In this document: positions 1 through 64,000 of the stretch, piece by piece | Layout of the letters: the number at the start of each line of letters is the position of its first letter | Position numbering within the stretch: the first letter of the stretch is position 1 | DNA from: Janibacter sp. HTCC2649 | GTDB lineage: Bacteria > Actinomycetota > Actinomycetes > Actinomycetales > Dermatophilaceae | NCBI RefSeq assembly: GCF_000152705.1 | Contig: NZ_CH672413.1 | Location: forward strand, 1,897,978-1,961,977 | Direction of reading: 5' to 3' | DNA: 64,000 nucleotides | The notes under the pieces: generated by a model | The model's input: the letters and a program-made list of their open reading frames with translations, nothing else | Told to the model about the DNA's origin: nothing | The model's database searches: none | Program-made: the position numbers and the translations under genes

Positions 1-386
1 TCTCGTGGTTCGGCCTCGCTGCGGCGGTCGGCGTCGGCGCCATCGCGTCCGCGATCCTCGTCGTCAACAACCTGCGCGACATCCCCAGCGACACCGAGTC
101 GGGCAAGAACACCCTCGCGGTGCGGCTCGGTGACCGTGGCACCCGTCGCCTCTGGCTCGGCCTCATCCTCGTCAGCGTGATCGCTGTCGGCGCCATGGCG
201 GTCTGGGACATCTGGGCGCTGCTCGGCCTGCTCGCTGTCGCGGCCATCGCGGGCGCCGTCAAGGTCGTCATGGGTGGTGCGCAGGGTCGTAGCCTCGTGC
301 CCGTGCTGGGCTCCACCGGCAAGTACGAGCTCGTGTATGCCGTGGCCGTCTTCGTCGGCATCCTCACCTCCCGCGCCCTCAACTGA
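1..386 (+). CDS. menA: 1,4-dihydroxy-2-naphthoate polyprenyltransferase, C-terminal part
   Basis: This is the 3' end of a UbiA-family membrane prenyltransferase, cut by the window edge; the reading frame is open from base 3 and stops at 384-386. It would attach the prenyl chain to 1,4-dihydroxy-2-naphthoate in menaquinone synthesis. The visible part carries the second Asp-rich motif, NNLRDIPSD followed by GKNTLAVRLG, which binds the diphosphate through magnesium. Three or so hydrophobic helices follow, ending in TSRALN. The NNxRDxxxD form is typical of MenA rather than UbiA or haem O synthase. It converges on the next gene. Confidence 0.85.
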   Translation, partial: SWFGLAAAVGVGAIASAILVVNNLRDIPSDTESGKNTLAVRLGDRGTRRLWLGLILVSVIAVGAMAVWDIWALLGLLAVAAIAGAVKVVMGGAQGRSLVPVLGSTGKYELVYAVAVFVGILTSRALN

Positions 387-428
387 CGCTTCCCCTTTTC
401 GCCGACTATGTCCCGCGGAACGCGTGCC

Positions 429-1349
429 CTAGGCCGCGTCCGACAGGACATAGAGCTCAACCGCTCGCTTGACCTGCGCCATGAAGGCGTCAGGCTGGAG
501 CCTGAGTCCCAGTACGGGCAGGCGGAGCACTGGGGATCCGTCGAGGACCACCTCGTTGGAGCGCAAGGCATCATCAATGGGGTTGAGCCCGGCGAGATGG
601 TGTCCACCGTCGATCTCGATGACCAGCCCTTCCCACTCGACATCCAGGTAGACCCGCCCCGACGAGGACGTCCGCACGGACTGCCTTTGCGGAGTCGGCA
701 GCCCGTAGGCACGGCACCACCGCCCGAAGTCCAACTCCCCCAGCGAGTGGGCGCCGTCGCACACATCGCCGATCACCGCCTGAAGGAACTCCCTCCGCGG
801 GGATCGCTGAACTCCCGCCCACGCCGCCAGGACGTCTGCCGGTCGCACGAGTCGTTGCTGCACTGGCAGGCAGATCAAGAGCGCCGCTTGCCTGTCCGTG
901 CGCGCCCACTGCGCCGCACGGATCAGTGCCACCTCCGGGCGGGTGCGTGGCAGTCCCGAGCCCATGACCGGTCCGATCTCCCGCCGCTCGTGCGGAGTCA
1001 CACCCTCACGCCTGTGGATTCCGGCACCCTTGGGCAGCGCCACATCGATGGTCGAGAGGTCGAAGCCCGTCATCCCCTGCGCGACGAGAGCGGCCACGCC
1101 ATCGAGGACTGCACCCCAGCCGCTCTCCCACACCGCTGTCCAGAGCTCCGCACGCGGATTCACCTCGACCGAGAGCACTCGGACCGTGTTGCGGCCAAGG
1201 CTCATCCACCTCCCGGCCTCGAGCTCGACCCGTACCTCGTGCCTCGTGATACCCAGACGCCGCAGGCCTGCCCGGTGCGCGACACCATCGTGTTCGTTGG
1301 CGAGATCCGCGGCGAGGCGCTGGCGGTCGGCAGCAGATCTTCGAGGCAT
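429..1349 (-). CDS. AbiEi-like N-terminal domain / DUF559-like protein
   Basis: This is a 306-residue protein. I start it at the ATG at 1349 (MPRRSAADR) because the longer open frame upstream encodes low-complexity sequence. Residues about 15-60 (RLGITRHEVRVELEAGRW) resemble the winged-helix domain found at the N terminus of AbiEi-type antitoxins. The C-terminal 90 residues (YLDVEWEGLVIEIDGGHH, then a Leu/Val-rich strand) resemble the DUF559, Vsr-like nuclease fold with the core E-I-D-G-x-x-H. This architecture is common as single genes in actinobacteria. No partner toxin gene lies beside it, so a toxin-antitoxin role is not supported. DNA binding or cleavage is inference. Confidence 0.6.
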   Translation of the reverse strand: MPRRSAADRQRLAADLANEHDGVAHRAGLRRLGITRHEVRVELEAGRWMSLGRNTVRVLSVEVNPRAELWTAVWESGWGAVLDGVAALVAQGMTGFDLSTIDVALPKGAGIHRREGVTPHERREIGPVMGSGLPRTRPEVALIRAAQWARTDRQAALLICLPVQQRLVRPADVLAAWAGVQRSPRREFLQAVIGDVCDGAHSLGELDFGRWCRAYGLPTPQRQSVRTSSSGRVYLDVEWEGLVIEIDGGHHLAGLNPIDDALRSNEVVLDGSPVLRLPVLGLRLQPDAFMAQVKRAVELYVLSDAA

Positions 1350-1518
1350 GGCGTGAGCCTCGCTCGAGCGCTCACTTGTCGCCAGACGCGCACGCGAATC
1401 TGTGGACCACCAGTCCCAGTCAGAAGCCCTGTGGACGATGAGAAACTGCTCTGTCCAGCCAAACGAGCGCTCTAGCCCGCGTCTGACTGGACATACCTGG
1501 CGGCAGCCCCAAGGGGCG

Positions 1519-1824
1519 TCAGCGGAAGTCGGAGTCGGAGCTCGTGTTGCGGTGGGGGGTCTCGATCTCGGTGTCCTCGGCGAGCTCGTCGCCACTGGAC
1601 TCGCGCTTGCGCACGATGCGCTGGTCGACGCGCTCGGCGATGGCGGCCGAGGCCTTCTGACGGAACGGCTTGAGCACGACCGCCGAGATGGCCATCGATG
1701 CGACGGCAGCGATCACCACGGCCAGCAACTGCTCCTCGCCGTCACGCAGGCCGAGCAGCCAGGCCGCCGACAGGCAGCCGATGAAGATCATCGTCCTCAG
1801 GATGAGGTAGCGCACCATGGCCAT
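1519..1824 (-). CDS. DUF4229 small membrane protein
   Basis: This 101-residue protein has two hydrophobic segments (about 5-24 and 31-50) followed by a charged, acidic and Ser-rich tail. The sequence MVRYLILRTMIFIGCL and the basic stretch after the second helix match the DUF4229 family of actinobacterial membrane proteins, whose function is unknown. It starts one base before the ccsB stop and is probably the last gene of the hemL-to-ccsB transcript. Its place beside cytochrome c assembly genes suggests a link to that system, but nothing in the sequence shows a specific role. Confidence 0.7.
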   Translation of the reverse strand: MAMVRYLILRTMIFIGCLSAAWLLGLRDGEEQLLAVVIAAVASMAISAVVLKPFRQKASAAIAERVDQRIVRKRESSGDELAEDTEIETPHRNTSSDSDFR

Positions 1825-1825
1825 G

Positions 1826-2827
1826 TCAGAGGCCCGAGTAGGAGTGCTGGCCGACGAAGTACACGTTGACGACGGCGTAGTTGATGATGATGCAGGCGAA
1901 CCCGGCCACCGCGACCCACGACGCCGACTGACGGCGCCAACCGCGAGTCACCCGGGCGTGCAGGTATGCCGCATAGACGACCCAGATGATGAACGTCCAG
2001 ACCTCCTTGGGGTCCCAGTTCCAGTACGAACCCCAGGCCTGGCGGGCCCAGATGGCGCCGGCGATGAGGGTGAAGGTCCACAGCGGGAACGCGATGATGT
2101 GCAGCGAGTAGGCGAAGCGCTCGAGGGCGCGGGAGTCGGGCAGCGCGCGCAGGACGCGGAAGCCACCAGTGGTCTCGCCGAAGCGGTCCTTGGCCAGGTA
2201 GAGCAGGGCGACGGTCGCCCCCACCGCGAAGAGGCCGACCGAGATGGTCGCGACGGTGACGTGGATGATCAGCCAGACGCTCTTGAGCGACGGCATGAGC
2301 TCGGCTGCTTCGGTGTACCAGACGGTGTTGGCGAGCCCGAGGAGGATGAGCACCGGGGCGACGACGAAGACGCCGAGCCAGCGCAGGTCCCGGCGCGTTC
2401 CGGCGATGACGAAGACCATCATCGTGAACAGCGAGGCGGCGACACCGAACTCGAACATGTTGCCCAGGGGCCAGCGCTCCACCGACCACCCGCGCAGGGC
2501 GGCCGAGGCGAAGAGCAGCACCGTGCCGAGCAACGCCAGGGTCTGGGCGATGCCACCGGCCTTGCGGGCCCGCAGCGGCACCTCCGACGTGGTGCTCGTC
2601 GACACCCCGGCCTCGGGCGCGACGCCACCAGACATGGAGCCGACACCGGCAGAGACGAGCTCGCGGTCCTCGGCGGCCACCTCCGCCCCCACGGACGTGG
2701 CAGCAGCGTCACGGGTGGGAAGCCACCCAGCGAGGTACGCGGCATACCCGAGCATGGAAAGGGTGAGGACCGCCATCGCGGAGTACAGGCTGAGGTTGGC
2801 GTAGTTCGCCATGGTCTCGTGGGTCAC
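1826..2827 (-). CDS. ccsB: cytochrome c synthase subunit CcsB/CcsA (ResC-like)
   Basis: This 333-residue protein has about eight transmembrane helices. It is the haem-handling half of the System II (Ccs) cytochrome c synthase. The family's Trp-rich loop is present as GSYWNWDPKEVW, near residue 270, flanked by conserved His residues. I choose the GTG at 2827, which overlaps the resB stop as GTGA, because AAGGAA lies 8 bases upstream; the ATG at 2812 has no such site. Residues about 40-90 form a long Ala/Ser/Thr-rich loop between the first two helices. It works with ResB, CcdA and the TlpA-like protein encoded just upstream. Confidence 0.92.
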   Translation of the reverse strand: MTHETMANYANLSLYSAMAVLTLSMLGYAAYLAGWLPTRDAAATSVGAEVAAEDRELVSAGVGSMSGGVAPEAGVSTSTTSEVPLRARKAGGIAQTLALLGTVLLFASAALRGWSVERWPLGNMFEFGVAASLFTMMVFVIAGTRRDLRWLGVFVVAPVLILLGLANTVWYTEAAELMPSLKSVWLIIHVTVATISVGLFAVGATVALLYLAKDRFGETTGGFRVLRALPDSRALERFAYSLHIIAFPLWTFTLIAGAIWARQAWGSYWNWDPKEVWTFIIWVVYAAYLHARVTRGWRRQSASWVAVAGFACIIINYAVVNVYFVGQHSYSGL

Positions 2828-4410
2828 GTGCGTCGTTCCTTCAGTCGCGTGAGGACACCTTCGAGCTGCTCGCCCATGCCCTCGTCGTCGTCCTTGGCCA
2901 GGCCGCCGATACTCACTACGGTACGGCCCTCCTCGTCGGCGGGCGAGACCCGCACGAAGAGCCGGCGCCGACGGATCGTCAGCGACAGGATGAGTCCCAG
3001 CAGGGCCACGAGGGCGGACCCCAGGGTGAGCTCCTTGCCGGGGTCGTTGCGGATCGAGATGCCGGCAAAGCGCTCGACACCGTCGAAGGTGATCGACCCC
3101 TGCCCACCGGGCAGCGTGTAGGTCTGACCCGGCGTGAGCCAGATGCGCAGCAGATCGGTGCCGGCCTTGTTCTTGAGCTGGGTCATCTCGGCCGTGTCGA
3201 GCGAGTAGACCGACTGCGGTCGCCCACCCGGGAACAGCGTTCCCTCGAAGGCCGACAACGCCAGTGCCGGTTCGAGTGCGTCCGGGAACACCGAGCGCGG
3301 TCCCTGGTCGTCGAGGACGGCCGTCGGCAGGAAGAGCCCGGCGAACCCGAGCTGCTTGCCGGCGGGCCCGGCACCGGCGACCTTGACCGCCCCGACCGAG
3401 TTGTAGTTGTTGTCCTGCGCGAGGAACGGCGTCGCCTCGGAGTAGGTGACCTTGCCCTGGGCGTCCTTGACGGTGATGTGTGGCGCGTAGCCGTTGCCGA
3501 GGAGGAACGCCGTGCCACTGCCGGTCTCGAGGGGCCCGTTGACCCGGATGACCCTCTTCTCGACCTTGGCCCCGGGCTCCTTGGTGAAGTCGACATGGGC
3601 CGTGAAGTCCCGCGGGGAGCCGAACTGGCCCTTGCCCTTGACGTCGGTCTCGAAGACCGCGTCGAACTTCGTGAGCTTCATCGTGAACGGCGCGAAGGCC
3701 GCAGTGTCGACGAGCGGACCCGGGTTGAGGGTGTCGAAGCGCGCCGCCGTGTTGGCGAAGGTCTCGCCCACGGGAAGGATGACGTCGCCCTTCCACCCCA
3801 TGAGGTGCCCCCAGGCCATGCCGAGGATGACGCCGATGAGCGCGAGGTGGAAGAAGAGGTTGCCGGTCTCCTTGAGGTAGCCCTTCTCGGCGGAGACCGT
3901 CGTGGCGTCGTGCGAGTGGATGCGGAAGCGCCCGCCCCTGAGAGCCGCGCGGACGTCCTCAAGGACCTCGTCGGGCGTCCCGTCGAACGTCACTGACTCG
4001 TGAGAAGCCAGTCGCTCCAACCGTTTTGGCGCCTTGGGCGGCTGGGACCGCATGGCCTTCCAGTGGATCTTGGAGCGCGGGAGGACGCAGCCGACGAGCG
4101 ACACGAGCAGCAGCAGGTAGATCGCGGCGAACCACGGCGCGGCATAGACCTCGAACAGGCCGATCTTGTCGAGGATCGGGCCGGCGGTCTCGTGGCGCGC
4201 GATCCAGTCAGCGGTCCGGACGGCGTCGATCGAGCGCTGCGGGAAGATCGACCCGGGCAGCGCGGCGACGGCGAGCAGCAGCAGCAGGAACAGCGCGGTG
4301 CGCATCGACGTCAGCTGGCGCCAGCCGAACCGGAGCAGCCCCAGGGTGCCGAGCGTGGGCTGGGTGATGTCGTCACGACGCGGGTCGTTGGGTTGGGTCG
4401 ACAGACTCAT
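2824..4410 (-). CDS. resB: cytochrome c biogenesis protein ResB
   Basis: This 528-residue protein is the second subunit of the System II synthase. It has membrane helices near residues 40-60, 95-115 and 190-210, then a large extracytoplasmic domain (about 225-480), and a final helix before a basic RRRR segment. FPQRS after the first helix, GCVLPRSKIHW after the second and FHLALIGVILGMAWG are recognisable family features. The start ATG overlaps the ccdA stop (ATGA), and the stop overlaps the ccsB GTG, so these three genes are translationally coupled. ResB holds apocytochrome c while CcsB delivers haem. Confidence 0.93.
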   Translation of the reverse strand: MSLSTQPNDPRRDDITQPTLGTLGLLRFGWRQLTSMRTALFLLLLLAVAALPGSIFPQRSIDAVRTADWIARHETAGPILDKIGLFEVYAAPWFAAIYLLLLVSLVGCVLPRSKIHWKAMRSQPPKAPKRLERLASHESVTFDGTPDEVLEDVRAALRGGRFRIHSHDATTVSAEKGYLKETGNLFFHLALIGVILGMAWGHLMGWKGDVILPVGETFANTAARFDTLNPGPLVDTAAFAPFTMKLTKFDAVFETDVKGKGQFGSPRDFTAHVDFTKEPGAKVEKRVIRVNGPLETGSGTAFLLGNGYAPHITVKDAQGKVTYSEATPFLAQDNNYNSVGAVKVAGAGPAGKQLGFAGLFLPTAVLDDQGPRSVFPDALEPALALSAFEGTLFPGGRPQSVYSLDTAEMTQLKNKAGTDLLRIWLTPGQTYTLPGGQGSITFDGVERFAGISIRNDPGKELTLGSALVALLGLILSLTIRRRRLFVRVSPADEEGRTVVSIGGLAKDDDEGMGEQLEGVLTRLKERRT

Positions 4411-5159
4411 CAGATCACCACCTCGAAGCCGGAGACGAGCTCGGACTGGATCCAGCGCGTGAGGTCTTCCCAGACACCGGTGAGCAAGAGCAGGCCGACG
4501 ACGATGAGCAGCCCGCCACCGACGTACTGCACGACGCGGTGGTGCCGCCGCACCCAACCCGACACTGCCCCGAACCTTTCGATCCCGGCCGCCGCCAGGA
4601 TGAACGGAACACCCAGACCCAGCGCGTATGCCGTTGCCAGGACGACCGCTCGACCCGTGCTCGGGTTCGTGGTCGAGGCCGACAGGGTCAGCACTGCGGC
4701 GAGGGTCGGACCGGTGCAGGGCGCCCAGCCGAGACCGAAGACGGCGCCGAGCACCGGGGCACCGAGGAGACCGGCGCGCGGGCGCCATCGGGGCCCGAAC
4801 TGGCGCTGCGAACCCGCGCCCGCGCCGACGCCCAGGAAGACGAGCCCCATGAGGATGACGATCACTCCACCGATGCGCGTCAGCAGTTCCCGGTGGAGGG
4901 TGAGCGAGGCGCCCAGTGTGGCGATGAAGATCGAACCGAGGACGAAGATCAGAGCGAAACCGAGGACGAACAGCGCAGCCCCGACCACCATCCGACCCCG
5001 CGACCGCTGCTCCAGAGCCGTGTCACTCAGCCCGGTGACATAGCCCAGGAAGCCAGGAACGAGCGGCAGCACGCACGGCGACGCGAACGACACGAGCCCG
5101 GCGAGCGCCGCCACGAGGACGGCGAGCGGCAGGGCTCCAGAAGCGATCGTGTCGGTCAT
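4410..5159 (-). CDS. ccdA: thiol-disulfide transporter CcdA
   Basis: This 249-residue protein has six predicted membrane helices and belongs to the CcdA/DsbD-beta family. It passes electrons from cytoplasmic thioredoxin to extracytoplasmic thiol proteins. The two redox cysteines are visible: one in [13 protein letters not shown] near residue 29, the other in [10 protein letters not shown] near residue 145. In this setting it would reduce the thioredoxin-like lipoprotein encoded immediately upstream (10-base gap), which in turn keeps the CxxCH cysteines of apocytochrome c reduced for haem attachment. Confidence 0.93.
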
Positions 5160-5170
5160 CAGGGGCGAAA

Positions 5171-5782
5171 TCAGGACGTGAGAGCGTCGTCGATGAGGCC
5201 CTGGAGCGTCGTCGCGGTGACGGGACCGTTGGCCCGGGCAGCGACCCGACCCTCGCGATCGAGGATGAGCGTGGACGGCGTGTTCGTCGGGGCCTGGCGA
5301 CCGAAGGCGAGGAGGAGCGTGCCCGGCTTGTCGGTGAGGCTGGGGTAGGTCATCTTCTGGCTGGCCGCCAGGGCGGCACCGCGCTCGGGCCCCTCACGGA
5401 AGTTGATCCCCATGAACTGCACCGGCTTGTCGGCCGCCTGCAGCCCGGTCCAGACCTTCTCGAGCTCCGGGATCTCCTTGATGCACGGTCCACACCATGA
5501 GGCCCACATGTTGATGACGACGATGTCCTTGCCGCGCACGGACGTGCTCGACCAGTCCTTGCCGTCGAGCGTCTTGCCCTCGAGGGTGATGGGCTTGAGG
5601 CGCTTGTCGACGGGGATCTGCTCGATCGCACCGTCCCCGGCGATGTAGCCCTTCTGGTCGCCCTGCTTGGCCTGCTCGGCGATCGAGTTCGGGTCAGAGG
5701 TGCAGGCTCCGAGCGCAAGAAGAGCGACAACGCAGGTGAGCGAGACGGCATACGAAAATCTCGAAGTGACTCTGCGGTTCAT
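5171..5782 (-). CDS. TlpA/ResA-type thioredoxin-like lipoprotein
   Basis: This 203-residue protein has a lipoprotein signal peptide (hydrophobic stretch ending [10 protein letters not shown], Cys near residue 27) and a thioredoxin fold with the active site WASWCGPC near residue 100. The cis-proline loop appears as TPSTLILD. It is placed outside the membrane, anchored by lipid, and is the likely reductant of apocytochrome c thiols that receives electrons from CcdA. The ATG at 5782 overlaps the stop of the phosphatase gene as ATGA. ResA is the closest functional analogue; I leave the symbol blank because the exact orthology is not provable here. Confidence 0.88.
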
Positions 5783-6438
5783 GCACCGGCTCCCGAGTGG
5801 GCGAGGGGAAGGAGGGCCGCGGCGGGTTCGCTGTAGGCGAGCGACTCGAGCTCGTCGCCGCGGTAGGTCAGGGACGTGAGGGACGCGAGGGTGCATTCGC
5901 GCTTGCGCGGGTCGTGGACGAAGCGGCGACCTTCGAGCGCCAGTCGCAGCATCCAGATCGGCGCCTGGTGCGACACGATGACGGCCTCGTGGCCCCGAGC
6001 CAGGTCGCGCGCCGAGTCGACGGCCGCCTGCATCCGAGCCGCGAGGTCGACGTAGGGCTCCCCCCACGACGGGCGCATCGGGTTGACCATGAGCTTCCAC
6101 AGCTTGGGGTCACGGAAGATGCCCTTGCCCCCGGCGACAGCGCGGCCCTCGAAGGCGTTCTCGGCCTCGAGGGCACGCTCATCGAGTTGGATCTCGAGGT
6201 CGTGGGCGGCCGCGATGGGGGCAGCGGTCTCGCGCGCGCGCTCGAGCGGGCTCGAGATGACGTGGGTGATGTCGTGGTCCGCGAGGTGGCTCGCGACGAG
6301 GTCGGCCATCTCGCGACCGAGGTCCGAGAGGTGGAAGTCGGCCAGCCGGCCGTAGAGGATCCGGTCGGGGTTGTGGACCTCGCCGTGCCGCACGAGGTGC
6401 ACGACCGTGCGGTCAGCGGTCGGGGCGGACGAGGTCAT
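5779..6438 (-). CDS. histidine phosphatase family protein (phosphoglycerate-mutase-like)
   Basis: This 219-residue enzyme is of the histidine phosphatase superfamily. The catalytic RHG motif is in HLVRHGEV at residue 17, a second conserved Arg lies in SSPLERARETA, and the second catalytic His is in VIVSHQAPI. The substrate cannot be read from the sequence; such genes regularly sit between hemL and the cytochrome c assembly genes in actinobacteria, where the role is unknown. It is 33 bases downstream of hemL and overlaps the lipoprotein start, so it is probably cotranscribed with both. Confidence 0.88.
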   Translation of the reverse strand: MTSSAPTADRTVVHLVRHGEVHNPDRILYGRLADFHLSDLGREMADLVASHLADHDITHVISSPLERARETAAPIAAAHDLEIQLDERALEAENAFEGRAVAGGKGIFRDPKLWKLMVNPMRPSWGEPYVDLAARMQAAVDSARDLARGHEAVIVSHQAPIWMLRLALEGRRFVHDPRKRECTLASLTSLTYRGDELESLAYSEPAAALLPLAHSGAGA

Positions 6439-6471
6439 GCACCGATTGTCGCAAACGAACCTGAGCGTTCG

Positions 6472-7818
6472 TCAGCCGCCGTGTGCTGCGGCCCTGGCGG
6501 CCGCGGGAAGGGCCTCGACGACCTGTCCGATCGCCTCGTCGTCGTGCGAACCGCTGACGAACCACGCCTCGAAAGCGCTCGGCGGCAGGTGCACTCCCGA
6601 CTCCAGCATGGAGTGGAAGAAGCGCCCGTATGCCGCCGTGTCCTGGTCTCGTGCCTCGTCATAGTTCGTGACGCCTGCGTCTCGGAAGAAGACGGAGAAC
6701 ATCGAGCCGGCCCACTGGACCGTGTGGGCAACACCCTCGGCGGAGAGGGCCGCGCTGGCCGCGTCGGCGATGGTGCGGGCCGTGGTCTCGAGGCGCGGGT
6801 AGAGGTCGTCGGTGCAGCCCTTGAGGGTGGCGAGTCCGGCCGCGGTGGCGACGGGGTTCCCGCTCAGCGTGCCGGCCTGGTAGACGGGCCCGAGGGGCGC
6901 GAGGTGGGCCATGATCTCGGTGCTGGCACCGAAGGCGGCCGCTGGGAAACCGCCGCCCATGACCTTGCCGAAGGTGAAGATGTCGGGCGCTCCGGCGGCA
7001 TACGGGCCCTCGAGGCCATACCAACCGGCCCTGCTGCAGCGGAAGCCGGTCATGACCTCGTCCGAGACGAGGAGGGCGCCGTGCTCGGTGGTGACGCGAC
7101 GCAGGGCTTCGGTGAAGCCGGGGGCGGGAGGGACGACGCCCATGTTGCCGGCCGCGGCCTCGGTGATGACGGCGGCGATCTCGTTGCCGCGGGCGGCGAA
7201 GACGGCTTCGAGCGCGGCAACGTCGTTGTAGGGCAGGACGATCGTGTCGGCGGTCATCTCGGCCGGGACGCCGGCGGAGTCGGGCAGTGCGAGGGTCGCG
7301 AGGCCGGAGCCGGCCGCGGCCAGGAGCGCGTCGACGTGGCCGTGGTAGCAGCCGGCGAACTTCACGATGACGGAGCGACCGGTGACGCCTCGGGCCAGGC
7401 GGATGGCGCTCATCGTGGCCTCGGTGCCCGACGAGACGAGGCGGACCTGCTCGAGCGGCTCGATGCGGGCGACGATCTCCTCGGCGAGGAGCACCTCGTT
7501 CTCACTGGGGGTGCCGAACGAGAAACCCTTGGCGGAGGCCGTGCGCACGGCCTCGAGGACGTCGGGGTGGGCGTGCCCGAGGATCATCGGACCCCATGAG
7601 CAGAGCAGGTCGACGTAGCGCTTGCCGTCCACGTCGGTGAGCCACGGTCCCTGCGCCGAGGCGATGAAGCGCGGGGTGCCACCCACGGCCCGGAAGGCGC
7701 GCACCGGCGAGTTCACGCCACCGGGGATGACCCGGGTGGCGCGCTCGAGCAGGGCCGCGGAGGCGGGCGCGTCGGAGTCGGTGGGCGTGGCGGAGGCAGG
7801 GGTGGGGCTGGACGTCAT
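6472..7818 (-). CDS. hemL: glutamate-1-semialdehyde 2,1-aminomutase
   Basis: This 448-residue PLP enzyme of class III aminotransferase fold makes 5-aminolevulinate from glutamate-1-semialdehyde, the step after HemA in the C5 haem pathway. The PLP lysine is in [11 protein letters not shown], and the N-terminal [13 protein letters not shown] and [15 protein letters not shown] segments are diagnostic. I use the ATG at 7818, followed by a Ser/Thr/Ala-rich leader of about 20 residues. It is separated from the rex-hem operon by the MarR and yceI genes and instead leads the cytochrome c assembly transcript. Confidence 0.96.
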
Positions 7819-7834
7819 GCGTCCATTGTCCGCC

Positions 7835-8335
7835 TCAGTGGATCTCGTCGTCCGCCCGGGCACCGGGGACGAGGTGGGCACGCACCTCGGCAAAGGAGTC
7901 ATGGAGCGCGGAGAGCTGCTCGCGGGTCAGCAGGTCGATGAAGTTGGCGCGCACGGACTCGACGTGCACGGGGGCCACGCCCTCGACCATGCGGCGACCG
8001 GCCGGCGTGAGTGCCAGGGCGACCCCTCGGCCGTCCTCGGGCGTGGGCTCACGGCGCACCCAACCACGCTGCTCGAGGCGCTTGGCCGTGTGCGTGACAC
8101 GGCTGCGGCTCTGCACCACGAGATCGGCGAGGACCGACATGCGGGCCCGGTCACCGTCCTGCTCGGAGAGCATCGACAGCAGTTCGTACTCAGGAAGGCT
8201 CAGGCCGAAGTCGGTGAGGTCACGATCCAGCGCCACCTGGAGCTCACGATGGGCTCGCAGATAGGCCCGCCAGGCCTGTTGTTCCTGTTGAGTCAGCCAG
8301 CGGGTCGCGGGGGTCTCCGGGGCGGCCACGCTCAC
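7835..8335 (-). CDS. MarR family transcriptional regulator
   Basis: This 166-residue regulator has the MarR winged helix. The recognition helix region is [31 protein letters not shown] (broken here by commentary: helix near residues 66-85, wing near 90-105 with [16 protein letters not shown]). The start is a GTG at 8335, with a second in-frame GTG two codons later. It is divergent from a YceI-family gene, a pairing common in actinobacteria, and the shared spacer contains an inverted repeat that may be its operator. The ligand is unknown. It ends 17 bases before the hemL start. Confidence 0.9.
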
Positions 8336-8397
8336 AGGTTAGCGAACGCTTGGCGAACTCCTGACCTGCCGTTCACCCGAAAAAGGTTGTAGTTTGT

Positions 8398-8413
8398 TGA
8401 AATATCTCTTTCA
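8398..8413. promoter_or_regulatory. candidate MarR operator in the marR/yceI spacer
   Basis: The spacer between the divergent genes holds TGAAATATCTCTTTCA, which is TGAAA and TTTCA around a 6-base centre. It lies in an unusually A+T-rich stretch for this genome, 58 bases upstream of the yceI start. Dyads of this size are typical for MarR dimers. Binding is inferred from position and symmetry only. Confidence 0.45.
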
Positions 8414-8470
8414 TGGGTGCTGTTGGATCCTTCGACAGGCACCCCACCCCCTTCCCCAAGGAGTCTTCGC

Positions 8471-9010
8471 ATGAGCGCCACCACTGAGTTGCAGATCCCC
8501 GCCGGCACCTGGGCCGTCGACGCCTCGCACACCGAGGTCGGCTTCGTTGCCCGCCACCTCATGGTCAGCAAGGTCCGCGGGACCTTCCGCGAGGTCTCCG
8601 GAACCGTCGAGATCGCCGAGGACGTCACGAAGTCCACCGTCGACGTCACCGCGCAGATCGCCTCCGTCGAGACCGGCAGCGCCGACCGCGACACCCACCT
8701 CAAGAGCGGCGACTTCTTCGACGCCGAGACGTACCCCACCATGCACTTCGTCTCGACGTCTTTCGACGGCGCGACCCTCACCGGCGACCTGACCATCAAG
8801 GACGTCACCAAGCCCGTCAGCTTCGAGGTCGACTTCGGTGGCGTGGGCCAGGACCCGTGGGGCAACACCAAGGCCGGCTTCGAGGCCACGACCACCGTCA
8901 ACCGCAAGGACTGGGGCCTCACCTGGAACGCCGCGGTCGAGGGTGGCGGCGTGCTCGTCTCCGACAAGATCACCATCAACATCGACGTGCAGCTCGCCAA
9001 GCAGGCCTGA
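8471..9010 (+). CDS. YceI family lipocalin-like protein
   Basis: This 179-residue protein is of the YceI family, a beta-barrel that binds isoprenoid-type lipids in characterised members. Family hallmarks are AGTWAVDASHTEVGFVARHLMV at the N terminus (here residues 10-31), the central DTHLKSGDFFDAE, and the C-terminal GKTTVNRKDWGL-like segment (TTVNRKDWGLTWN). There is no signal peptide, so it is cytoplasmic. AAGGAG stands 7 bases before the ATG, a near-ideal ribosome binding site. Expression is probably controlled by the divergent MarR regulator. Confidence 0.9.
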   Translation: MSATTELQIPAGTWAVDASHTEVGFVARHLMVSKVRGTFREVSGTVEIAEDVTKSTVDVTAQIASVETGSADRDTHLKSGDFFDAETYPTMHFVSTSFDGATLTGDLTIKDVTKPVSFEVDFGGVGQDPWGNTKAGFEATTTVNRKDWGLTWNAAVEGGGVLVSDKITINIDVQLAKQA

Positions 9011-9029
9011 CGCAGCACTCCCCGAACCG

Positions 9030-9074
9030 GCGCCCGCGCCGCTGACCATCCCCTCCAGGTCAGCGCGCGGGCGC
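9030..9074. terminator. bidirectional terminator between yceI and hemB
   Basis: Arms at 9030-9047 and 9058-9074 (left GCGCCCGCGCCGCTGACC, with one bulged C against the right arm) enclose a 10-base loop. It lies between two convergent stop codons, so it can serve both genes. Confidence 0.75.
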
Positions 9075-9085
9075 TGTTCTGTGTC

Positions 9086-10054
9086 CTAGAGCTGGTTCGC
9101 GACGTCGAGGGCGCTGTAGGTCAGGATGATCTGCGCGCCGGCGCGTCGGATGTGCAACAGCGACTCGAGGACAGCCCGGTCGCCGTCGATCCAGCCGCGC
9201 TCGGCAGCCGCCTTGATCTGGGCGTACTCCCCCGAGATCTGATAGGCCGCCACCGGCACCGGTGACATCTCCGCAGCCATGGCGATGATGTCGAGGTGGG
9301 TCTGGGCGGGCTTGACCATGATGATGTCGGCGCCTTCGGCGAGGTCGAGCTCGATCTCGCGTGCCGCTTCGGTCGCGTTCGCCGGATCCTGCTGGTATGC
9401 CGCCCGGTCACCTTCCAGGGACGACTGCACTGCTTCGCGGAACGGGCCGTACAAGGCGGAGGTGTACTTCGCGGCATACGCCAAAATGATCGTGTCGGTG
9501 AAGCCGGCATCGTCGAGCGCCTCGCGCACGTGGGCCACTTGACCGTCCATCATCCCGCTCAGTCCGAGGACGTGGGCCCCGGTGCGGGCCTGGGCCAGCG
9601 CCATCGAGGCGTAGCGCTCGAGGGTCGCGTCGTTGTCCACTCGCCCCTGCTCGTCGAGCACGCCGCAGTGGCCGTGGTCGGTGAACTCGTCGAGGCAGAG
9701 GTCGGCCATGACGACGAGCGAGTCACCGACGGCGTCGACAACGGCGCGCAGGGCGACGTTGAGGATGCCGTCGTCGGAGTCCGCGCCGGAGCCCACCGCG
9801 TCCTTGGACGAGGGCACGCCGAAGAGCATGATCCCGCCGAGCCCGGCCTCGACGCAGCGATGCGCCTCGGCGACGAGCGAGTCGAGCGTGTGCTGGACGA
9901 CGCCCGGCATGGCCTCGATGGGCTGCGGCTCGTCGATGCCCTCACGGACGAAGACGGGCAGCACCAGCTCGGCCGGGTGCAGCCGCGTCTGCGCGACGAG
10001 ACGCCGCACCGCTGGCGACTGACGGAGCCGACGAGGACGCAGCGGGTTGCTCAC
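9086..10054 (-). CDS. hemB: delta-aminolevulinic acid dehydratase (porphobilinogen synthase)
   Basis: This 322-residue enzyme condenses two 5-aminolevulinates to porphobilinogen. The Schiff-base lysines are visible in AYAAKYTSALYGPFR and IIMVKPA. The metal-site region reads MADLCLDEFTDHGHCGVL: two of the usual three zinc cysteines are kept and the middle one is Asp. I start at the GTG at 10054, giving SNPLRPRRLRQ, the usual N terminus. It is the last gene of the rex-hem operon, 20 bases after the cobA/hemD stop, and ends at a shared terminator. Confidence 0.95.
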   Translation of the reverse strand: MSNPLRPRRLRQSPAVRRLVAQTRLHPAELVLPVFVREGIDEPQPIEAMPGVVQHTLDSLVAEAHRCVEAGLGGIMLFGVPSSKDAVGSGADSDDGILNVALRAVVDAVGDSLVVMADLCLDEFTDHGHCGVLDEQGRVDNDATLERYASMALAQARTGAHVLGLSGMMDGQVAHVREALDDAGFTDTIILAYAAKYTSALYGPFREAVQSSLEGDRAAYQQDPANATEAAREIELDLAEGADIIMVKPAQTHLDIIAMAAEMSPVPVAAYQISGEYAQIKAAAERGWIDGDRAVLESLLHIRRAGAQIILTYSALDVANQL

Positions 10055-10074
10055 GTGTCGCCGATCCGGTTCAG

Positions 10075-11700
10075 TCACTTGGCGCGACGACGTGCGGTGG
10101 GCCGCTTCTGGCTCGGGCGCACTGCCTGCGTACCGGACTCCTCTGCCGTGAGCGCGAGGGAGCGCCCGTGGTCGGCCAGTGCGTCGACGAGCTCGTCGGC
10201 GGACGGTTCCGGCGCGAGGACGTCGACCCGAAGGCCACACTCCTCGGCCGTCTTCGCCGTCGCCGGACCGATGCACGCGATGACCGTCGACGGGTGCGGC
10301 TTGCCCGCGATGCCGACGAGGTTGCGCACGGTCGAGCTCGAGGTGAAGACGACGGCGTCGAAGCTGCCGCTCTTGATGGCGTCACGGATGTGCGCGGCCG
10401 GCGGAGCCGCGCGAACGGTCCGGTATGCCGTGACGTCGTCGACCTCCCAGCCCATGTCCTGGAGCCCGGCGACGAGCGTCTCGGTGGCGATGTCGGCGCG
10501 CGGCAGGAAGACCCGGTTGATGGGGTCGAGCAGCTCGTCGAAGGGGGGCCACTCGTCGAGGAGTCCCTTGGCGGACTGCTCACCCTCGGGCACGAGGTCG
10601 GGGTTGATGCCCCACTCGCGCAGGGCATCGGCGGTGACGCCACCGACGGCGGCGACCTTGAGGCCGGCGAAGGAGCGGGCGTCGAGGCCGAACTCCTCGA
10701 ACTTCTCGCGGATGGCGCGCACGGCGTTGACCGAGGTGAAGCCGACCCACTCGTAGCGACCGGTGACGAGACCCTTGACGGCCCGCTCGATCTGCTGCGG
10801 GGTGCGCGGGGGCTCGACCGAGATCGTCGGAACGGTCGTGGCCTGGGCGCCGTAGCGCTCGAGGCGGCGGACCATCGTCCCGGACTGGTCCTTGGTGCGC
10901 GGCACGAGGACGTTCCAGCCGAAGAGCGGCTTGGTCTCGAACCACGAGAGGTTCTCGCGCAGTGACACGTTGTCGCCGACGACGGCCAGGGCAGGGAACT
11001 GCATCGACTTGGCGGCCGTGGCGACCTCGGCGAGCGTCGTCGTGATGGTCACCTGCTGCACGGTGGTGCCGCGCTCGGTGATGGCGACGGGGGTGTGGTC
11101 GGCACGACCGGCTGCGCGCAGCGCCTCGAGGGTGCCGACGAGGGTGTCGGGCTGACCGAGGACGACGACAGTGACGGCGGGGTCGATCGCGACGGCGATG
11201 TCCTTGAGCTTCTCACCGGCACTGATGACGTGGATGCCGCGCGAGCTGCTCGTCGTGAGCGGGATTCCGGCGTAGGTCGGCACGGCGCTCACCGAGCTGA
11301 CACCCGGGACGACCTCGAAGGGCACCCCGGCCTTGACGCAGGCGGCTGCTTCCTCGGCGAGACCGTTGAAGGTCGCCGGGTCGCCATCCATGAGGCGCAC
11401 GACGAGGCCACGAGGGTGGGCCTTGGCCGCCTTGACGACGAGCTTGGCGCGGGACGCGTGGGTCAGCGGCTGACCGTGCTCTCCGTGGCCGGCGTCGATG
11501 ACCTCGACCTCCGGGCCGGCGTAGCGGGCGACCACGTCCTCACGGGCGACCTGGTCGATGACGACGGCGTCGGCCTCAGCGAGGTACTCGAGTGCGCGCA
11601 CCGTCATCAGTCCGGCGTCCCCGGGGCCGGCGCCGACGAAGGCAACCCTCGCGGGGGTGCGGTTGGTCGTGGTGGGTCGGATCGAGCGGGTGGTGCTCAC
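10075..11700 (-). CDS. hemD: fused uroporphyrinogen-III C-methyltransferase / uroporphyrinogen-III synthase
   Basis: This 541-residue protein has two enzymes in one chain. Residues about 15-255 are the SUMT (CobA-like) methyltransferase: AFVGAGPGDAGLMTVRA, RLMDGDPATFNG and PGVSSVSAVP are its signatures. Residues about 265-505 are HemD: LVPRTKDQSG, FTSVNAV and FTSSSTVRN mark it. It therefore supplies both uroporphyrinogen III for haem and precorrin-2 for sirohaem or cobalamin. The last 30 residues are a basic tail (KRPTARRRAK). Its GTG start is 3 bases past the hemC stop. Confidence 0.93.
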   Translation of the reverse strand: MSTTRSIRPTTTNRTPARVAFVGAGPGDAGLMTVRALEYLAEADAVVIDQVAREDVVARYAGPEVEVIDAGHGEHGQPLTHASRAKLVVKAAKAHPRGLVVRLMDGDPATFNGLAEEAAACVKAGVPFEVVPGVSSVSAVPTYAGIPLTTSSSRGIHVISAGEKLKDIAVAIDPAVTVVVLGQPDTLVGTLEALRAAGRADHTPVAITERGTTVQQVTITTTLAEVATAAKSMQFPALAVVGDNVSLRENLSWFETKPLFGWNVLVPRTKDQSGTMVRRLERYGAQATTVPTISVEPPRTPQQIERAVKGLVTGRYEWVGFTSVNAVRAIREKFEEFGLDARSFAGLKVAAVGGVTADALREWGINPDLVPEGEQSAKGLLDEWPPFDELLDPINRVFLPRADIATETLVAGLQDMGWEVDDVTAYRTVRAAPPAAHIRDAIKSGSFDAVVFTSSSTVRNLVGIAGKPHPSTVIACIGPATAKTAEECGLRVDVLAPEPSADELVDALADHGRSLALTAEESGTQAVRPSQKRPTARRRAK

Positions 11701-11703
11701 TGG

Positions 11704-12693
11704 TCACGCTCCGGGGCGTTCGGTGTGGACGGTACTGGCGGTGTTGACGGTGGTGCCGGTCGTGCCGTTGGACAGGCTTGGGACGGGGGCGAGGTCGGCG
11801 GCGCCGTCCTCGAGGAGGAGGCGGGCGAGTCGGCGGCCGATGCCATCGGCGTCGGTCGGGCTTCCCGTGGCGGAGCGACGGATGTCGCCGGTGCCATCGG
11901 GACTCGCGACGACGGCGCGCAGCGAGAGCTCGTCACCGTCGTCGCCGAGGACGATCTCGGCGAGCGCACCGACGGGTGCGGAGCAGCCGACCTCGAGCTC
12001 GGACAGCACGGCCCGCTCGGCGTCGACACAGGCACGGGTGTCGGCATCGTCGAGGGCGGCGACGGCGTCGCGGGTGGCGGCGTCATCGGCGCGGACCTCG
12101 ACGGCAAGGGCACCCTGGCCCGGCGCGGGAAGCATCTGGATGGGGTCGATGACCTCGGTGACGACCGAGGTGCGACCGAGCCGTGCGAGCCCGGCCTGGG
12201 CAAGGACGACGGCGTCGAGGTCACCGCTGGTGACGCGTCCGAGGCGGGTGTCGACGTTGCCGCGCAGCTCACGGATGTCGAGTCCGAGCCCCAGGGCCTC
12301 GAGCTGGGCGCGACGTCGCGGCGAGCCGGTGCCGACGGTCGATCCCGACGGAAGCTCACCCAGGGTGAGTCCGTCGCGGGCGACGAGAGCGTCGCGCGGG
12401 TCCTCGCGCGGCGGGATCGCGGCGACGGCGAGGTCGTCCTCGGGTGTCGTCGGCAGGTCCTTGAGCGAGTGCACGGCGAGGTCGACGGTGCCGGCGCGCA
12501 GGGCGTCGCGCAGAGCGGACACGAAGACGCCGGTGCCACCCATCGTCGCGAGGGGGGTCGTGCGGTCGCGGTCGCCGTCGGTGGTGATCTCGACGAGCTC
12601 GACGTCGTGGCCGAGGGCGCGCAGCTGGTCTGCCACCCAACCGGACTGGGTGGTGGCAAGGGCAGAGCGGCGGGTGCCGAGGCGAAGGGTCAT
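11704..12693 (-). CDS. hemC: porphobilinogen deaminase (hydroxymethylbilane synthase)
   Basis: This 329-residue enzyme polymerises four porphobilinogens into hydroxymethylbilane. The cofactor-bearing cysteine is in [12 protein letters not shown] near residue 240. The N terminus [20 protein letters not shown] and the loop HSLKDLPT are strongly conserved. The C-terminal 25 residues, rich in Thr and Ser, go beyond the usual end. Its ATG overlaps the hemA stop (4 bases), so it is coupled to hemA translation. Confidence 0.95.
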
Positions 12694-14015
12694 AGGCCGA
12701 CCTCCTCCTCGTCGATGACGGGCAGGATCGGCGGGGTCGAGACGACCGACACCTCGCGCGGGTCGAGGTCGAACAGCTCGCTCAGGGCCTTGGCATAGCT
12801 GCCACCCTGACCGGACTGGGCCATCTCCTTGACGCGCACGGTGGGCGCGTGGAGGAGCTTCTCGACGATGCGGTGAACGGTGCGCTGCACCTCGGCGCGG
12901 TCGCCGTCACCCAGGTCCGGGGTGCGCCGCTCGAGTCGGGCCATCTCGCGGTCGACGACTTCCTGCGCACGCGAGCGCAGCGCGGCAACGGTGGGCGCCA
13001 CGGCTTCGGCAGAACGCTCCGTCAGGTATGCCGCGACCTCGCCCGTGACGATGTCGCGAGCCTCGCGCACCTGCGGGACGTCGCCGGCGTGGCTGAGCAT
13101 CTCGCCGAGCTCGGCGAGGCCGATGCGCGTGACGCCGTCGAGGTCGGCAACGGCGAGATCGACGTCGTGCGGCAGGGCCAGGTCGATGAACACCTGGGGG
13201 CGACCCCCGCGAACAGCAGCGGCATCGGCCACCTCGGACGCGGTGAGGACGACACCGGTGGCGCCGGTGCTCGAGATGATGATGTCGGCATCGGCCAAGG
13301 CGGAGAAGCGCGCGTCCCACGCGAGGGCGGCACCGCCGACGCGCTCGGCCAGACGTTCCGCACGGGAGGTGCTGCGGTTGGCGATGGTCACCGAGGCGGC
13401 ACCGGCCAGGCTCGCGGTGGCCGCCGCGAGCGCGCCCATGCCACCAGCGCCGAGGACCAGCACGCGGGAGCCGTCGATCGGGCCCACGACCTCACGGGCC
13501 GCAGCAAGTCCGGCACCCACGAGCGAACGACTCACGTCGTCGATCGCCGTCTCGGTGTGCACGCGCTTGCCGACCCGAAGTGCCTGCTGCAGAAGGGTGT
13601 TGAGCGCCGGGCCAACGTGACCGCGACGCTGCGCGCGAGTCAGCGCGTCACGGAGCTGGCCGAGGATCTGCGCCTCACCGACGGCCATCGAGTCGAGTCC
13701 GGCGGCGACGGAGAACGCGTGCGCGATGCCCCGGTCCTCGTAGTGCACGTAGAGGTGGGGCTGGAGGTCTGTCAGGTCCATGCCCGTCGCGGCAGCGAGG
13801 GCCTCGGACACGTCGGCGAGGGCACCGTGGAAGGTGAGGCCCTCGGCATACACCTCGGTGCGGTTGCACGTGGAGACGACGACTGCCTCGACCGCATGCT
13901 CGGAGGAGACGATCGCGGCCTCGAGGCGCCCACGGGCGGCCTGGTCGAGGACGGCCGACTCAAGCAGCTCCATGGGGGCACCGTGGTGCGAGAGGCCGAG
14001 GACGAGGAGGCTCAC
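12690..14015 (-). CDS. hemA: glutamyl-tRNA reductase
   Basis: This 441-residue enzyme reduces glutamyl-tRNA to glutamate-1-semialdehyde, the committed step of the C5 haem pathway. The catalytic Cys is in [12 protein letters not shown] near residue 50, the NADPH-binding loop is VLGAGGMG near 185, and the C-terminal dimerisation helix ends in a Pro-rich tail. The start is a GTG overlapping the rex stop (GTGA). As first biosynthetic gene after rex it should be under redox control by Rex. Confidence 0.95.
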
Positions 14016-14704
14016 AGTGCGACCTCCGTGACGTCCGACTGGCCGGCGAGGTCGAGCTCACCGGTGCGACGCTGCTCGTGGAAGGCGAGGATCTGCAGCT
14101 CGGTCGACATGTCGACCTTGCGGACCATGACGTCCTGCGGCACGTCGAGCACGCACGGCGCGAAGTTGAGGATCGAGCGGACACCGGCCCCGACGAGACG
14201 ATCAGCAACGTCCTGCGCCGAGTCGGCAGGCGTGGCGATGACGCCAATGGCCAGCCGGTCCTCGCGCACGAGCGCACCCAGGTCGGCCATCGGACGGATC
14301 CGGCGGTCACCCACCTTGGCGCCGACGAGAGCGTCGTCGCGATCCAGGACCGCGACGACGTTGAAGCCGCGCGTGGCAAAACCGCTGTAGGCCGCGAGCG
14401 CCCGGCCGAGGTTGCCCATCCCGACGATGGCCACCGGCCAGTCCTGGGTGAGCCCCAGGGCCGTCGAGATCTCGTAGGCCAGGCGGTCGACCTCGTAGCC
14501 GACACCCCGCACTCCGTAGGAGCCGAGGTGGGAGAGGTCCTTGCGCAACTTGGCCGAGCTGACACCAGCCGCAGCGGCGAGCTCCTCGGAGCTCACGGAG
14601 CTGATCCCGCGCTCAGCGAGAGAAGTGAGGGCCTGCAGGTATCCCGGGAGTCGAGCCACTGACGCGTCGGGGATACCCCGGCGAGCTGCGACGTCGGCGG
14701 ACAC
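14012..14704 (-). CDS. rex: redox-sensing transcriptional repressor Rex
   Basis: This 230-residue repressor senses the NADH/NAD+ ratio. The N-terminal winged helix covers residues about 15-80 (SVARLPGYLQAL, SSAKLRKDLSHLGSYG), the Rossmann domain follows with VGMGNLGRAL near residue 90, and the domain-swapped C-terminal helix is present. I start at the GTG at 14704 (VSADVAARRGIP), preceded by GAAGG; the longer frame upstream runs through the promoter. The rex-hem arrangement and an upstream Rex site match the autoregulated rex-hemACD operon known from Streptomyces. Confidence 0.95.
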   Translation of the reverse strand: MSADVAARRGIPDASVARLPGYLQALTSLAERGISSVSSEELAAAAGVSSAKLRKDLSHLGSYGVRGVGYEVDRLAYEISTALGLTQDWPVAIVGMGNLGRALAAYSGFATRGFNVVAVLDRDDALVGAKVGDRRIRPMADLGALVREDRLAIGVIATPADSAQDVADRLVGAGVRSILNFAPCVLDVPQDVMVRKVDMSTELQILAFHEQRRTGELDLAGQSDVTEVAL

Positions 14705-14747
14705 GTGGCCTTCGACTCCTGTCTGGAAGGTGTGGTGATGCCCTGTC

Positions 14748-14776
14748 AGGGTACGCACTTGTGAAGCGATGCACAA
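14748..14776 (-). promoter_or_regulatory. rex-hem promoter overlapped by a Rex operator
   Basis: On the minus strand a -35 element TTGTGC (14776-14771) and a -10 element TACCCT (14753-14748) are 17 bases apart. On the plus strand 14759-14776 reads TTGTGAAGCGATGCACAA, which matches the Rex consensus TTGTGAANNNNTTCACAA at all but one fixed position. The operator covers the -35 and spacer, so Rex binding would block RNA polymerase. Predicted start of transcription is near 14741, about 37 bases before the rex GTG. Confidence 0.85.
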
Positions 14777-15023
14777 AGTCGCGAACCCACCCCGAGACGC
14801 GGGCCTCACTACGTTCTGGTACAAGGCTCATGCGAAACCGCTTGCGCTCGCACCGTCGACTTACCTACGCGGGTATGCCGCCCACTCGCGTTCCGCTGCG
14901 CGTGGGTATGCCGTTCGCCGCAATCCCATCCGCGCTGCGCGCGTAGAACGCACTCCGCGCTCCCGCCAGACCCAGCCAGCGGCGAACCGGCACACCCACG
15001 CTCCGCTGGGTGCCTCGGGTCGC
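14777..15023. other. non-coding spacer between glutaredoxin-like gene and rex promoter
   Basis: I find no gene in this stretch. It contains two copies of the octamer GTATGCCG 32 bases apart (14874 and 14906), an imperfect hairpin between them (CCCACTCGCG against CGCGTGGG), and several short Gly-Cys-rich repeats of the form CGCTGGGT. Its 3' side (near 15023) should hold the transcript end of the glutaredoxin-like gene. Confidence 0.5.
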
Positions 15024-15302
15024 CTAACGCTTCGGCTGGGTCAACGCTGCTCGCAGGCGGGCCTCGTTGACTCGCCAGAAGTCGTGCTGCTTGCCGTCGA
15101 CCAGTGTCACCGGGATCTCCTCGGCGTATTTCTCCATCAGGTCGGGGCGCTCCAGGATGTTGAGCTCGTCGAAGGACTCACCCAGGTCTTCCGTGACCCT
15201 CGCGATGATCTGGCGAGCGTCGTTGCAGAGGTGGCAGCCGGGTTTGGCGATCAGGGTCACGCGCGGTTCGGGAGCCGGCACGGGGTCGGGAGGGGGCGGC
15301 AT
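15024..15302 (-). CDS. glutaredoxin-like (DUF836) protein
   Basis: This 92-residue protein has a thioredoxin-like fold with the redox motif PGCHLCNDA near residue 24, a cis-Pro segment EEIPVTLVDG, and a Pro-rich N-terminal leader of 13 residues. This matches the small DUF836/glutaredoxin-like family. In actinobacteria it commonly lies between rex and the acyltransferase/SDR/bS22 genes, as here. A thiol-redox role is likely; the partner is unknown. It starts 12 bases after the acyltransferase stop. Confidence 0.85.
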   Translation of the reverse strand: MPPPPDPVPAPEPRVTLIAKPGCHLCNDARQIIARVTEDLGESFDELNILERPDLMEKYAEEIPVTLVDGKQHDFWRVNEARLRAALTQPKR

Positions 15303-15314
15303 ACTCGTCGGCTT

Positions 15315-16697
15315 CTAGAAAAAGACGGAACGGCGCTGCATGAGCAGGGAGTAGAGGGTCTGCTGGATGGTTTCGCGGACCTGGTCGGTGAGGTCGAAGA
15401 CGAGCATCGGGTCGTCGGCGGAGGCCTTGCCGTGGCTGGCGGTCTCGATGGGGGCGCCGAACTCGATGATCCACTTGCTCGGGAGGGGGATGAGGCCGAG
15501 GGGTCCGAGGAGGGGGAAGGTCGGGGTGATCGGCGCGTAGGGGAGGCCGAGGAGGCGCGCGACCGTCTTCATGTTGCCGATGATCGGGGCGATCTCCTCA
15601 GCACCGACGACGGAGGTCGGGATGATCGGCACGCCGGCCTTGAGCGCGGCCGAGACGAACCCACCACGACCGAAGCGCTGCAGCTTGTAGCGCTCCTTGA
15701 ACGGCTTGCCCACACCCTTGAAGCCCTCGGGGAAGACGCCGACGAGCTCGCCCTTGGCGAAGAGGCGGTCCACGTCGTCGCCGGTGGCGAGGGTGGACCC
15801 ACCGCGACGCGCGAACGCACCGAGGAGGGGGGTCTGGAAGACGAGGTCGGCACCGAGCGCGCGCATGACGCGATGCTGCGGGTGCTCGTCGTGCACGGCC
15901 TGCGCGACCATGAGCGAGTCGATGGCGATGGTGCCCGAGTGGTTGCTCACGATGAGCGCACCACCCTCGGCGGGGATGTTCTCGAGCCCGCGAACCTCGA
16001 CCCGGAACCAGTTCTTGTAGATGGGACGCAGCATCGGGAAGATGACGTTCTCGGCGAAGTGTTCGTCGTAGCCGAACTCGTCGACCGAGAAGTCGCCCTC
16101 GATGCGGCGGCGCAGGAAGGCCAGCGTCGCCGCGATCCGGCGCTCGATCTCGTCCGGAGACATGCCTGCACCCTGGGCCGCGATCCGCATGGCGGCGATC
16201 GAGGCACTCAACAGCTCGTCGATGCCCGGGACGGGCAGCGCCATGTCGGTCTGCGTCGCCGTCGGGTCGGGTGAAGGTCGCTTGGGCTCGGGCGGTGCCG
16301 CGACCCGCAGGTGGCGGCGAGCCGCTTCGTCGGCCGCACGCTTCGCGCGCGGACTCTGAGGGCGCTGCGGGCGTACGCCGGCCTGCTTCGAGGCCTTGGA
16401 CGAGGGCTTCGTGCTGGCCGTCGGTCGCGGACGGTGGGCCGTGCGACCAGCCGCGGAGGCCGGGGACTTGGCGGCCTTCACTGCCTCACCCTTGGACGCT
16501 TTCGGCGTTGTGGAGGCTTTCGGCGTTTCGGCCGTGGTCATCACCGCTTGGGCGGACAGCAGTGGCGTCGAGCGGCGGCGCGCGCGTTCGCCCGAGGCCC
16601 GGGCCGCGCCGGCGGCCACGGACGAGGGCTTCTTCCTGGCCGCCGCGGTCGTCTTGCTCGTCGTCGTCTTGCTCGTCGTCGTCTTCTTCGTCGCCAT
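15315..16697 (-). CDS. PlsC-type acyltransferase with Lys/Ala-rich N-terminal tail
   Basis: This 460-residue protein has two parts. Residues 1 to about 150 are low-complexity, rich in Lys, Ala, Thr, Ser and Pro (repeated TTTSK and STKPSSK units), like histone H1 or SlbA-type tails. Residues about 215-450 form a glycerolipid acyltransferase: the HX4D motif is VSNHSGTIAID, followed by FPEGFKGVGK and a PIIPTSVVG segment. It probably acylates a lysophospholipid at the membrane. Its ATG overlaps the SDR stop. The tail could bind DNA, nucleic acid or anionic membrane; that is inference. Confidence 0.85.
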   Translation of the reverse strand: MATKKTTTSKTTTSKTTAAARKKPSSVAAGAARASGERARRRSTPLLSAQAVMTTAETPKASTTPKASKGEAVKAAKSPASAAGRTAHRPRPTASTKPSSKASKQAGVRPQRPQSPRAKRAADEAARRHLRVAAPPEPKRPSPDPTATQTDMALPVPGIDELLSASIAAMRIAAQGAGMSPDEIERRIAATLAFLRRRIEGDFSVDEFGYDEHFAENVIFPMLRPIYKNWFRVEVRGLENIPAEGGALIVSNHSGTIAIDSLMVAQAVHDEHPQHRVMRALGADLVFQTPLLGAFARRGGSTLATGDDVDRLFAKGELVGVFPEGFKGVGKPFKERYKLQRFGRGGFVSAALKAGVPIIPTSVVGAEEIAPIIGNMKTVARLLGLPYAPITPTFPLLGPLGLIPLPSKWIIEFGAPIETASHGKASADDPMLVFDLTDQVRETIQQTLYSLLMQRRSVFF

Positions 16698-17737
16698 CAG
16701 TGCTTCCCTCGACCCAGAACCTGTTGTGCCGCACCGAAGATCCCGCCGACGGCACCGGTGACGGCGTCGAACGAGGGATAGACCGGACTGACGGTGCGGG
16801 CGAAGTCCTCGAACGCTGCACGTGTCGAGAACGACGGGTTGAAACCGAACGACTCACGCATCGCGGTGGTGTCCATGCCCCGGCCGAAGGCGAGGAAGGA
16901 CATCTGGTCGGGACTGAAGTCGACGAGGCCGAACCGCTTGCCGAGCCCACCGATGGTGCCGGCGGCCGCCAACGGCACCATGACCACGGGGCGGCGAGCG
17001 ATCGCGGCAGCCTGCAGGACGGTGAGGACGCCGTCGCCGGCGAGGTTGATGACGCCGGTGGCCGAGCCGGTGACTCCGCGGGCCAGGGCGGCGATCGCGT
17101 CGTCCTCGTGGATGAACTGGAGTCGCGCGTCGAAGCCGAAGGGCACCGGGAGGACCGGCAGGTTGAAGTAGTCGGTGATCGAGGTGCGGATTCGCGGACC
17201 GATGATGTTGGCGAGGCGCAGTGTGAGGATCTCGGCGTCGGGCCGTCGGCGGGCGAAGCCGCGCACGTATCCCTCGACCTCGATGGAGTCCTTGCCGAAC
17301 CCCGAGGACGGCAGCCGCCGAGCGCTCATCTCCTCGGTGAACATCGCGGGGTCGCGCGGCGTCGAGCCGTAGACCGCAGCGGTGGACTTCACGACGAGGC
17401 GCTTGACCGACGACGCCTTCTGGCACGCAGCGAGCAGCTGCATGGTGCCGATGACGTTGATCTCCTTCTGCGGGACACGGCCCCCGGCGAAGGTCGGCGT
17501 CGCGATGACGTTGGCGTGCACGACCGTGTCGACATCACCCTGGGCGATGACCTTGCCGATCATCGGGTTGCGGATGTCCGCGCGGATGAACTCCGCTCCC
17601 CCGATGTCGCGAGGCGGCGGGATGACATCGACGCCGATGACCTTGTCGACGCCGGGGTCGGCCGCGAGCCGCCGAGCGAGGACACCACCGACATAGCGGG
17701 ACACCCCCGTCACGAGAACTACTTGGCCCACGGGCAC
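16697..17737 (-). CDS. extended-SDR (NAD-dependent epimerase-like) protein lacking catalytic Tyr-Lys
   Basis: This 346-residue protein is an extended short-chain dehydrogenase. The nucleotide-binding loop is TGVSRYVGG at residue 10, and STAAVYG (119-125) supplies the usual Ser/Thr region. The canonical YxxxK dyad is not there: the aligned segment reads SGFGKDSIE, with Phe147 and Ser151 at the Tyr and Lys positions. The gene order bldC-like, bS22, SDR, acyltransferase is conserved in actinobacteria, which suggests a shared role, perhaps with lipids. Catalysis as a normal SDR is doubtful. Confidence 0.85.
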   Translation of the reverse strand: MPVGQVVLVTGVSRYVGGVLARRLAADPGVDKVIGVDVIPPPRDIGGAEFIRADIRNPMIGKVIAQGDVDTVVHANVIATPTFAGGRVPQKEINVIGTMQLLAACQKASSVKRLVVKSTAAVYGSTPRDPAMFTEEMSARRLPSSGFGKDSIEVEGYVRGFARRRPDAEILTLRLANIIGPRIRTSITDYFNLPVLPVPFGFDARLQFIHEDDAIAALARGVTGSATGVINLAGDGVLTVLQAAAIARRPVVMVPLAAAGTIGGLGKRFGLVDFSPDQMSFLAFGRGMDTTAMRESFGFNPSFSTRAAFEDFARTVSPVYPSFDAVTGAVGGIFGAAQQVLGRGKH

Positions 17738-17911
17738 TGCCTCTCTTGTTGGTCACGCACTTTCGTGCCCGACCCTACTTCCCGTCGCACTGTGACGGGA
17801 GGGGTTGGAGAGGCCTGTCACCCAGCAGCCCACGGGCTGGACGTGCAGCGGGAGGCGAGCGCGGGTCCCACGCTCTGCGTGGGCCGGCATACGCCGTCGT
17901 GAAATGTAGAA

Positions 17912-17936
17912 CGGCCCCCGCCAGAAGGCGAGGGCC
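17912..17936. terminator. hairpin after the bS22 gene
   Basis: CGGCCCCCGCC and GGCGAGGGCCG enclose AGAA. It lies 22 bases past the bS22 stop on the minus strand and upstream of the SDR gene, so it probably ends or attenuates the short bS22 transcript. Confidence 0.6.
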
Positions 17937-17958
17937 GATCACACGCGTCAGGAACGCG

Positions 17959-18057
17959 TCACTTCTTGTTGCGGCGCTGGTGGCGCGTCTTGCGAAGCAA
18001 CTTGCGGTGCTTCTTCTTCGCCATGCGCTTGCGGCGCTTCTTGATCACTGAACCCAT
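17959..18057 (-). CDS. 30S ribosomal protein bS22 (AURKAIP1/COX24 domain)
   Basis: This is a 32-residue, extremely basic protein beginning MGSVIKKRRKRMAKKKHR and ending RRNKK. This is the actinobacterial bS22 protein that binds the 30S subunit, found by reading the short frame directly. More than half of its residues are Lys or Arg. The next gene upstream is the BldC-like regulator and downstream is the SDR, the usual actinobacterial neighbourhood. It has its own spacer on both sides, including a terminator hairpin, so it is probably expressed alone at high level. Confidence 0.92.
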   Translation of the reverse strand: MGSVIKKRRKRMAKKKHRKLLRKTRHQRRNKK

Positions 18058-18201
18058 GAGCAGTCCTTGCTGATTGAGAGAATCGAAACGACGGGTGGAC
18101 CAGCAGCTGCTGATCGGCCTGCGCGGCCGACCGGCGCGCGTGTGTCGAGGGGCAACACTACCGGCGCACGAGCCGAGCGCCCAAACGGGGCCGAAAACGG
18201 C

Positions 18202-18230
18202 GAAGGCCGGGCCTTGTCGGCCCGGCCTTC
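18202..18230. terminator. strong terminator after the BldC-like gene
   Basis: A perfect 12-bp stem, GAAGGCCGGGCC with GGCCCGGCCTTC, has a 5-base loop (TTGTC). It lies 19 bases past the stop of the BldC-like gene on the minus strand and is followed in that direction by GCCGTTTTC, so it probably ends that transcript before bS22. Confidence 0.8.
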
Positions 18231-18249
18231 AGCGTTGGTTGCTGCTCGC

Positions 18250-18447
18250 TCACGCGGTGCCCATGTAGGACTCCCGGAGGTACTTCTGCACCTCGTCCTC
18301 GGGAACCCTGAAGGAACGACCGACACGCACGGCCGGAAGCTCGCCTCCGTGCACCATGCGATAGACGGTCATCTTCGACACGCGCATGATCGAGGCCACC
18401 TCGGCAACGGTGAGAAACCGCACCTCGGCAAAGCGTTCCTGAGACAT
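18250..18447 (-). CDS. BldC/MerR-like small helix-turn-helix regulator
   Basis: This 65-residue DNA-binding protein is of the excisionase/BldC type. The helix-turn-helix is FLTVAEVASIMRVSKMTVYR (12-31), followed by a wing with ELPAVRVGRSFRVPEDEV. I choose the ATG at 18447, which has GAGGTGG five bases before it; an in-frame ATG seven codons upstream is possible. Small regulators of this type next to bS22 are conserved across actinobacteria. Target genes are unknown. Confidence 0.88.
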   Translation of the reverse strand: MSQERFAEVRFLTVAEVASIMRVSKMTVYRMVHGGELPAVRVGRSFRVPEDEVQKYLRESYMGTA

Positions 18448-18613
18448 CGCCACCTCGATCTTCTGCATGCTCGCATCGCCGACTTCCCCGTCGGCGTTCA
18501 CTACGGGCGTGCAAGAAGCAACCATAGGGGCTGGTGTGACCATTGGGGAAGTCGTTGGAGCGGAATCTTTCCCAAGTCCAGCCGACACGCGGCCAAGTGG
18601 GGAGAAATCTGAG

Positions 18614-19804
18614 TCAGTCAAACCATGGGTCGAGGCCATGGAGCGGGAACACGGCTTGACGCGTTGCCAGGATCGCGGCGTCACCGGGGCGGTCCGGGTT
18701 GTGCCCCATCCCCCACGGTCGCACCCAGATCGGCAGGTCCTTCTCGGCGAGGTCACCCATGGTCGGAGGGCCCTCTCGACCGAACGTCTCGCGGACGTGG
18801 TCGAGCCATTCGGCGGGCACGGCCGTGGTCGAGGACACGGGGGCGTGGGCGGCGATGGCCGTGAGGTGCGCCCAGGAGCGCGGCACGACATCGACCAGCT
18901 CGTAGCCGCCACCGCCGAGCGCGACCCACTTGCCGCCTGCCTGGTCGTGGGCGAGGCGGTGCAGGCACTCATGGGCCCGCCGCTGGGCGTCGAGCGAAAT
19001 GCTGAAGTGGGCGAGCGGGTCCTGACGGTGGCTGTCGCACCCGTGCTGGGAGACGAGCACGTCGGGATCGAAGGCAGCGACGACGTGCGGCACGACCGAC
19101 TCGATGGCCCGCAGCCAGTCGGAGTCACCGGTGCCGGGCGGGAGTGCGACGTTGACGGCCGTGCCACGCGCATCGGGCCCGCCGATGTCGGCGGGCCAGC
19201 CGGTGCCCGGGAAGAGGGCGCGACCCGACTCGTGGATCGAGATGGTGAGGACGCGCGGGTCATTCCAGAAGATGCGCTCCACCCCGTCGCCGTGGTGGAC
19301 GTCGATGTCGACGTAGGCCACCCGCTCGGCGCCGTGGTCGAGAAGCCATTGGATGCCGACCGCGATGTCGTTGTAGATGCAGAAGCCGGCCGCGTTGGTG
19401 GCCATCGCGTGGTGGAGGCCGCCGCAGTAGTTCACGCCGTGGTCGGCCTCGCCGCTCCACACCGCGTCGCAGACGTCGACGGTGCCCTGGACGATGCGGG
19501 CGCTGGCCTCGTGCATCCCCGCGAAGGCCGGGTCGTCCTCGGTGCCGAGACCGCGGCGCCCGTCCGCGCTGTCGGGATCGAGCGAGGCTGCTCGGACGGC
19601 GGCGATGTAGTCGCGGTCGTGGACGGTCGCGAGAAGGTCGTCGCTGGCCACACCCGGGCCGATGACCTCGACCTGGTCCAGGACCCCCAGGTTGTCGAGC
19701 AGGCGGGTGGTGAGGGCGAGCCTTGCGGGCCCCATCGGATGGGACGGCCCGAAGTTGTAAGCCGTGAACCCGTCGTCCCAGACGAGGCGCGTGCGATGAG
19801 CCAT
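18614..19804 (-). CDS. acetoin utilisation protein AcuC / class I-type histone deacetylase family
   Basis: This 396-residue protein is a zinc-dependent deacetylase of the HDAC/AcuC superfamily. The catalytic HH pair is in GGLHHAM near residue 135, zinc ligands are in YVDIDVHHGDG near 170, and SQHGCDSHRQDPLAH and LGGGGY complete the active site. AcuC deacetylates acetyl-CoA synthetase in Bacillus; the substrate here is not shown by the context. I use the ATG at 19804 (MAHRTRLVWDDGF); an ATG three codons upstream is also in frame. Confidence 0.9.
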   Translation of the reverse strand: MAHRTRLVWDDGFTAYNFGPSHPMGPARLALTTRLLDNLGVLDQVEVIGPGVASDDLLATVHDRDYIAAVRAASLDPDSADGRRGLGTEDDPAFAGMHEASARIVQGTVDVCDAVWSGEADHGVNYCGGLHHAMATNAAGFCIYNDIAVGIQWLLDHGAERVAYVDIDVHHGDGVERIFWNDPRVLTISIHESGRALFPGTGWPADIGGPDARGTAVNVALPPGTGDSDWLRAIESVVPHVVAAFDPDVLVSQHGCDSHRQDPLAHFSISLDAQRRAHECLHRLAHDQAGGKWVALGGGGYELVDVVPRSWAHLTAIAAHAPVSSTTAVPAEWLDHVRETFGREGPPTMGDLAEKDLPIWVRPWGMGHNPDRPGDAAILATRQAVFPLHGLDPWFD

Positions 19805-19918
19805 GTCGGGCACGCTACCCGGCGCACCCCCGATGAGCGTTAGCCTCGACCCGAACGTCCACCTGACGATGCGACATCGCCGTCAGTCATCAGGGTCAGT
19901 CATCAGCAGGAGGAAGCC

Positions 19919-20584
19919 TTGGGCGCCAAGAACAGCGATCTCGATGTGCTCGTGGTCGGTCTGGGTCGATTCGGCGGCGCTGCCGCCCTCGAGCTGCGCC
20001 GCCTGGGACACCGCGTCGTCGCCATCGAGAAGGACGGGTTCCTCGCCGAGAAGTTCCTCGGCCGGTTGAGCTCGATCATCCACGGCGACGCCAGCGACTC
20101 CGAGGTCATCCGCGACGCCAAGGCGTCCCGCTACAAGATCGCCATCGTCGGTGTGGGGTCCTCGATCGAGGCGTCGGTGTTGGCGTCGGCCAACCTCGTC
20201 GACCAGGGCATCCCCGACATCTGGGCCAAGGCCATGTCACCCGAGCACGCGCGCATCCTCGACCGGATCGGCGTCCAGCACATCGTGCGCCCCGAGGCCG
20301 ACACCGGACGCCGCGTCGCGCACCTCGTCGGCGGCAAGCTGCAGGACTACATCGAGTTCGACGACGGGTTCGCCATCGTCAAGATGCGCCCGCCGACCGA
20401 GGCCATCGGCTTCACGCTGGAGCAGAGCAAGCTGCGCAGCAAGTACGGCGTGACGATCGTGGGCGTCAAGGCCCCCGGTGAAGACTTCACGTATGCCGTG
20501 CCCTCGACGAAGGTCTCGGCCCACGACACGCTCATCGTCAGTGGTCCCACAGAACTGTTGGAGCGTCTCGCCGCTCGACCCTGA
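19919..20584 (+). CDS. TrkA/KtrA-type RCK protein, regulator of potassium uptake
   Basis: This 221-residue cytoplasmic protein has an N-terminal Rossmann RCK-N domain (VLVVGLGRFGGAAALELRRLG, residues 10-30, with Asp/Glu closing the second strand) and an RCK-C domain from about residue 140. It starts at a TTG, supported by AGGAGG six bases upstream. Such proteins gate TrkH/KtrB potassium transporters by binding nucleotides. No transporter gene lies next to it, as would be usual, so the partner must be elsewhere. A ten-base direct repeat CAGTCATCAG lies just upstream. Confidence 0.88.
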   Translation: MGAKNSDLDVLVVGLGRFGGAAALELRRLGHRVVAIEKDGFLAEKFLGRLSSIIHGDASDSEVIRDAKASRYKIAIVGVGSSIEASVLASANLVDQGIPDIWAKAMSPEHARILDRIGVQHIVRPEADTGRRVAHLVGGKLQDYIEFDDGFAIVKMRPPTEAIGFTLEQSKLRSKYGVTIVGVKAPGEDFTYAVPSTKVSAHDTLIVSGPTELLERLAARP

Positions 20585-20613
20585 CCGCCGAGAGGCGACC
20601 CAGCAGCCCGGCT

Positions 20614-21141
20614 TCAGAAGTCGGTGGGTACTGACCCGCGGTCGCCGCCGAGCGCGAGCACCATGGCGACCTCGTCCTCGTCGTTCTCGCTGACGACCCG
20701 CATGGGACGACGCTTGCCGGTGGGCCGGAACCCGAACCCGCTGGCGAACGCGACGGCGCGGCCGTTGTCGCTGCCGACCCAGTAGGCAAGCTGCGACTGG
20801 CCCTGCTCGCGGGCAAGGTTGGCGCCGGCGCGCACGAGGGCACTGGCCACGCCGCTGCCGCGGGCTTCGGGGCTGACCCAGAGGCCGAAGAGCTCGGAGG
20901 TGTTGGGGTTGTCGTCGCTCGAGCGGCCCACGCTGACGATGCCGAGCTGGCTGTCCTGGCGTTCGGCGATGAGGCGGGCCGAGCGGTTCATCCGCTGGCG
21001 CCACAGGTCCTCGTCGAAGGCTTCTTCATCCGCGACGGTGGCCACGAAGGCTTCGGGCGATTCCCGCAGAGCGGTCAGTCGCGTGTCGCGGTACTGCTGC
21101 CAGTCCTCCTCGCCCAACGGGCGCACGCTGATGTCACTCAT
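20614..21141 (-). CDS. GNAT family N-acetyltransferase
   Basis: This 175-residue acetyltransferase has the GNAT acetyl-CoA loop, VSPEARGSGVASALV near residue 100, and the C-terminal ASGFGFRPTGKRRPM. It overlaps a second GNAT gene upstream (ATGA); both begin with similar ...VRPLxxxDWxxYRDxRLxAL segments, so they look like diverged tandem duplicates. The substrate is unknown. Confidence 0.85.
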   Translation of the reverse strand: MSDISVRPLGEEDWQQYRDTRLTALRESPEAFVATVADEEAFDEDLWRQRMNRSARLIAERQDSQLGIVSVGRSSDDNPNTSELFGLWVSPEARGSGVASALVRAGANLAREQGQSQLAYWVGSDNGRAVAFASGFGFRPTGKRRPMRVVSENDEDEVAMVLALGGDRGSVPTDF

Positions 21142-21683
21142 GCCTCCACTGTCTCTGACGACACCGGCGGGCGGCAAGCCGGGTCCACCGCGACGGCATA
21201 CCCGATCTCCTTGATCCCGCCGTAGAGCGGGTTGTCCCAGCTGGTGCCGGTGGGAGCGAAGCCGTGCCGCTCGTAGAGGCGCTGGGCGGGGAGGTTCTCC
21301 TGGGCGACTTCGAGGTGGACGCGGACGTAGCCGTCCTGACCTGCGGCGTCGAGGGCCGCAGCGACGAGGAGGTCGCCCACACCGCGTCCGCGCACGGACG
21401 CCGAGACCCACATTCCGATGAGGTAGATCTCGTCGTCGGGCTGGTCGGCGCCGTGCCAGATGGAGACCGTGCCGACGGGTCGGTCGTCGACCATCGCGAG
21501 GAACACACGCATCGAGGTGAGTCGTGCGAGCCAGGACTCGTCCGAGTAGGCCGCGCTCACGGCATACGTGTTCGCGAAGGCCCGTGGGGTGTCGAGGAGC
21601 GCGGCGAGGCGCACGTCGCGATAGGTGCGCCAGTTGTCCTCGGTGACGGGGACGACGCTGGCCGGGCCCTTCGGGTCAGCCAC
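21138..21683 (-). CDS. GNAT family N-acetyltransferase
   Basis: This 181-residue acetyltransferase has the acetyl-CoA loop VSASVRGRGVGDLLV near residue 95 and YERHGFAPTGTSWDN near the end. The GTG start at 21683 overlaps the proC stop by 8 bases, indicating coupling with proC. Its N-terminal WRTYRDVRLAALLDTPRAF resembles the neighbouring GNAT (WQQYRDTRLTALRESPEAF), which supports a local duplication. Substrate unknown. Confidence 0.85.
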   Translation of the reverse strand: MADPKGPASVVPVTEDNWRTYRDVRLAALLDTPRAFANTYAVSAAYSDESWLARLTSMRVFLAMVDDRPVGTVSIWHGADQPDDEIYLIGMWVSASVRGRGVGDLLVAAALDAAGQDGYVRVHLEVAQENLPAQRLYERHGFAPTGTSWDNPLYGGIKEIGYAVAVDPACRPPVSSETVEA

Positions 21684-22476
21684 CGGACAGCTCCCGCGAG
21701 CGAACCGCGGCTGCCTCCATCGCGGTGACGAAGGCGGCCCGGACCTTGTGGTCGTCGAGGACGCGCAGAGCGGCAGCCGTCGTGCCGCCGGGCGAGGTGA
21801 CCTGCTCGCGGAGCACCGTCGGGTGCTGACCGGTCTCTCGGAGCATCGTCGCCGCGCCGTAGAGCGTCTGGGTGACGAGCTCGGTGGCGGTGGCACGCGG
21901 CATACCGAGGACGACGCCCGCCTCGATCATCGCTTCGACGACGTAGAAGATGTAGGCCGGTCCGCTGCCGGAGATCGCCGTGACCGCGTCGAGTTGCTTC
22001 TCGGGGACCTCGGTGACCTTGCCGGTTGCGGCGAGGAGCTCGATGGCGTGGGCGAGCTGGTCGGGCATGCAGTGCTTGCCACCGCTCACGGCGGCCATGC
22101 CTTCGTCGACGAGGGCGGGGGTGTTGGGCATGACGCGGACGACGGAGCGCCCCTCGGCGAGACGGCTCTCGATGAACTCGGTCGTGATGCCGGCGGCGAG
22201 GCTGACGACGAGGTTCCCGTCGGCGACGTGGGGGCTGATCTCGTCGAGCAGTGCGGCCATGTCCTGCGGCTTGACGACGAGCACGAGGGTGTCGGCACCT
22301 GCCGCGGCCTCGACGTTGCTGACGGCGCGCACGCCGTACTTCTCCGTCAGCTCGGCGGCGCGCTCGGCGCGTCGCTCGGTGATGACGAGCTCGTCAGCCG
22401 GGCGACCGGAGCGCAGCAGACCCGAGAGCAAGGTTTCGCCCATGACACCAGCACCGAAGATCGCAACCGTTCCCAT
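21676..22476 (-). CDS. proC: pyrroline-5-carboxylate reductase
   Basis: This 266-residue enzyme reduces pyrroline-5-carboxylate to proline. The N-terminal NAD(P) loop is IFGAGVMGETL, VVKPQ and RVMPNTPALV are conserved, and the substrate-binding SGSGPAYIF with the C-terminal VTSPGGTTAAAL identifies it firmly. It begins the proC-GNAT-GNAT overlap series and lies downstream of proline dehydrogenase on the same strand, separated by a tandem repeat array. Confidence 0.95.
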   Translation of the reverse strand: MGTVAIFGAGVMGETLLSGLLRSGRPADELVITERRAERAAELTEKYGVRAVSNVEAAAGADTLVLVVKPQDMAALLDEISPHVADGNLVVSLAAGITTEFIESRLAEGRSVVRVMPNTPALVDEGMAAVSGGKHCMPDQLAHAIELLAATGKVTEVPEKQLDAVTAISGSGPAYIFYVVEAMIEAGVVLGMPRATATELVTQTLYGAATMLRETGQHPTVLREQVTSPGGTTAAALRVLDDHKVRAAFVTAMEAAAVRSRELSGG

Positions 22477-22565
22477 GTCGCGAGACTAAGCCCTCGTCAC
22501 GTCGCGCTTCACGTGCGTTTCATCGCCGGGTATGCCGCCCGCCCGCCTCTCGCGGGCAGCTCCGC
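22477..22565. other. spacer between proC and the 59-bp array
   Basis: No gene is visible. It holds one octamer GTATGCCG at 22530 and a short GC-rich inverted repeat (GCCCGCC then CTCGCGGGC). It should contain any separate proC promoter, but I cannot point to clear -10 and -35 elements. Confidence 0.4.
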
Positions 22566-22801
22566 CCTTGGAGACGAGGTTGCGCAGGAAGAGATCTCGT
22601 GTGTGGACCTCCGCGGCACTCAGACCTTGGAGACGAGACTGCGCAGGAAGAGATCTCGTGTGTGGACCTCCGCGGCACTCAGCCCTTGGAGACGAGGTTG
22701 CGCAGGAAGAGATCTCGTGTGTGGACCTCCGCGGCACTCAGCCCTTGGAGACGAGACTGCGCAGGAAGAGATCTCGTGTGTGGACCTCCGCGGCACTCAG
22801 C
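22566..22801 (+). repeat. four tandem 59-bp repeats derived from the proline dehydrogenase 3' end
   Basis: Copies begin with CCTTGGAGACGAG at 22566, 22625, 22684 and 22743; a fifth, diverged partial copy at 22802 is the true end of the gene. The period is 59 bases. Copies 1 and 3 read GAGGTTGCG and copies 2 and 4 GAGACTGCG, so the array also has a 118-bp higher order. On the minus strand each unit carries the last codons and stop of the gene (LRNLVSKG, stop) plus about 30 bases containing the palindrome GAGATCTC and CCGCGG. The units are far more alike than any is to the gene end, a sign of recent homogenisation. Confidence 0.95.
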
Positions 22802-23747
22802 CCTTGGAAACCAAACTGCGCAGGAAGAACTGCAGGTTGGCGGGGCGCTCGGCCATGCGGCGCATGAGGTAGCCGTACCACTCCTCGCCGAAGGGCACAT
22901 AGACGCGCATCTGGTGTCCGCGGTCGGCGATGCGGGTCTGCTCGTCGGGGCGGATGCCGTAGAGCATCTGGAACTCGTAGGAGTCGGGTTCGCGTCCGTG
23001 GCGGCTCGCGAGCGCCCGGGCGATGTCGATGAGGCGCGGGTCGTGGCTGGCGATCATCGGGTAGCCGTCGCCCTCCATGAGCACCTTGAGGCAGCGCACG
23101 TAGGAGAGGTCGACATCCCCGGCGTCCTGGTAGGCGACCGAGGCCGGCTCCTTGTAGGCGCCCTTGCACAGTCGGACCCGGCTGCCCGCAGTGGCGAGGT
23201 CACGACAGTCGGCCTCGGTGCGGTGGAGGTAGGACTGGACGACGGCCCCGGTGCTGGGGAAGTCCTTGCGCAGCTCGGCGAGGATCCCCAGCGTCGAGTC
23301 GGTCGTCGTGTGGTCCTCCATGTCGAGGGTGACCGTGGTGTCGGCGTCCTTGGCGATCTCGCAGATGCGGCGGGCGTTGTCGAGGGCGATCTGCTCGCCG
23401 TCCTGGGGCAGCGCCTGGCCGACGGCGCTGAGCTTGACGCTCACCTCGGCGGCTCCGAACTGCGTCAGGTCACGTGCCTTGAGCGCCCGCAGCAGGCCGA
23501 CGTAGGTGTCGACGGTGTGGGCGGCCTGACCGGCGTCGAGCGTGTCCTCACCGAGGTAGTCGATGGTCACCATGCGGTTCGTCGCGCGCAGCTCGGCGGC
23601 CGCACTGACCGCATGGGCCACATCGGTCCCCGGCACGTAGCGCTGCACGACGGAGCGGCTCACCGGCGCCTTCTCGATCGTGCTGCGCACGAGCGAGGAG
23701 TCGGACAGGTGCAGGAGACTGGAGCGAAGCAGGTCTGAGGCATCCAC
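22797..23747 (-). CDS. proline dehydrogenase
   Basis: This 316-residue FAD enzyme oxidises proline to pyrroline-5-carboxylate. It is the monofunctional, PutB-like form. Conserved parts are VSVKLSAVG near residue 110, TLDMEDHTTTD near 140, RLCKGAYKEP near 195, and the C-terminal YVPFGEEWYGYLMRRMAERP. It ends FFLRSLVSKG. No pyrroline-5-carboxylate dehydrogenase gene is adjacent. Immediately after the stop lies the 59-bp array copied from its last codons, between it and proC. Confidence 0.93.
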   Translation of the reverse strand: MDASDLLRSSLLHLSDSSLVRSTIEKAPVSRSVVQRYVPGTDVAHAVSAAAELRATNRMVTIDYLGEDTLDAGQAAHTVDTYVGLLRALKARDLTQFGAAEVSVKLSAVGQALPQDGEQIALDNARRICEIAKDADTTVTLDMEDHTTTDSTLGILAELRKDFPSTGAVVQSYLHRTEADCRDLATAGSRVRLCKGAYKEPASVAYQDAGDVDLSYVRCLKVLMEGDGYPMIASHDPRLIDIARALASRHGREPDSYEFQMLYGIRPDEQTRIADRGHQMRVYVPFGEEWYGYLMRRMAERPANLQFFLRSLVSKG

Positions 23748-23781
23748 GAGCGTCAGGCTATCCGCTCCAGTCCCCCGCCGG

Positions 23782-26736
23782 TCACGCCCCCTTCGGCGTC
23801 ACGTGGAAGGCGCCGAAGGCCACTTCGTGACCGGCACTGTCCAGCACGACGAGCGTGTCCATCCCGTTCTTGACCGACGCGGGCAGGATGAGCTCGATCG
23901 TGTCGTCGAGGGTGGCGAAGTGCCAGCCGAGGGGCTGGCCCGTGCCGTTGACGTAGAGGAAGTACCACTGGCCGTAGGCGAGCCCGTCTGCCTCGAGGAG
24001 CTGGCCCGCACGGTACTTCCGGTCGAGCCCGAGGTTGATCGGCGAGGTGAGTCCGTCATAGTCCTTGCGCGTCAGGGTCGGCGTCGTCGTGGGCATGGTG
24101 GGCTTGGCCTCCAGCGTCACGGTGACTCCATCGACGACCTGACTCACGGCCTGCGCCCCATTGGCCGCCGTGGCCGAGAAGCCCGCGACGGTGACCTGGC
24201 CGGAGTCGACCTGGGCCTGGGTGAGGACGATCGACGCATTCGACGAGACGGACTGTCCGAGCCCGAGGGTCGTCGCCGGGATGTCCGCCCCGGTGACGAC
24301 GAGGTCGGTGAGCGAGACGTTGCCCGCGTTGCCGACCGTGCGGGTGACGTCGATGCGGTCACCGGCACTCGCAAAGCGGTCACCATCCACATCGACGAAC
24401 ACCGGGGTGACAAGTCCGTCGAGGCCCGGCTGGCGGACCTTGAGGTCGATCTCTCCGCCGTCGATGGCGTAGTTCACGGTGGTCTTGCCGGTCGCCGTGA
24501 CCGTCCAGGCGGAGCTGGCACGGAAGAAGCCGGCGTCGGCCTCATCCTGGGTCACGAGGTGACGAGGCGTGGTGCAGGCGTAGCTGCCGCCGATGGCGAG
24601 GTTGGTGAAGCGGCAGTTGCCACCACCCGGCGGGACGAAGGGAGCGAACGTGCCACTCGTCGGCGCGACCGTCTCGACGAACGGCGACGTGTTCGCGACG
24701 TTGAACGTGTAGGGAAGCTGTTCACCGGCCACATACGGCGTCGTCGCCAGATCCCTTGTGCCATCGGCTCGCTGGCCCGCGATCGAGGCTCCGAGGCCAA
24801 TGCCCGCGGGGTTGCGCAGGAAGACCGGCGCGCCGGCGAAGGAGACCGTCTTCGTCACTGTTGAATCCGTGGTGGACGTGATCGTGAACGTCGCCGTCGG
24901 CGTGAAGAAACCCTTGGCGACATCGGCTGCCGTCACGGTGTGGCGGGGAGTCGTGCACGTGTATGCCGCACCCGCCGCCAACGTGAGGAACCGGCAGTTG
25001 GGTGCCGTGGGAGGGAGGAACCCGGAGTCGAACGAACCCGACACGGGCACGGACGCGGCGGTCACGTTGGAGGTCGACGTCACGTTGAGCGAGTAGGCCA
25101 CCTGCTCGCCCACGGCATACGGGTTCGCGACGACGTCGCGGGCTGCCGCTGATCCGGTGATCGTCAGGCCGACCTGCTGAGCACCTTGCGCGGTGACGAC
25201 CACGCCGTAGTGCGACGTGCGTCCGTCGGCGGCCGTGAAGGTCGCGTCGAGACGGGTTGCGCCGGTGGCCGTCCTTGAGGCCGTCAGGGGAACGGTGACC
25301 GTGGCAGAGGCGCCGGGAGCGATGGTCGGGACGGTGACCGCCGGAGCGGACCAACCGGTGGGGGTGGCGATCGTCGCCGAACCACCCTCGAGGGGGGTCG
25401 CCTCCTGGTTGGTGATCGTCAGCGGCACCTGGGTGGTCGAGCCAGCCTGGACGGTGCGGTCGGGCGTCGACACCGGGGCGCAGACGTAGTTGAGCCACGC
25501 GTCGTCGAAGGCCGCGAAGGTCAGGTCGTCGGTGTAGTTGCCCTCGTAGAAGACGCCGATCCGACCGGAGTCGAGGCGAGTGGCGGTCGAGTAGGCCGAG
25601 AAGCCGGACCGCAGGCTGCGCAGTCCCGTCCAGGTGGCACCGTCGTCGCAGGAGACCCGGGCCGACACGTTCACCCGGTCGACCTGGCTGGCGGAGTTGG
25701 TGAAGAGGAGCTTCTTGGCCTCGGGGCTGCCCTGCGCTGCGTCGGGGAAGAGCCGGGTGATCGAGCCGTTGTTCGTCGGGTCGATGAGCTGTCGGTCGAC
25801 CGTGACGGGGCCATAGGTCTGGCCACCATCCGTCGAGATGGCGACCTTGCGGAAGTGACCGTTGGAGCTGTCACGCGAGTTGAGCATCACGCGGCCATCG
25901 GAGAGCTCGACCGTCTTGTTCTCGTCCATGGCGGTGCCGACGGGAGCCCCCTTCTGCCACGTCACTCCGTGGTCGTCGGAGTAGGCGCTCCACGACTGGA
26001 TGACATCAGTGCCGTTGGACTGGCGGACGTAGCCCGCGTACTGCTGGACCAGCCGCCCGGCGTGGGCGCCGTAGCGGAGCTGGATGCCCTCACCCGAGGA
26101 CGCGAACATCGAGCGCACGTCTCCGATCTGGGGGTTGGTCTTGCTCGTGCCCGGCTTGACGACGTCGGTGATGAGGCGTGGCGTGCTCCACGTCAGCCCG
26201 GCGTCATTGGACTCGACGACGGCGGCGCTGATGACGTTGCGGTCAGCGTCATCGTTGCCGAACTGACTGGCGGCGAAGCCGGCGTCCTTGGAGTAGACGA
26301 AGAAGGCGAAGACCTTGCCGGCCTCGTGGTCGACGACGTAGCTCGGGTCGCTGTAGCCGTACTTGCCACTGGTCGCGTCACCGGCAAAGCCTGCAGCGAT
26401 CGTCGACATGGGACCCCAGGTCCGGCCGCCGTCGGTGCTGCGCCGCTGCACGATCGAGTTGGGGTTGGGTGCGTCGGCGGAGCTCCCCGGGCGGGCGTCC
26501 CATGCCGAGACGACCACACCGTTGCCGAGGTGGGCGAGAGCCGGGATCCGGTAGAAGAAGTTGGCAGGCGTGCGGTCCGCCGCAAGGTTCTGCTCGCTGT
26601 AGGTGCCTGGCGCGGAGGTGGGTGGCAGCGGCGAGATCGGCGTGGCCGCGGCCTGGCTCACCGCGCCGGTCAGGGTGGCTGTCGTCAGGGCCGCACAGGC
26701 AAGGGCGGCAGTGGCACAGCGAGCAAGGGCTGACAT
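23782..26736 (-). CDS. secreted multidomain sialidase (GH33-type)
   Basis: This 984-residue secreted protein has a signal peptide (about 1-32, ending AAATP). The sialidase domain covers about 45-430: the FRIP-type motif is FYRIPAL, the Asp region is SAWDARPGSSADAPN, and Asp-boxes occur as STDGGRTWG, SNDAGLTWS, SDDHGVTWQ and STDGGQTYG. A NEW3-like beta domain follows (about 440-525), then two homologous modules each with NCRF and CTTPRH cysteines (about 530-640 and 640-750), then a third module without them and a C-terminal region. It would release sialic acid from host or environmental glycans. No sialic acid catabolic genes are nearby. Confidence 0.9.
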   Translation of the reverse strand: MSALARCATAALACAALTTATLTGAVSQAAATPISPLPPTSAPGTYSEQNLAADRTPANFFYRIPALAHLGNGVVVSAWDARPGSSADAPNPNSIVQRRSTDGGRTWGPMSTIAAGFAGDATSGKYGYSDPSYVVDHEAGKVFAFFVYSKDAGFAASQFGNDDADRNVISAAVVESNDAGLTWSTPRLITDVVKPGTSKTNPQIGDVRSMFASSGEGIQLRYGAHAGRLVQQYAGYVRQSNGTDVIQSWSAYSDDHGVTWQKGAPVGTAMDENKTVELSDGRVMLNSRDSSNGHFRKVAISTDGGQTYGPVTVDRQLIDPTNNGSITRLFPDAAQGSPEAKKLLFTNSASQVDRVNVSARVSCDDGATWTGLRSLRSGFSAYSTATRLDSGRIGVFYEGNYTDDLTFAAFDDAWLNYVCAPVSTPDRTVQAGSTTQVPLTITNQEATPLEGGSATIATPTGWSAPAVTVPTIAPGASATVTVPLTASRTATGATRLDATFTAADGRTSHYGVVVTAQGAQQVGLTITGSAAARDVVANPYAVGEQVAYSLNVTSTSNVTAASVPVSGSFDSGFLPPTAPNCRFLTLAAGAAYTCTTPRHTVTAADVAKGFFTPTATFTITSTTDSTVTKTVSFAGAPVFLRNPAGIGLGASIAGQRADGTRDLATTPYVAGEQLPYTFNVANTSPFVETVAPTSGTFAPFVPPGGGNCRFTNLAIGGSYACTTPRHLVTQDEADAGFFRASSAWTVTATGKTTVNYAIDGGEIDLKVRQPGLDGLVTPVFVDVDGDRFASAGDRIDVTRTVGNAGNVSLTDLVVTGADIPATTLGLGQSVSSNASIVLTQAQVDSGQVTVAGFSATAANGAQAVSQVVDGVTVTLEAKPTMPTTTPTLTRKDYDGLTSPINLGLDRKYRAGQLLEADGLAYGQWYFLYVNGTGQPLGWHFATLDDTIELILPASVKNGMDTLVVLDSAGHEVAFGAFHVTPKGA

Positions 26737-26819
26737 CGAGATCCTCCGGGGCTGCCGAGGAGCGCCGTCGCTCCCCGCGTTCCGGACAACCTAGGACGTC
26801 ATATGTCCGATGTCTAGAC

Positions 26820-27554
26820 CTATGGAGTCCTGCGCCGCAGAGTGAGACTGCCCAGCGCCAGGGCGAGGGCGATCGCACCGACGATGATCCCGATGTCGCT
26901 CGCCACGTCGCCGAGCGGATCGGCAACCGCCGCGATCGTGCGCATCGCGTCCACGGCATACGACAAGGGCAGGAAGTCCGAGATCGCCGACAGGACCGAC
27001 GGCAGCGAGTCGCGCGGGACGAGGAGGCCGCAGAGCAGGAACTGCGGCAGGACGAGCGCCGGCATGAACTGGACGGCCTGGAACTCGGTGGAGGCGAAGC
27101 CGCTGACGAGCAGGCCGAGAGCCGTCCCGAGGAGCGCATCGCAGACTGCCACGACCACGAGGAGCCACGTCGGTCCAGCGACGTCGAGGTCGCACACCCA
27201 AACGGCGAATCCCGTTGCCACGAGGGCCTGCACGACCGCCATGACGCCGAAGGCGAGGGCGTAGCCGAGCATGAAGTCGCCTTTGCCGAGCGGTGTCGTG
27301 AGCAGGCGCTCGAGGGTCCCCGAGGTGCGTTCGCGCAACGTGGCGACGCTCGTCACGATGAACATGACGACGAACGGGAAGACACCCAGAAGGGCGGCCC
27401 CGACCCGGTCGAAGACCGGCGTGCCGTCGAAGATCCAGGCCAGCAGCCCGATGAGCACGCACGGCACGACGAGCATCAGCGCGATGGTCCGGCGATCAGC
27501 GCGGAGCTGGCGCAGGATGCGGGCGGCCGTGGCAAGAGTGATGCGGGGGTTCAT
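26820..27554 (-). CDS. ABC-2 type exporter permease
   Basis: This 244-residue membrane protein has six predicted helices and the ABC-2 permease pattern: a first helix, a long loop with RERTSGTLERLLTTPL near residue 75, and a final basic RRRRTP tail. It overlaps the ATPase gene by 4 bases (ATGA), so the two form one exporter, probably a homodimeric or 2+2 drug or lipid transporter. The upstream TetR gene is the likely regulator. The substrate is not shown. Confidence 0.88.
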   Translation of the reverse strand: MNPRITLATAARILRQLRADRRTIALMLVVPCVLIGLLAWIFDGTPVFDRVGAALLGVFPFVVMFIVTSVATLRERTSGTLERLLTTPLGKGDFMLGYALAFGVMAVVQALVATGFAVWVCDLDVAGPTWLLVVVAVCDALLGTALGLLVSGFASTEFQAVQFMPALVLPQFLLCGLLVPRDSLPSVLSAISDFLPLSYAVDAMRTIAAVADPLGDVASDIGIIVGAIALALALGSLTLRRRTP

Positions 27555-28318
27555 GACCGGTCTCTTGACGTGGCGGCTGCCTGGTCGACGAGGGCGAGGA
27601 AGGCCTGCTCGGCATCGGGGGCACCGGTGCGGGCGAGCAGTTCCTGGAGGGTGGAGTCGCTGAGGATCACGCCTTCGCGCAGGAGAAGGAGTCGGTCGCA
27701 CCGGGTGGCCTCATCCATGACGTGGCTCGACACGAGGAGCGTGCGCCCTTCATCGTGCGCGAGCCGACGGAAGAGGTCCCAGAGGTCGCGCCGCAGGACG
27801 GGGTCAAGGCCCACGGTCGGCTCGTCGAGGACGAGGAGCTCGGGGTCACCGACGAGGGCGGCGGCGAGGGAGACCCTGGAGCGTTGCCCGCCGGAGAGGT
27901 TGCCGACCGAGGCATCGGCGTGGCTGGCGAGGTCGACGGCATCGATGGCTCGGTCGACGGCGTCCTTGGGCGCACCCAGCACCTTGGCGAAATAGGCGAG
28001 GTTGTGGCGCACCGAGAGGTCGGCATAGACGCTCGGCGACTGCGTGACATAGCCGACGCGATGGCGCAGGCTCGCCGATCCGGCAGGCTCGCCGAGCACG
28101 GTCACGCTGCCCGAAGCGACCTTCTGCACGCCGACGATGGCGCGCATGAGAGTGGACTTGCCGCCACCACTGGGGCCGAGCAGGCCCACGACCTGACCAG
28201 CGGGCACGGTGACGTTGAGGTCGGGCAGCACGTCGCGCTCACCGCGGACCACGCGCAGGTGCTCGACGACGATCGCGTCCGCCTGGCTGTTCGTGGGAAG
28301 GGGGGCGTTTTTCATCAT
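27551..28318 (-). CDS. ABC transporter ATP-binding protein
   Basis: This 255-residue ATPase has Walker A GPSGGGKST, a Q-loop VTQSP, the signature LSGGQRSRV, Walker B LLVLDEPTVGLDP and the switch His in VSSHVMDEA. It pairs with the ABC-2 permease downstream. Two ATG codons in a row begin the gene; TAAATT on the minus strand lies only 8 bases upstream and there is no ribosome binding site, so the mRNA may be leaderless. A perfect dyad overlaps these start codons. Confidence 0.92.
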   Translation of the reverse strand: MMKNAPLPTNSQADAIVVEHLRVVRGERDVLPDLNVTVPAGQVVGLLGPSGGGKSTLMRAIVGVQKVASGSVTVLGEPAGSASLRHRVGYVTQSPSVYADLSVRHNLAYFAKVLGAPKDAVDRAIDAVDLASHADASVGNLSGGQRSRVSLAAALVGDPELLVLDEPTVGLDPVLRRDLWDLFRRLAHDEGRTLLVSSHVMDEATRCDRLLLLREGVILSDSTLQELLARTGAPDAEQAFLALVDQAAATSRDRS

Positions 28319-28326
28319 GTGATGAA
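28311..28326. promoter_or_regulatory. candidate TetR operator over the ABC gene start
   Basis: TTCATCATGTGATGAA is a perfect 7-bp dyad with a 2-base centre. It spans the ATG codons of the ABC ATPase gene and touches the proposed -10 TAAATT (28331-28326 on the minus strand). Binding of the TetR protein encoded 70 bases upstream would block transcription. Position and symmetry are the only evidence. Confidence 0.6.
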
Positions 28327-28388
28327 TTTAGACCCGACGGGTCGTCGAGCACAACCCTTGCCGCCCACCTGATCGTCTTCGGCAGTGC

Positions 28389-28997
28389 TCAGGGGTGAGA
28401 CGGGACGAGGTGCTCCTGGAGGGTGGGGCCGAGGATGGCCACGATCTCCTCGACGGTCGCGTCGGCGAGGGCGGGGATCTTCACGACGTAGCGCAGCACG
28501 CCCATGCCGATCAGCTGGGCGGCGCCGAGGGCTGCGCGCAGTTCCACCGCCGAGGCCTCGCCCGCCTCGACGCCCTCACTGATCCGCTCGATGAGACGCA
28601 CGAAGATCTCGCGTCCGACGAACTCCCGCACCATGCGTGCGTGCTCCTCGTTGGCCGCAGCGGCAGCGAACATCGCCGCGAACCGCTGCCGACCGACAGG
28701 GTTGTCCCAGACCGAGAGGAAGACCCGGACGAGCCCCTCCCCCAGCTCGGCCCGCGGCACCGTGACGAGGCGGTCGATGAGCTCGGACGGGTCCGCCGGG
28801 AACGCGAGCACCTCGGCGAAGAGCTCGGCCTTGCCATCGAAGTAGTGGTGCACGAGCTTGGCATCGACCCCGGCCTCACGCGCGATGCCCCGCAGTGACG
28901 TCCCGTCATAGCCCCTCTGGGCGAACTCGGCCCTGGCGGCGGCGATGATCGCGGCGCGCGTGTCCTCTCCCCCGGGCCGTCGGCCTCGCGGGCTCAC
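28389..28997 (-). CDS. TetR family transcriptional regulator
   Basis: This 202-residue repressor has the TetR helix-turn-helix (about residues 12-58: [18 protein letters not shown], then [21 protein letters not shown]). The C-terminal domain has the TetR_C_17-like [15 protein letters not shown] pattern. It is 70 bases upstream of the ABC exporter genes on the same strand, and a perfect dyad lies in that gap, so it probably controls the exporter. Its start overlaps the stop of the TIM-barrel protein gene (4 bases). Confidence 0.9.
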
Positions 28998-29833
28998 GAG
29001 GCGCCCCCGTCCTCGTCCCCATCCCCGAGCGCGGCCGCAAGGTGGAGGCGACAGAACGCGAGCGACTCGGCCAGGGCCATCTCACGTTGCTCGATGGACA
29101 GTCGACGAGTCGACACCTCGACCACGATGGATCCAGCAAAGCCGTTGTGCACCAACCGATCCAGCACTTCGGCACACGGTTGCGAGCCGCGCCCAGGAAC
29201 GAGGTGTTCGTCCCTCATCGACCCGAGGCCGTCGGCCAGGTGCAGGTGGGCCAGGCGCGGCCCGAGTGCCTCCACCATGGCCAGCGCGTCGGAGCCAGCC
29301 GTCGCGGTGTGCGACAGGTCGAGCGTCACGTGGTCGTAGGGCTGAGGCACGGGATCCCAGTGCGGGAGGTAGGCCTCGATCTCGCGTCCGCCCACGCGCC
29401 ACGGGAACATGTTCTCGACGGCGAGGGTGATGCCCGAGTCGTTCTCGCGCATGGCGATCCCGTCGGTGAAGTCGCGGGCGTACTCCTTCTGCCACCGGAA
29501 CGGCGGGTGCAGGACGACCGTCTGGGCCCCGACGTCGTGGGCGAGCTCGAGGGAGCGGTCGACCTTGCCCCAGGCGTCGACGCCGAAGATCCGCTGGCTG
29601 ATGAGCAGGGTGGGTGCGTGGATCGAGACGATGGGCATCTCGTGCAGGTCCGACAGCGCGCGAAGTGCTCCGGCCTCCTGGGTCACCGGGTCCGTCCAGA
29701 CCATCACCTCGACGCCGTCGTAGCCCAGCCGGGCGGCGTGCTGGAACGCGGCGGCGCAGTTCTCCGGATAGACCGACGCCGTGGAGAGCGCGACCGGAAT
29801 GTCGGGGATGGACACGGCGTCGTCGGCGCCCAT
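28994..29833 (-). CDS. sugar phosphate isomerase/epimerase (AP endonuclease 2 fold)
   Basis: This 279-residue protein is a TIM barrel of the xylose-isomerase-like family. Typical strands and metal ligands are visible: [35 protein letters not shown] and HLHLADG, with IVVEVS near the end. The metal ligands would be the Glu in AVEN, the Asp in LDLSH, the His in HLHLAD and the late Glu. Its ATG overlaps the Ppx/GppA stop and its stop overlaps the TetR start. The pairing with Ppx/GppA is common in actinobacteria; the substrate is unknown. Confidence 0.85.
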
Positions 29834-30759
29834 CAGTGCATGCCGTCGAGCCTGCGCAGGATGATGCCCTCGCGCAGCGCCCAGGGGCAGATCTCCAGGC
29901 GGTCGACACCGAGCAGGTCCATCGTGGCGGACGCCACGATGCCGCCAGCCAGGAGCTGGTGGGCTCGGGACGCAGAGACCCCCGGTAGCGAAGAACGCTG
30001 TGCCGCAGGCATGGTCGCGATCTTCGGAAGGATCGAGTCGAGAGCCTCACGCTCGAGGTAGCGGGCGGCATACATGCCCTCAGAGCTCGGAACGGCGCCG
30101 GTGATGCGCGCAAGGGAACGCATCGTCTTGGACGTCCCGACGACCCGGTCCGCGTGCCCTGCCTTGGTGATGGGACGCAGCTCGCGCGCGATCGTCGCGC
30201 GCACGTGTTTGCGCGCGGCCCGCACGGCCTCGACTCCGGGAGGGTCACCCGGCAGGTGGTCGCGCGTGACGCGACCAGCCCCCAGCGGCAACGAGATGGC
30301 GACGTCAGGGTCCTCGTCCATGCCCTGGGCGATCTCGAGGGAGCCACCGCCGATGTCGGCCACGAGCAGGGTCCCGGCTGACCAGCCGAACCAGCGACGA
30401 GCCGCCAGGAAGGTCAGGCGCGCCTCGTCCTCACCCGACAGCACGTCGAGGACGACGCCGGTGCGTTCCTTGACCTCGGCGAGCACCTCGTCGCCGTTGG
30501 GGGCCTCGCGGATGGCGCTCGTGACGAAGCCCATGAGGTCCTCGACGCCCTGGTCCTCGGCAACGGTCAGGCACTCCGCGACGAAGTCGGCGAGCTGCTC
30601 ACGACCCGCGTCGTCGATCTCGCCAGTGTCCGTGACGTGTTCGGACAGGCGCAGCTCCCTCTTGTGGGAACTCGTCGGCAGGGGCTGGGCGCCCAGGTGT
30701 GCATCAACCACGAGGAGGTGCACGGTGTTGGAACCCACGTCGATGACACCTAGCCGCAT
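29833..30759 (-). CDS. Ppx/GppA family phosphatase
   Basis: This 308-residue protein belongs to the exopolyphosphatase/guanosine pentaphosphate phosphatase family with the ASKHA fold. The phosphate loops are [15 protein letters not shown] at residue 3 and [14 protein letters not shown] near 140; [11 protein letters not shown] is the conserved catalytic-Glu segment. It is of the short two-domain type, about the length of mycobacterial Ppx homologues. It would hydrolyse polyphosphate or pppGpp; the two cannot be separated here. The divergent Cys-rich gene starts only 40 bases away. Confidence 0.9.
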
Positions 30760-30799
30760 GGTGCAACGGTAGTCGGCCTCAGCAACATAGGGTGAGCCG

Positions 30800-31615
30800 G
30801 TGGCTGAGACTCCGCTCGACATCCCCCGCACCTGGGTGGAGTTCACCGACCCCGGCGACTCCGGTCAGCGGTTCCGCTGCGACCTCACCTGGCTGACCTC
30901 GCGATGGACGTGCATCTTCGGGTCCGGCTGCGAGGGCATCTACGCCGATCGCCCCGACGACGGGTGCTGCACCCTTGGCGCCCACTTCTCCGACGACGCC
31001 GACCTCAACCGGGTCGCCGCCGTCGTCGAGGAGCTCGGCGAGGACGAGTGGCAGCTGCGCCCCGATCGCAAGAACCCCACCAAGGTCTCGGCCTGGACCG
31101 AGCTCGAGGACGGCGCCCGCAAGACCAAGGTCGTCGACGGCGCCTGCATCTTCCTCAACCGCCCCGGCTTCCCGGCGGGAGCCGGGTGCGCCCTGCACCA
31201 GCACGCCGTCCTCACCGGAAAGCCGCCGCACACCCAGAAGCCCGACGTCTGCTGGCAGCTGCCGATCCGCCGCACCTTCCGCACCGTCGAGCAGACCGAC
31301 GACACGAGCTACCTCGAGGTCTCGATCGGCGAGTACGACCGTCGCGGCTGGGGCCCCGGCGGGCACGACCTCGACTGGTACTGCTCCAGCAACCCCGAGG
31401 CCCACGTCGGCGCCGAGCCGGTCTATCGCAGCAACCGGGCCGAGCTCGTCGAGCTCATGGGCCAGGGCGCCTACGACGAGCTCGTCGTTCGCTGCGAGGC
31501 CCACCTGGCCGCGGTCAAGGCGCTGCGCACGCCCGCATCACGTCGACTCCTGCCTTTGTTCGTGCACCCGGCGACGATCGCCGCCGGCACCCCCGCCCTC
31601 CGCAAGGGCCACTGA
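30800..31615 (+). CDS. Cys-rich protein of unknown function
   Basis: This 271-residue soluble protein begins at a GTG. I do not recognise the family with certainty. It has nine cysteines in the first 195 residues: 27, 38, 44, 56, 57, 116, 130, 151 and 195. The C-x5-C-x11-CC cluster (CIFGSGCEG then DDGCCTLG) recalls the YkgJ/DUF3109 cysteine clusters thought to bind zinc or an Fe-S cluster. Trp and His are also frequent around the cysteines. It has no signal peptide or helices. It is divergent from the Ppx/GppA gene. Confidence 0.8.
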
Positions 31616-31721
31616 CCCTCCTTTGCCGAGGCACACCTTCTCGAGTGGCGGGCCTGCGACACAGACCCAACACTGGGGAGAACTGGCCAGCTGTCCGGGC
31701 GGCCTGGAGCAAAGGAAGCTC

Positions 31722-32087
31722 ATGAAGATCGTCAACCGCTCACTTCTCGGAGCTCTGGCCGCCGCCACCGTTGTCGTCGTCAGTTCACCCGCGGCGCACG
31801 CCAACAGTTTCCAGGACCGCCCGATGTTCGGCGGCTACTACAGTTACAGCGACGGCGGCGACCAGTTCTGCGTCCAGGCCAAGTCGGGAACCGGCATCGT
31901 GCTCGACGTGACGTTGCGCCCCGACAGCCAGCCAACCCGTGGTCCGGTGATCACCTTCGCCGTGTCTCCCGGCGCGAAGGTGTGCCGGAGTCTCGCCACG
32001 GCCTACGAGGACACCTACTACCGCATGCGGGTCGTCGTGCGTGGCTCGATCCCCGTCATCGAGAAGATCGACCACTTCTACAGCTGA
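31722..32087 (+). CDS. small secreted protein, function unknown
   Basis: This 121-residue protein has a clear signal peptide (MKIVNRSLLGALAAATVVVV, cleavage after AHA near residue 27). The mature part of about 94 residues has two cysteines (QFCVQAK and AKVCRSL), probably forming a disulfide, and is rich in Tyr and Val in alternating patterns suggesting a beta-sandwich. AAAGGA is 8 bases before the ATG. It does not match a family I can name. It converges on nadC. Confidence 0.75.
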   Translation: MKIVNRSLLGALAAATVVVVSSPAAHANSFQDRPMFGGYYSYSDGGDQFCVQAKSGTGIVLDVTLRPDSQPTRGPVITFAVSPGAKVCRSLATAYEDTYYRMRVVVRGSIPVIEKIDHFYS

Positions 32088-32116
32088 GCCCTTCTCCAGC
32101 TGATCGCGGCGGAACG

Positions 32117-33010
32117 TCAGGGGCGCAGGTCGAGGGCGAGGTCGAGGATGGGGCTGGAGTGGGTCAGCCCACCGACACTGAGGTAGTCCACCCCGGTCGC
32201 CGCGTAGTCGGCTGCCACCTCGAGGGTCAACCCTCCCGTGGCCTCGAGCTCGACGGTCTCACCGGTCGCTCGCACAACGTCCACCGTGGACCGCAGCAGG
32301 TCCGTGGACATGTTGTCGCACAACAGGAACCGCGCTCCAGCCTCCACTGACTCGAGTGCCTCTTCCGCTGTGGTCACCTCGACCTGGACCGGCACGTCCG
32401 GGAACTGCTGACGAACAGCGGCGTATGCCGCCTTGAGACTTCCCGCTGCCAGCTTGTGGTTGTCCTTGATCATGGCGACGTCGTAGAGACCCATGCGCTT
32501 GTTGGTCCCGCCGCCGGCGCGGACGGCGAACTTCTCGAGCGCGCGCAGGCCCGGAGTTGTCTTGCGGGTGTCGAGCACCGTTGCGCCAGAACCTTCCAGG
32601 ACGTCGGCCCAGCGGCGGGTGTGCGTTGCGACGCCCGACAGACGGCTGATGATGTTGAGGAGGGTGCGCTCCGCGATCAGCGTGACCTGCGTCGAGCCGT
32701 GCAGCTCGGCGATGACGTCACCGCGCCTGACTCGGGTGCCGTCGACGACCAACACCTCGACCTCGACCGGGGCCGCACCGAGCCGAGTGGCCACTGCGTC
32801 CAGAGTCAGGGCGATGACGTCGACGCCGGCCACGACGCCGTCCTCGCGAGCGATGACCCCTGCTCGTGTCATCTGGGTTGCCGGAATCGTCGCCATCGTC
32901 GTCACGTCCACGCCGTCGGGCCCGCCGAGGTCCTCATCGAGCGCGCCCGTGACGACGCGACGGGCGTCCTCGACCGGGAAGGCGAGGTCGGATGACGAGG
33001 ACGAGCTCAC
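32117..33010 (-). CDS. nadC: nicotinate-nucleotide pyrophosphorylase (carboxylating)
   Basis: This 297-residue enzyme, quinolinate phosphoribosyltransferase, turns quinolinate and PRPP into nicotinate mononucleotide. Signatures are DTRKTTPGLRALEKFAVRAGGG, here split around residue 145, NKRMGLYD, IKDNHK and VEVTTAEEA. Its GTG start overlaps the nadB stop (4 bases). The order panC-panD-nadB-nadC puts NAD and CoA precursor genes in one transcript. It is the last gene of that transcript. Confidence 0.95.
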   Translation of the reverse strand: MSSSSSSDLAFPVEDARRVVTGALDEDLGGPDGVDVTTMATIPATQMTRAGVIAREDGVVAGVDVIALTLDAVATRLGAAPVEVEVLVVDGTRVRRGDVIAELHGSTQVTLIAERTLLNIISRLSGVATHTRRWADVLEGSGATVLDTRKTTPGLRALEKFAVRAGGGTNKRMGLYDVAMIKDNHKLAAGSLKAAYAAVRQQFPDVPVQVEVTTAEEALESVEAGARFLLCDNMSTDLLRSTVDVVRATGETVELEATGGLTLEVAADYAATGVDYLSVGGLTHSSPILDLALDLRP

Positions 33011-34740
33011 GGCATACTCCGTTCGGTCACGGTGACGGTGCGATCAGGTGAGACGGTCACGCTCTGGCGCACGAGCCAACGGGCGTCGTCGCGCTCGGGG
33101 AAGTCACTGCGCACGTGCCCGCCCCGGGTCTCCTCGCGTCGGTGGGCCAGCTCGGTGAGGGCCTGGCCGAGGTGCAGGAGGTTGGTCGTCTCCCACGTCT
33201 TGGGACCCGGCTCGGCCGTCGACGGTGGCAGCGCGGCGAGGTCCGCGAGCTCCGCAGCCGTGGCGGCGGTCGACTCGGCAGAGCGCACCGGTCCCGATCC
33301 AGCAGTCATGGCGCGCTGCACGGTCAAGCGCTGCGAGTTGTCGAGCAGCGCACCTGGGCCCGCCTCGGCCCCGCCGGCCCGCTCCGGCGTCACCGGCTGC
33401 GGCTCGGGGAGTTCGCCGGCCGCGATCCGCGCAGGGATGTCGGAGGCGATGCGACTCGCGAAGACGAGGCCCTCGAGGAGGCTGTTGGACGCGAGGCGGT
33501 TGGCGCCATGGACTCCTGTGCAGGAGCACTCGCCACAGGCATAGAGCCCCGGCAGGGACGAACGCCCGCGCAGGTCGGTCTCGATTCCACCGGAGGCGTA
33601 GTGCTGGGCCGGCGCCACCGGCAGCAGGTCGGTCGCCGGGTCGAAACCCAGCGAGCGGCAGGACGCGACGATCGACGGGAAGCGCTCCTCGAGGAACTCC
33701 GCGCCGAGATGGCGGGCGTCGAGGAAGACGTGGTCGGTGTCCTGCTCGCGCATCGTCTGGAGGATGGCACGGGCCACGACATCGCGCGGCGCCAGGTCGG
33801 CGAGCTCGTGCCGGCCCTGCATGAAGCGGTTGCCGGCGGCATCGACCAGGAACGCACCCTCGCCGCGCACCGCCTCGGAGATGAGCGGCTGCTGCCCGGT
33901 CGAACCCTCGCCGAGGAAGAGCACCGTCGGGTGGAACTGGATGAACTCGAGGTCGGTCATCCGCGCTCCGGCACGCAGCGCGGCAGCCATGCCGTCGCCG
34001 GTGGCCACGGGCGGATTCGTCGTGGACGTGTAGATCTGGCCGAGCCCACCGGTGGCCAGGACAACAGCACGGGCGTATGCCGCCCCCACCCCGTCGAGCT
34101 GTCCCTCACCGATGACGTGGAGCGTGACCCCGTTGATGGTCCCGTTGTCGTCGTCCAGCAGGTCGACGACGAGAGCATGCTCGACGACCTCGATGCCCGG
34201 GTCGTCGCGGACGCGGTCGAGTGCGGCGATGAGGGCACGCGAGATCTCGCGGCCCGTGGCGTCGCCGCCGGCGTGCGCGATCCGGTCGCGGTGGTGCCCA
34301 CCCTCACGGGTCAGCTTGATCTCGCCCTCGGCGTCCCGGTCGAACTCGGCACCGAGCGCCACGAGCTGACGGACGCGGTTGGGGCCTTCGGTGACGAGGG
34401 CCTCGACGGCGGCCCGGTCGCACAGGCCGACACCAGCGACGAGGGTGTCCTCGAGGTGCTCCTGCGGCGAGTCCTCAGGGTCGAGCGCTGCAGCGATTCC
34501 GCCCTGCGCCCAGGCCGTCGAGCCCTCGTCGAGCACCGTCTTGGTGACGAGCAGGACGCGGTCGACCCGTTCCCGGAGCCGCAGGGCGCAGGTGAGGCCG
34601 GCGATGCCCGAGCCGACGACGATGACGTCGGCCGACGTCGTCCAGCCGGGCGCCGGTGCGGCGAGCGCACGGGGAAGCCGAAGGCTCGCGGGAGCAGCCG
34701 GCATACCGGCGCCATCTGGCCCCGAGAAGGTGGAGGTCAC
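33007..34740 (-). CDS. nadB: L-aspartate oxidase
   Basis: This 577-residue FAD enzyme oxidises aspartate to iminoaspartate for quinolinate synthesis. The FAD loop is [13 protein letters not shown] at residue 41; other conserved parts are [24 protein letters not shown] (catalytic His/Arg), [14 protein letters not shown] and [14 protein letters not shown]. The first 35 residues are a Pro/Ala-rich leader. The GTG start overlaps the panD stop. The quinolinate synthase gene nadA is not in the window, although it commonly sits beside nadB. Confidence 0.95.
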
Positions 34741-35162
34741 CCGTGTGAGCGCTTCGTGACGGCCGACGTCATGAGGCCATAACCCTCGGGCACATCGCCC
34801 CCGTCGTCGCCGACCTCGACGATCTTGTTGTCCTTGTCCACGAAGACCACGTGGGGGTCATGGGCGCGCGCGTCCTCGTCGGACATCGAGGCGTAGGCGA
34901 TGATGATGACGGTGTCGCCGGGGCTGATGAGCCGGGCCGCCGCACCGTTGATGCAGACGATGCCGGAACCGCGCTCGCCCTCGATGGCGTAGGTCGTGAG
35001 GCGGTTGCCGTTGTCGACGTCGACGACGTCAACCTGCTGTCCGGGCAGGAGGTCGGCCGCCTCCATGAGGTCCAGGTCGATCGTCAACGAGCCGACGTAG
35101 TGCAGGTCGGCCTGCGTCACCGTCGCGCGATGGATCTTGCTGTGCAGCATGTAGCGGTACAT
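34737..35162 (-). CDS. panD: aspartate 1-decarboxylase
   Basis: This 141-residue proenzyme makes beta-alanine for pantothenate. It is processed between Gly24 and Ser25-like residues in HYVGSLTID to form the pyruvoyl group. The N terminus [21 protein letters not shown] is characteristic (shown here from residue 5). AGGAG lies 9 bases before the ATG at 35162. It is 28 bases after panC and overlaps nadB, so both cofactors' precursors draw on aspartate from one operon. Confidence 0.95.
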
Positions 35163-35190
35163 CAGTAGGACTCCTGGTCGAGGTGCGCGT

Positions 35191-36138
35191 TCAGCTGGCC
35201 GGACGGGCGGGGATGCCCGGGGTGACGGGCTTCGAGAAGACGTCGAGTCTCCCACCCCCGGGACCCACGAGGATCGGGGTGTTGTCGATGAGGCGGGTCG
35301 TGCCCACGCGGGCGGCGATCGCGAGGAGTGCCTCTCCGCGGTACCACTCCGGGACGTCCTGCAGGGTGCTCGGGTGGACGAGGACGAGGTAGTCGACAAG
35401 GGCAAGCGGCTCCTCGACGAGGACCTCTCGGGCCGCTCGGCGAATGGCGGACGGACCATATGCCGAGGCGTCGGCTCCCGCGGTCAGCGCGCGGCTCAGG
35501 CAGAGGGCGACCTCGCGGTCGGACTCGGTGAGGTAGGTGTTGCGGCTGCTCAGCGCCAGACCGTCGTCCTCGCGCACGGTCGGGACGGAGACGACCTCGA
35601 CGGGGAAGTCGAGCTCGCGCACCATGCGGCGGATGAGGAGGAGCTGCTGCGCGTCCTTCTGTCCGAAGAGCGCGCGCGAGCCTCCGGTGAGGTGGAGCAG
35701 CTTGGCGACGACCGTGAGCATGCCGTCGAAGTGGCCGGGTCGTGACTTGCCCTCGAGGACGTCACCGAGGGGGCCAGCCGAGATCCGCACGCCCGGGTCG
35801 CCGTCGGGGTAGACGACGTCGGGTGTCGGCGCGAACACGATGTCCACACCGGCCGCCGTGGCGATCCGCATGTCGTCGTCGAACGTGCGCGGATAGCGCG
35901 ACAGGTCCTCCTTGGGCCCGAACTGCAGGGGGTTGAGGAAGATCGTGAGGATGACGTATTCGGCGCTGGCGCGGGCCTCGCGCAGCAGCTGGGCGTGACC
36001 CTCGTGGAGGGCGCCCATCGTCATGACGACGGCGACGTCGGTGCTCGACAGTGCCGCGCGGGCCGCGCGCAGCTCGTCCCGGGTGCTCACGACGACCGGT
36101 GTCGCTGTGGAGGGTTCGGTCACATCGGCTTGGGTCAC
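35191..36138 (-). CDS. panC: pantothenate synthetase
   Basis: This 315-residue ligase joins pantoate and beta-alanine using ATP. The HIGH-like motif is [12 protein letters not shown], with [33 protein letters not shown] and the KMSKS-like loop SSRNTYLT also present. The GTG start overlaps the stop of the DUF2520 protein gene (4 bases). panB is not in the window, so pantoate formation relies on genes elsewhere. Confidence 0.95.
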
Positions 36139-37022
36139 GAGGTGGGCTCCTGGTCGGCGAGGGTGTCGAGGAGGGGTTCGGCTGCGGACGGCTGGAGCCG
36201 CCCGCTCTCAAGCGCACGCACCGCGGTGGCTCGGGCCAGGGCGACGTAGGTGGTCCTGATCTCGGGCGAGATCCGCTCCAGCTCACGAAGGTGCCTGCCC
36301 ACGGTACTCACATCGCCACGCGCAACGGGCCCGGTGAGCGCTGCGTCACCGAGTCGCAGGGCGTTGTCGAGGGAAGCGCGGACGAGAGGCCCCAGGACGG
36401 CGCGCGGTTCCTCGACGCCAGCGGCGGCCAGGACCTCCATGGCCTCGGCGATGAGCGTCACGAGGTGGTTGGAGCCGTGGGCCAGGCCTGCGTGGTAGGC
36501 CGCCCGCTGGTCCTCCGCGATCCAGACCGGCTCGCCTCCCATCTCGACGACGAGCGCCTCCGCCATGGGCCGCAACGCGTCGGGTCCGGTGATGCCGAAC
36601 GCGCACTCGTCGAGCCGCCCCAGGTCAAGGGCCGTCCCGGTGAACGTCATCGCCGGGTGGATGGCGACCGGGAGGATGTGGGCGCTCAGGGCCGGCCGCA
36701 GGATGTCGGTCCCGTAGCGACCGCTCGTGTGCACGACGATCTGCCCGGCCTGCCACGTGTCGGTCGCCGCGAGCCCGGCGACGAGCTCCGCGAGGGCATC
36801 GTCCGGGACGGCGAGCAGCACGAGGTCGGCGCCATCGATGACGCCATGGATGTCCTTGACCGGAACGCCGGGCAACAGCTCGGCGGCACGTTCACGACTC
36901 TCGTCACTCACGGCATACACGGCATGGACCTTGTGGCCAGCGCGAGCGAGCGCGGCCCCCAGGACCGCGCCGACGCGACCGGCGCCAATGACGCCGATGG
37001 AGAGGCGGGCTGGATGGGTCAC
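36135..37022 (-). CDS. Rossmann-fold / DUF2520 protein, candidate ketopantoate reductase
   Basis: This 295-residue protein has an N-terminal NAD(P) Rossmann domain (IGVIGAGRVGAVLG at residue 8) and a helical C-terminal DUF2520 domain (HPAMTFTG near 150, AYHAGLAHGSNH near 205). It resembles 6-phosphogluconate-dehydrogenase-type reductases. It overlaps panC, heading the panC-panD-nadB-nadC transcript. Because no panE is present and the gene is tied to panC, a ketopantoate reductase role like that reported for the PanG type is plausible; that is inference. Confidence 0.8.
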   Translation of the reverse strand: MTHPARLSIGVIGAGRVGAVLGAALARAGHKVHAVYAVSDESRERAAELLPGVPVKDIHGVIDGADLVLLAVPDDALAELVAGLAATDTWQAGQIVVHTSGRYGTDILRPALSAHILPVAIHPAMTFTGTALDLGRLDECAFGITGPDALRPMAEALVVEMGGEPVWIAEDQRAAYHAGLAHGSNHLVTLIAEAMEVLAAAGVEEPRAVLGPLVRASLDNALRLGDAALTGPVARGDVSTVGRHLRELERISPEIRTTYVALARATAVRALESGRLQPSAAEPLLDTLADQEPTS

Positions 37023-37152
37023 GCCCCAAACCTAGGCCTTGGGTGCCTGAGCGGCCCCGGCAGGCGCCACCCGACCAGATTTTGGCCAGGCGACCGGGCA
37101 GACGTGGTCGCCTCGTCACAAGGTGCTCGTCCCGGGCCACGGGTGCGCGGGG

Positions 37153-37659
37153 TCAGATGGCAGCGACGAACTTGGCCGAGCGGCTCCGCAGCCCCTCGAT
37201 GCGGCGCGCGATGAACTGCTCCCGCGCTGTCGGGTCGTCGGAGCCGAGCTCGGTGAACGTCGGCTTGCGGCGCACGTTCTTCGAGCAGATGAACTCCGTG
37301 CAGATCAGCGTGCCGACCGTGTCGCCCTTGCGCCCGGCAGCCCCGCCCCGCTTGGCGACATACAGGCTCACGTCCTGCGTCTCGATCGGGTCCTCGCACC
37401 AGGCGCAGATCGCGCTCCGTCGTCGACCTCCCAGCGCAGTGGCCGGGGGTGCAGCGCGCAGGATGACGCCGGTCGCCACGTCATCGATCACGACCACGGC
37501 GTAGCCGAGCGGCCGTTTGCTGTCGCGCCACCCGAGGTATTCCAGCCGGTCCCAGTCGAGGCTCTCGAGGTCGGGCAGACTCGCCTGGGACACCTCACGC
37601 TTCGAGGCATTGACGAAGCTGTTGCGGATCTCGTTCTCGGTCAAGGGGTTCACGTGCAT
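37153..37659 (-). CDS. FBP/FusB-like zinc-finger protein
   Basis: This 168-residue protein matches the FBP family, whose C-terminal four-cysteine treble-clef zinc finger binds elongation factor G (FusB of staphylococci is the characterised member). Cysteines are in AICAWCEDP near residue 85 and LICTEFICSKNVRR near residue 120. The N terminus MHVNPLTENEIRNSFVN and SLPDLESLDWDRLEYLGWRD are typical. It could free EF-G from stalled ribosomes; fusidic acid resistance is not implied. The ATG at 37659 is used because longer versions have no conserved sequence. Confidence 0.82.
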   Translation of the reverse strand: MHVNPLTENEIRNSFVNASKREVSQASLPDLESLDWDRLEYLGWRDSKRPLGYAVVVIDDVATGVILRAAPPATALGGRRRSAICAWCEDPIETQDVSLYVAKRGGAAGRKGDTVGTLICTEFICSKNVRRKPTFTELGSDDPTAREQFIARRIEGLRSRSAKFVAAI

Positions 37660-37703
37660 CGAGTCTGCCTCCGCTCCCCGCGAGATGCGAACGGATTTCG
37701 GCC

Positions 37704-38030
37704 CTACGTCGCAGTGAAGCCCAGCCAGGTCAGCACCGGAACCAGACATCCCACCAGGAGCACCCACGGCAGATCACGCCGCCGTCCTTGGGTGAGGGCG
37801 CGACCGAGGGCCAGGCCGAGCACGACGATGACGGCCATCAGCGCGCCACCCACGGCCAATGCCCACGTACCTTCCCCGTCGTTCCACGTCGCATCGCCAT
37901 CCCACCAGCCGCGGTCAGCGCCAAAGGTGGTGGCGCCGACGAGGAAAACGACGAGTGGCACGACGGCAAGTGGCGTCATCACGATGGCAAGCACGATCGC
38001 TCGCCACACCACTCCCCCAACGCGCCCCAT
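37704..38030 (-). CDS. small membrane protein, function unknown
   Basis: This 108-residue protein has three hydrophobic helices (about 9-33, 57-77, 89-106) with short basic loops (RRRD). I do not recognise a family. It is divergent from the MidA-like methyltransferase gene (22-base gap) and lies downstream-facing toward the FBP gene, from which it is separated by 44 bases. Confidence 0.65.
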   Translation of the reverse strand: MGRVGGVVWRAIVLAIVMTPLAVVPLVVFLVGATTFGADRGWWDGDATWNDGEGTWALAVGGALMAVIVVLGLALGRALTQGRRRDLPWVLLVGCLVPVLTWLGFTAT

Positions 38031-38052
38031 GCCGTGATCCTAGGGTTGCCTC

Positions 38053-39003
38053 GTGAACCCTCGACCTTGGCGTGACGCGTGGTGGGACGCGCTCTATGGG
38101 CCGGACGGGTTCTATCGCCGCGATGAGGGACCTGCGGGGCATTTCACGACCTCGGCGCACGGCGGGCTGGGTGCCGTCCTCGCCGACGTCGTGGGTCGCC
38201 TTGCCGACGAAGCCGGCGTATGCCGGGTGGTCGACCTTGCGTGCGGGCGCGGCGAGCTCTTGACGCACCTCCACAGCATTCGGCCCGACCTCGAGCTGGT
38301 GGGCGTCGACGTGGTCGAGCGTCCCCCCAGTCTCCCGACATCCGTGGACTGGCTCCGCTCCCCCGGCGGCTCGGCCGTGCCTGATGAGCTGCACGACCTC
38401 GACGCCCTCGTCCTCGCGCACGAGTGGCTCGACGTCGTCCCGTGCACGATCGCCGAGGTCGATGCCGACGGAGTCCTGCGAGAGGTCCTCGTCGACGAGG
38501 CGGGGACAGAAACGCTCGGCGGCGAGCTCGCGGAGCCCGACCGCGCCTGGGCCGACAGTTGGTGGCCGGCCACGGAGGCAGGCGAACGGGTCGAGATCGG
38601 CCTCGGTCGTGACCTGGCGTGGCGAGACCTGTTGTCCCGCAATCGAACTGGCACCACCATCGCCGTGGACTACGGCCACACGAAGGCGACCCGACCCACG
38701 GAAGGCTCGCTCACGGCATACCGGGAAGGAGTCCTGACCAATCCGGTCCCGGACGGACAGCGCGACCTCACCGCCCACGTCGCCACCGATTCGCTCGGCG
38801 CCGACGAGGTCGTGACGCAGCGTGACCTCTTCCACCGGCTCGGCCTCACGGCCACCACGCCCGACCATGCGAGCGCCAGCACCGACCCCCTCGGCTACGT
38901 CCGAGCCCTCGGCCGGACCTCGACGATCGCCGCGCTCACCGACCCACACGGACTCGGCGGGTTCCACTGGGCCGTGACGCGGCATACTCGGGGCCATGCC
39001 TGA
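38053..39003 (+). CDS. MidA/NDUFAF7-like SAM-dependent methyltransferase
   Basis: This 316-residue protein begins at a GTG. The N terminus, [19 protein letters not shown] near residue 18, matches the MidA (COG1565) family, and the SAM site is [12 protein letters not shown] near 60. [10 protein letters not shown] and AVDYGH are further family segments. Human NDUFAF7 of this family dimethylates an arginine of the complex I subunit NDUFS2. Here the gene overlaps a nuoD gene (the NDUFS2 homologue) by 8 bases, which suggests that NuoD is its substrate. Confidence 0.85.
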
Positions 39004-40183
39004 GCCGACGACCGCACCCACGGGGACTGTGAAGACACAGACCGTCGCCGTCGGCGCCGGTGGGTTCGCGACGGCCGACATGGTGCTCAACATCGGGCCG
39101 CAGCACCCGGCCACCCACGGCGTCCTGCGCCTGCGCCTCACGCTCGACGGAGAGCGCATCGTCCACGCGGAGCCGATCATCGGCTACATGCACCGGGGCG
39201 CCGAGAAGCTCTTCGAGGTCCGCGACTACCGGCAGATCATCGTGCTCGCCAACCGCCACGACTGGCTCAGCGCGTTCAGCAACGAGCTGGGTGTGGTGCT
39301 CGCGGTCGAGGAGATGCTCGGCATGGAGGTGCCCGAGCGCGCGGTGTGGCTGCGGACGATGCTCGCCGAGCTCAACCGCGTCCTCAGCCACTTGATGTTC
39401 CTCGGGTCCTACCCGCTGGAGCTCGGCGCGATCACTCCTGTCTTCTATGCATTCCGCGAGCGCGAGGAGCTGCAGGCGGTCATGGAGGAGGCGTCCGGCG
39501 GGCGGATGCACTACATGTTCAACCGCGTGGGTGGCCTCAAGGAGGACGTGCCGGCCGGTTGGCTGGGTCGCGTGGACTCCGCGGTCCAGGCCGTCCGCGG
39601 TCGCCTGCCCGACCTCGAGTCGATGCTCATCGGCAACGAGATCCTCACCGCCCGCACGCGCGGGGTGGGAGTCCTCGACGCGGCGACCGTTGCGGCCTAC
39701 GGGGTCTCGGGTCCGATCGCGCGCGCCTCGGGCGTGGACATCGACCTGCGACGTGACCAGCCCTATCTCGCCTATGGCGAGCTGTTCGGTGAGGGCGGTC
39801 CAGGTCGTGTCGTCACGCGCCCCGCCGGCGACTGCCTCTCACGGCTCGAGGTGCTGCTCGAGCAGGTGCACGTCAGCCTCGACCTCGTCGAGCACTGCCT
39901 GTCGGTGCTCGGCTCGATGGCGCCCGGTCCGGTCAACCAGCGGCTGCCCAAGGTGCTGAAGGTCCCCGAGGGCGAGACCTATGTCGCCACCGAGAACCCG
40001 CTCGGCTTCAACGGCTACTTCCTCGTGTCCCGCGGAGAGAAGACGCCGTGGCGCCTCAAGCTGCGGTCGGCGTCGTTCAACAATGTGCAGGTGCTCACCG
40101 AATTGCTCCCCGGGACACTGGTTTCCGACATGGTGGCCATCCTCGGCTCGACCTTCTTCGTCGTCGGCGACGTCGACAAGTAG
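38996..40183 (+). CDS. nuoD: stand-alone NADH-quinone oxidoreductase subunit D (NDUFS2-like)
   Basis: This 395-residue protein is the 49-kDa-type subunit of complex [16 protein letters not shown] near residue 34, [23 protein letters not shown] and the C-terminal [22 protein letters not shown] are conserved. It is alone here: no other nuo gene is in the window. Some actinobacteria carry such an extra nuoD besides the 14-gene operon. Its ATG overlaps the end of the MidA-like methyltransferase. The Arg in MHRGAEKL lies in the loop where the NDUFS2 methylation site is expected (inference). Confidence 0.92.
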
Positions 40184-40416
40184 CCCCCACCTCCCTCACT
40201 GCCGGTTCGCCGGTCACGGTGCAGGGTCTCGCCCAGGCGGTCAACGGCACACCGAGCTCTGACAACCCGTCGCTGACCAGCACCAATACGGCGAAAGCAG
40301 CACCGAAGCAGGGCGGACTCAATATCCTGCCTGCGGGGGCACCGGGGTTTCCGCCCACGCGTATCCACCTTGACCCGCCCGATCCACCTCTCCGACCCTC
40401 TCGAAAGTTGGCTTCC

Positions 40417-41295
40417 ATGCCTGCCCTGACGCTGCGCACCCTGGGTGCAGCCACCGCCGCCACTGCCGCCCTGTCGGGCCTGAGCTTCCTGGCCACTGCT
40501 CCGGCACACGCCGAGTCCGGTTCGCTCGACTACACGTGCACGGCCACCCTCGTCCCCGCGGACCTTCCCGCGGGCGAGCTGTCCGACACCGCTCGCAAGG
40601 CGATCGAGAAGGCCAGGGGTGGCGACACCTCGGCCCTGAAGGCTCTGGAGGCGCTCGCCGACGAGCTCCCGTTCGAGGAGATCCCCGACCTTGCGGTCAC
40701 GGCGGTCTTCGACTCCGCCATCGGCGACGACGCGGTCGTTCCCGTCGGGTCCACGGTCGAGTTGTCCCCGTTGACCACGACCATCACCTTCCCGGCCGCG
40801 ACGGTCACGGCGGCCCTCGCCGACATCGACCTCCCGACCGCACAGGCCTTGGCGCTTCTCGACGCCGGCATCGAGGAAGACGGTCAGAGCCGCGAGGCCA
40901 TCTTCGACTTCGACAAGTTCGGCGGCGGGGATGGCAGCTTCACCGCGACGGGCACGGGTGAGGCGGAGTCGTTCAAGGCCGCAAAGGCTGGCGCCTACAC
41001 CTACGCGGCGGGCGACCTCCTGGCGTTCGTCGGCGATCCAGAGGGTCCGTTCACCTCCTTCGAGTGCACCCCTGCCGAGGACCAGGACCTGACCATCGAC
41101 CAGGTGACTGCCCAGGCTGCCACGACGACCCCCACCCCGACACCCTCCGGACCCGTTCGGCCGGACGTCGTGCAGACCGACGCGGCTCAGCCCACTTCGC
41201 CGACCTGGCTGCCGCTCGCCGCCGCTGGCGCCGGTTCGATCCTCATCCTGGGTGCCGCTTCCCAGGTCGCCCGTCGTCGTGGCACTCGCCGCTGA
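40417..41295 (+). CDS. secreted, C-terminally anchored surface protein of unknown function
   Basis: This 292-residue protein has a signal peptide (about 1-31, ending APAHAES). The body holds two cysteines (DYTCTATL and FECTPAED) and alternating Thr/Val strands, with a Thr/Pro-rich linker near residue 240, then a hydrophobic segment (WLPLAAAGAGSILILGA) and a basic RRRGTRR end. This is a surface-anchor layout, but no LPxTG or LAxTG motif precedes the helix. The sortase gene downstream overlaps its end, which hints at a link. Weakly similar to DUF6801-like proteins; not certain. Confidence 0.75.
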   Translation: MPALTLRTLGAATAATAALSGLSFLATAPAHAESGSLDYTCTATLVPADLPAGELSDTARKAIEKARGGDTSALKALEALADELPFEEIPDLAVTAVFDSAIGDDAVVPVGSTVELSPLTTTITFPAATVTAALADIDLPTAQALALLDAGIEEDGQSREAIFDFDKFGGGDGSFTATGTGEAESFKAAKAGAYTYAAGDLLAFVGDPEGPFTSFECTPAEDQDLTIDQVTAQAATTTPTPTPSGPVRPDVVQTDAAQPTSPTWLPLAAAGAGSILILGAASQVARRRGTRR

Positions 41296-42010
41296 CCGAC
41301 GGCGGCTGATCGCGGCAGTTGCGGCCGTCGCCGCCGTTGTCGCCCTGGTCGTCTGGGGCCTGGCCTCTCGTGGTGACTCTCAGGAGCTGCCGCAGAGCCA
41401 GGCCCCGGCCGCCACCACCTCACCCCACGTCTCAACGCCGAGCGCGACGCCCTCACTGACCGTGAGCAGCAGTCCCACGGCGACACCCACCACCGCGCGG
41501 CAGAGCGCACCGCCTGCCTTCGGCCCGTCCACGGTGAAACCGCAAGGCGAACCCCAGCGGGTCGTCGTCGTCAGCACGAGTGGCAAGACCCTGGTCGACG
41601 CCAACCTCGTCCCCAGCCGCCTCGACTCCAAGGGCGTGCTCGCCCCGCCGTTCGGTGTCGCCGGCTGGTACGCCGAGAAGGGATGGGCCAAGCCGGGCTG
41701 GCCCGGCGCCTCGATCCTGGCCGGCCACATCAACCGCCGCTCCCCCAAGCTCCAGCTCGACACCTTCGGCCACCTCACGAAGGTCAGGACCGGCGACAGG
41801 ATCACCGTGATCTACACGTCCGGGCAGACCGTGACCTTCACCGCCACCAGGTCCCAGGCCCTGTCGAAGAAGGCCGTCCCCGCCGACGACTCCATCTGGG
41901 ACGCGAGCAATCCCGCTCCCCTCCTGCGACTCATCACCTGCGACCCCGACACCCCGGTCCAGGGCGGGCACTACAAGGGCAACTGGGTCGTCTGGGCGTC
42001 CCTCGCCTGA
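41252..42010 (+). CDS. class F-like sortase
   Basis: This 252-residue protein is a membrane-anchored sortase. A helix near residues 18-38 is followed by a Ser/Thr/Pro-rich linker and the sortase barrel from about residue 100. The catalytic His is in SILAGHINRR near 155 and the Cys in LLRLITCDPD near 232; the end GNWVVWASL fits class F. It starts at a GTG within the end of the preceding surface-protein gene. Class F enzymes usually cleave LPxTG; no such substrate is encoded here. Confidence 0.83.
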   Translation: MPLPRSPVVVALAADRRRLIAAVAAVAAVVALVVWGLASRGDSQELPQSQAPAATTSPHVSTPSATPSLTVSSSPTATPTTARQSAPPAFGPSTVKPQGEPQRVVVVSTSGKTLVDANLVPSRLDSKGVLAPPFGVAGWYAEKGWAKPGWPGASILAGHINRRSPKLQLDTFGHLTKVRTGDRITVIYTSGQTVTFTATRSQALSKKAVPADDSIWDASNPAPLLRLITCDPDTPVQGGHYKGNWVVWASLA

Positions 42011-42036
42011 CGTCTCCTACCGCGCCACGTGCAGCT

Positions 42037-42495
42037 CTAGTCGTCACTCGGCGGGTCGACGCGGCACCAGTGCTGTCCCACCAGCCCGGCAATGCACAGC
42101 ACGGCAGCCGAGCCCACGAGGATGGCCAGCCGCCACGTGCGGTCGGCATTGGCCACGAGCGAGAGGTCACTCAGTGCGACGGCCAGCTGACCGGCATACC
42201 AACCAGCGGCAGCAGCGCCAGTGAGGGTGGCCGCCTGGGCGAGCACGACGACGCGCGCAGCGCGCAACGGATCGAGCCGCCGCGTGGAACGACCAGTGAG
42301 ATAGGCACGCACGGGCCAGGCGAAGCCGACGACAAAGGCTGCCATGCCCGCGAGCAGCACTGCGGCGAGCCACGACGGGCGCGGGACGAGGTTGCCGTCG
42401 CCGGTGACGAGGTGCCACAACAGCCACGACGCGAGCCCGACGACGAGGGCCACGACGACCGCCGACCGAGCGCGGACGCCGTGCCCGGTCACCAC
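42037..42495 (-). CDS. DUF3180 membrane protein
   Basis: This 152-residue protein has four predicted helices and fits DUF3180, which actinobacteria regularly encode right after folK. Features are RPSWLAAVLLAG, RLDPLRAARVVVLAQA and a final Cys/Trp segment (AGLVGQHWCRVDPP). The start overlaps the folBK stop. Its function is unknown; the conserved position suggests a role beside folate synthesis or simply a shared transcript. Confidence 0.8.
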   Translation of the reverse strand: MVTGHGVRARSAVVVALVVGLASWLLWHLVTGDGNLVPRPSWLAAVLLAGMAAFVVGFAWPVRAYLTGRSTRRLDPLRAARVVVLAQAATLTGAAAAGWYAGQLAVALSDLSLVANADRTWRLAILVGSAAVLCIAGLVGQHWCRVDPPSDD

Positions 42496-43373
42496 CCGTC
42501 CTCCAACAGGTCGACGTCGGGTCCGAGGGTGACGCCAGCCGTGCCGACCTCGGCCACGAGCTCAGCGACCCGACGCACCTCACCGTCGACACGCAGCGTC
42601 GCCTCGGAGTCGGCATCGGCCCACGGGACGAGAACGAATCCGCGCTCATGGGCTCGCGGGTGCGGCAGCGTCAGCGCCTCGGTCTCGAGGCGCACGTCGG
42701 TGTCGAAGACGGGGTCGCCGTACTGGATGAGGTCGAGGTCGAGCGTGCGCGGCCCCCACCGCTCCTTGCGGACCCGACCGTTGTCGAGCTCGATGTCCTG
42801 CATCGTGCGCAGCAACCGCTGGGGAGACATGGACGTCGTTCCGACGACAACAGCGTTGAGGTATGCCGCCTGGGCCGGTCCGCCCACGGGTGCGGTTTCG
42901 TAGACGCGCGAGGCACCCTTGAGCTCCAGGGCGAGCCAGAGCGAACCGACGGCGTTCTGGATGGTCTCGACCGACTCACCGAGGTTGGATCCGATGGCGA
43001 TGACGACCGGCGTCTCGCGCAGCCGCTCGACGCTGACGGCCACGTCCGTGAACGGATGGCCGACGGGCGCCTGGGGCTTGTGCACGGTCACGACGACGGC
43101 CTCGACGAGAGGGCGGGTGAGGACCTTGGCGGCGATGCGGTCAGCCAGGGCCTCGATGAGGTCGAGCGACTCCCCGGCGATGAGGTCGACGATGTCACCA
43201 GCGACCTCGGCGTAGTTGACCGTGTCGATGAGGTCGTCGCTCGTGCCAGCCGGCGCGAGGTCGACCTCCATCTCCACGTCGACGACAAAGGTCTGGCCGT
43301 CACGCTTCTCGAAGTCGAGGACGCCGTGAAAACCCTTGGCCGAGATGCCCTTGAGAGAGATCCGATCGCTCAT
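42489..43373 (-). CDS. folK: fused dihydroneopterin aldolase / HPPK
   Basis: This 294-residue protein contains both FolB and FolK. Residues 1-118 are dihydroneopterin aldolase (ISLKGISAKGFHGVLDFEK, NYAEVAG, VTVHKPQAPV). Residues about 122-285 are the pyrophosphokinase (VIAIGSNLGES, AYLNAVVVG, RWGPRTLDLDLIQYG, LPHPRAHERGFVLVP). Together they convert dihydroneopterin to 6-hydroxymethyl-dihydropterin diphosphate. The ATG overlaps the folP stop. The fusion ties consecutive folate steps in one chain. Confidence 0.94.
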   Translation of the reverse strand: MSDRISLKGISAKGFHGVLDFEKRDGQTFVVDVEMEVDLAPAGTSDDLIDTVNYAEVAGDIVDLIAGESLDLIEALADRIAAKVLTRPLVEAVVVTVHKPQAPVGHPFTDVAVSVERLRETPVVIAIGSNLGESVETIQNAVGSLWLALELKGASRVYETAPVGGPAQAAYLNAVVVGTTSMSPQRLLRTMQDIELDNGRVRKERWGPRTLDLDLIQYGDPVFDTDVRLETEALTLPHPRAHERGFVLVPWADADSEATLRVDGEVRRVAELVAEVGTAGVTLGPDVDLLEDGW

Positions 43374-44218
43374 GCCGTCTCCTCGTCGTGGGGTTCGCGC
43401 AGCGCGTCGGCCACGTCGAGCGCCTGGATGGTGGCGGCCACGTCGTGGACGCGCACGGCCCACGCGCCGTGCCGTGCAGCGTGGAACGACGTCACCGCCG
43501 TGGTGAGGTCTCGCTCCGAGGGCGGGCTGGGCTGCGCACCCTCGGGTCGGCCGAGCCGCCCGAGGAAGGCCTTGCGCGACGTGCCCACGAGGAGGGGGTG
43601 GCCCAGCACGACGAGTGCGTCGAGCCGGCGGAGCAGTGCCCAGTTGTGCGCAGCGTTCTTGGCGAACCCGAAACCCGGGTCAAGGATGATGTTCTCGGCC
43701 CGAACTCCGCTCTCCTGCAACGCTTCCACGCGCGCGGTCAACTCGGAGCACACGTCGGTGACGACGTCGTCATAGACCGCACGCGACTGCATGTCGGTGC
43801 TGTGTCCGCGCCAGTGCATGGCGATGAAGGGTATGCCGGCCTGCGCCACGAGCGCTGCCATCTCACCGTCGGCGAGGCCTCCGCTGACGTCGTTGACGAG
43901 GGCTGCCCCGGCGTCGATGGCCGCAGAGGCGACGGATGCGCGCATCGTGTCGATCGAGATGACCACACCCTCGGCTGCGAGAGCCTGGACGACGGGGACG
44001 ACCCGGCGCAGCTCCTCCTCGACCGCAGGACGCTCGGCTCCCGGCCGGGTGGACTCCCCACCGACGTCGATGAGATCGGCGCCAGCAGCGATGAGCTCAC
44101 GCCCGTGAGCAATCGCCGCCTCCGGCTCGAACCACTCCCCACCATCGCTGAATGAGTCGGGGGTGACGTTGACGACCCCCATGACTAGGGGACGCGGACC
44201 GGCGACGAGCGAGATCAC
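43370..44218 (-). CDS. folP: dihydropteroate synthase
   Basis: This 282-residue TIM-barrel enzyme joins 4-aminobenzoate to the pterin diphosphate. Signatures are [15 protein letters not shown] near residue 14, [11 protein letters not shown] near 52, [13 protein letters not shown] and [10 protein letters not shown]. The GTG at 44218 overlaps the folE stop (GTGA) and marks the usual N terminus; longer versions read into folE. It is the target of sulfonamides. It sits in folE-folP-folBK order. Confidence 0.95.
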
Positions 44219-44880
44219 CGCTTGCCGCCGAGCAGGAGCGACATCGCCTCTGCCCGGGTGGCGGGGTCGCGCAACTGGCCTCGGACGGCCGACGTGATGG
44301 TGCGGGAGCCGGGCTTGTGCACGCCCCGCATGGACATGCAGAGGTGCTCGGCCTCGATGACGACGATGACACCCTGAACGCCCAGGTGCTCGACGAGCGC
44401 GTCCGCCACCTGCGTGGTGATGCGCTCCTGCACCTGGGGGCGGCGGGCGAAGACGTCGACGAGACGGGCCAGCTTGGACAGGCCGGTCACGGTGCCGTCG
44501 GGCGCCGGGATGTAGCCGACGTGGGCGACGCCGTGGAAGGGCAGCAGGTGATGCTCGCACGTCGAGAAGATCTCGATGTCGCGCACGATGATGAGCTCTT
44601 CGTGGTCGATCGAGAATCGCGCGGACAGGACGTCGCTCGGGTCCTGGGACAGGCCGGCATACAACTGGGTTGCGGCGCGCGCGACGCGATCGGGAGTGTC
44701 ACGCAGACCTTCGCGATCGGGGTCCTCCCCGATCGCGAAGAGCAGTTCGCGCACGGCTGCCCGGGCGCGCTCGTGGTCGACCTGCCGTGCGGGCACGCTG
44801 TCGACCTCGTCGCGGGTGTCAGGCGTCTCGGGTGCGTCGACCGGAGCCGACCCGGGCTCAGTGCCCTTCGGGGTCGACAC
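44215..44880 (-). CDS. folE: GTP cyclohydrolase I
   Basis: This 221-residue enzyme opens GTP to dihydroneopterin triphosphate, the first folate step. The zinc ligands are in [10 protein letters not shown] near residue 110 and [13 protein letters not shown] near 180. The first 35 residues are an acidic, Pro-rich leader. The GTG start lies inside the end of ftsH (23-base overlap), so folE is probably translated from the ftsH transcript by coupling. Confidence 0.95.
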
Positions 44881-46981
44881 GCTGGCCCTCGGGAACCTCG
44901 ATCACCTGAGTCGTCGGGTGCTCCTCCCCGACAGCAGTTGCCGGGTGCGCACCTTCGGTGGCGGCCTTGTCGATCGCGGCCGTGGTCGACGGGTCGCCCT
45001 CGTTGACCCGGGCGCCGGCGGGAGCGCCGGACGCGTCGTGGCCGTTGAGTGCGGCCTGCTCGGCAGGCGTCATCACGGGCGGCTGGTGGGAGATGCCGCG
45101 GTGCTCGCTCGAGAGCCACGTCGGACGCACGGGGCGCTTGACGATGCCATCGAAGTGGACGGCGAGCTCCTTCTGGTTCAGGGTCTCCTGGTCGAGGAGA
45201 TCGAGGACGAGCCGGTCGAGCAGGTCGCGGTTGTCATTGATCGCGTGCCACGCCTCGTCGTGCGCGGCCTCGATGAGCGAACGCACCTCTTCGTCGACGA
45301 TGCCGGCGATCTTCTCGGAGTAGTCACGCTGGTGGCCCAGGTCGCGACCGAGGAAGACCTCACCCTGCGACTGGCCGAGCTTGATGGCGCCGACGCGCTC
45401 GCTCATGCCGTACTCGGTGACCATCTTGCGGGCCATCGCGGTGGCCTTCTCGATGTCGTTGGCGGCGCCGGTCGTCGGGTCGTGGAAGATGATCTCTTCC
45501 GCGACGCGGCCACCGAGGGCGTAGGCGAGCTGGTCGAGGATCTCGTTGCGCGACGTGGAGTACTTGTCGTCGAGCGGCATGACCATCGTGTAGCCGAGGG
45601 CGCGACCGCGCGGCAGGATCGTCACCTTGGTGACGGGGTCGGTGTTGTTCATCGCCGAGGCGACGAGCGCGTGGCCACCCTCGTGGTAGGCCGTGATCTT
45701 GCGTTCCTTGGCCGACATGATCCGCGTCTTCTTCTGCGGACCGGCGATGACGCGGTCGATGGCCTCGTCGAGGGTGAAGTCGTCGATGAGCTTCTTGTCC
45801 GTGCGGGCCGTGAGGAGCGCGGCCTCGTTGAGGACGTTGGCGAGGTCGGCACCGGTGAAGCCGGGGGTGCGTCGGGCGACGGCGAGCAGGTCGACACCGG
45901 GAGCCATCGGCTTGCCCTGCGAGTGGACCTCGAGGATGCGGTGGCGACCGAGCATGTCCGGGGCCTCGACGGCGATCTGGCGGTCGAAGCGTCCCGGGCG
46001 CAGCAGGGCTGGGTCGAGGATGTCGGGGCGGTTGGTCGCCGCGATGAGGATGACGTTGGTCTTGACGTCGAAGCCGTCCATCTCGACGAGCAGCTGGTTG
46101 AGTGTCTGCTCGCGCTCGTCGTGACCGCCACCCATTCCGGCGCCACGGTGGCGACCGACGGCGTCGATCTCGTCGACGAAGACGATGGCGGGCGCGTTGG
46201 CCTTGGCCTGTTCGAAGAGGTCACGGACACGCGAGGCACCGACACCGACGAACATCTCGACGAAGTCCGAACCGGAGATCGAGTAGAACGGCACCCCGGC
46301 CTCGCCGGCGACGGCGCGCGCGAGGAGGGTCTTGCCGGTTCCGGGAGGGCCATAGAGGAGGACGCCCTTGGGGATCTTGGCTCCGACGGCGAGGAACTTG
46401 GCCGGGTCGGAGAGGAACTCCTTGATCTCGTAGAGCTCCTGCACCGCCTCGTCCGCGCCGGCGACGTCGTCGAAGGTGACCTTGGGCGTGTCCTTGGTGG
46501 CGAGCTTGGCCTTGGACTTGCCGAACTGCATGACGCGGGAGCCGCCGCCCTGGGCCTGGCTCATCATGAACCAGAAGAGTCCGACGAGCAGCAGGATCGG
46601 GAAGATGCTGATGAAGATCGTGAAGAAGGGGTTCTGGGACTCGCGCTTGTCGTTGTAGCCGTTGGTCGGCTCGTTGGCCGAGACCAGCGCGACGAGGGAC
46701 TCCGCACGAGCGTCGACGAACTCGGCCTGCACCTTGTCGGCGTCGGTGATGTTGGCGCTCTTGTCGGAGTACGCCGCGTCCTTCTTGAGGTCGAGCTTGA
46801 GGACGTTGTCACTGGTGAGCTCGGCCTTGTCGACCTTCTTCTCGGTGATGAGCTTCTCGGCCTTCGCGGTGTCGATCGTCGCGTAGCCTCCGTCACCCCC
46901 GAGCGAGAACATCACCACGGTGATGGCGATGACGGCAAGGACCCAGAACAACGGGGTCTTGAACACGCGCTTGGCATCCAT
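44858..46981 (-). CDS. ftsH: ATP-dependent zinc metalloprotease FtsH
   Basis: This 707-residue membrane protease has two N-terminal helices (about 8-28 and 115-135) around an extracytoplasmic domain, then the AAA module: Walker A GPPGTGKT near residue 215, Walker B IVFVDEID near 270 and the second region of homology [19 protein letters not shown], here in parts. The zinc site is HEGGH near 435. The C-terminal 90 residues are a low-complexity tail. It degrades unstable membrane proteins. The ATG at 46981 gives [10 protein letters not shown], the usual form. Confidence 0.96.
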
Positions 46982-46992
46982 GAAATGTGAAT

Positions 46993-47007
46993 GGGGCCAG
47001 TGGCCCC
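46993..47007. promoter_or_regulatory. palindrome in the ftsH leader
   Basis: GGGGCCAGTGGCCCC is a perfect 7-bp dyad with one central base, 12 bases upstream of the ftsH ATG on the minus strand. It could fold in the leader mRNA close to the ribosome binding site or bind a protein. No further evidence. Confidence 0.3.
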
Positions 47008-47156
47008 ACGTCCTCCTGATCAGCGAAATCACCGTGCGCGCTCGGGCGGCACAGGTCTGGGTGCACACGCTACCCGTCTTCAAGGCTGGCTCCACGGGGC
47101 GTGTCCGCTCGGGACAACGACCGGCGTATGCCGCGTGTTCCGCGATGCCTTCGCGC

Positions 47157-47873
47157 TCAGCTGCGGTGGTGGGCCAGAAAGTCGCCGATCGCGGCCCGCG
47201 GGTTGTCGCGCAGCTCGGCTCCGTGGGTGAAGGCGGCAGTCGTGTAGTCGAGGGTCGTCAGGCGCTCGGCCGTCTGCATGGTCATGACGAAGTTGGTGCA
47301 GAACGCCTTGACCGGCCACCGGAGCCCACGCACGTTGAAGATCGAGTCGCCGGTGATGAGGACGCCGCTGTCGCGGTGAAGGTATGCCGCGTGGCCGGGT
47401 GAGTGCCCGGGAGTGTGGACCACCTCGAGGCCACCGGCAACGGGCACGATCTGGCCGTCGACGAACGTCTCGCCGACCTCGATCGGCTCGAAGGCCTGGC
47501 GGCCACCCATGAGCCGGTTGGCGAGGGCGCCGATCCGCAGGGTGTCGTCGCGCGGTGGCGACTGACCGCTGCGGGCGAACTCGGCGTCGTCCTCGTGGAT
47601 GCCGAACGGCTTGCCGGTCTCGCGCTGGACGTGGGCGGCACCGCCGGCATGGTCGGGGTGCGCGTGGGTGAGCAGGAGGCGCGTCACGTCGCTCGGGCCG
47701 GAGCCGATGGCGGCGAGCGCTGCAACGACCTTGGGGCCGTGGGACTTCAGGCCCATGTCGACCAAGGTCACCTGGCCGTCGTCGTCGCGGAAGATGAACC
47801 CGTTGATGAAGTCGCGCAGCAAACGAATGCGCCACACACCGGGAGCGAGCTCGACGACCAGGTCCGTGGCCAT
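47157..47873 (-). CDS. MBL-fold metallo-hydrolase
   Basis: This 238-residue protein has the metallo-beta-lactamase fold. The metal-binding motif is LTHAHPDHAGG near residue 70, with HTPGHSPGH near 155 and LITGDSIF near 170 supplying further ligands; the closing His is near the C terminus (FTHGAEL). This subgroup includes glyoxalase II-like and lactonase-like enzymes; the substrate cannot be told. It starts 18 bases after hpt, splitting the usual hpt-ftsH neighbourhood. Confidence 0.87.
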   Translation of the reverse strand: MATDLVVELAPGVWRIRLLRDFINGFIFRDDDGQVTLVDMGLKSHGPKVVAALAAIGSGPSDVTRLLLTHAHPDHAGGAAHVQRETGKPFGIHEDDAEFARSGQSPPRDDTLRIGALANRLMGGRQAFEPIEVGETFVDGQIVPVAGGLEVVHTPGHSPGHAAYLHRDSGVLITGDSIFNVRGLRWPVKAFCTNFVMTMQTAERLTTLDYTTAAFTHGAELRDNPRAAIGDFLAHHRS

Positions 47874-47891
47874 GTCAGGGCGCCTTCGCCG

Positions 47892-48443
47892 TCAGCTGTA
47901 GACGTGCGGGGCGAGGGTGCCGACCTGGCGGAGGCCGCGGTACTGCTCGGCGTAGTCGAGGCCGTAGCCGACGACGAACTCGTTGGGGATGTCGAACCCG
48001 ACCCACTTGACGTCGACCTCGACCTTGGCGGCCTCGGGCTTGCGCAGCAGGGTGACGATCTCGACGGAGGCCGGCTTGCGGGACTCGAGGTTGGCCTTGA
48101 TCCACGAGAGGGTCAGGCCGGAGTCGACGATGTCCTCGACGATGAGGACGTGCTTGCCGGAGATGTCGGCGTCGAGGTCCTTGAGGATGCGGACGACGCC
48201 GGAGCTCTTGGTGCCCGACCCATAGGACGAGACCGCCATCCAGTCGACGGGAGCGGTCATCGGCAGGGCGCGCATGAGGTCGGCCATGACCATCACCGCT
48301 CCCTTGAGGACGCCGACGAGGAGCAGGTCCTTGCCGGCATACTCCTTGGCGATCTCCTGCGCGAGCTCGCCGAGCTTGGCCTGGATCTCGTCCTCGGTGA
48401 TGAGGACCCGCTCGAGGTCGGCCCCCATGTGGGCAGCGTCCAC
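47892..48443 (-). CDS. hpt: hypoxanthine phosphoribosyltransferase
   Basis: This 183-residue purine salvage enzyme converts hypoxanthine or guanine to the nucleotide with PRPP. The PRPP loop is VLIVEDIVDSGLTL near residue 105; LLVGVLKGAVMVMADLMR and MAVSSYGSGT are also diagnostic. I choose the GTG at 48443, with GGGAG 8 bases before it; an ATG five codons later lacks such a site. It belongs to the tilS-hpt-ftsH group, here separated from tilS by two extra genes. Confidence 0.94.
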   Translation of the reverse strand: MDAAHMGADLERVLITEDEIQAKLGELAQEIAKEYAGKDLLLVGVLKGAVMVMADLMRALPMTAPVDWMAVSSYGSGTKSSGVVRILKDLDADISGKHVLIVEDIVDSGLTLSWIKANLESRKPASVEIVTLLRKPEAAKVEVDVKWVGFDIPNEFVVGYGLDYAEQYRGLRQVGTLAPHVYS

Positions 48444-48478
48444 GGTGCACTCCCTGGTTGTGTCGTTCCTGGGTCAAA

Positions 48479-48519
48479 CCGGTTGGTCGCGTCCTAGTCA
48501 ACCGGACGCGACCAACCGG
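48479..48519. terminator. perfect 16-bp hairpin between hpt and the small membrane gene
   Basis: Arms CCGGTTGGTCGCGTCC (48479-48494) and its exact complement (48504-48519) enclose a 9-base loop. It lies 14 bases past the stop of the small membrane protein gene on the minus strand and 35 bases before the hpt start. It probably ends the upstream transcript; there is no T-run, which is common in actinobacteria. Confidence 0.75.
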
Positions 48520-48533
48520 AGGACACCCGGGGA

Positions 48534-48764
48534 TCACCCGGATGTCACCTCGGCCACCGCCGACGTGTCCCCTGCGATCACGCGGGGGCGGCGTCCGAGG
48601 AGGACCAGGGTCCCGATCAGGCCGATCGCGATCATCAGCGCTCCACCCACTTGGACGAAGGTAAGCAGCGCTACCAGCTCCTCACGTGTCCGCTCGATCG
48701 CCCTGCGCACCGAGATCCAGGCGCCGCACTCCCCCGAGGCCGACGCCTTCGTCACCGCCTGCAC
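48534..48764 (-). CDS. possible small single-pass membrane protein
   Basis: This open frame gives up to 76 residues from a GTG at 48764. It has a short N-terminal part with one cysteine (GECGAW), an amphipathic segment (RRAIERTREEL), one hydrophobic helix (VQVGGALMIAIGLIGTLVLL) and a basic then acidic tail. No ribosome binding site is evident and the exact start is uncertain. A strong hairpin just after the stop supports a real transcript. Function unknown. Confidence 0.45.
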   Translation of the reverse strand: MQAVTKASASGECGAWISVRRAIERTREELVALLTFVQVGGALMIAIGLIGTLVLLGRRPRVIAGDTSAVAEVTSG

Positions 48765-48873
48765 GCAGGCGCCGAACTGATCCCGATCGGCTGAACGACC
48801 CGCGCGACGCGTGCCTGGCCCTAGAGTGCGAAACAGACCCCGGAAACGGGCACATCCACGAGAGGCCCTTCCC

Positions 48874-49170
48874 ATGAGCGAGCTCAACGTCGTCGCGACC
48901 ATCCCCGTGAAGCCCGAGCACGTCGAGGCGATGCGTGGTCCGCTGAACCAGCTCGCCGAGGCCACCCGGCGGGAAGAGGGATGCGTGGCCTACGACCTCT
49001 ACGAATCGGCCGCAGCTCCCGGGGTCTTCGTCACTGTTGAGCGATGGACGGGCCAGGACGCACTGGATGCCCACATGAAGACGCCTCACGTTGCGGCGGC
49101 CTTTGCCGCGGCCGGCGATGCGCTCGCCGGCGAGGTGGCCATCCACCCGCTGACCCCCGTCGAGGGCTGA
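48874..49170 (+). CDS. antibiotic biosynthesis monooxygenase (ABM) domain protein
   Basis: This 98-residue ferredoxin-like-fold protein is of the YgiN/ABM family. VVATIPVKPEHVEAM, REEGCVAYDLYES and TPHVAAAF are typical strands and helix. Members act as quinol monooxygenases or are small dimeric stress proteins. It is the only plus-strand gene in the 42037-52677 block and stands between tilS and hpt, apparently inserted into a usually compact cluster. Confidence 0.85.
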   Translation: MSELNVVATIPVKPEHVEAMRGPLNQLAEATRREEGCVAYDLYESAAAPGVFVTVERWTGQDALDAHMKTPHVAAAFAAAGDALAGEVAIHPLTPVEG

Positions 49171-49200
49171 CCGCACGCACCGGGGCTCGGCCCTCAGGCC

Positions 49201-50163
49201 TCAGGCGAGGTGGATGCGACCGTCGGTCCGCGACACGCGCAAGGGGCCCGGGACGTGGGCCGCGCCCTGTCCGCGCCAGTCGACCACCAAGCTGTCACAC
49301 GCGTCGGTATGCCGGGTGCTCACCTGCCCGGCCGGCGCACCGGCCGCGATGAGGAGCCTTCGCCACACGCGGCTGCGCACCGCCCGAGGCAGCGCGGCCA
49401 GCTGGGTGACCTCCCATGGCCCAGGGCCCAGCGCCGCAACTGCATCGTCGGCCAACGAGTCGAGGAAGTCGGCGTCCTCACGGAGCTGATCGGCCGAACG
49501 CCCCAGTGCTGCAACGATTCCCGGCCCGAGGTCAGCCTCGAGGTCGGCGACGGCCCGGCGTGCGCGCACCCGCGTGAAGGCTGCGTCATCGTTCATCGGG
49601 TCGTCCCACCACTCAACGCCTTCGGCCTTGAGCGACTCGCGGCACTCGGCCCGCGTCACCCCCAACAGGGGCCGTCGATAGATCCCGCGCACCGACGCCA
49701 TTCCGGCCAAGGACCGCGCGCCCGAGCCTCGGACGAGCCCCAGCAGCACCTGCTCGGCCTGGTCCTCGAGCGTGTGGCCCACGACGACCACAGCGGCACC
49801 GAGCCGGTCGGCGACACCGGACAACGCGGCATACCGGGCATCTCGGGCCGCAGACTCGAGTCCGGAACCGTTGTCCACCACCGCAACTCGTTCCACGACG
49901 ACCGGACCCAGCCCCAGGTCTCGCAGGCGACCAGCAGCCCGCGCTGCCACGTCGGCGGACCCTGCCTGCAGCCCGTGGTCGACGACCACGGCACCTGCCG
50001 ACCACGACGCCCGCCGAGCCTCGTGGGCCACCGCCTCGGCCAGCGCCATCGAGTCCCCGCCCCCGCTGCACGCCACGAGGACGACAGCGTCAGGTGCAAT
50101 GTCCGCCAGAGATGAGCGGACGGCATACCGGACCTTCGCCGTCGACGGGTGCGGACCACTCAC
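49201..50163 (-). CDS. tilS: tRNA(Ile)-lysidine synthase
   Basis: This 320-residue N-type ATP pyrophosphatase modifies cytidine 34 of the AUA-reading isoleucine tRNA to lysidine. The PP-loop is VACSGGGDSMALAEA near residue 33; VVVDHGLQ, GHTLEDQAEQVLLGL and RRPLLGVTR complete the family pattern. I use the GTG at 50163, inside the frame of a longer opening. It lies 13 bases after the metalloprotease gene. AUA codons are rare here but do occur, mainly inside the octamer described below. Confidence 0.93.
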   Translation of the reverse strand: MSGPHPSTAKVRYAVRSSLADIAPDAVVLVACSGGGDSMALAEAVAHEARRASWSAGAVVVDHGLQAGSADVAARAAGRLRDLGLGPVVVERVAVVDNGSGLESAARDARYAALSGVADRLGAAVVVVGHTLEDQAEQVLLGLVRGSGARSLAGMASVRGIYRRPLLGVTRAECRESLKAEGVEWWDDPMNDDAAFTRVRARRAVADLEADLGPGIVAALGRSADQLREDADFLDSLADDAVAALGPGPWEVTQLAALPRAVRSRVWRRLLIAAGAPAGQVSTRHTDACDSLVVDWRGQGAAHVPGPLRVSRTDGRIHLA

Positions 50164-50176
50164 GGGACAGGCCAGC

Positions 50177-51223
50177 TCAGCCGTGCACGCGCGTGACCCA
50201 GGCCGCCGGATCGGTGATCTCGAGCGGCTTGGGCAGAGTGTCGGGCGAGGTCCAGATCGCGTTGAAGCCCTCGACGCCGACCTTCTCCTGCACACCACGA
50301 ACGAACGCCGCGCCGTCCTTGTACTGCCGCATCTTGGCCTCGAGCCCGAGCAGGCGGCGCAGCATCTTGTCGACCGCCCCGGCACCCTTGCGGCGCTCGG
50401 TGAACTTTGCGCGGATCTGCGCGACCGACGGGATGTGGGCCGGGCCCACGTCATCCATGACGACGTCGGCGTGACCCTCGAGGAGCGACATGACCGCGGT
50501 GAGCTCGGCGAGCTTGGCGCGCTGCTCGGGCGTCGTCACGAGGTCGGTGAGACCACCGGAGCCGCTGCTGAAGAGCTCGGGGAGCTTCTCGGTGAGGCGC
50601 TTGGCCAGCTCTTGGACGCGCTCGGGGTCGGGCGCCATGTCGGTCGCGAGCTGGCGGGCCTCGGCGATCATGTGGTCACGCAGCCACGGCACGGCGGTGA
50701 ACTGCACGCGGTGCGTCTCCTCGTGCATGCAGACCCACGCGCGGAAGTCCTCGGCGTCGACACCGAGCTCGCGCTGGGTCTGGACGAGGTTGGGCGCCAC
50801 GAGCAACAGGGAGGGAGTGCCGCCGGGCGCGAGGTCGTACTGACCCAGCACCTTGCTCGACATGAACGCGAGCAGCGCACCGGCCTCGGCCCCCGTGACC
50901 TTGCCGCCGATGGCCGCGCCGACACCGCTGGGCGCACCGCCGCGCTTGCTCACGATCTGCTCGAAGGCCGGCTCCAGCATGGCGCTCATCGAGTCGGCGT
51001 TCATCGCGATCCAGGTCGGGCGGTCGACGACGAGGGCCTCGGGGGCGCTGTCAGGAGTGGAGAGGCGTGAGGTCTCGGCGACCGGCCCGTGCGCCCGGCG
51101 GGCGGCCGCGTGGATGGCTCCCACCTCGGCTGCGGCCTCGTCGGCCGACACCGCCGGACCCGCAGCGACCAGGGTCCGGCCCGTGGTCTTGGCGAACTCC
51201 CAGTCGACGTAACTGTTGCTCAC
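50177..51223 (-). CDS. zinc-dependent metalloprotease (DUF2342 family)
   Basis: This 348-residue protein has the metal motif CMHEETHRVQF near residue 180, followed about 70 residues later by LLEGHADVV, typical of the DUF2342 zincin-like family. Some databases call it F420-biosynthesis-associated; I see no evidence for that role. The GTG at 51223 is preceded by AGGAGG, 4 bases away. It lies between dacB (8-base gap) and tilS, a conserved order in actinobacteria. Confidence 0.88.
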   Translation of the reverse strand: MSNSYVDWEFAKTTGRTLVAAGPAVSADEAAAEVGAIHAAARRAHGPVAETSRLSTPDSAPEALVVDRPTWIAMNADSMSAMLEPAFEQIVSKRGGAPSGVGAAIGGKVTGAEAGALLAFMSSKVLGQYDLAPGGTPSLLLVAPNLVQTQRELGVDAEDFRAWVCMHEETHRVQFTAVPWLRDHMIAEARQLATDMAPDPERVQELAKRLTEKLPELFSSGSGGLTDLVTTPEQRAKLAELTAVMSLLEGHADVVMDDVGPAHIPSVAQIRAKFTERRKGAGAVDKMLRRLLGLEAKMRQYKDGAAFVRGVQEKVGVEGFNAIWTSPDTLPKPLEITDPAAWVTRVHG

Positions 51224-51231
51224 GTGCCCTC

Positions 51232-52677
51232 CTAGGTGCAGCCGCACAGAGTCAGTGCGGTGACGAACCGGTCCAACGCCGCACGTGCACCGAGCGTTCC
51301 CGATGAGGGTGGCACACGGTCGGCGAGGACGACGAACGTCAGCAGGCGCCCATCGGCGTCGACGGTCGTGCCGGCCAGGCTCGAGATGCCCTTGAGCGTG
51401 CCGGTCTTCGCCCGGGGTATGCCGGCCACACCCTTGGTCTGCTTGTTTCGGTAGCGATCCGAGAGGCTTCCGCTCAGGCCCGAGACGGGCAGGGTGGCGA
51501 TGGCCCGGCGCAGCTCGGGGAGCTTGCCGGTCGTGGCCAGGGTGAGGACGTCCGACAGCGCCGTGGCGGTGACGGTCTGGCCCGGCGAGAGCCCACTCAC
51601 GTCGAGGAGCTTGAGCCCGGCAGTGGGCACACCGGCCTCCGCGAGGGACTTCACGACGAACTGCGGCGGGGCCAAGGGCGCCGCGGGCGACTGACCGTCG
51701 GCGACCATCGCCTGGCGGACGAGGTTCTCGGTGAGGGCGTTGTCACTGTGGAGGAGTGCGGTCTCGAGGTGCTCGCCATAGGTCGCCGATTCGACGGCTC
51801 CGAGCTCGGTGGCACTGGCCGGCGCGGCCGTGCCGTGGCCAGACAGCGGAAGCACGGTCGTGGCGTGGCCCCGGGCCGTGAGTGCCTTGGCCAGGGCTGA
51901 GGCCACACCGGCTTCGGGCACCCGTGGCGCCGCTCTGCCTCCACCGGCTCGCTGGGACACGAGGTCGAGCATCGACACGGACTGGCTGAAGCCAGCGGCG
52001 ATGTCCTCCTTCTTCCACGTCGCGGGGTAGCGCGGGCCAGCGGCATACGTCGCGTCGATCCGCAGGGTCACTGCTCCGGCGGATCGGTCGGTCAGGGACT
52101 GGGCCACCTGATCGGCCAGAGTCGCGATACCGGCGCGGCCCTCGACCGCAGTGGGATTCGAGGCGCCCCCGCCAAGCAGGGTGTCGCCGCCTGCGACGAG
52201 GACGATCTGGTTGGGGGTGTCGCCGGTGACGACCTTCGTCGTCATGCGGGCGTCGAGGTCGACGTGCTGCGTCACCGCCAGCGTGCTGAGGAGCTTGAGC
52301 GTCGACGCCGGGGCACGAGCAACGTTGGGCTGCACGGCATACAGCTCGGTGCCCGTCAGGCCGTCGCGCACGCTGATGCCCACGCTGGGACCCAGCCAGG
52401 GGTCCTTGCTGAGGGCTCCGATGGCCTTGGTCAGACCGGCTGCCGTGGGCACCGCGGCCGCGACCGCGGAGGGAGGGGCGGACGCACCCGACGCTGTCGG
52501 GCTCGGCAGCGCAGCCCACGTCGGGGACGCCGAGGAGGAGCCGGTCGGTGTCGGCGGGTCGACCGGCGCACCGTCGTACGTCAGGATGCCGGGAGCGATG
52601 TCCACGACGTCGGCGGCGGCATACCCGACACCGCCGACCAAGAGGCACGTGACCCCCGCCACAACAGCCCGTCGCAT
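51232..52677 (-). CDS. dacB: D-alanyl-D-alanine carboxypeptidase/endopeptidase (PBP4, S13 family)
   Basis: This 481-residue secreted enzyme trims or cleaves peptidoglycan peptides. A membrane helix or signal lies at residues 5-27, followed by a Pro/Ser/Thr-rich linker. The active-site motifs are SxxK in [10 protein letters not shown] near 120, SxN in HSDNALTE near 320, and KTG in RAKTGTLKG near 425. It starts at the ATG at 52677. Two cysteines close the chain (LCGCT). It is divergent from ppa, 89 bases away. Confidence 0.93.
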
Positions 52678-52766
52678 CCGACCCCTTTTCCTGCAGCACC
52701 CGATCCATGCGGGACAATGATCCCGAGCGTAGGTCATTGATACCCATCCGAAAGAAGGCCACCACC

Positions 52767-53405
52767 GTGGAGTTCGACGTCACCATCGAGATCCCCAAGG
52801 GTCAGCGCAACAAGTACGAGGTGGACCACGAGACCGGACGCATCCGCCTCGACCGGATGCTGTTCACCTCGATGGCCTACCCGTCGGACTACGGCTACAT
52901 CGAGAACACCCTCGGTGAGGACAGCGACCCGCTGGATGCCCTGGTCCTGCTCGATGAGCCCACGTTCCCCGGTTGCCTCGTGAGCGCCCGCCCGATCGGC
53001 ATGTTCCACATGCGCGATGAGGCCGGCGGCGACGACAAGATCCTGTGCATCCCCGCGGGCGACCCGCGCAAGGCGCACATCAGGGAGCTCGAGGACATCA
53101 GCGAGTTCGACCGCCTCGAGATCCAGCACTTCTTCGAGACCTACAAGGACCTCGAGCCCGGCAAGTCCGTCGAAGGCGCCCACTGGGCCGGCCGCGAGGA
53201 CGCCGAGCGGACCATCAACGAGGCCGTCCAGCGCGCCAAGGATGCCGGCATGTCCACGGCCCGTTGGCGTATGCCGGAGGGTCACGACGCTGACGACCAC
53301 GCAGCTTCCGCTGCGCGCACCGAAGAGGAGCACGCGGCAGCCCGGGCCAAGGCCAAGGAGGAGCTCGCCACCAAGGAGAGGCCCCTCAGCGACTCTCCTT
53401 CCTGA
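52767..53405 (+). CDS. ppa: inorganic pyrophosphatase with C-terminal extension
   Basis: This 212-residue enzyme hydrolyses pyrophosphate. The family I signatures are [17 protein letters not shown] (residues 8-24), [21 protein letters not shown] with the metal-binding aspartates in DSDPLD, and the C-terminal [14 protein letters not shown]. It has about 45 residues beyond the usual bacterial end, an Ala/Glu-rich helix-prone tail. It starts at a GTG with AAGAAGG upstream. Confidence 0.95.
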
Positions 53406-53417
53406 TCCCTCCAGCAG

Positions 53418-54122
53418 TCACTTCCGGGCCGCCAGCGATGTTCGCTGGTGGCCCGTGTCGTCGAAGTTGCCGGGGGCGAGCCAGGCCTCGTGGGCGGTTC
53501 GCACGCGCGGCCACTCGCCGTCCGTGATCGAGAACCAGTCGGTGTCGCGGTTGCGGCCCTGCGTGACCATGTGGTTGCGGAACTGCCCCTCGTAGGTGAA
53601 CCCCAGCCGCAGTGCCGCCCGCCGCGACGGCTCGTTGAGGCTGTCGCACTTCCACTCGAAGCGGCGATAACCGAGGTCGTCGAAGGCGTAGCGCATCATC
53701 AGGTGGATCGCCTCGGTGGCCCCACGAGTGCGCTGCAGGCTCCGGGCATAGAGGACACCCGCGACCTCGACCTGCCCGGTCTGCGGGTCGATCCGGTAGA
53801 ACGACGCGATCCCGCTCGCAAGGCCAGCCCGCTCACCCTCCAAGGGGATCAGGGCAAAGGTCAGGTTGGGCGAGTCCAGGACGTCGGCGAGGTGCATCCA
53901 CAACGTGGCGAGCGACGTCGGCTTCGGGATCGGCCGGTAGGTCCAGAGCGAGTCGTCCTCCGGGCCGCACACGGCAGCGAAGAGATCGGCATAGTGCACC
54001 GAGTCGAGGGGAACGATGCGGACGTAGTCGCCCTCCAGGGTCACCAACTCAGGAGCCGGCCGCCCCTCCCACCCGGGCACGACGTCTCCGACGGACTGAC
54101 CAAAGCTGTTGAGTTCCGGCAC
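53418..54122 (-). CDS. GNAT family N-acetyltransferase (RimJ/RimL-like)
   Basis: This 234-residue protein resembles the RimJ/RimL type that acetylates protein N termini or other amines. The pattern WTYRPIPKPTSLATLW, ASGIASFYRIDPQTGQVEVAGVLY, RRFEWKCDSLNEPSRRAALRLGFTYEG and FRNHMVTQGRNRDTDWFS fits the family (motifs cited in short parts). Its last codons form one arm of the ppa terminator hairpin. Substrate unknown. Confidence 0.87.
   Translation of the reverse strand: MPELNSFGQSVGDVVPGWEGRPAPELVTLEGDYVRIVPLDSVHYADLFAAVCGPEDDSLWTYRPIPKPTSLATLWMHLADVLDSPNLTFALIPLEGERAGLASGIASFYRIDPQTGQVEVAGVLYARSLQRTRGATEAIHLMMRYAFDDLGYRRFEWKCDSLNEPSRRAALRLGFTYEGQFRNHMVTQGRNRDTDWFSITDGEWPRVRTAHEAWLAPGNFDDTGHQRTSLAARK
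53425..53455. terminator. ppa terminator within the end of the convergent GNAT gene
   Basis: CGGGCCGCCAGCGA and TCGCTGGTGGCCCG pair over 14 bp with one G-T pair and a TGT loop. It lies 20 bases after the ppa stop and inside the last codons of the convergent acetyltransferase gene, so it probably serves ppa. Confidence 0.65.
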
Positions 54123-54333
54123 GCGCCGAGGCTATCCGAGCGGCCGTTCGAGCAGTGCCGCCATCCCGCGTTCGCACGACCGCATCATCGCGCCGTGGTC
54201 CAGTCGCGACGGAACTGCCAGAGCCGGGTCATGACCTGAAGTCTCGTCCCAGGGTTCACCCGGGCGGCGCAGTGCGTTCACCCGACTTCGGTTGAGTGGG
54301 TCGTCTGCCACTCCACCCCTGAGGAGATCTGCC

Positions 54334-55347
54334 ATGCAACGCCTTGCGTATGCCGTCCTGCCCGCGACCGTGGTCGCGCTCACTGCCGCTGTGCTCGCCC
54401 CGTCCGGCGCCGTCGCCGACCCGGCTCCCGCCAAGAAGGACCATTTCGCCGTCATCGGTGACGTGCCCTACGGCGCCGACCAGATCGCCCGGTTCCCCGC
54501 GTGGGTGCAGGAGATCAACGCCGCGAACCCGGAGTTCACCGTCCACGTCGGTGACATCAAGAACGGCTCGACGGTCTGCTCGGACGCCTACATCACGAGC
54601 ATCCGCACGGTCTTCGACACCTTCGCCAACCCGCTCGTCTACACCCCGGGCGACAACGAGTGGACCGACTGCCACCGCGCCAACAACGGCAGCTACGACC
54701 CCCTCGACCGGCTGGCGTTCGTGAAGTCGACGTTCTACCCGACGCCCGGTCAGACGCTCGGCGAGACGACCCGCAAGGTCACGGCCGACACGTCCGCGGG
54801 CTACCCGGAGAACGTCCGCTGGCGCGAGGACCGCGTCTCGCTGGCGGCCGTGCACGTCGTCGGCAGCAACGACGGAACCCTCCCCTGGACCGGCGCCACT
54901 TCTGCGAACGCCGCCCAGCTTGCCGAGGAGTCCGCCCGGATGCGGAGCGTCCTGGCGACCGTGCGCGAGGCCTTCGCCGATGCCCGCCGTCGCCAGGACC
55001 GCGCCGTCGCGATCTTCCTGCAGGCCGACATGTTCGACCCGACCTACTCGCCCACGCTCGCGGAGGACTCGGCGTTCGCGCCGCTCGTCCAGCTGCTCAT
55101 CGACGAGTCGTCTGCCTTTGCCGGTGAGACCTACCTCTTCAACGGCGACAGCCACGTCTACAACGACGACCACCCGCTCGCGGCGGGCTCAAAGTGGCTG
55201 TCGCTGTATGGAGTTCGAGGCTCGAGCAATCTGACGCGGGTCACCGTCGACGGCTCGGACAACAACAAGGACTGGCTCGAGGTCACCGTCGGTCGCGACA
55301 AGGACGAGCCGGTGCTCAGCTGGACGCGCGTGCCCTACGTGCACTGA
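54334..55347 (+). CDS. secreted metallophosphoesterase
   Basis: This 337-residue protein has a signal peptide (about 1-29, ending AVADP) and a calcineurin-like phosphoesterase domain. The metal ligands are in FAVIGDVPYG near residue 40, VHVGDIKNG near 70 and TPGDNEWTDC near 110 (the GDNE motif), with FNGDSHVYNDDHPL near 275. GAGGAG lies 8 bases before the ATG. It would act outside the cell on phosphate esters; the substrate is unknown. Confidence 0.87.
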   Translation: MQRLAYAVLPATVVALTAAVLAPSGAVADPAPAKKDHFAVIGDVPYGADQIARFPAWVQEINAANPEFTVHVGDIKNGSTVCSDAYITSIRTVFDTFANPLVYTPGDNEWTDCHRANNGSYDPLDRLAFVKSTFYPTPGQTLGETTRKVTADTSAGYPENVRWREDRVSLAAVHVVGSNDGTLPWTGATSANAAQLAEESARMRSVLATVREAFADARRRQDRAVAIFLQADMFDPTYSPTLAEDSAFAPLVQLLIDESSAFAGETYLFNGDSHVYNDDHPLAAGSKWLSLYGVRGSSNLTRVTVDGSDNNKDWLEVTVGRDKDEPVLSWTRVPYVH

Positions 55348-55358
55348 TCCTCAGGAGT

Positions 55359-55871
55359 TCAGGAGGCGTGCGTCGCCAAGTCCTCGCGCAGTGCCGCGAG
55401 GGTCTTGGCGATGTTGCGCTTCTGGAACGACGCGAAGGTGCGACCACCCGTGAGCCTGCTGTCGACCGCGTTGGCGACGACATCCGGCCAGTGGCGCCGA
55501 GCGTCGCTCCAGGTCTCGGTGACCTTGGTGCCGTCCGTGGTGGCCTCGAAGGTGTACTCCCAGCGCGCGATCGCGATCCTGAGCAGTGGCGACTTCAGGC
55601 CCCAGCCGACGACGTCGAACATGAAGCGCTCCCCCGGCTCGGCTGCAACGACCTTGCAACGCGTCTGCCACCGGGCGCCACCGCGCTTGTTGGCGCCGAC
55701 GAAGACATCGCCGGCCGTGAGGCTCCCCAGACTGCCGCGCTCGACCTCGGCACCGGTGTTCTCCGGGCTCCACCGCGCCATTTGCGACGGGTCACTCACC
55801 TGCGCGTAGACCTCGGCCGGGGTGACTCCTGCAATGACGACCGAGTCGCTGACCTTCATCTCACGTGCCAT
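55359..55871 (-). CDS. SRPBCC (START-like) family protein
   Basis: This 170-residue protein has the SRPBCC/polyketide-cyclase fold: SDSVVIAGVTPAEVYAQVSDPSQMARWSPE at the N terminus (residues 8-37), VVAAEPGERFMFDV in the middle and a long C-terminal helix. Such proteins bind hydrophobic ligands; no catalytic residues can be named. It converges on the metallophosphoesterase. Confidence 0.85.
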   Translation of the reverse strand: MAREMKVSDSVVIAGVTPAEVYAQVSDPSQMARWSPENTGAEVERGSLGSLTAGDVFVGANKRGGARWQTRCKVVAAEPGERFMFDVVGWGLKSPLLRIAIARWEYTFEATTDGTKVTETWSDARRHWPDVVANAVDSRLTGGRTFASFQKRNIAKTLAALREDLATHAS

Positions 55872-55948
55872 CGTCCGAGCCTACGTGCCGCGCGAGGGCG
55901 CACTGACCCACTGCACCTGGTCGTCGAGGTGCCGGACAGCCGCTGCGC

Positions 55949-56698
55949 CTACCGGCTCACGTAGAGCTGGAAACCCGGGTGGTCGGTCCAGTCCAGGCTC
56001 ATCACGCGGGTGCTCGAGAACGCGAACCCGTTGGAGGCGATGAAGTGCTGGACGGAGCCGTCGCCCTTGCGGTACATCCCGGACGGCACGTAGGTCTGCG
56101 CGTTGGGTGACCCGCCATAGGTCATGTTCCAGTCGCCGCCGAGGATGGCAACACCGCCGCTGTTGTAGCTCGCCATGATCGACTTCATCTGCTCCGCCTG
56201 ACTCGTGCGAGCGGTGCCGCTGGTGGCGAGGTGGGTCACGCAGACTCGGAAGGCCCCCGAGGCACACGACAGCGTTCGCTTCTCCACCGTGGAGTTCTGG
56301 GCCGTGTAGGTGTGGCGCACGACAGAGGTCGCGGTCACACCCGGGCGGAACAGCACCGCGTTGCCGTAGGCATAGCCGTTGGTGCACTTCTGGGTGCCCG
56401 ACTGGGTGAACTGGCCGCGGTAGCCGGCACTGTTCGCGATCGCGGTGATGTCGTTCGAGCAGGACTCGTTGAGCGTGACGGCATAGGGCGTTCGCGCCTT
56501 GATGAGCGCGATCGTCCCGGCCTGGGCTCGACCCGTGAAGCACGAGGCCAGGCCCGAGTTGCACATGTTGATCTGCAGCACGCTGTAGGCGGTCGCAGCA
56601 TGCGCCGTCGTCGGCAGCACGACGACGGCGCTCGCCCCCACGAGCAGTCCGACGAAGAGCCTGATGAGCGAGCGCACCGTATGCGATGGGGTGTTCAT
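55949..56698 (-). CDS. secreted endonuclease/exonuclease/phosphatase family protein
   Basis: This 249-residue secreted protein has a signal peptide (about 1-35, ending AHAAT) and the EEP (DNase I-like) fold. Active-site elements are LQINMC near residue 43, the metal-binding Glu in TLNESC near 77, THLAT near 158, GGDWN near 190 and the closing SLDWTDHPG near 237. It carries about six cysteines, suiting an extracellular location. It could be a nuclease or phosphatase. Confidence 0.83.
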   Translation of the reverse strand: MNTPSHTVRSLIRLFVGLLVGASAVVVLPTTAHAATAYSVLQINMCNSGLASCFTGRAQAGTIALIKARTPYAVTLNESCSNDITAIANSAGYRGQFTQSGTQKCTNGYAYGNAVLFRPGVTATSVVRHTYTAQNSTVEKRTLSCASGAFRVCVTHLATSGTARTSQAEQMKSIMASYNSGGVAILGGDWNMTYGGSPNAQTYVPSGMYRKGDGSVQHFIASNGFAFSSTRVMSLDWTDHPGFQLYVSR

Positions 56699-56928
56699 GG
56701 ATCGAGGCTAGGGATGCGACTCGGATCCCGCCACCGAATCAGGGAAGCCGGGTTGCTCTGGACGGCCGCGCTGGTGCTGCTGACCCTGGACTCACTCGAG
56801 CCCAGCTGGGCCGCTGGCCGCGCACTCCGGCCACTTGGACGATGCGAAGTGGTGAGCCTGCCGTGGGTAGGGTCGGCGCGTCCGTCGGCGAGGTCGCCGG
56901 CCGTCATCGCCACGAATGGAACCCCCGC

Positions 56929-58428
56929 ATGAGCACCGCCCTGTCCCACGCCCCTGAGCCGACCGTGCGTGCGGCCCTGCGTTCTCCCAAGCTCTTGCGC
57001 ACCGAGGTCCTGGCCGGCCTTGTCGTGGCCCTGGCCCTCATCCCCGAGGCCATCTCGTTCTCGATCATCGCTGGAGTCGACCCGCGCGTCGGGCTCTTCG
57101 CGTCGTTCACGATGGCCGTGTCGATCGCGTTCCTCGGTGGCCGACCGGCGATGATCTCGGCCGCCACCGGCGCAGTCGCACTCGTCGTGGCGCCGGTGGT
57201 GCGCGAACACGGACTCGACTACCTCATCGCAACCGTGCTGCTCGGCGGCACCCTGCAGGTCATCCTCGGCCTCGCAGGTGTGGCACGGCTGATGCGCTTC
57301 ATCCCTCGGTCGGTCATGGTGGGCTTCGTCAACGCCTTGGCGATCCTCATCTTCCTTGCGCAGCTCCCCCACCTGGTCGACGTGCCGTGGCTCGTCTACC
57401 CGATGATCGCGGTGGGCATCGCGCTCATCGTCGGCCTCCCGAGGATCACCTCCGTCATCCCTGCCCCACTCGTCGCCATCGTCGCGCTGACTGCCTTCAC
57501 GTTGGTGGCGTCGATCAGCGTGCCGAACGTCGGAGACGAAGGAGAACTGCCGGACAGCCTCCCGTCGCTCGTCATTCCCGACGTGCCCTTCACCGTCGAG
57601 ACCCTGCGGATCATCGCCCCCTATGCCCTGGCCATGGCCCTTGTCGGCCTCCTTGAGTCGTTGCTGACGGCCAAGCTCGTCGACGACATCACCGACACGC
57701 ACTCCGACAAGACACGCGAGGCCTGGGGCCAGGGCCTGGCCAATGTCGTCACCGGCGCCTTCGGCGGCATGGGCGGCTGCGCCATGATCGGCCAGACGAT
57801 GATCAACGTGAAGGCCTCCGGTGCTCGGACACGGATCTCGACCTTCCTCGCCGGCACGTTCCTGCTCATCCTCGTCGTCGGGTTCGGCGACGTCGTTGCA
57901 CTCATTCCGATGGCTGCCCTCGTGTCAGTGATGATCATGGTGTCCGTCGGCACGTTCGACTGGCACAGCATCCGTCCGGCCACCCTCCGGCGCATGCCCA
58001 AGTCCGAGACGTCCGTCATGCTCGCGACCGTCGCCGTCACCGTCGCCACCCACAACCTCGCCATCGGGGTTGCCGTCGGAGTCCTCGTGGCCATGACCCT
58101 CTTCGCACGCCGGGTCGCGCACCTGACCGAGACCGGCCGCGAGCTCACCGAGGACGGGCAAAGCGCACTGGCGGTCTACCGCGTCACTGGCGAGCTGTTC
58201 TTCGCCTCCAGCAACGACCTCTACACGCAGTTCGAGTACGCCGACGACCCCGACCGCGTGGTCATCGACCTGAGCGGGTCACACATCTGGGATGCGTCCA
58301 CCGTCGCGGCACTCGATGCCATCACGACGAAGTACGGCCGGAAGGGCAAGACGGTGGAGATCGTCGGCCTCAACGAGGCCAGCGCCGCGCGCCACCAGCG
58401 GCTCACCGGCGAGCTGACCTCACACTGA
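56929..58428 (+). CDS. SulP family anion transporter with STAS domain
   Basis: This 499-residue protein has about ten to twelve membrane helices and a C-terminal STAS domain (about 410-490, [20 protein letters not shown], with the conserved Ser in DAST). The N-terminal SulP signature is [26 protein letters not shown], here near residue 36. It may transport sulfate, bicarbonate or a dicarboxylate. I start at the ATG at 56929; upstream sequence is not conserved in type. The 230 bases before it hold no other gene that I can see. Confidence 0.92.
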
Positions 58429-58457
58429 GGACCCCGCCCGGCAGGGACACTGGGTCG

Positions 58458-58844
58458 ATGGACAACTCAGCGGCACAGGCCACGTCGGTCGAGGCGACGT
58501 TCACGGTGACCGAGGACGACACCGCTGCTGCGCTCGGATCGGGGAGCCTGCCCGTCCTTGCCACGCCGCGGTTGCTCGCGTGGCTCGAGGCGGCGACGTG
58601 CACGTCACTCGAGCCGTTGATCGGCGTTGGACGCACGAGCGTCGGCACTCGGGTCGACCTGCAGCACAGCGCCGCCTCACCTGTCGGCGCAACGGTCATC
58701 GTCACGGCTGACCCGGCCTACGCCGATGGGCGACTGAACCGACTCAGGGTGAGCGCACGGCATACCGACGGGAAGGTCGTCGCCACCGGCGAGATCACCC
58801 GCGTCATCGTCGACACCGACCGCTTCCTGGGGCGAATCCAGTGA
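58458..58844 (+). CDS. FlK-like hotdog thioesterase
   Basis: This 128-residue protein has the hotdog fold of the fluoroacetyl-CoA thioesterase (FlK) family. GSGSLPVLATPRLLAWLEAATC (here in parts, near residue 28) carries the conserved Thr and Glu positions, and VGTRVDLQHSAASPVG near 62 carries the active-site His. The substrate is probably a short acyl-CoA or acyl-ACP, not necessarily fluorinated. Its stop overlaps the GTG of the acyltransferase gene, which suggests joint work on acyl groups. Confidence 0.83.
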   Translation: MDNSAAQATSVEATFTVTEDDTAAALGSGSLPVLATPRLLAWLEAATCTSLEPLIGVGRTSVGTRVDLQHSAASPVGATVIVTADPAYADGRLNRLRVSARHTDGKVVATGEITRVIVDTDRFLGRIQ

Positions 58845-59503
58845 CGTCGCCGCGGCAGCACGTGAAGAACGCCGCTGGCTTCGCCCTCGTGTGGGTCGCG
58901 GCCAAGGCAGCGCACCGCGTGCGGTTCCGCACCCTGGGCTCGGTGCCGCGGACCGGCCCGGTCATCCTCGTCGCCAACCACCTCACGATGACCGACCCGC
59001 TCGCGGTGGCGCGGGTGGCCATCGGGCACCGGCGTTTCCCCCACTTCCTCGCGATGCAGGAGGTGTTCGGCTGGCCCGGTGTCGGCGCGCTCGCGCGCGC
59101 GACCGGCCAGATTCCGGTGGCCCGCGGTTCGGCGTCCGCGGCCGACGCCCTCCGCAGCGCGTCGGAGCGGCTCGCGCAGGGCCAGCTCATCGCGCTCTAT
59201 CCCGAGGGGCGGCTCACGACCGAGCCCGACCAGATGCCGGGGCCGGCTCGCACCGGTGCCGCACGGCTCGCGCTCCAGCACCCCGAGGCACCGGTGATCC
59301 CCGTGGGCACGTGGGGACCCAAGCAGGGCAACGAACACCTCTGGCACCGGCACACCGCCTGCCTGTCGGTCGGGCCGGCCATCGACCTGACACCGTGGGC
59401 GGGACGCACGGATGACGCCGCCGCTCGCGAGGTCACCGACGCGATCATGGCCGCCATCCGCGCCGAGATCGCGCACGCCAAGCAGATGTGGCACACCCGC
59501 TGA
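58841..59503 (+). CDS. PlsC-type 1-acyl-glycerol-3-phosphate acyltransferase
   Basis: This 220-residue acyltransferase has the HX4D motif in VANHLTMTDPLAV near residue 47, the phosphate-binding LYPEGRLTTE near 125, and the PVIPVGTWG block near 155. It would form phosphatidate or a similar acylated lipid at the membrane. It begins at a GTG overlapping the thioesterase stop. Unlike the acyltransferase at 15315 it has no Lys-rich tail. Confidence 0.88.
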   Translation: MTSPRQHVKNAAGFALVWVAAKAAHRVRFRTLGSVPRTGPVILVANHLTMTDPLAVARVAIGHRRFPHFLAMQEVFGWPGVGALARATGQIPVARGSASAADALRSASERLAQGQLIALYPEGRLTTEPDQMPGPARTGAARLALQHPEAPVIPVGTWGPKQGNEHLWHRHTACLSVGPAIDLTPWAGRTDDAAAREVTDAIMAAIRAEIAHAKQMWHTR

Positions 59504-59511
59504 AACCAGAA

Positions 59512-59538
59512 ACGCCCCCGCCACGAGGGCGGGGGCGT
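59512..59538. terminator. strong bidirectional terminator between acyltransferase and tRNA-Thr
   Basis: ACGCCCCCGCC and GGCGGGGGCGT form a perfect 11-bp stem with a 5-base loop (ACGAG). It lies between the acyltransferase stop and the 3' end of the convergent tRNA gene. Confidence 0.85.
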
Positions 59539-59544
59539 CAACTG

Positions 59545-59618
59545 AGCCGCTTATCGGAATCGAACCGATGACCTATTCATTACGAGTGAATCGCTCTGGC
59601 CGACTGAGCTAAAGCGGC
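59545..59618 (-). tRNA. tRNA-Thr (anticodon CGT)
   Basis: The minus strand folds as a complete tRNA: acceptor GCCGCTT with AAGCGGC, D-arm GCTC/GAGC, anticodon stem ATTCA/TGAAT with loop CTCGTAA (anticodon CGT, reading ACG), T-arm ATCGG TTCGATT CCGAT, and a final discriminator T. No CCA is encoded. Confidence 0.96.
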
Positions 59619-59653
59619 GTGGTGCCCGAACCGAAGGTCAAGCACGCCGGACG

Positions 59654-59686
59654 AGTATACGAACAACCCCGCCCCATCGCGAAACC
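59654..59686 (-). promoter_or_regulatory. probable tRNA-Thr promoter
   Basis: On the minus strand TATACT (59659-59654) is a good -10 element about 36 bases before the tRNA 5' end. A weak -35-like TTTCGC lies about 19 bases upstream of it. Confidence 0.45.
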
Positions 59687-59818
59687 GGCCACTCCAGCCC
59701 CTGGCTCGCGCGGCCCAACGGAGCTGTGGCGGTGCCGGTCGGGCCCGGAGCGCCAGCTGCGCTGGGGACGGAAGGTGAGCGGGCGGCATACCCACCGCAG
59801 GTCCATCGGCTCAGCCGA

Positions 59819-61366
59819 TCAGCACTTGAGCCCGTCCTTGGGGAGCGTGCCCTTGAGGTAGAACTCGTCGATCGGCTTGTCGACACAGCTGTTGGAGCGC
59901 ATGTATGCCGTGTGCCCGTCGCCGTCGTAGGTGATGAGTGAGCTCTTGGCCAGCTGGTCGTGCAGCCGTTCCGACCACTCGTAGGGCGTGGCCGGGTCGC
60001 GGGTCGTGCCCACGACGACGATCGGCTCAGCGCCCTCGGCCGTCACCTTCTTGGGTGGCTCGGTCGAGCGCTCGGTCTTGACCGGCCAGGAGCCGCAGGT
60101 CAACGAGGACCAGGCGAGGAACGGCCCCCAGGTCGGCGCCTCCTTCTTCGAGGCCTCGGCCAGCGCCTCGTGCTCGGGGATGTCGGCCGACTCGGGCTTG
60201 TCGAGGCAGTTGACCGCGTAGATGACTTCCATGATGTTGCCGGAGTAACCGCCGTTGGGCTGCCGGTCGGCGTAGGAGTTGGCGAGCCCCATGAGGTCGG
60301 ACCCGTCGCCCTGGAGCGCCGCCCGCATCGCCTCGACGAGCGCGTCCCACATGCCCTCGTCATACATCGCGGAGGCGATCCCGGTCGACGCCCACCCCTC
60401 GGTGAGCTCGGTGACGGCGGTGTCGCCCGTCTTGGGAAGGGGCGTCTTGTCGACCTGGGCGAGGAAGTCGCGGATGCCCTGCATGACACCGTCCACGGTG
60501 CTGCCGAGCGGGCAGTTCCCCTTGTCGATGCAGAACTGCGCCCACGCACGGGTCGCGGTCTCGAAACCCTTGGCCTGGCCGAGGTTCACCTCGGCGGAGG
60601 TGAGGTCGGGAGCGACGACCCCGTCGAGCACGAACCGCCCGACGAGCTTCGGGAACAGGTCGGCATACGTCGCACCGAGATAGGTCCCGTAGGACTTGCC
60701 GAGGTAGTTGAGCTGAGTCTCGCCGAGGCGCGCGCGCAGGATGTCCATGTCCTTGGCAGCGTCGACCGTCGAGACGTGGCCGAGCAGGGGGCCAGCGTTG
60801 GCGCCGCACTTCTCGGCAAAACCCTTGGCGTTGGCGGCGAAGGCCTGCTCCTCGGCGGGATCGTCCGGCGTCTGCTCCGCACCGAGGAACTGATCGAGTT
60901 CGGCGTCGCTCACGCAGTCGATCGGCGCCGAGCGACCCACACCGCGGGGATCGAACCCGACGACGTCAAAGCGTTCGCGCACACCGGAACCCACGATGAA
61001 GTCCGCGGCCCGCGCATAGTCGACACCGGAGCCACCGGGGCCGCCCGGGTTGACGACGAGAGCGCCGATCCGCCGCGACTGCTTGCTCGCCGGCACCCGC
61101 AGGACGGAGATCTGGATCGTGTCCCCGTCCGGTTTTGCGTAGTCCTGCGGCACCGTGAGCTGCGCGCACTGTCCGCCCTGGCAGCTCTGCCACTTCAGGT
61201 CCTGGGCATAGAACTGCTCAGTGCCCTCCATGCCGGCCGGCGGCGTCTGCGGCCCGACCGAGGCGGGCTTCACCTCATCCCGGTTGAAGAGGTCCTCGAC
61301 GGCGGAGCAGCTCGACAGCAGCAGGGCAGCCGAAGCCAGGGCAGCGATGGGGGCGACACGACGCAT
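59819..61366 (-). CDS. alpha/beta-hydrolase lipoprotein, tripeptidyl aminopeptidase-like (TAP C-terminal)
   Basis: This 515-residue protein has a lipoprotein signal (hydrophobic stretch ending LLLSSCSAV, Cys near residue 20). The alpha/beta-hydrolase core has the oxyanion loop VNPGGPGGSG near 107, the nucleophile in GKSYGTYLG near 225, the Asp in VGTTRDPATPY near 450 and the His in GDGHTAYM near 485. This is the secreted proteinase pattern known from Streptomyces tripeptidyl aminopeptidases. It is anchored outside the membrane and probably releases N-terminal peptides. Confidence 0.9.
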   Translation of the reverse strand: MRRVAPIAALASAALLLSSCSAVEDLFNRDEVKPASVGPQTPPAGMEGTEQFYAQDLKWQSCQGGQCAQLTVPQDYAKPDGDTIQISVLRVPASKQSRRIGALVVNPGGPGGSGVDYARAADFIVGSGVRERFDVVGFDPRGVGRSAPIDCVSDAELDQFLGAEQTPDDPAEEQAFAANAKGFAEKCGANAGPLLGHVSTVDAAKDMDILRARLGETQLNYLGKSYGTYLGATYADLFPKLVGRFVLDGVVAPDLTSAEVNLGQAKGFETATRAWAQFCIDKGNCPLGSTVDGVMQGIRDFLAQVDKTPLPKTGDTAVTELTEGWASTGIASAMYDEGMWDALVEAMRAALQGDGSDLMGLANSYADRQPNGGYSGNIMEVIYAVNCLDKPESADIPEHEALAEASKKEAPTWGPFLAWSSLTCGSWPVKTERSTEPPKKVTAEGAEPIVVVGTTRDPATPYEWSERLHDQLAKSSLITYDGDGHTAYMRSNSCVDKPIDEFYLKGTLPKDGLKC

Positions 61367-61411
61367 GCGACGACCCTACGGGCCGTTCCTGAGGTATGCC
61401 GTCCGCCCCCG

Positions 61412-62551
61412 TCAGCGGGGCAGGCGGAGTTCCAGGGCCATCGCCTCGAGCGCGAGCAGCGGCTGAACGTTGGCGGCGATGCGCTCACGCGCCGTGCCGA
61501 TGGCGTCCATCGCGACGAGCACCCGGACAGGGGAGAGCACCTGGGCCACCTGCTGAACGGTCTGGCGGGCGTCCTCGTTGACGAGCGCTGTCGGAGCACC
61601 GGTGTGCAGGACGAGGGCATCGCGATAGACCGACAGGAGGTCGACGAGGGCGCGGTCGACCATGTCGCGTGAGAAGCGGGTCGCGCGGGCCTTTTGGTCC
61701 TTCTCGAGGGAGGTCACCTGCGAGCGGATGTGGGGAGGCTGGGTCCTGGCCGACGGATCGGCGCCGAGAACCTCGAGGAGCTTGGCCTTCTCGGCGGCGT
61801 CGCGTTCGGCCGACGACGCCTGGGACTCCTCGGTGGCGATCGTTGACAGGTCCGAGGCGGCATCGATCGCGTCGCCGACCGTGCGGATCTTCGAGGCGAG
61901 GGTGATGACGTCGTGGCGGCGGATGCGGGCGTTCTCGTCGCGAGCCAGCCGACGCGCAAGGCCGACGTGGCACTGAGCTGCGCGGGCGGCATACATGGCC
62001 ATGGGCGGGTCCACGCCGTCTCGGCGAACCAACAGATCGGCCACGGCTTCGACGGACGGGGTCCGCAGCCGCACGTGCCGCGAGCGCGAGCGGATCGTGA
62101 TGATGACGTCCTCGACCGAGGGCGCGCAGAGCATCCAGACGGTCCTCGGCGTGGGCTCTTCGAGGGCCTTGAGCAGGGCGTCGGCCGCGCGCTCGGTGAG
62201 GCGGTCGGCGTCCTCGACGATGATGACCCGCCACGTGCCGACGGACGGGCGGTGGGCCGCGAGCGCGACGAGGTCACGGGCCTGCTCGACCTTGATCGAG
62301 AGGCCCTCGGTGGCGATGAGGTCGACGTCGGCGTGGGTTCCGTCGGCAGCGGTCCGGCACTCGCGGCATTCGCCACACCCACCCGAGGGGCACTGCAGCG
62401 CGGCCGCAAAGGCACGCGCCGCGACCGAACGGCCGGACCCCGGCGGACCGGTGAACAGCCAGGCGTGGGTCATCGAGGCCGGGTCCGTGACGGCCCGCGA
62501 CAGGGTGGCGATGGCCGGGTCCTGTCCGATGACGTCACGCCAGACCGTCAT
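61412..62551 (-). CDS. holB: DNA polymerase III subunit delta-prime
   Basis: This 379-residue protein is the clamp-loader delta-prime subunit. Walker A is FTGPPGSGRSVAARA near residue 35 (Arg replaces the usual Lys, as expected for an ATPase-inactive delta-prime in many bacteria), the zinc cysteines are in CPSGGCGECRECR near 55, and VIIVEDADRLTERAADALLKALEEP near 110, cited here in part, is the family segment. It starts in overlap with the tmk stop, giving the common tmk-holB pair. It works at the replication fork. Confidence 0.92.
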   Translation of the reverse strand: MTVWRDVIGQDPAIATLSRAVTDPASMTHAWLFTGPPGSGRSVAARAFAAALQCPSGGCGECRECRTAADGTHADVDLIATEGLSIKVEQARDLVALAAHRPSVGTWRVIIVEDADRLTERAADALLKALEEPTPRTVWMLCAPSVEDVIITIRSRSRHVRLRTPSVEAVADLLVRRDGVDPPMAMYAARAAQCHVGLARRLARDENARIRRHDVITLASKIRTVGDAIDAASDLSTIATEESQASSAERDAAEKAKLLEVLGADPSARTQPPHIRSQVTSLEKDQKARATRFSRDMVDRALVDLLSVYRDALVLHTGAPTALVNEDARQTVQQVAQVLSPVRVLVAMDAIGTARERIAANVQPLLALEAMALELRLPR

Positions 62552-63180
62552 GCCGGCCCACCCTCGGCGAGGAGACCGGAGGACTCGAGGCGCCCCATGA
62601 CGGCTGCGTGGATCTCGTCGGGTGGGGTCGTGCCGTCGACGACGAGGTAGCGCTCCGGCGACCCTTGCGCCATGGCGAGGAAGTGGTGACGGATCGCGTC
62701 GTGGAAGGCGTCGGCCTCGGACTCGAGCCGGTCGTGGACCTCCCCACGACGACGTCGCCCCTCCTGCGCCGTGACGTCGACGATGACCGTGAGGTCGGGG
62801 ACGAGGGAGCCGACCGCCCACATCTGCAGCTCGTGGACCTCGGACGCACCGAGGTCGCGCCCCGCGCCCTGGTAGGCGACAGCCGAGTCGGTGTAGCGGT
62901 CGGTGATGACGACAGAGCCGCGGTCCATCGCCGGGCGGATGAGCTGGTCGACGTGGTGCGCCTTGTCTGCGGCAAAGAGCAGGGCTTCGGCCCGCGGTGA
63001 GACGTGGTCGCCGTGGAGTACGAGGTCACGGATCTGGGCACCCAGAGGCGTCCCCCCGGGCTGGCGGGTCACGACGACCTCGCGGCCCAAGGACTCCAGG
63101 GCAGCGGCCAGCAGACGCACCTGCGTCGACTTGCCCGCGCCGTCGCCGCCCTCGAAGGCGATGAAGAGTCCCTGTGTCAC
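62548..63180 (-). CDS. tmk: thymidylate kinase
   Basis: This 210-residue kinase phosphorylates dTMP to dTDP. The P-loop is FEGGDGAGKSTQ near residue 10, RQPGGTPLG and the DR(Y/H) motif ITDRYTDSAVAYQG near 95 are present, and the LID is RRRRGEVHDR. It begins at the GTG at 63180. It is translationally coupled to holB by a 4-base overlap. Confidence 0.95.
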   Translation of the reverse strand: MTQGLFIAFEGGDGAGKSTQVRLLAAALESLGREVVVTRQPGGTPLGAQIRDLVLHGDHVSPRAEALLFAADKAHHVDQLIRPAMDRGSVVITDRYTDSAVAYQGAGRDLGASEVHELQMWAVGSLVPDLTVIVDVTAQEGRRRRGEVHDRLESEADAFHDAIRHHFLAMAQGSPERYLVVDGTTPPDEIHAAVMGRLESSGLLAEGGPA

Positions 63181-63270
63181 GCGCCCGAGCCTAGGCGAGC
63201 CGGGAGACACCGACGCCTCGTGTGCCTCAGCGCGAGCCAGAGGTCGCACTGAGGCCCACGAGGCGAGGGG

Positions 63271-64000
63271 TCAGCGGGAGTGGCGGTCGGCGTTCGCGTG
63301 GATCGCGTCCCGCACATAGACCGCGAGGCCCGGCTGGATGTCCTCGTAGGTCTTCGTGAACCGCGGGTCGGCGACGTACATGTCGGCGAGGTTGCGGTGG
63401 AAGTCGTGGCTGAGGTCGTAGAACCACGTCTCGATGTGGACCCGCGCGGCCTCCGCGGCATCCATCGCTTCGGTCGAGTCCGCCGACAGTCCAGCCTTCA
63501 GCGCCGCGACGAAGGCGTCGTTGTTGGCGGCCGCCTCGGCCTTGACCTTCTCCCAGTCCGCGACCGTGTAGTTCTTGGTCCGGCCAGCCGACTGCTTCCA
63601 GGCGTCGGTCTCGCCCCAACGCTCCTGCGCCTCGGCCTGGTACTCGTCCTTGAACCCGTCGCCGAAGATCTCCTTGAGGTCCTCGCGGGTCGCCGGCTTG
63701 TCGTTCATCTCTCTCTCCAATGCTCGGTCGATCGCGTCGACGAGCCCGTGCAGCTCCTCGACCTTGGTCATGACCGCGTCGCGTTGGCGCCGAAGGTGCT
63801 CGAGGGTCGAGCCGTCACCACGGAGCAGGGCCGCCACCTCGTCGAGGGGCAGGTCCAGCCGCCGGTAGGTGACGATCGTCGCCAGTCGCTCCAGGTCCTC
63901 TGAGGTGTAGAGGCGATAGCCGGCACGGGTGCGCTCGGACGGGCTCAGGAGGCCGATCTCGTCGTAGTGGTGCAGCGTTCGCACCGTCACGCCGAAGGTT
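63271..64000 (-). CDS. TipA-type MerR family regulator, N-terminus cut by window
   Basis: The frame is open to the window edge and lacks its true start. The MerR helix-turn-helix and wing remain (FGVTVRTLHHYDEIGLLSP, then RTRAGYRLYTSEDLERL), then a coiled coil (about residues 60-90 of the visible part) and a TipAS ligand-binding domain at the C terminus (WFYDLSHDFHRNLADMYVADPRF, in parts). TipAS domains bind thiopeptide-like drugs. It is likely to autoregulate; no target gene is in view. Confidence 0.87.
   Translation of the reverse strand, partial: TFGVTVRTLHHYDEIGLLSPSERTRAGYRLYTSEDLERLATIVTYRRLDLPLDEVAALLRGDGSTLEHLRRQRDAVMTKVEELHGLVDAIDRALEREMNDKPATREDLKEIFGDGFKDEYQAEAQERWGETDAWKQSAGRTKNYTVADWEKVKAEAAANNDAFVAALKAGLSADSTEAMDAAEAARVHIETWFYDLSHDFHRNLADMYVADPRFTKTYEDIQPGLAVYVRDAIHANADRHSR

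Follow-up and report, generated by a model that had tools for sequence, protein, structure and literature searches.

The 64,000-nt stretch of DNA analysed here (the window) carries a 59-bp tandem array in the gap between the gene for proline dehydrogenase (ProDH) and proC. It is likely that this array is an intergenic minisatellite of a single locus, formed by a duplication of the 3' end of the ProDH gene and a later expansion. The ProDH 3' end, together with about 31 bases from the stop on, would have been duplicated in tandem (g0-spacer-g1), either in an ancestor shared by several Knoellia species or within a single one of them, followed by exchange. In the species to which the window belongs, the unit made of the spacer plus g would then have expanded, the first step giving two units with small differences and the next multiplying this pair as a block of 118 bp. 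Slippage or unequal recombination could have been the motor of this expansion. In other species deletions and exchanges within the array would have reduced the number of copies and moved array copies into the end of the gene. A ProDH C-terminus that came out of such an exchange would in most cases still work, since most units end in the same codons followed by a stop. The array is probably near-neutral and looks like an ordinary repeat that changes fast.

Structure of the array

The array extends over positions 22546-22828 and was reported by TRF with a period of 59, 4.7 copies, 93% matches and a score of 476; the second-best array of the window scores only 78. It is thus real, as the first-pass annotation had it, and its single match in the window's genome (G000) lies inside a 4.22-Mb contig. 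On the minus strand each unit is composed of the last 28 bases before the ProDH stop and a 31-base stop-and-spacer (the stop and 28 further bases). Since ProDH is on the minus strand, the units proceed toward lower coordinates (Table 1). The earlier derivation of the array from the 3' end of a proline dehydrogenase gene is borne out by this composition, and the assignments of the proline-degrading gene and of proC hold by the family matches given in the table. The units stand head to tail, are highly alike and measure tens of bases, as in a minisatellite or VNTR.

Table 1. Positions of the array units, the adjoining genes and nearby signals in the window
Feature	Position	Strand	Description
ProDH gene	22797..23747	-	316 aa, source of the repeat; Pfam PF01619, E 1.8e-35; ORF
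Unit 0	22769..22827	-	ProDH's own last 28 bases (end of ...FLRSLVSKG), stop and spacer
Unit 1	22710..22768	-	complete, stop present, AGTC type
Unit 2	22651..22709	-	complete, stop present, AACC type, Asn codon
Unit 3	22592..22650	-	complete, stop present, AGTC type, G to T giving K-V-stop
Unit 4	22560..22591	-	truncated, AACC type, about 32 matching bases, TGA changed to GGA, then flank
Hairpin	22541..22557	-	GCCCGC-GAGAG-GCGGGC, short, G+C, directly after the array, no T run; by sequence reading
Promoter-like box	22483..22488	-	TAGTCT, 6 bases before the proC ATG
proC	21676..22476	-	pyrroline-5-carboxylate reductase, same direction as ProDH; TIGR00112, E 3.6e-85, above cut-off

Besides the gene's own copy there are three full units and a truncated one. 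The claim that four units follow the stop, each with the last codons and a stop, stands for units 1-3 and fails for unit 4, and in unit 3 the last codons are not K-G-stop. A higher order of 118 bp, in which units 1/3 and 2/4 match best, is real, yet it rests on two adjacent bases (AGTC versus AACC). The gene copy had also been described as diverged at synonymous and other sites. Against unit 1 it differs at 3 of 28 bases, all of them synonymous (TTG GTT versus CTC GTC), and a difference of the other kind, at a Ser/Asn codon, exists against units 2 and 4. TTG and GTT of unit 0 are unique within the ProDH gene, which has 33 Leu and 24 Val codons in total, and the downstream copies have the usual ProDH codons in their place. 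The unusual codons therefore belong to the gene copy rather than to the array. The 31-base stop-plus-spacer shows 0 differences among units 0-3, and these four identical spacers uphold the view that the array was recently amplified or homogenised. The palindrome noticed earlier in the units, GAGATCTC, is present at each of the four spacer-unit junctions; it is not kept in the three other species in which an echo of the gene end was found (G002, G004 and G008).

Echoes of the gene end in Knoellia

The closest loci were those of K. subterranea, K. locipacati and Knoellia sp. Soil729, and the genome was accordingly placed in Knoellia, Intrasporangiaceae. By the 800 bases before the ProDH stop, which were identical, these three correspond to G006, G008 and G005, respectively. 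In nine Knoellia species (G000-G008, one genome per species) the sequence between the ProDH stop and proC was examined, and an echo was defined as the best ungapped match of the last 30 ProDH bases within 300 bases downstream. Four of the nine have an echo at the ProDH end, with scores of 27/30 (G000), 25/30 (G002), 30/30 (G004) and 20/30 (G008) at distances of 59, 59, 60 and 62 bases. At 100 distinct non-Knoellia loci the score was at most 18/30; the loci numbered 124 in all, 109 of them distinct, and included some far relatives. The echo of G008 barely exceeds its own shuffles, whose maximum was 17-19 in three sets of 60, and is counted as such because of its place and spacer. There are thus four extra copies in the window's species, one each in G002, G004 and G008, and none in G001, G003, G005, G006 and G007, and G002 has in addition a degenerate piece of a third copy. 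Copy number consequently varies between species, as in a VNTR.

The array itself is rare in the sample. A DNA search of 186 genomes of the family gave matches in 32 and found the array once; matches of about 100 bases were seen in G002 and G008, and the others were short (about 20-60 bases). The search missed G004 despite the echo in that genome, so it is no proof of absence elsewhere. Within G000, 751 ORF ends were scanned for an echo of at least 21/30 at offsets of 30-159 bases, a threshold that an echo as weak as that of G008 (20/30) would escape, and only ProDH gave one. The ORFs, all of at least 120 aa, were chosen on length and GC3 from a sample of 864 kb that consisted of the window and 40 stretches of 20 kb, about 20% of the genome. 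Repeats inside genes usually have periods divisible by 3. Such periods were found in 27 of the 30 tandem-array rows listed for the G000 sample (41 in total, with several rows per array), and the exceptions among those listed were 59 (the ProDH array), 71 and 23. Among the matches listed from open-licence papers, no title or abstract dealt with a ProDH array or with tandem repeats of Knoellia.

Other repeats of G000 were also observed. The period of 71 comes from a palindromic element at L144:10829-10970 (G000:C1:1210829-1210970), which has two tandem copies 97% alike and a 27-base third piece, with arms of 24-25 bases, and lies apparently between genes. Large tandem repeats of 294 bp (L138:13748-15816) and 267 bp (L158:12468-13799), both multiples of 3, lie within stop-free frames of 2401 and 1009 codons, respectively, and probably encode repeat-domain proteins.

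The spacers of the four echo species look homologous. When aligned and compared with shuffles, G000-G002, G000-G004, G002-G004 and G002-G008 gave p values of 0.001-0.002 and G004-G008 gave 0.011; for G000-G008 p was not under 0.02. In the control, 2 of the other 72 stretch pairs (78 were compared) also had p <0.02 (0.013 and 0.014) and looked unrelated, so single p values near 0.01 mean little. The homologous look of the spacers across species suggests that the first duplication was probably shared, either predating the window's species or having been exchanged. The expansion in the window's species is recent, because the spacers within its array are undiverged and those between species are diverged. 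The amplification proposed in the first-pass annotation thus keeps its recent date; its starting duplication was probably not private to this species, as the homologous-looking spacers of three congeners suggest.

Trees do not group the four echo species. At least 3 changes were needed on the ProDH plus proC tree (2 of them forced by branches with good support), 3 on the ProDH tree (1 forced) and 4 on the proC tree (1 forced). The echo label was no more clustered than in shuffles, 222, 236 and 500 of 500, respectively, being as low. The ProDH plus proC tree is itself poorly resolved, with 5 of its 8 inner branches open. Since the echo species stay ungrouped, losses, exchange between species or repeated origins would be needed.

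Traces of exchange between the gene and the array are seen in several species, in gene ends that are short and under protein constraint, which limits the comparison. The two copies of G004, in the gene and beyond it, are the same (30/30), and both contain CTCCGC, which is absent from the other species; in G002 an ACC is common to the two copies. On the sequences, this sharing is concerted change. Variants have also changed places: G008 has TCC TTG in its gene, whereas in G002 this variant stands in the extra copy; AGT CTC GTC, which G002 has in its gene, sits in the extra copy of G000 and G008. A deletion of the first unit by recombination could yield such a swap, and codon variants swapped between species are as expected of unequal recombination. 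The window's unit 3 has a 14-base word, CCAAGGTCTGAGTG, in common with the degenerate third copy in G002, the G to T change included, which hints weakly at an older and longer array. One could go further and regard the array as a renewable store of gene ends. A translatable ProDH C-terminus is preserved in its units, mostly together with a stop. Recurrent contraction would bring an array copy into the gene and so recycle the C-terminal codons (Ser/Asn and Ser/Thr choices), and copy number would tune the spacing to proC; we hold this reading to be improbable.

The gap before proC

In the nine Knoellia species the gap between ProDH and proC measures 86, 95, 118, 147, 187, 190, 197, 261 and 320 bases, the widest being that of the window, and the five species free of the array account for 86, 95, 147, 190 and 197. 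At 74 of the 100 distinct non-Knoellia loci proC lies downstream on the same strand with a median gap of 18 (quartiles 6 and 42), and a gap of at least 86 occurs in 6 of these 74. The gaps of Knoellia and of the other loci differ in a rank test (p 1.7e-5, with relatedness ignored).

Some of the other Knoellia gaps contain palindromic repeats. A palindromic core, TCGGGTGACCCGATAATG, is found in 15, 10 and 5 exact copies in G008, G002 and G006, respectively, and in none of the six other Knoellia genomes; it occurs, for example, in the ProDH-proC gaps of L004 and L008, and we take the element to be REP- or MITE-like. The gaps of L003, L007 and L010 have inverted repeats with GGACATGCA(G/A)TGG arms, and a similar pattern exists elsewhere in three of the nine genomes (G003, G006 and G007). 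The dispersed palindromes and the 59-bp array occupy the same gap; the palindromes recur elsewhere in their genomes, whereas the 59-bp unit has one locus. From the palindromic repeats of other species it appears that the gap takes up repeats generally, and the 59-bp array would be one of several routes by which it grows.

A promoter-like box lies 6-7 bases before the proC start in all nine Knoellia species, as TAGTCT in eight and TAGGCT in one; a stricter pattern of the box matched seven of the nine genomes. A TAG(T/G)CT box so near the start presumably fits a promoter of proC's own with little or no leader, and it suggests a nearly leaderless proC transcript. A sigma-70-type scan reported no promoter before proC. 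The array ends at 22560, about 70 bases upstream of the box and about 84 bases before the proC ATG, which begins at 22476.

Signals by which the array could act on transcription were searched for. The fold of the 354-nt region was no better than dinucleotide shuffles (z 0.78), and the same was true of one-unit folds in the four echo species (z 0.94, -0.99, 0.64 and 0.12). A pairing between the spacer end and the gene end is tempting by eye, but the folds do not favour it. In the array the terminator scan gave no hit; its one weak site (5 pairs) lies at 22834-22819, in the ProDH coding end, where 0.2 were expected by shuffles. The units do not behave as intrinsic terminator repeats, since no better-than-shuffle hairpin with a T run was found per unit. 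The hairpin directly after the array is a possible transcript end; the scan did not report it. As to a Rho-type signal, C exceeded G by at most 11 in any 78-base stretch of the G000 gap, a value reached by 54% of random genome regions of the same length. The excess is somewhat higher in the gaps of G004 and G008 (reached by 24% and 19% of random regions), and the extreme value, 28, is that of G006, which is free of the array; the C excess thus does not follow the array. No Rfam family matched 22300-23000 with E values up to 1 allowed, and an 83-aa ORF across the units had no Pfam or NCBIfam match. The period of 59 is not divisible by 3, and the units are therefore spread over all three frames. 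Stop-free frames span arrays generally, the ProDH array included, so they do not distinguish coding from non-coding here.

Origin and meaning of the array

Other explanations of the array have to be weighed. It may be a regulatory spacer whose copy number sets how transcription or translation passes from ProDH into proC. The two genes are co-oriented and lie close together in relatives, against 86-320 bases in Knoellia, and the layout is similar to that of rnc-fpg1 of Mycobacterium tuberculosis (PMC2734929). However, the gap is wide in the five Knoellia species free of the array as well, some of them with other palindromic repeats, the array stands upstream of the proC-adjacent block with the promoter-like box, and neither a fold nor a C-rich signal was seen, which makes this explanation unlikely. 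An effect of copy number on proC is possible. The effect on transcription put forward in the first-pass annotation is not supported by the fold, the C-over-G bias, the position of the array or the shared direction of ProDH and proC, and the role it gave the array between opposing proline pathways is not favoured by the sequence.

Attachment sites can replace the end of a gene upon integration. An integrative element inserting at the ProDH 3' end could thus have brought its own copy of that end, left direct repeats and been lost, with the repeats multiplying later. This would agree with the place of the lone TTG and GTT, which sit in the gene copy and not in the copies downstream; synonymous drift of the gene copy explains these codons equally. 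Only 31-32 bases separate the stop from the next copy in the four echo species, with no element or integrase between the repeats, ProDH is followed by proC in all nine Knoellia species, and two degenerate gene-end patterns had no exact match in viral contigs. A lost element is, for these reasons, distinctly improbable. Near-identical units are a known problem in assembly, and copy number could have been inflated in this way. But units 1, 2 and 3 are mutually different and unit 4 has no stop, the array lies inside its 4.22-Mb contig, and an echo is found at the same place in three other species; an artefact is thus very improbable indeed. Duplication of the ProDH end followed by expansion remains the reading that we prefer.

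The array was also compared with known repeats of mycobacteria. The rnc-fpg1 gap of M. tuberculosis is reported to measure 279-358 bp with repeats within the complex, against 1-54 bp outside the complex; fpg1 mRNA was modestly higher where the repeats were longer (PMC2734929). VNTR3239 (ETR-F) in this gap is, like the ProDH array, an actinobacterial tandem repeat that fills a gap short in relatives and does so in one subgroup of a genus only (PMC2734929). Its repeats start 40 bp after the rnc stop and have parts of 37, 18, 26 and 16 bp, whereas the ProDH unit contains the last codons and the stop of the upstream gene. For VNTR3239 the same paper reports polymorphism among strains and a link to expression. 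Mycobacterial interspersed repetitive units (MIRUs) also have units of 40-100 bp and a copy number that varies at some loci (PMC2734929 and PMC12548453). MIRUs are dispersed (41 places in H37Rv) and are described as inserting at start codons and coupling to the next gene, whereas the ProDH array has one locus and ends before the proC ATG. The array was accordingly not taken for a MIRU, as G000 holds a single match and the array end (22560) does not overlap the start codon (22476).

The locus shows clearly, on a small scale, how a repeat that comes from the upstream gene's own end can separate two bacterial genes of a tight pair. The swapped variants may record past exchanges between the gene and the array, and in Knoellia the array could be of use as a marker of strains. 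If its copy number altered the expression of proC, the situation would be like that of rnc-fpg1 in M. tuberculosis.
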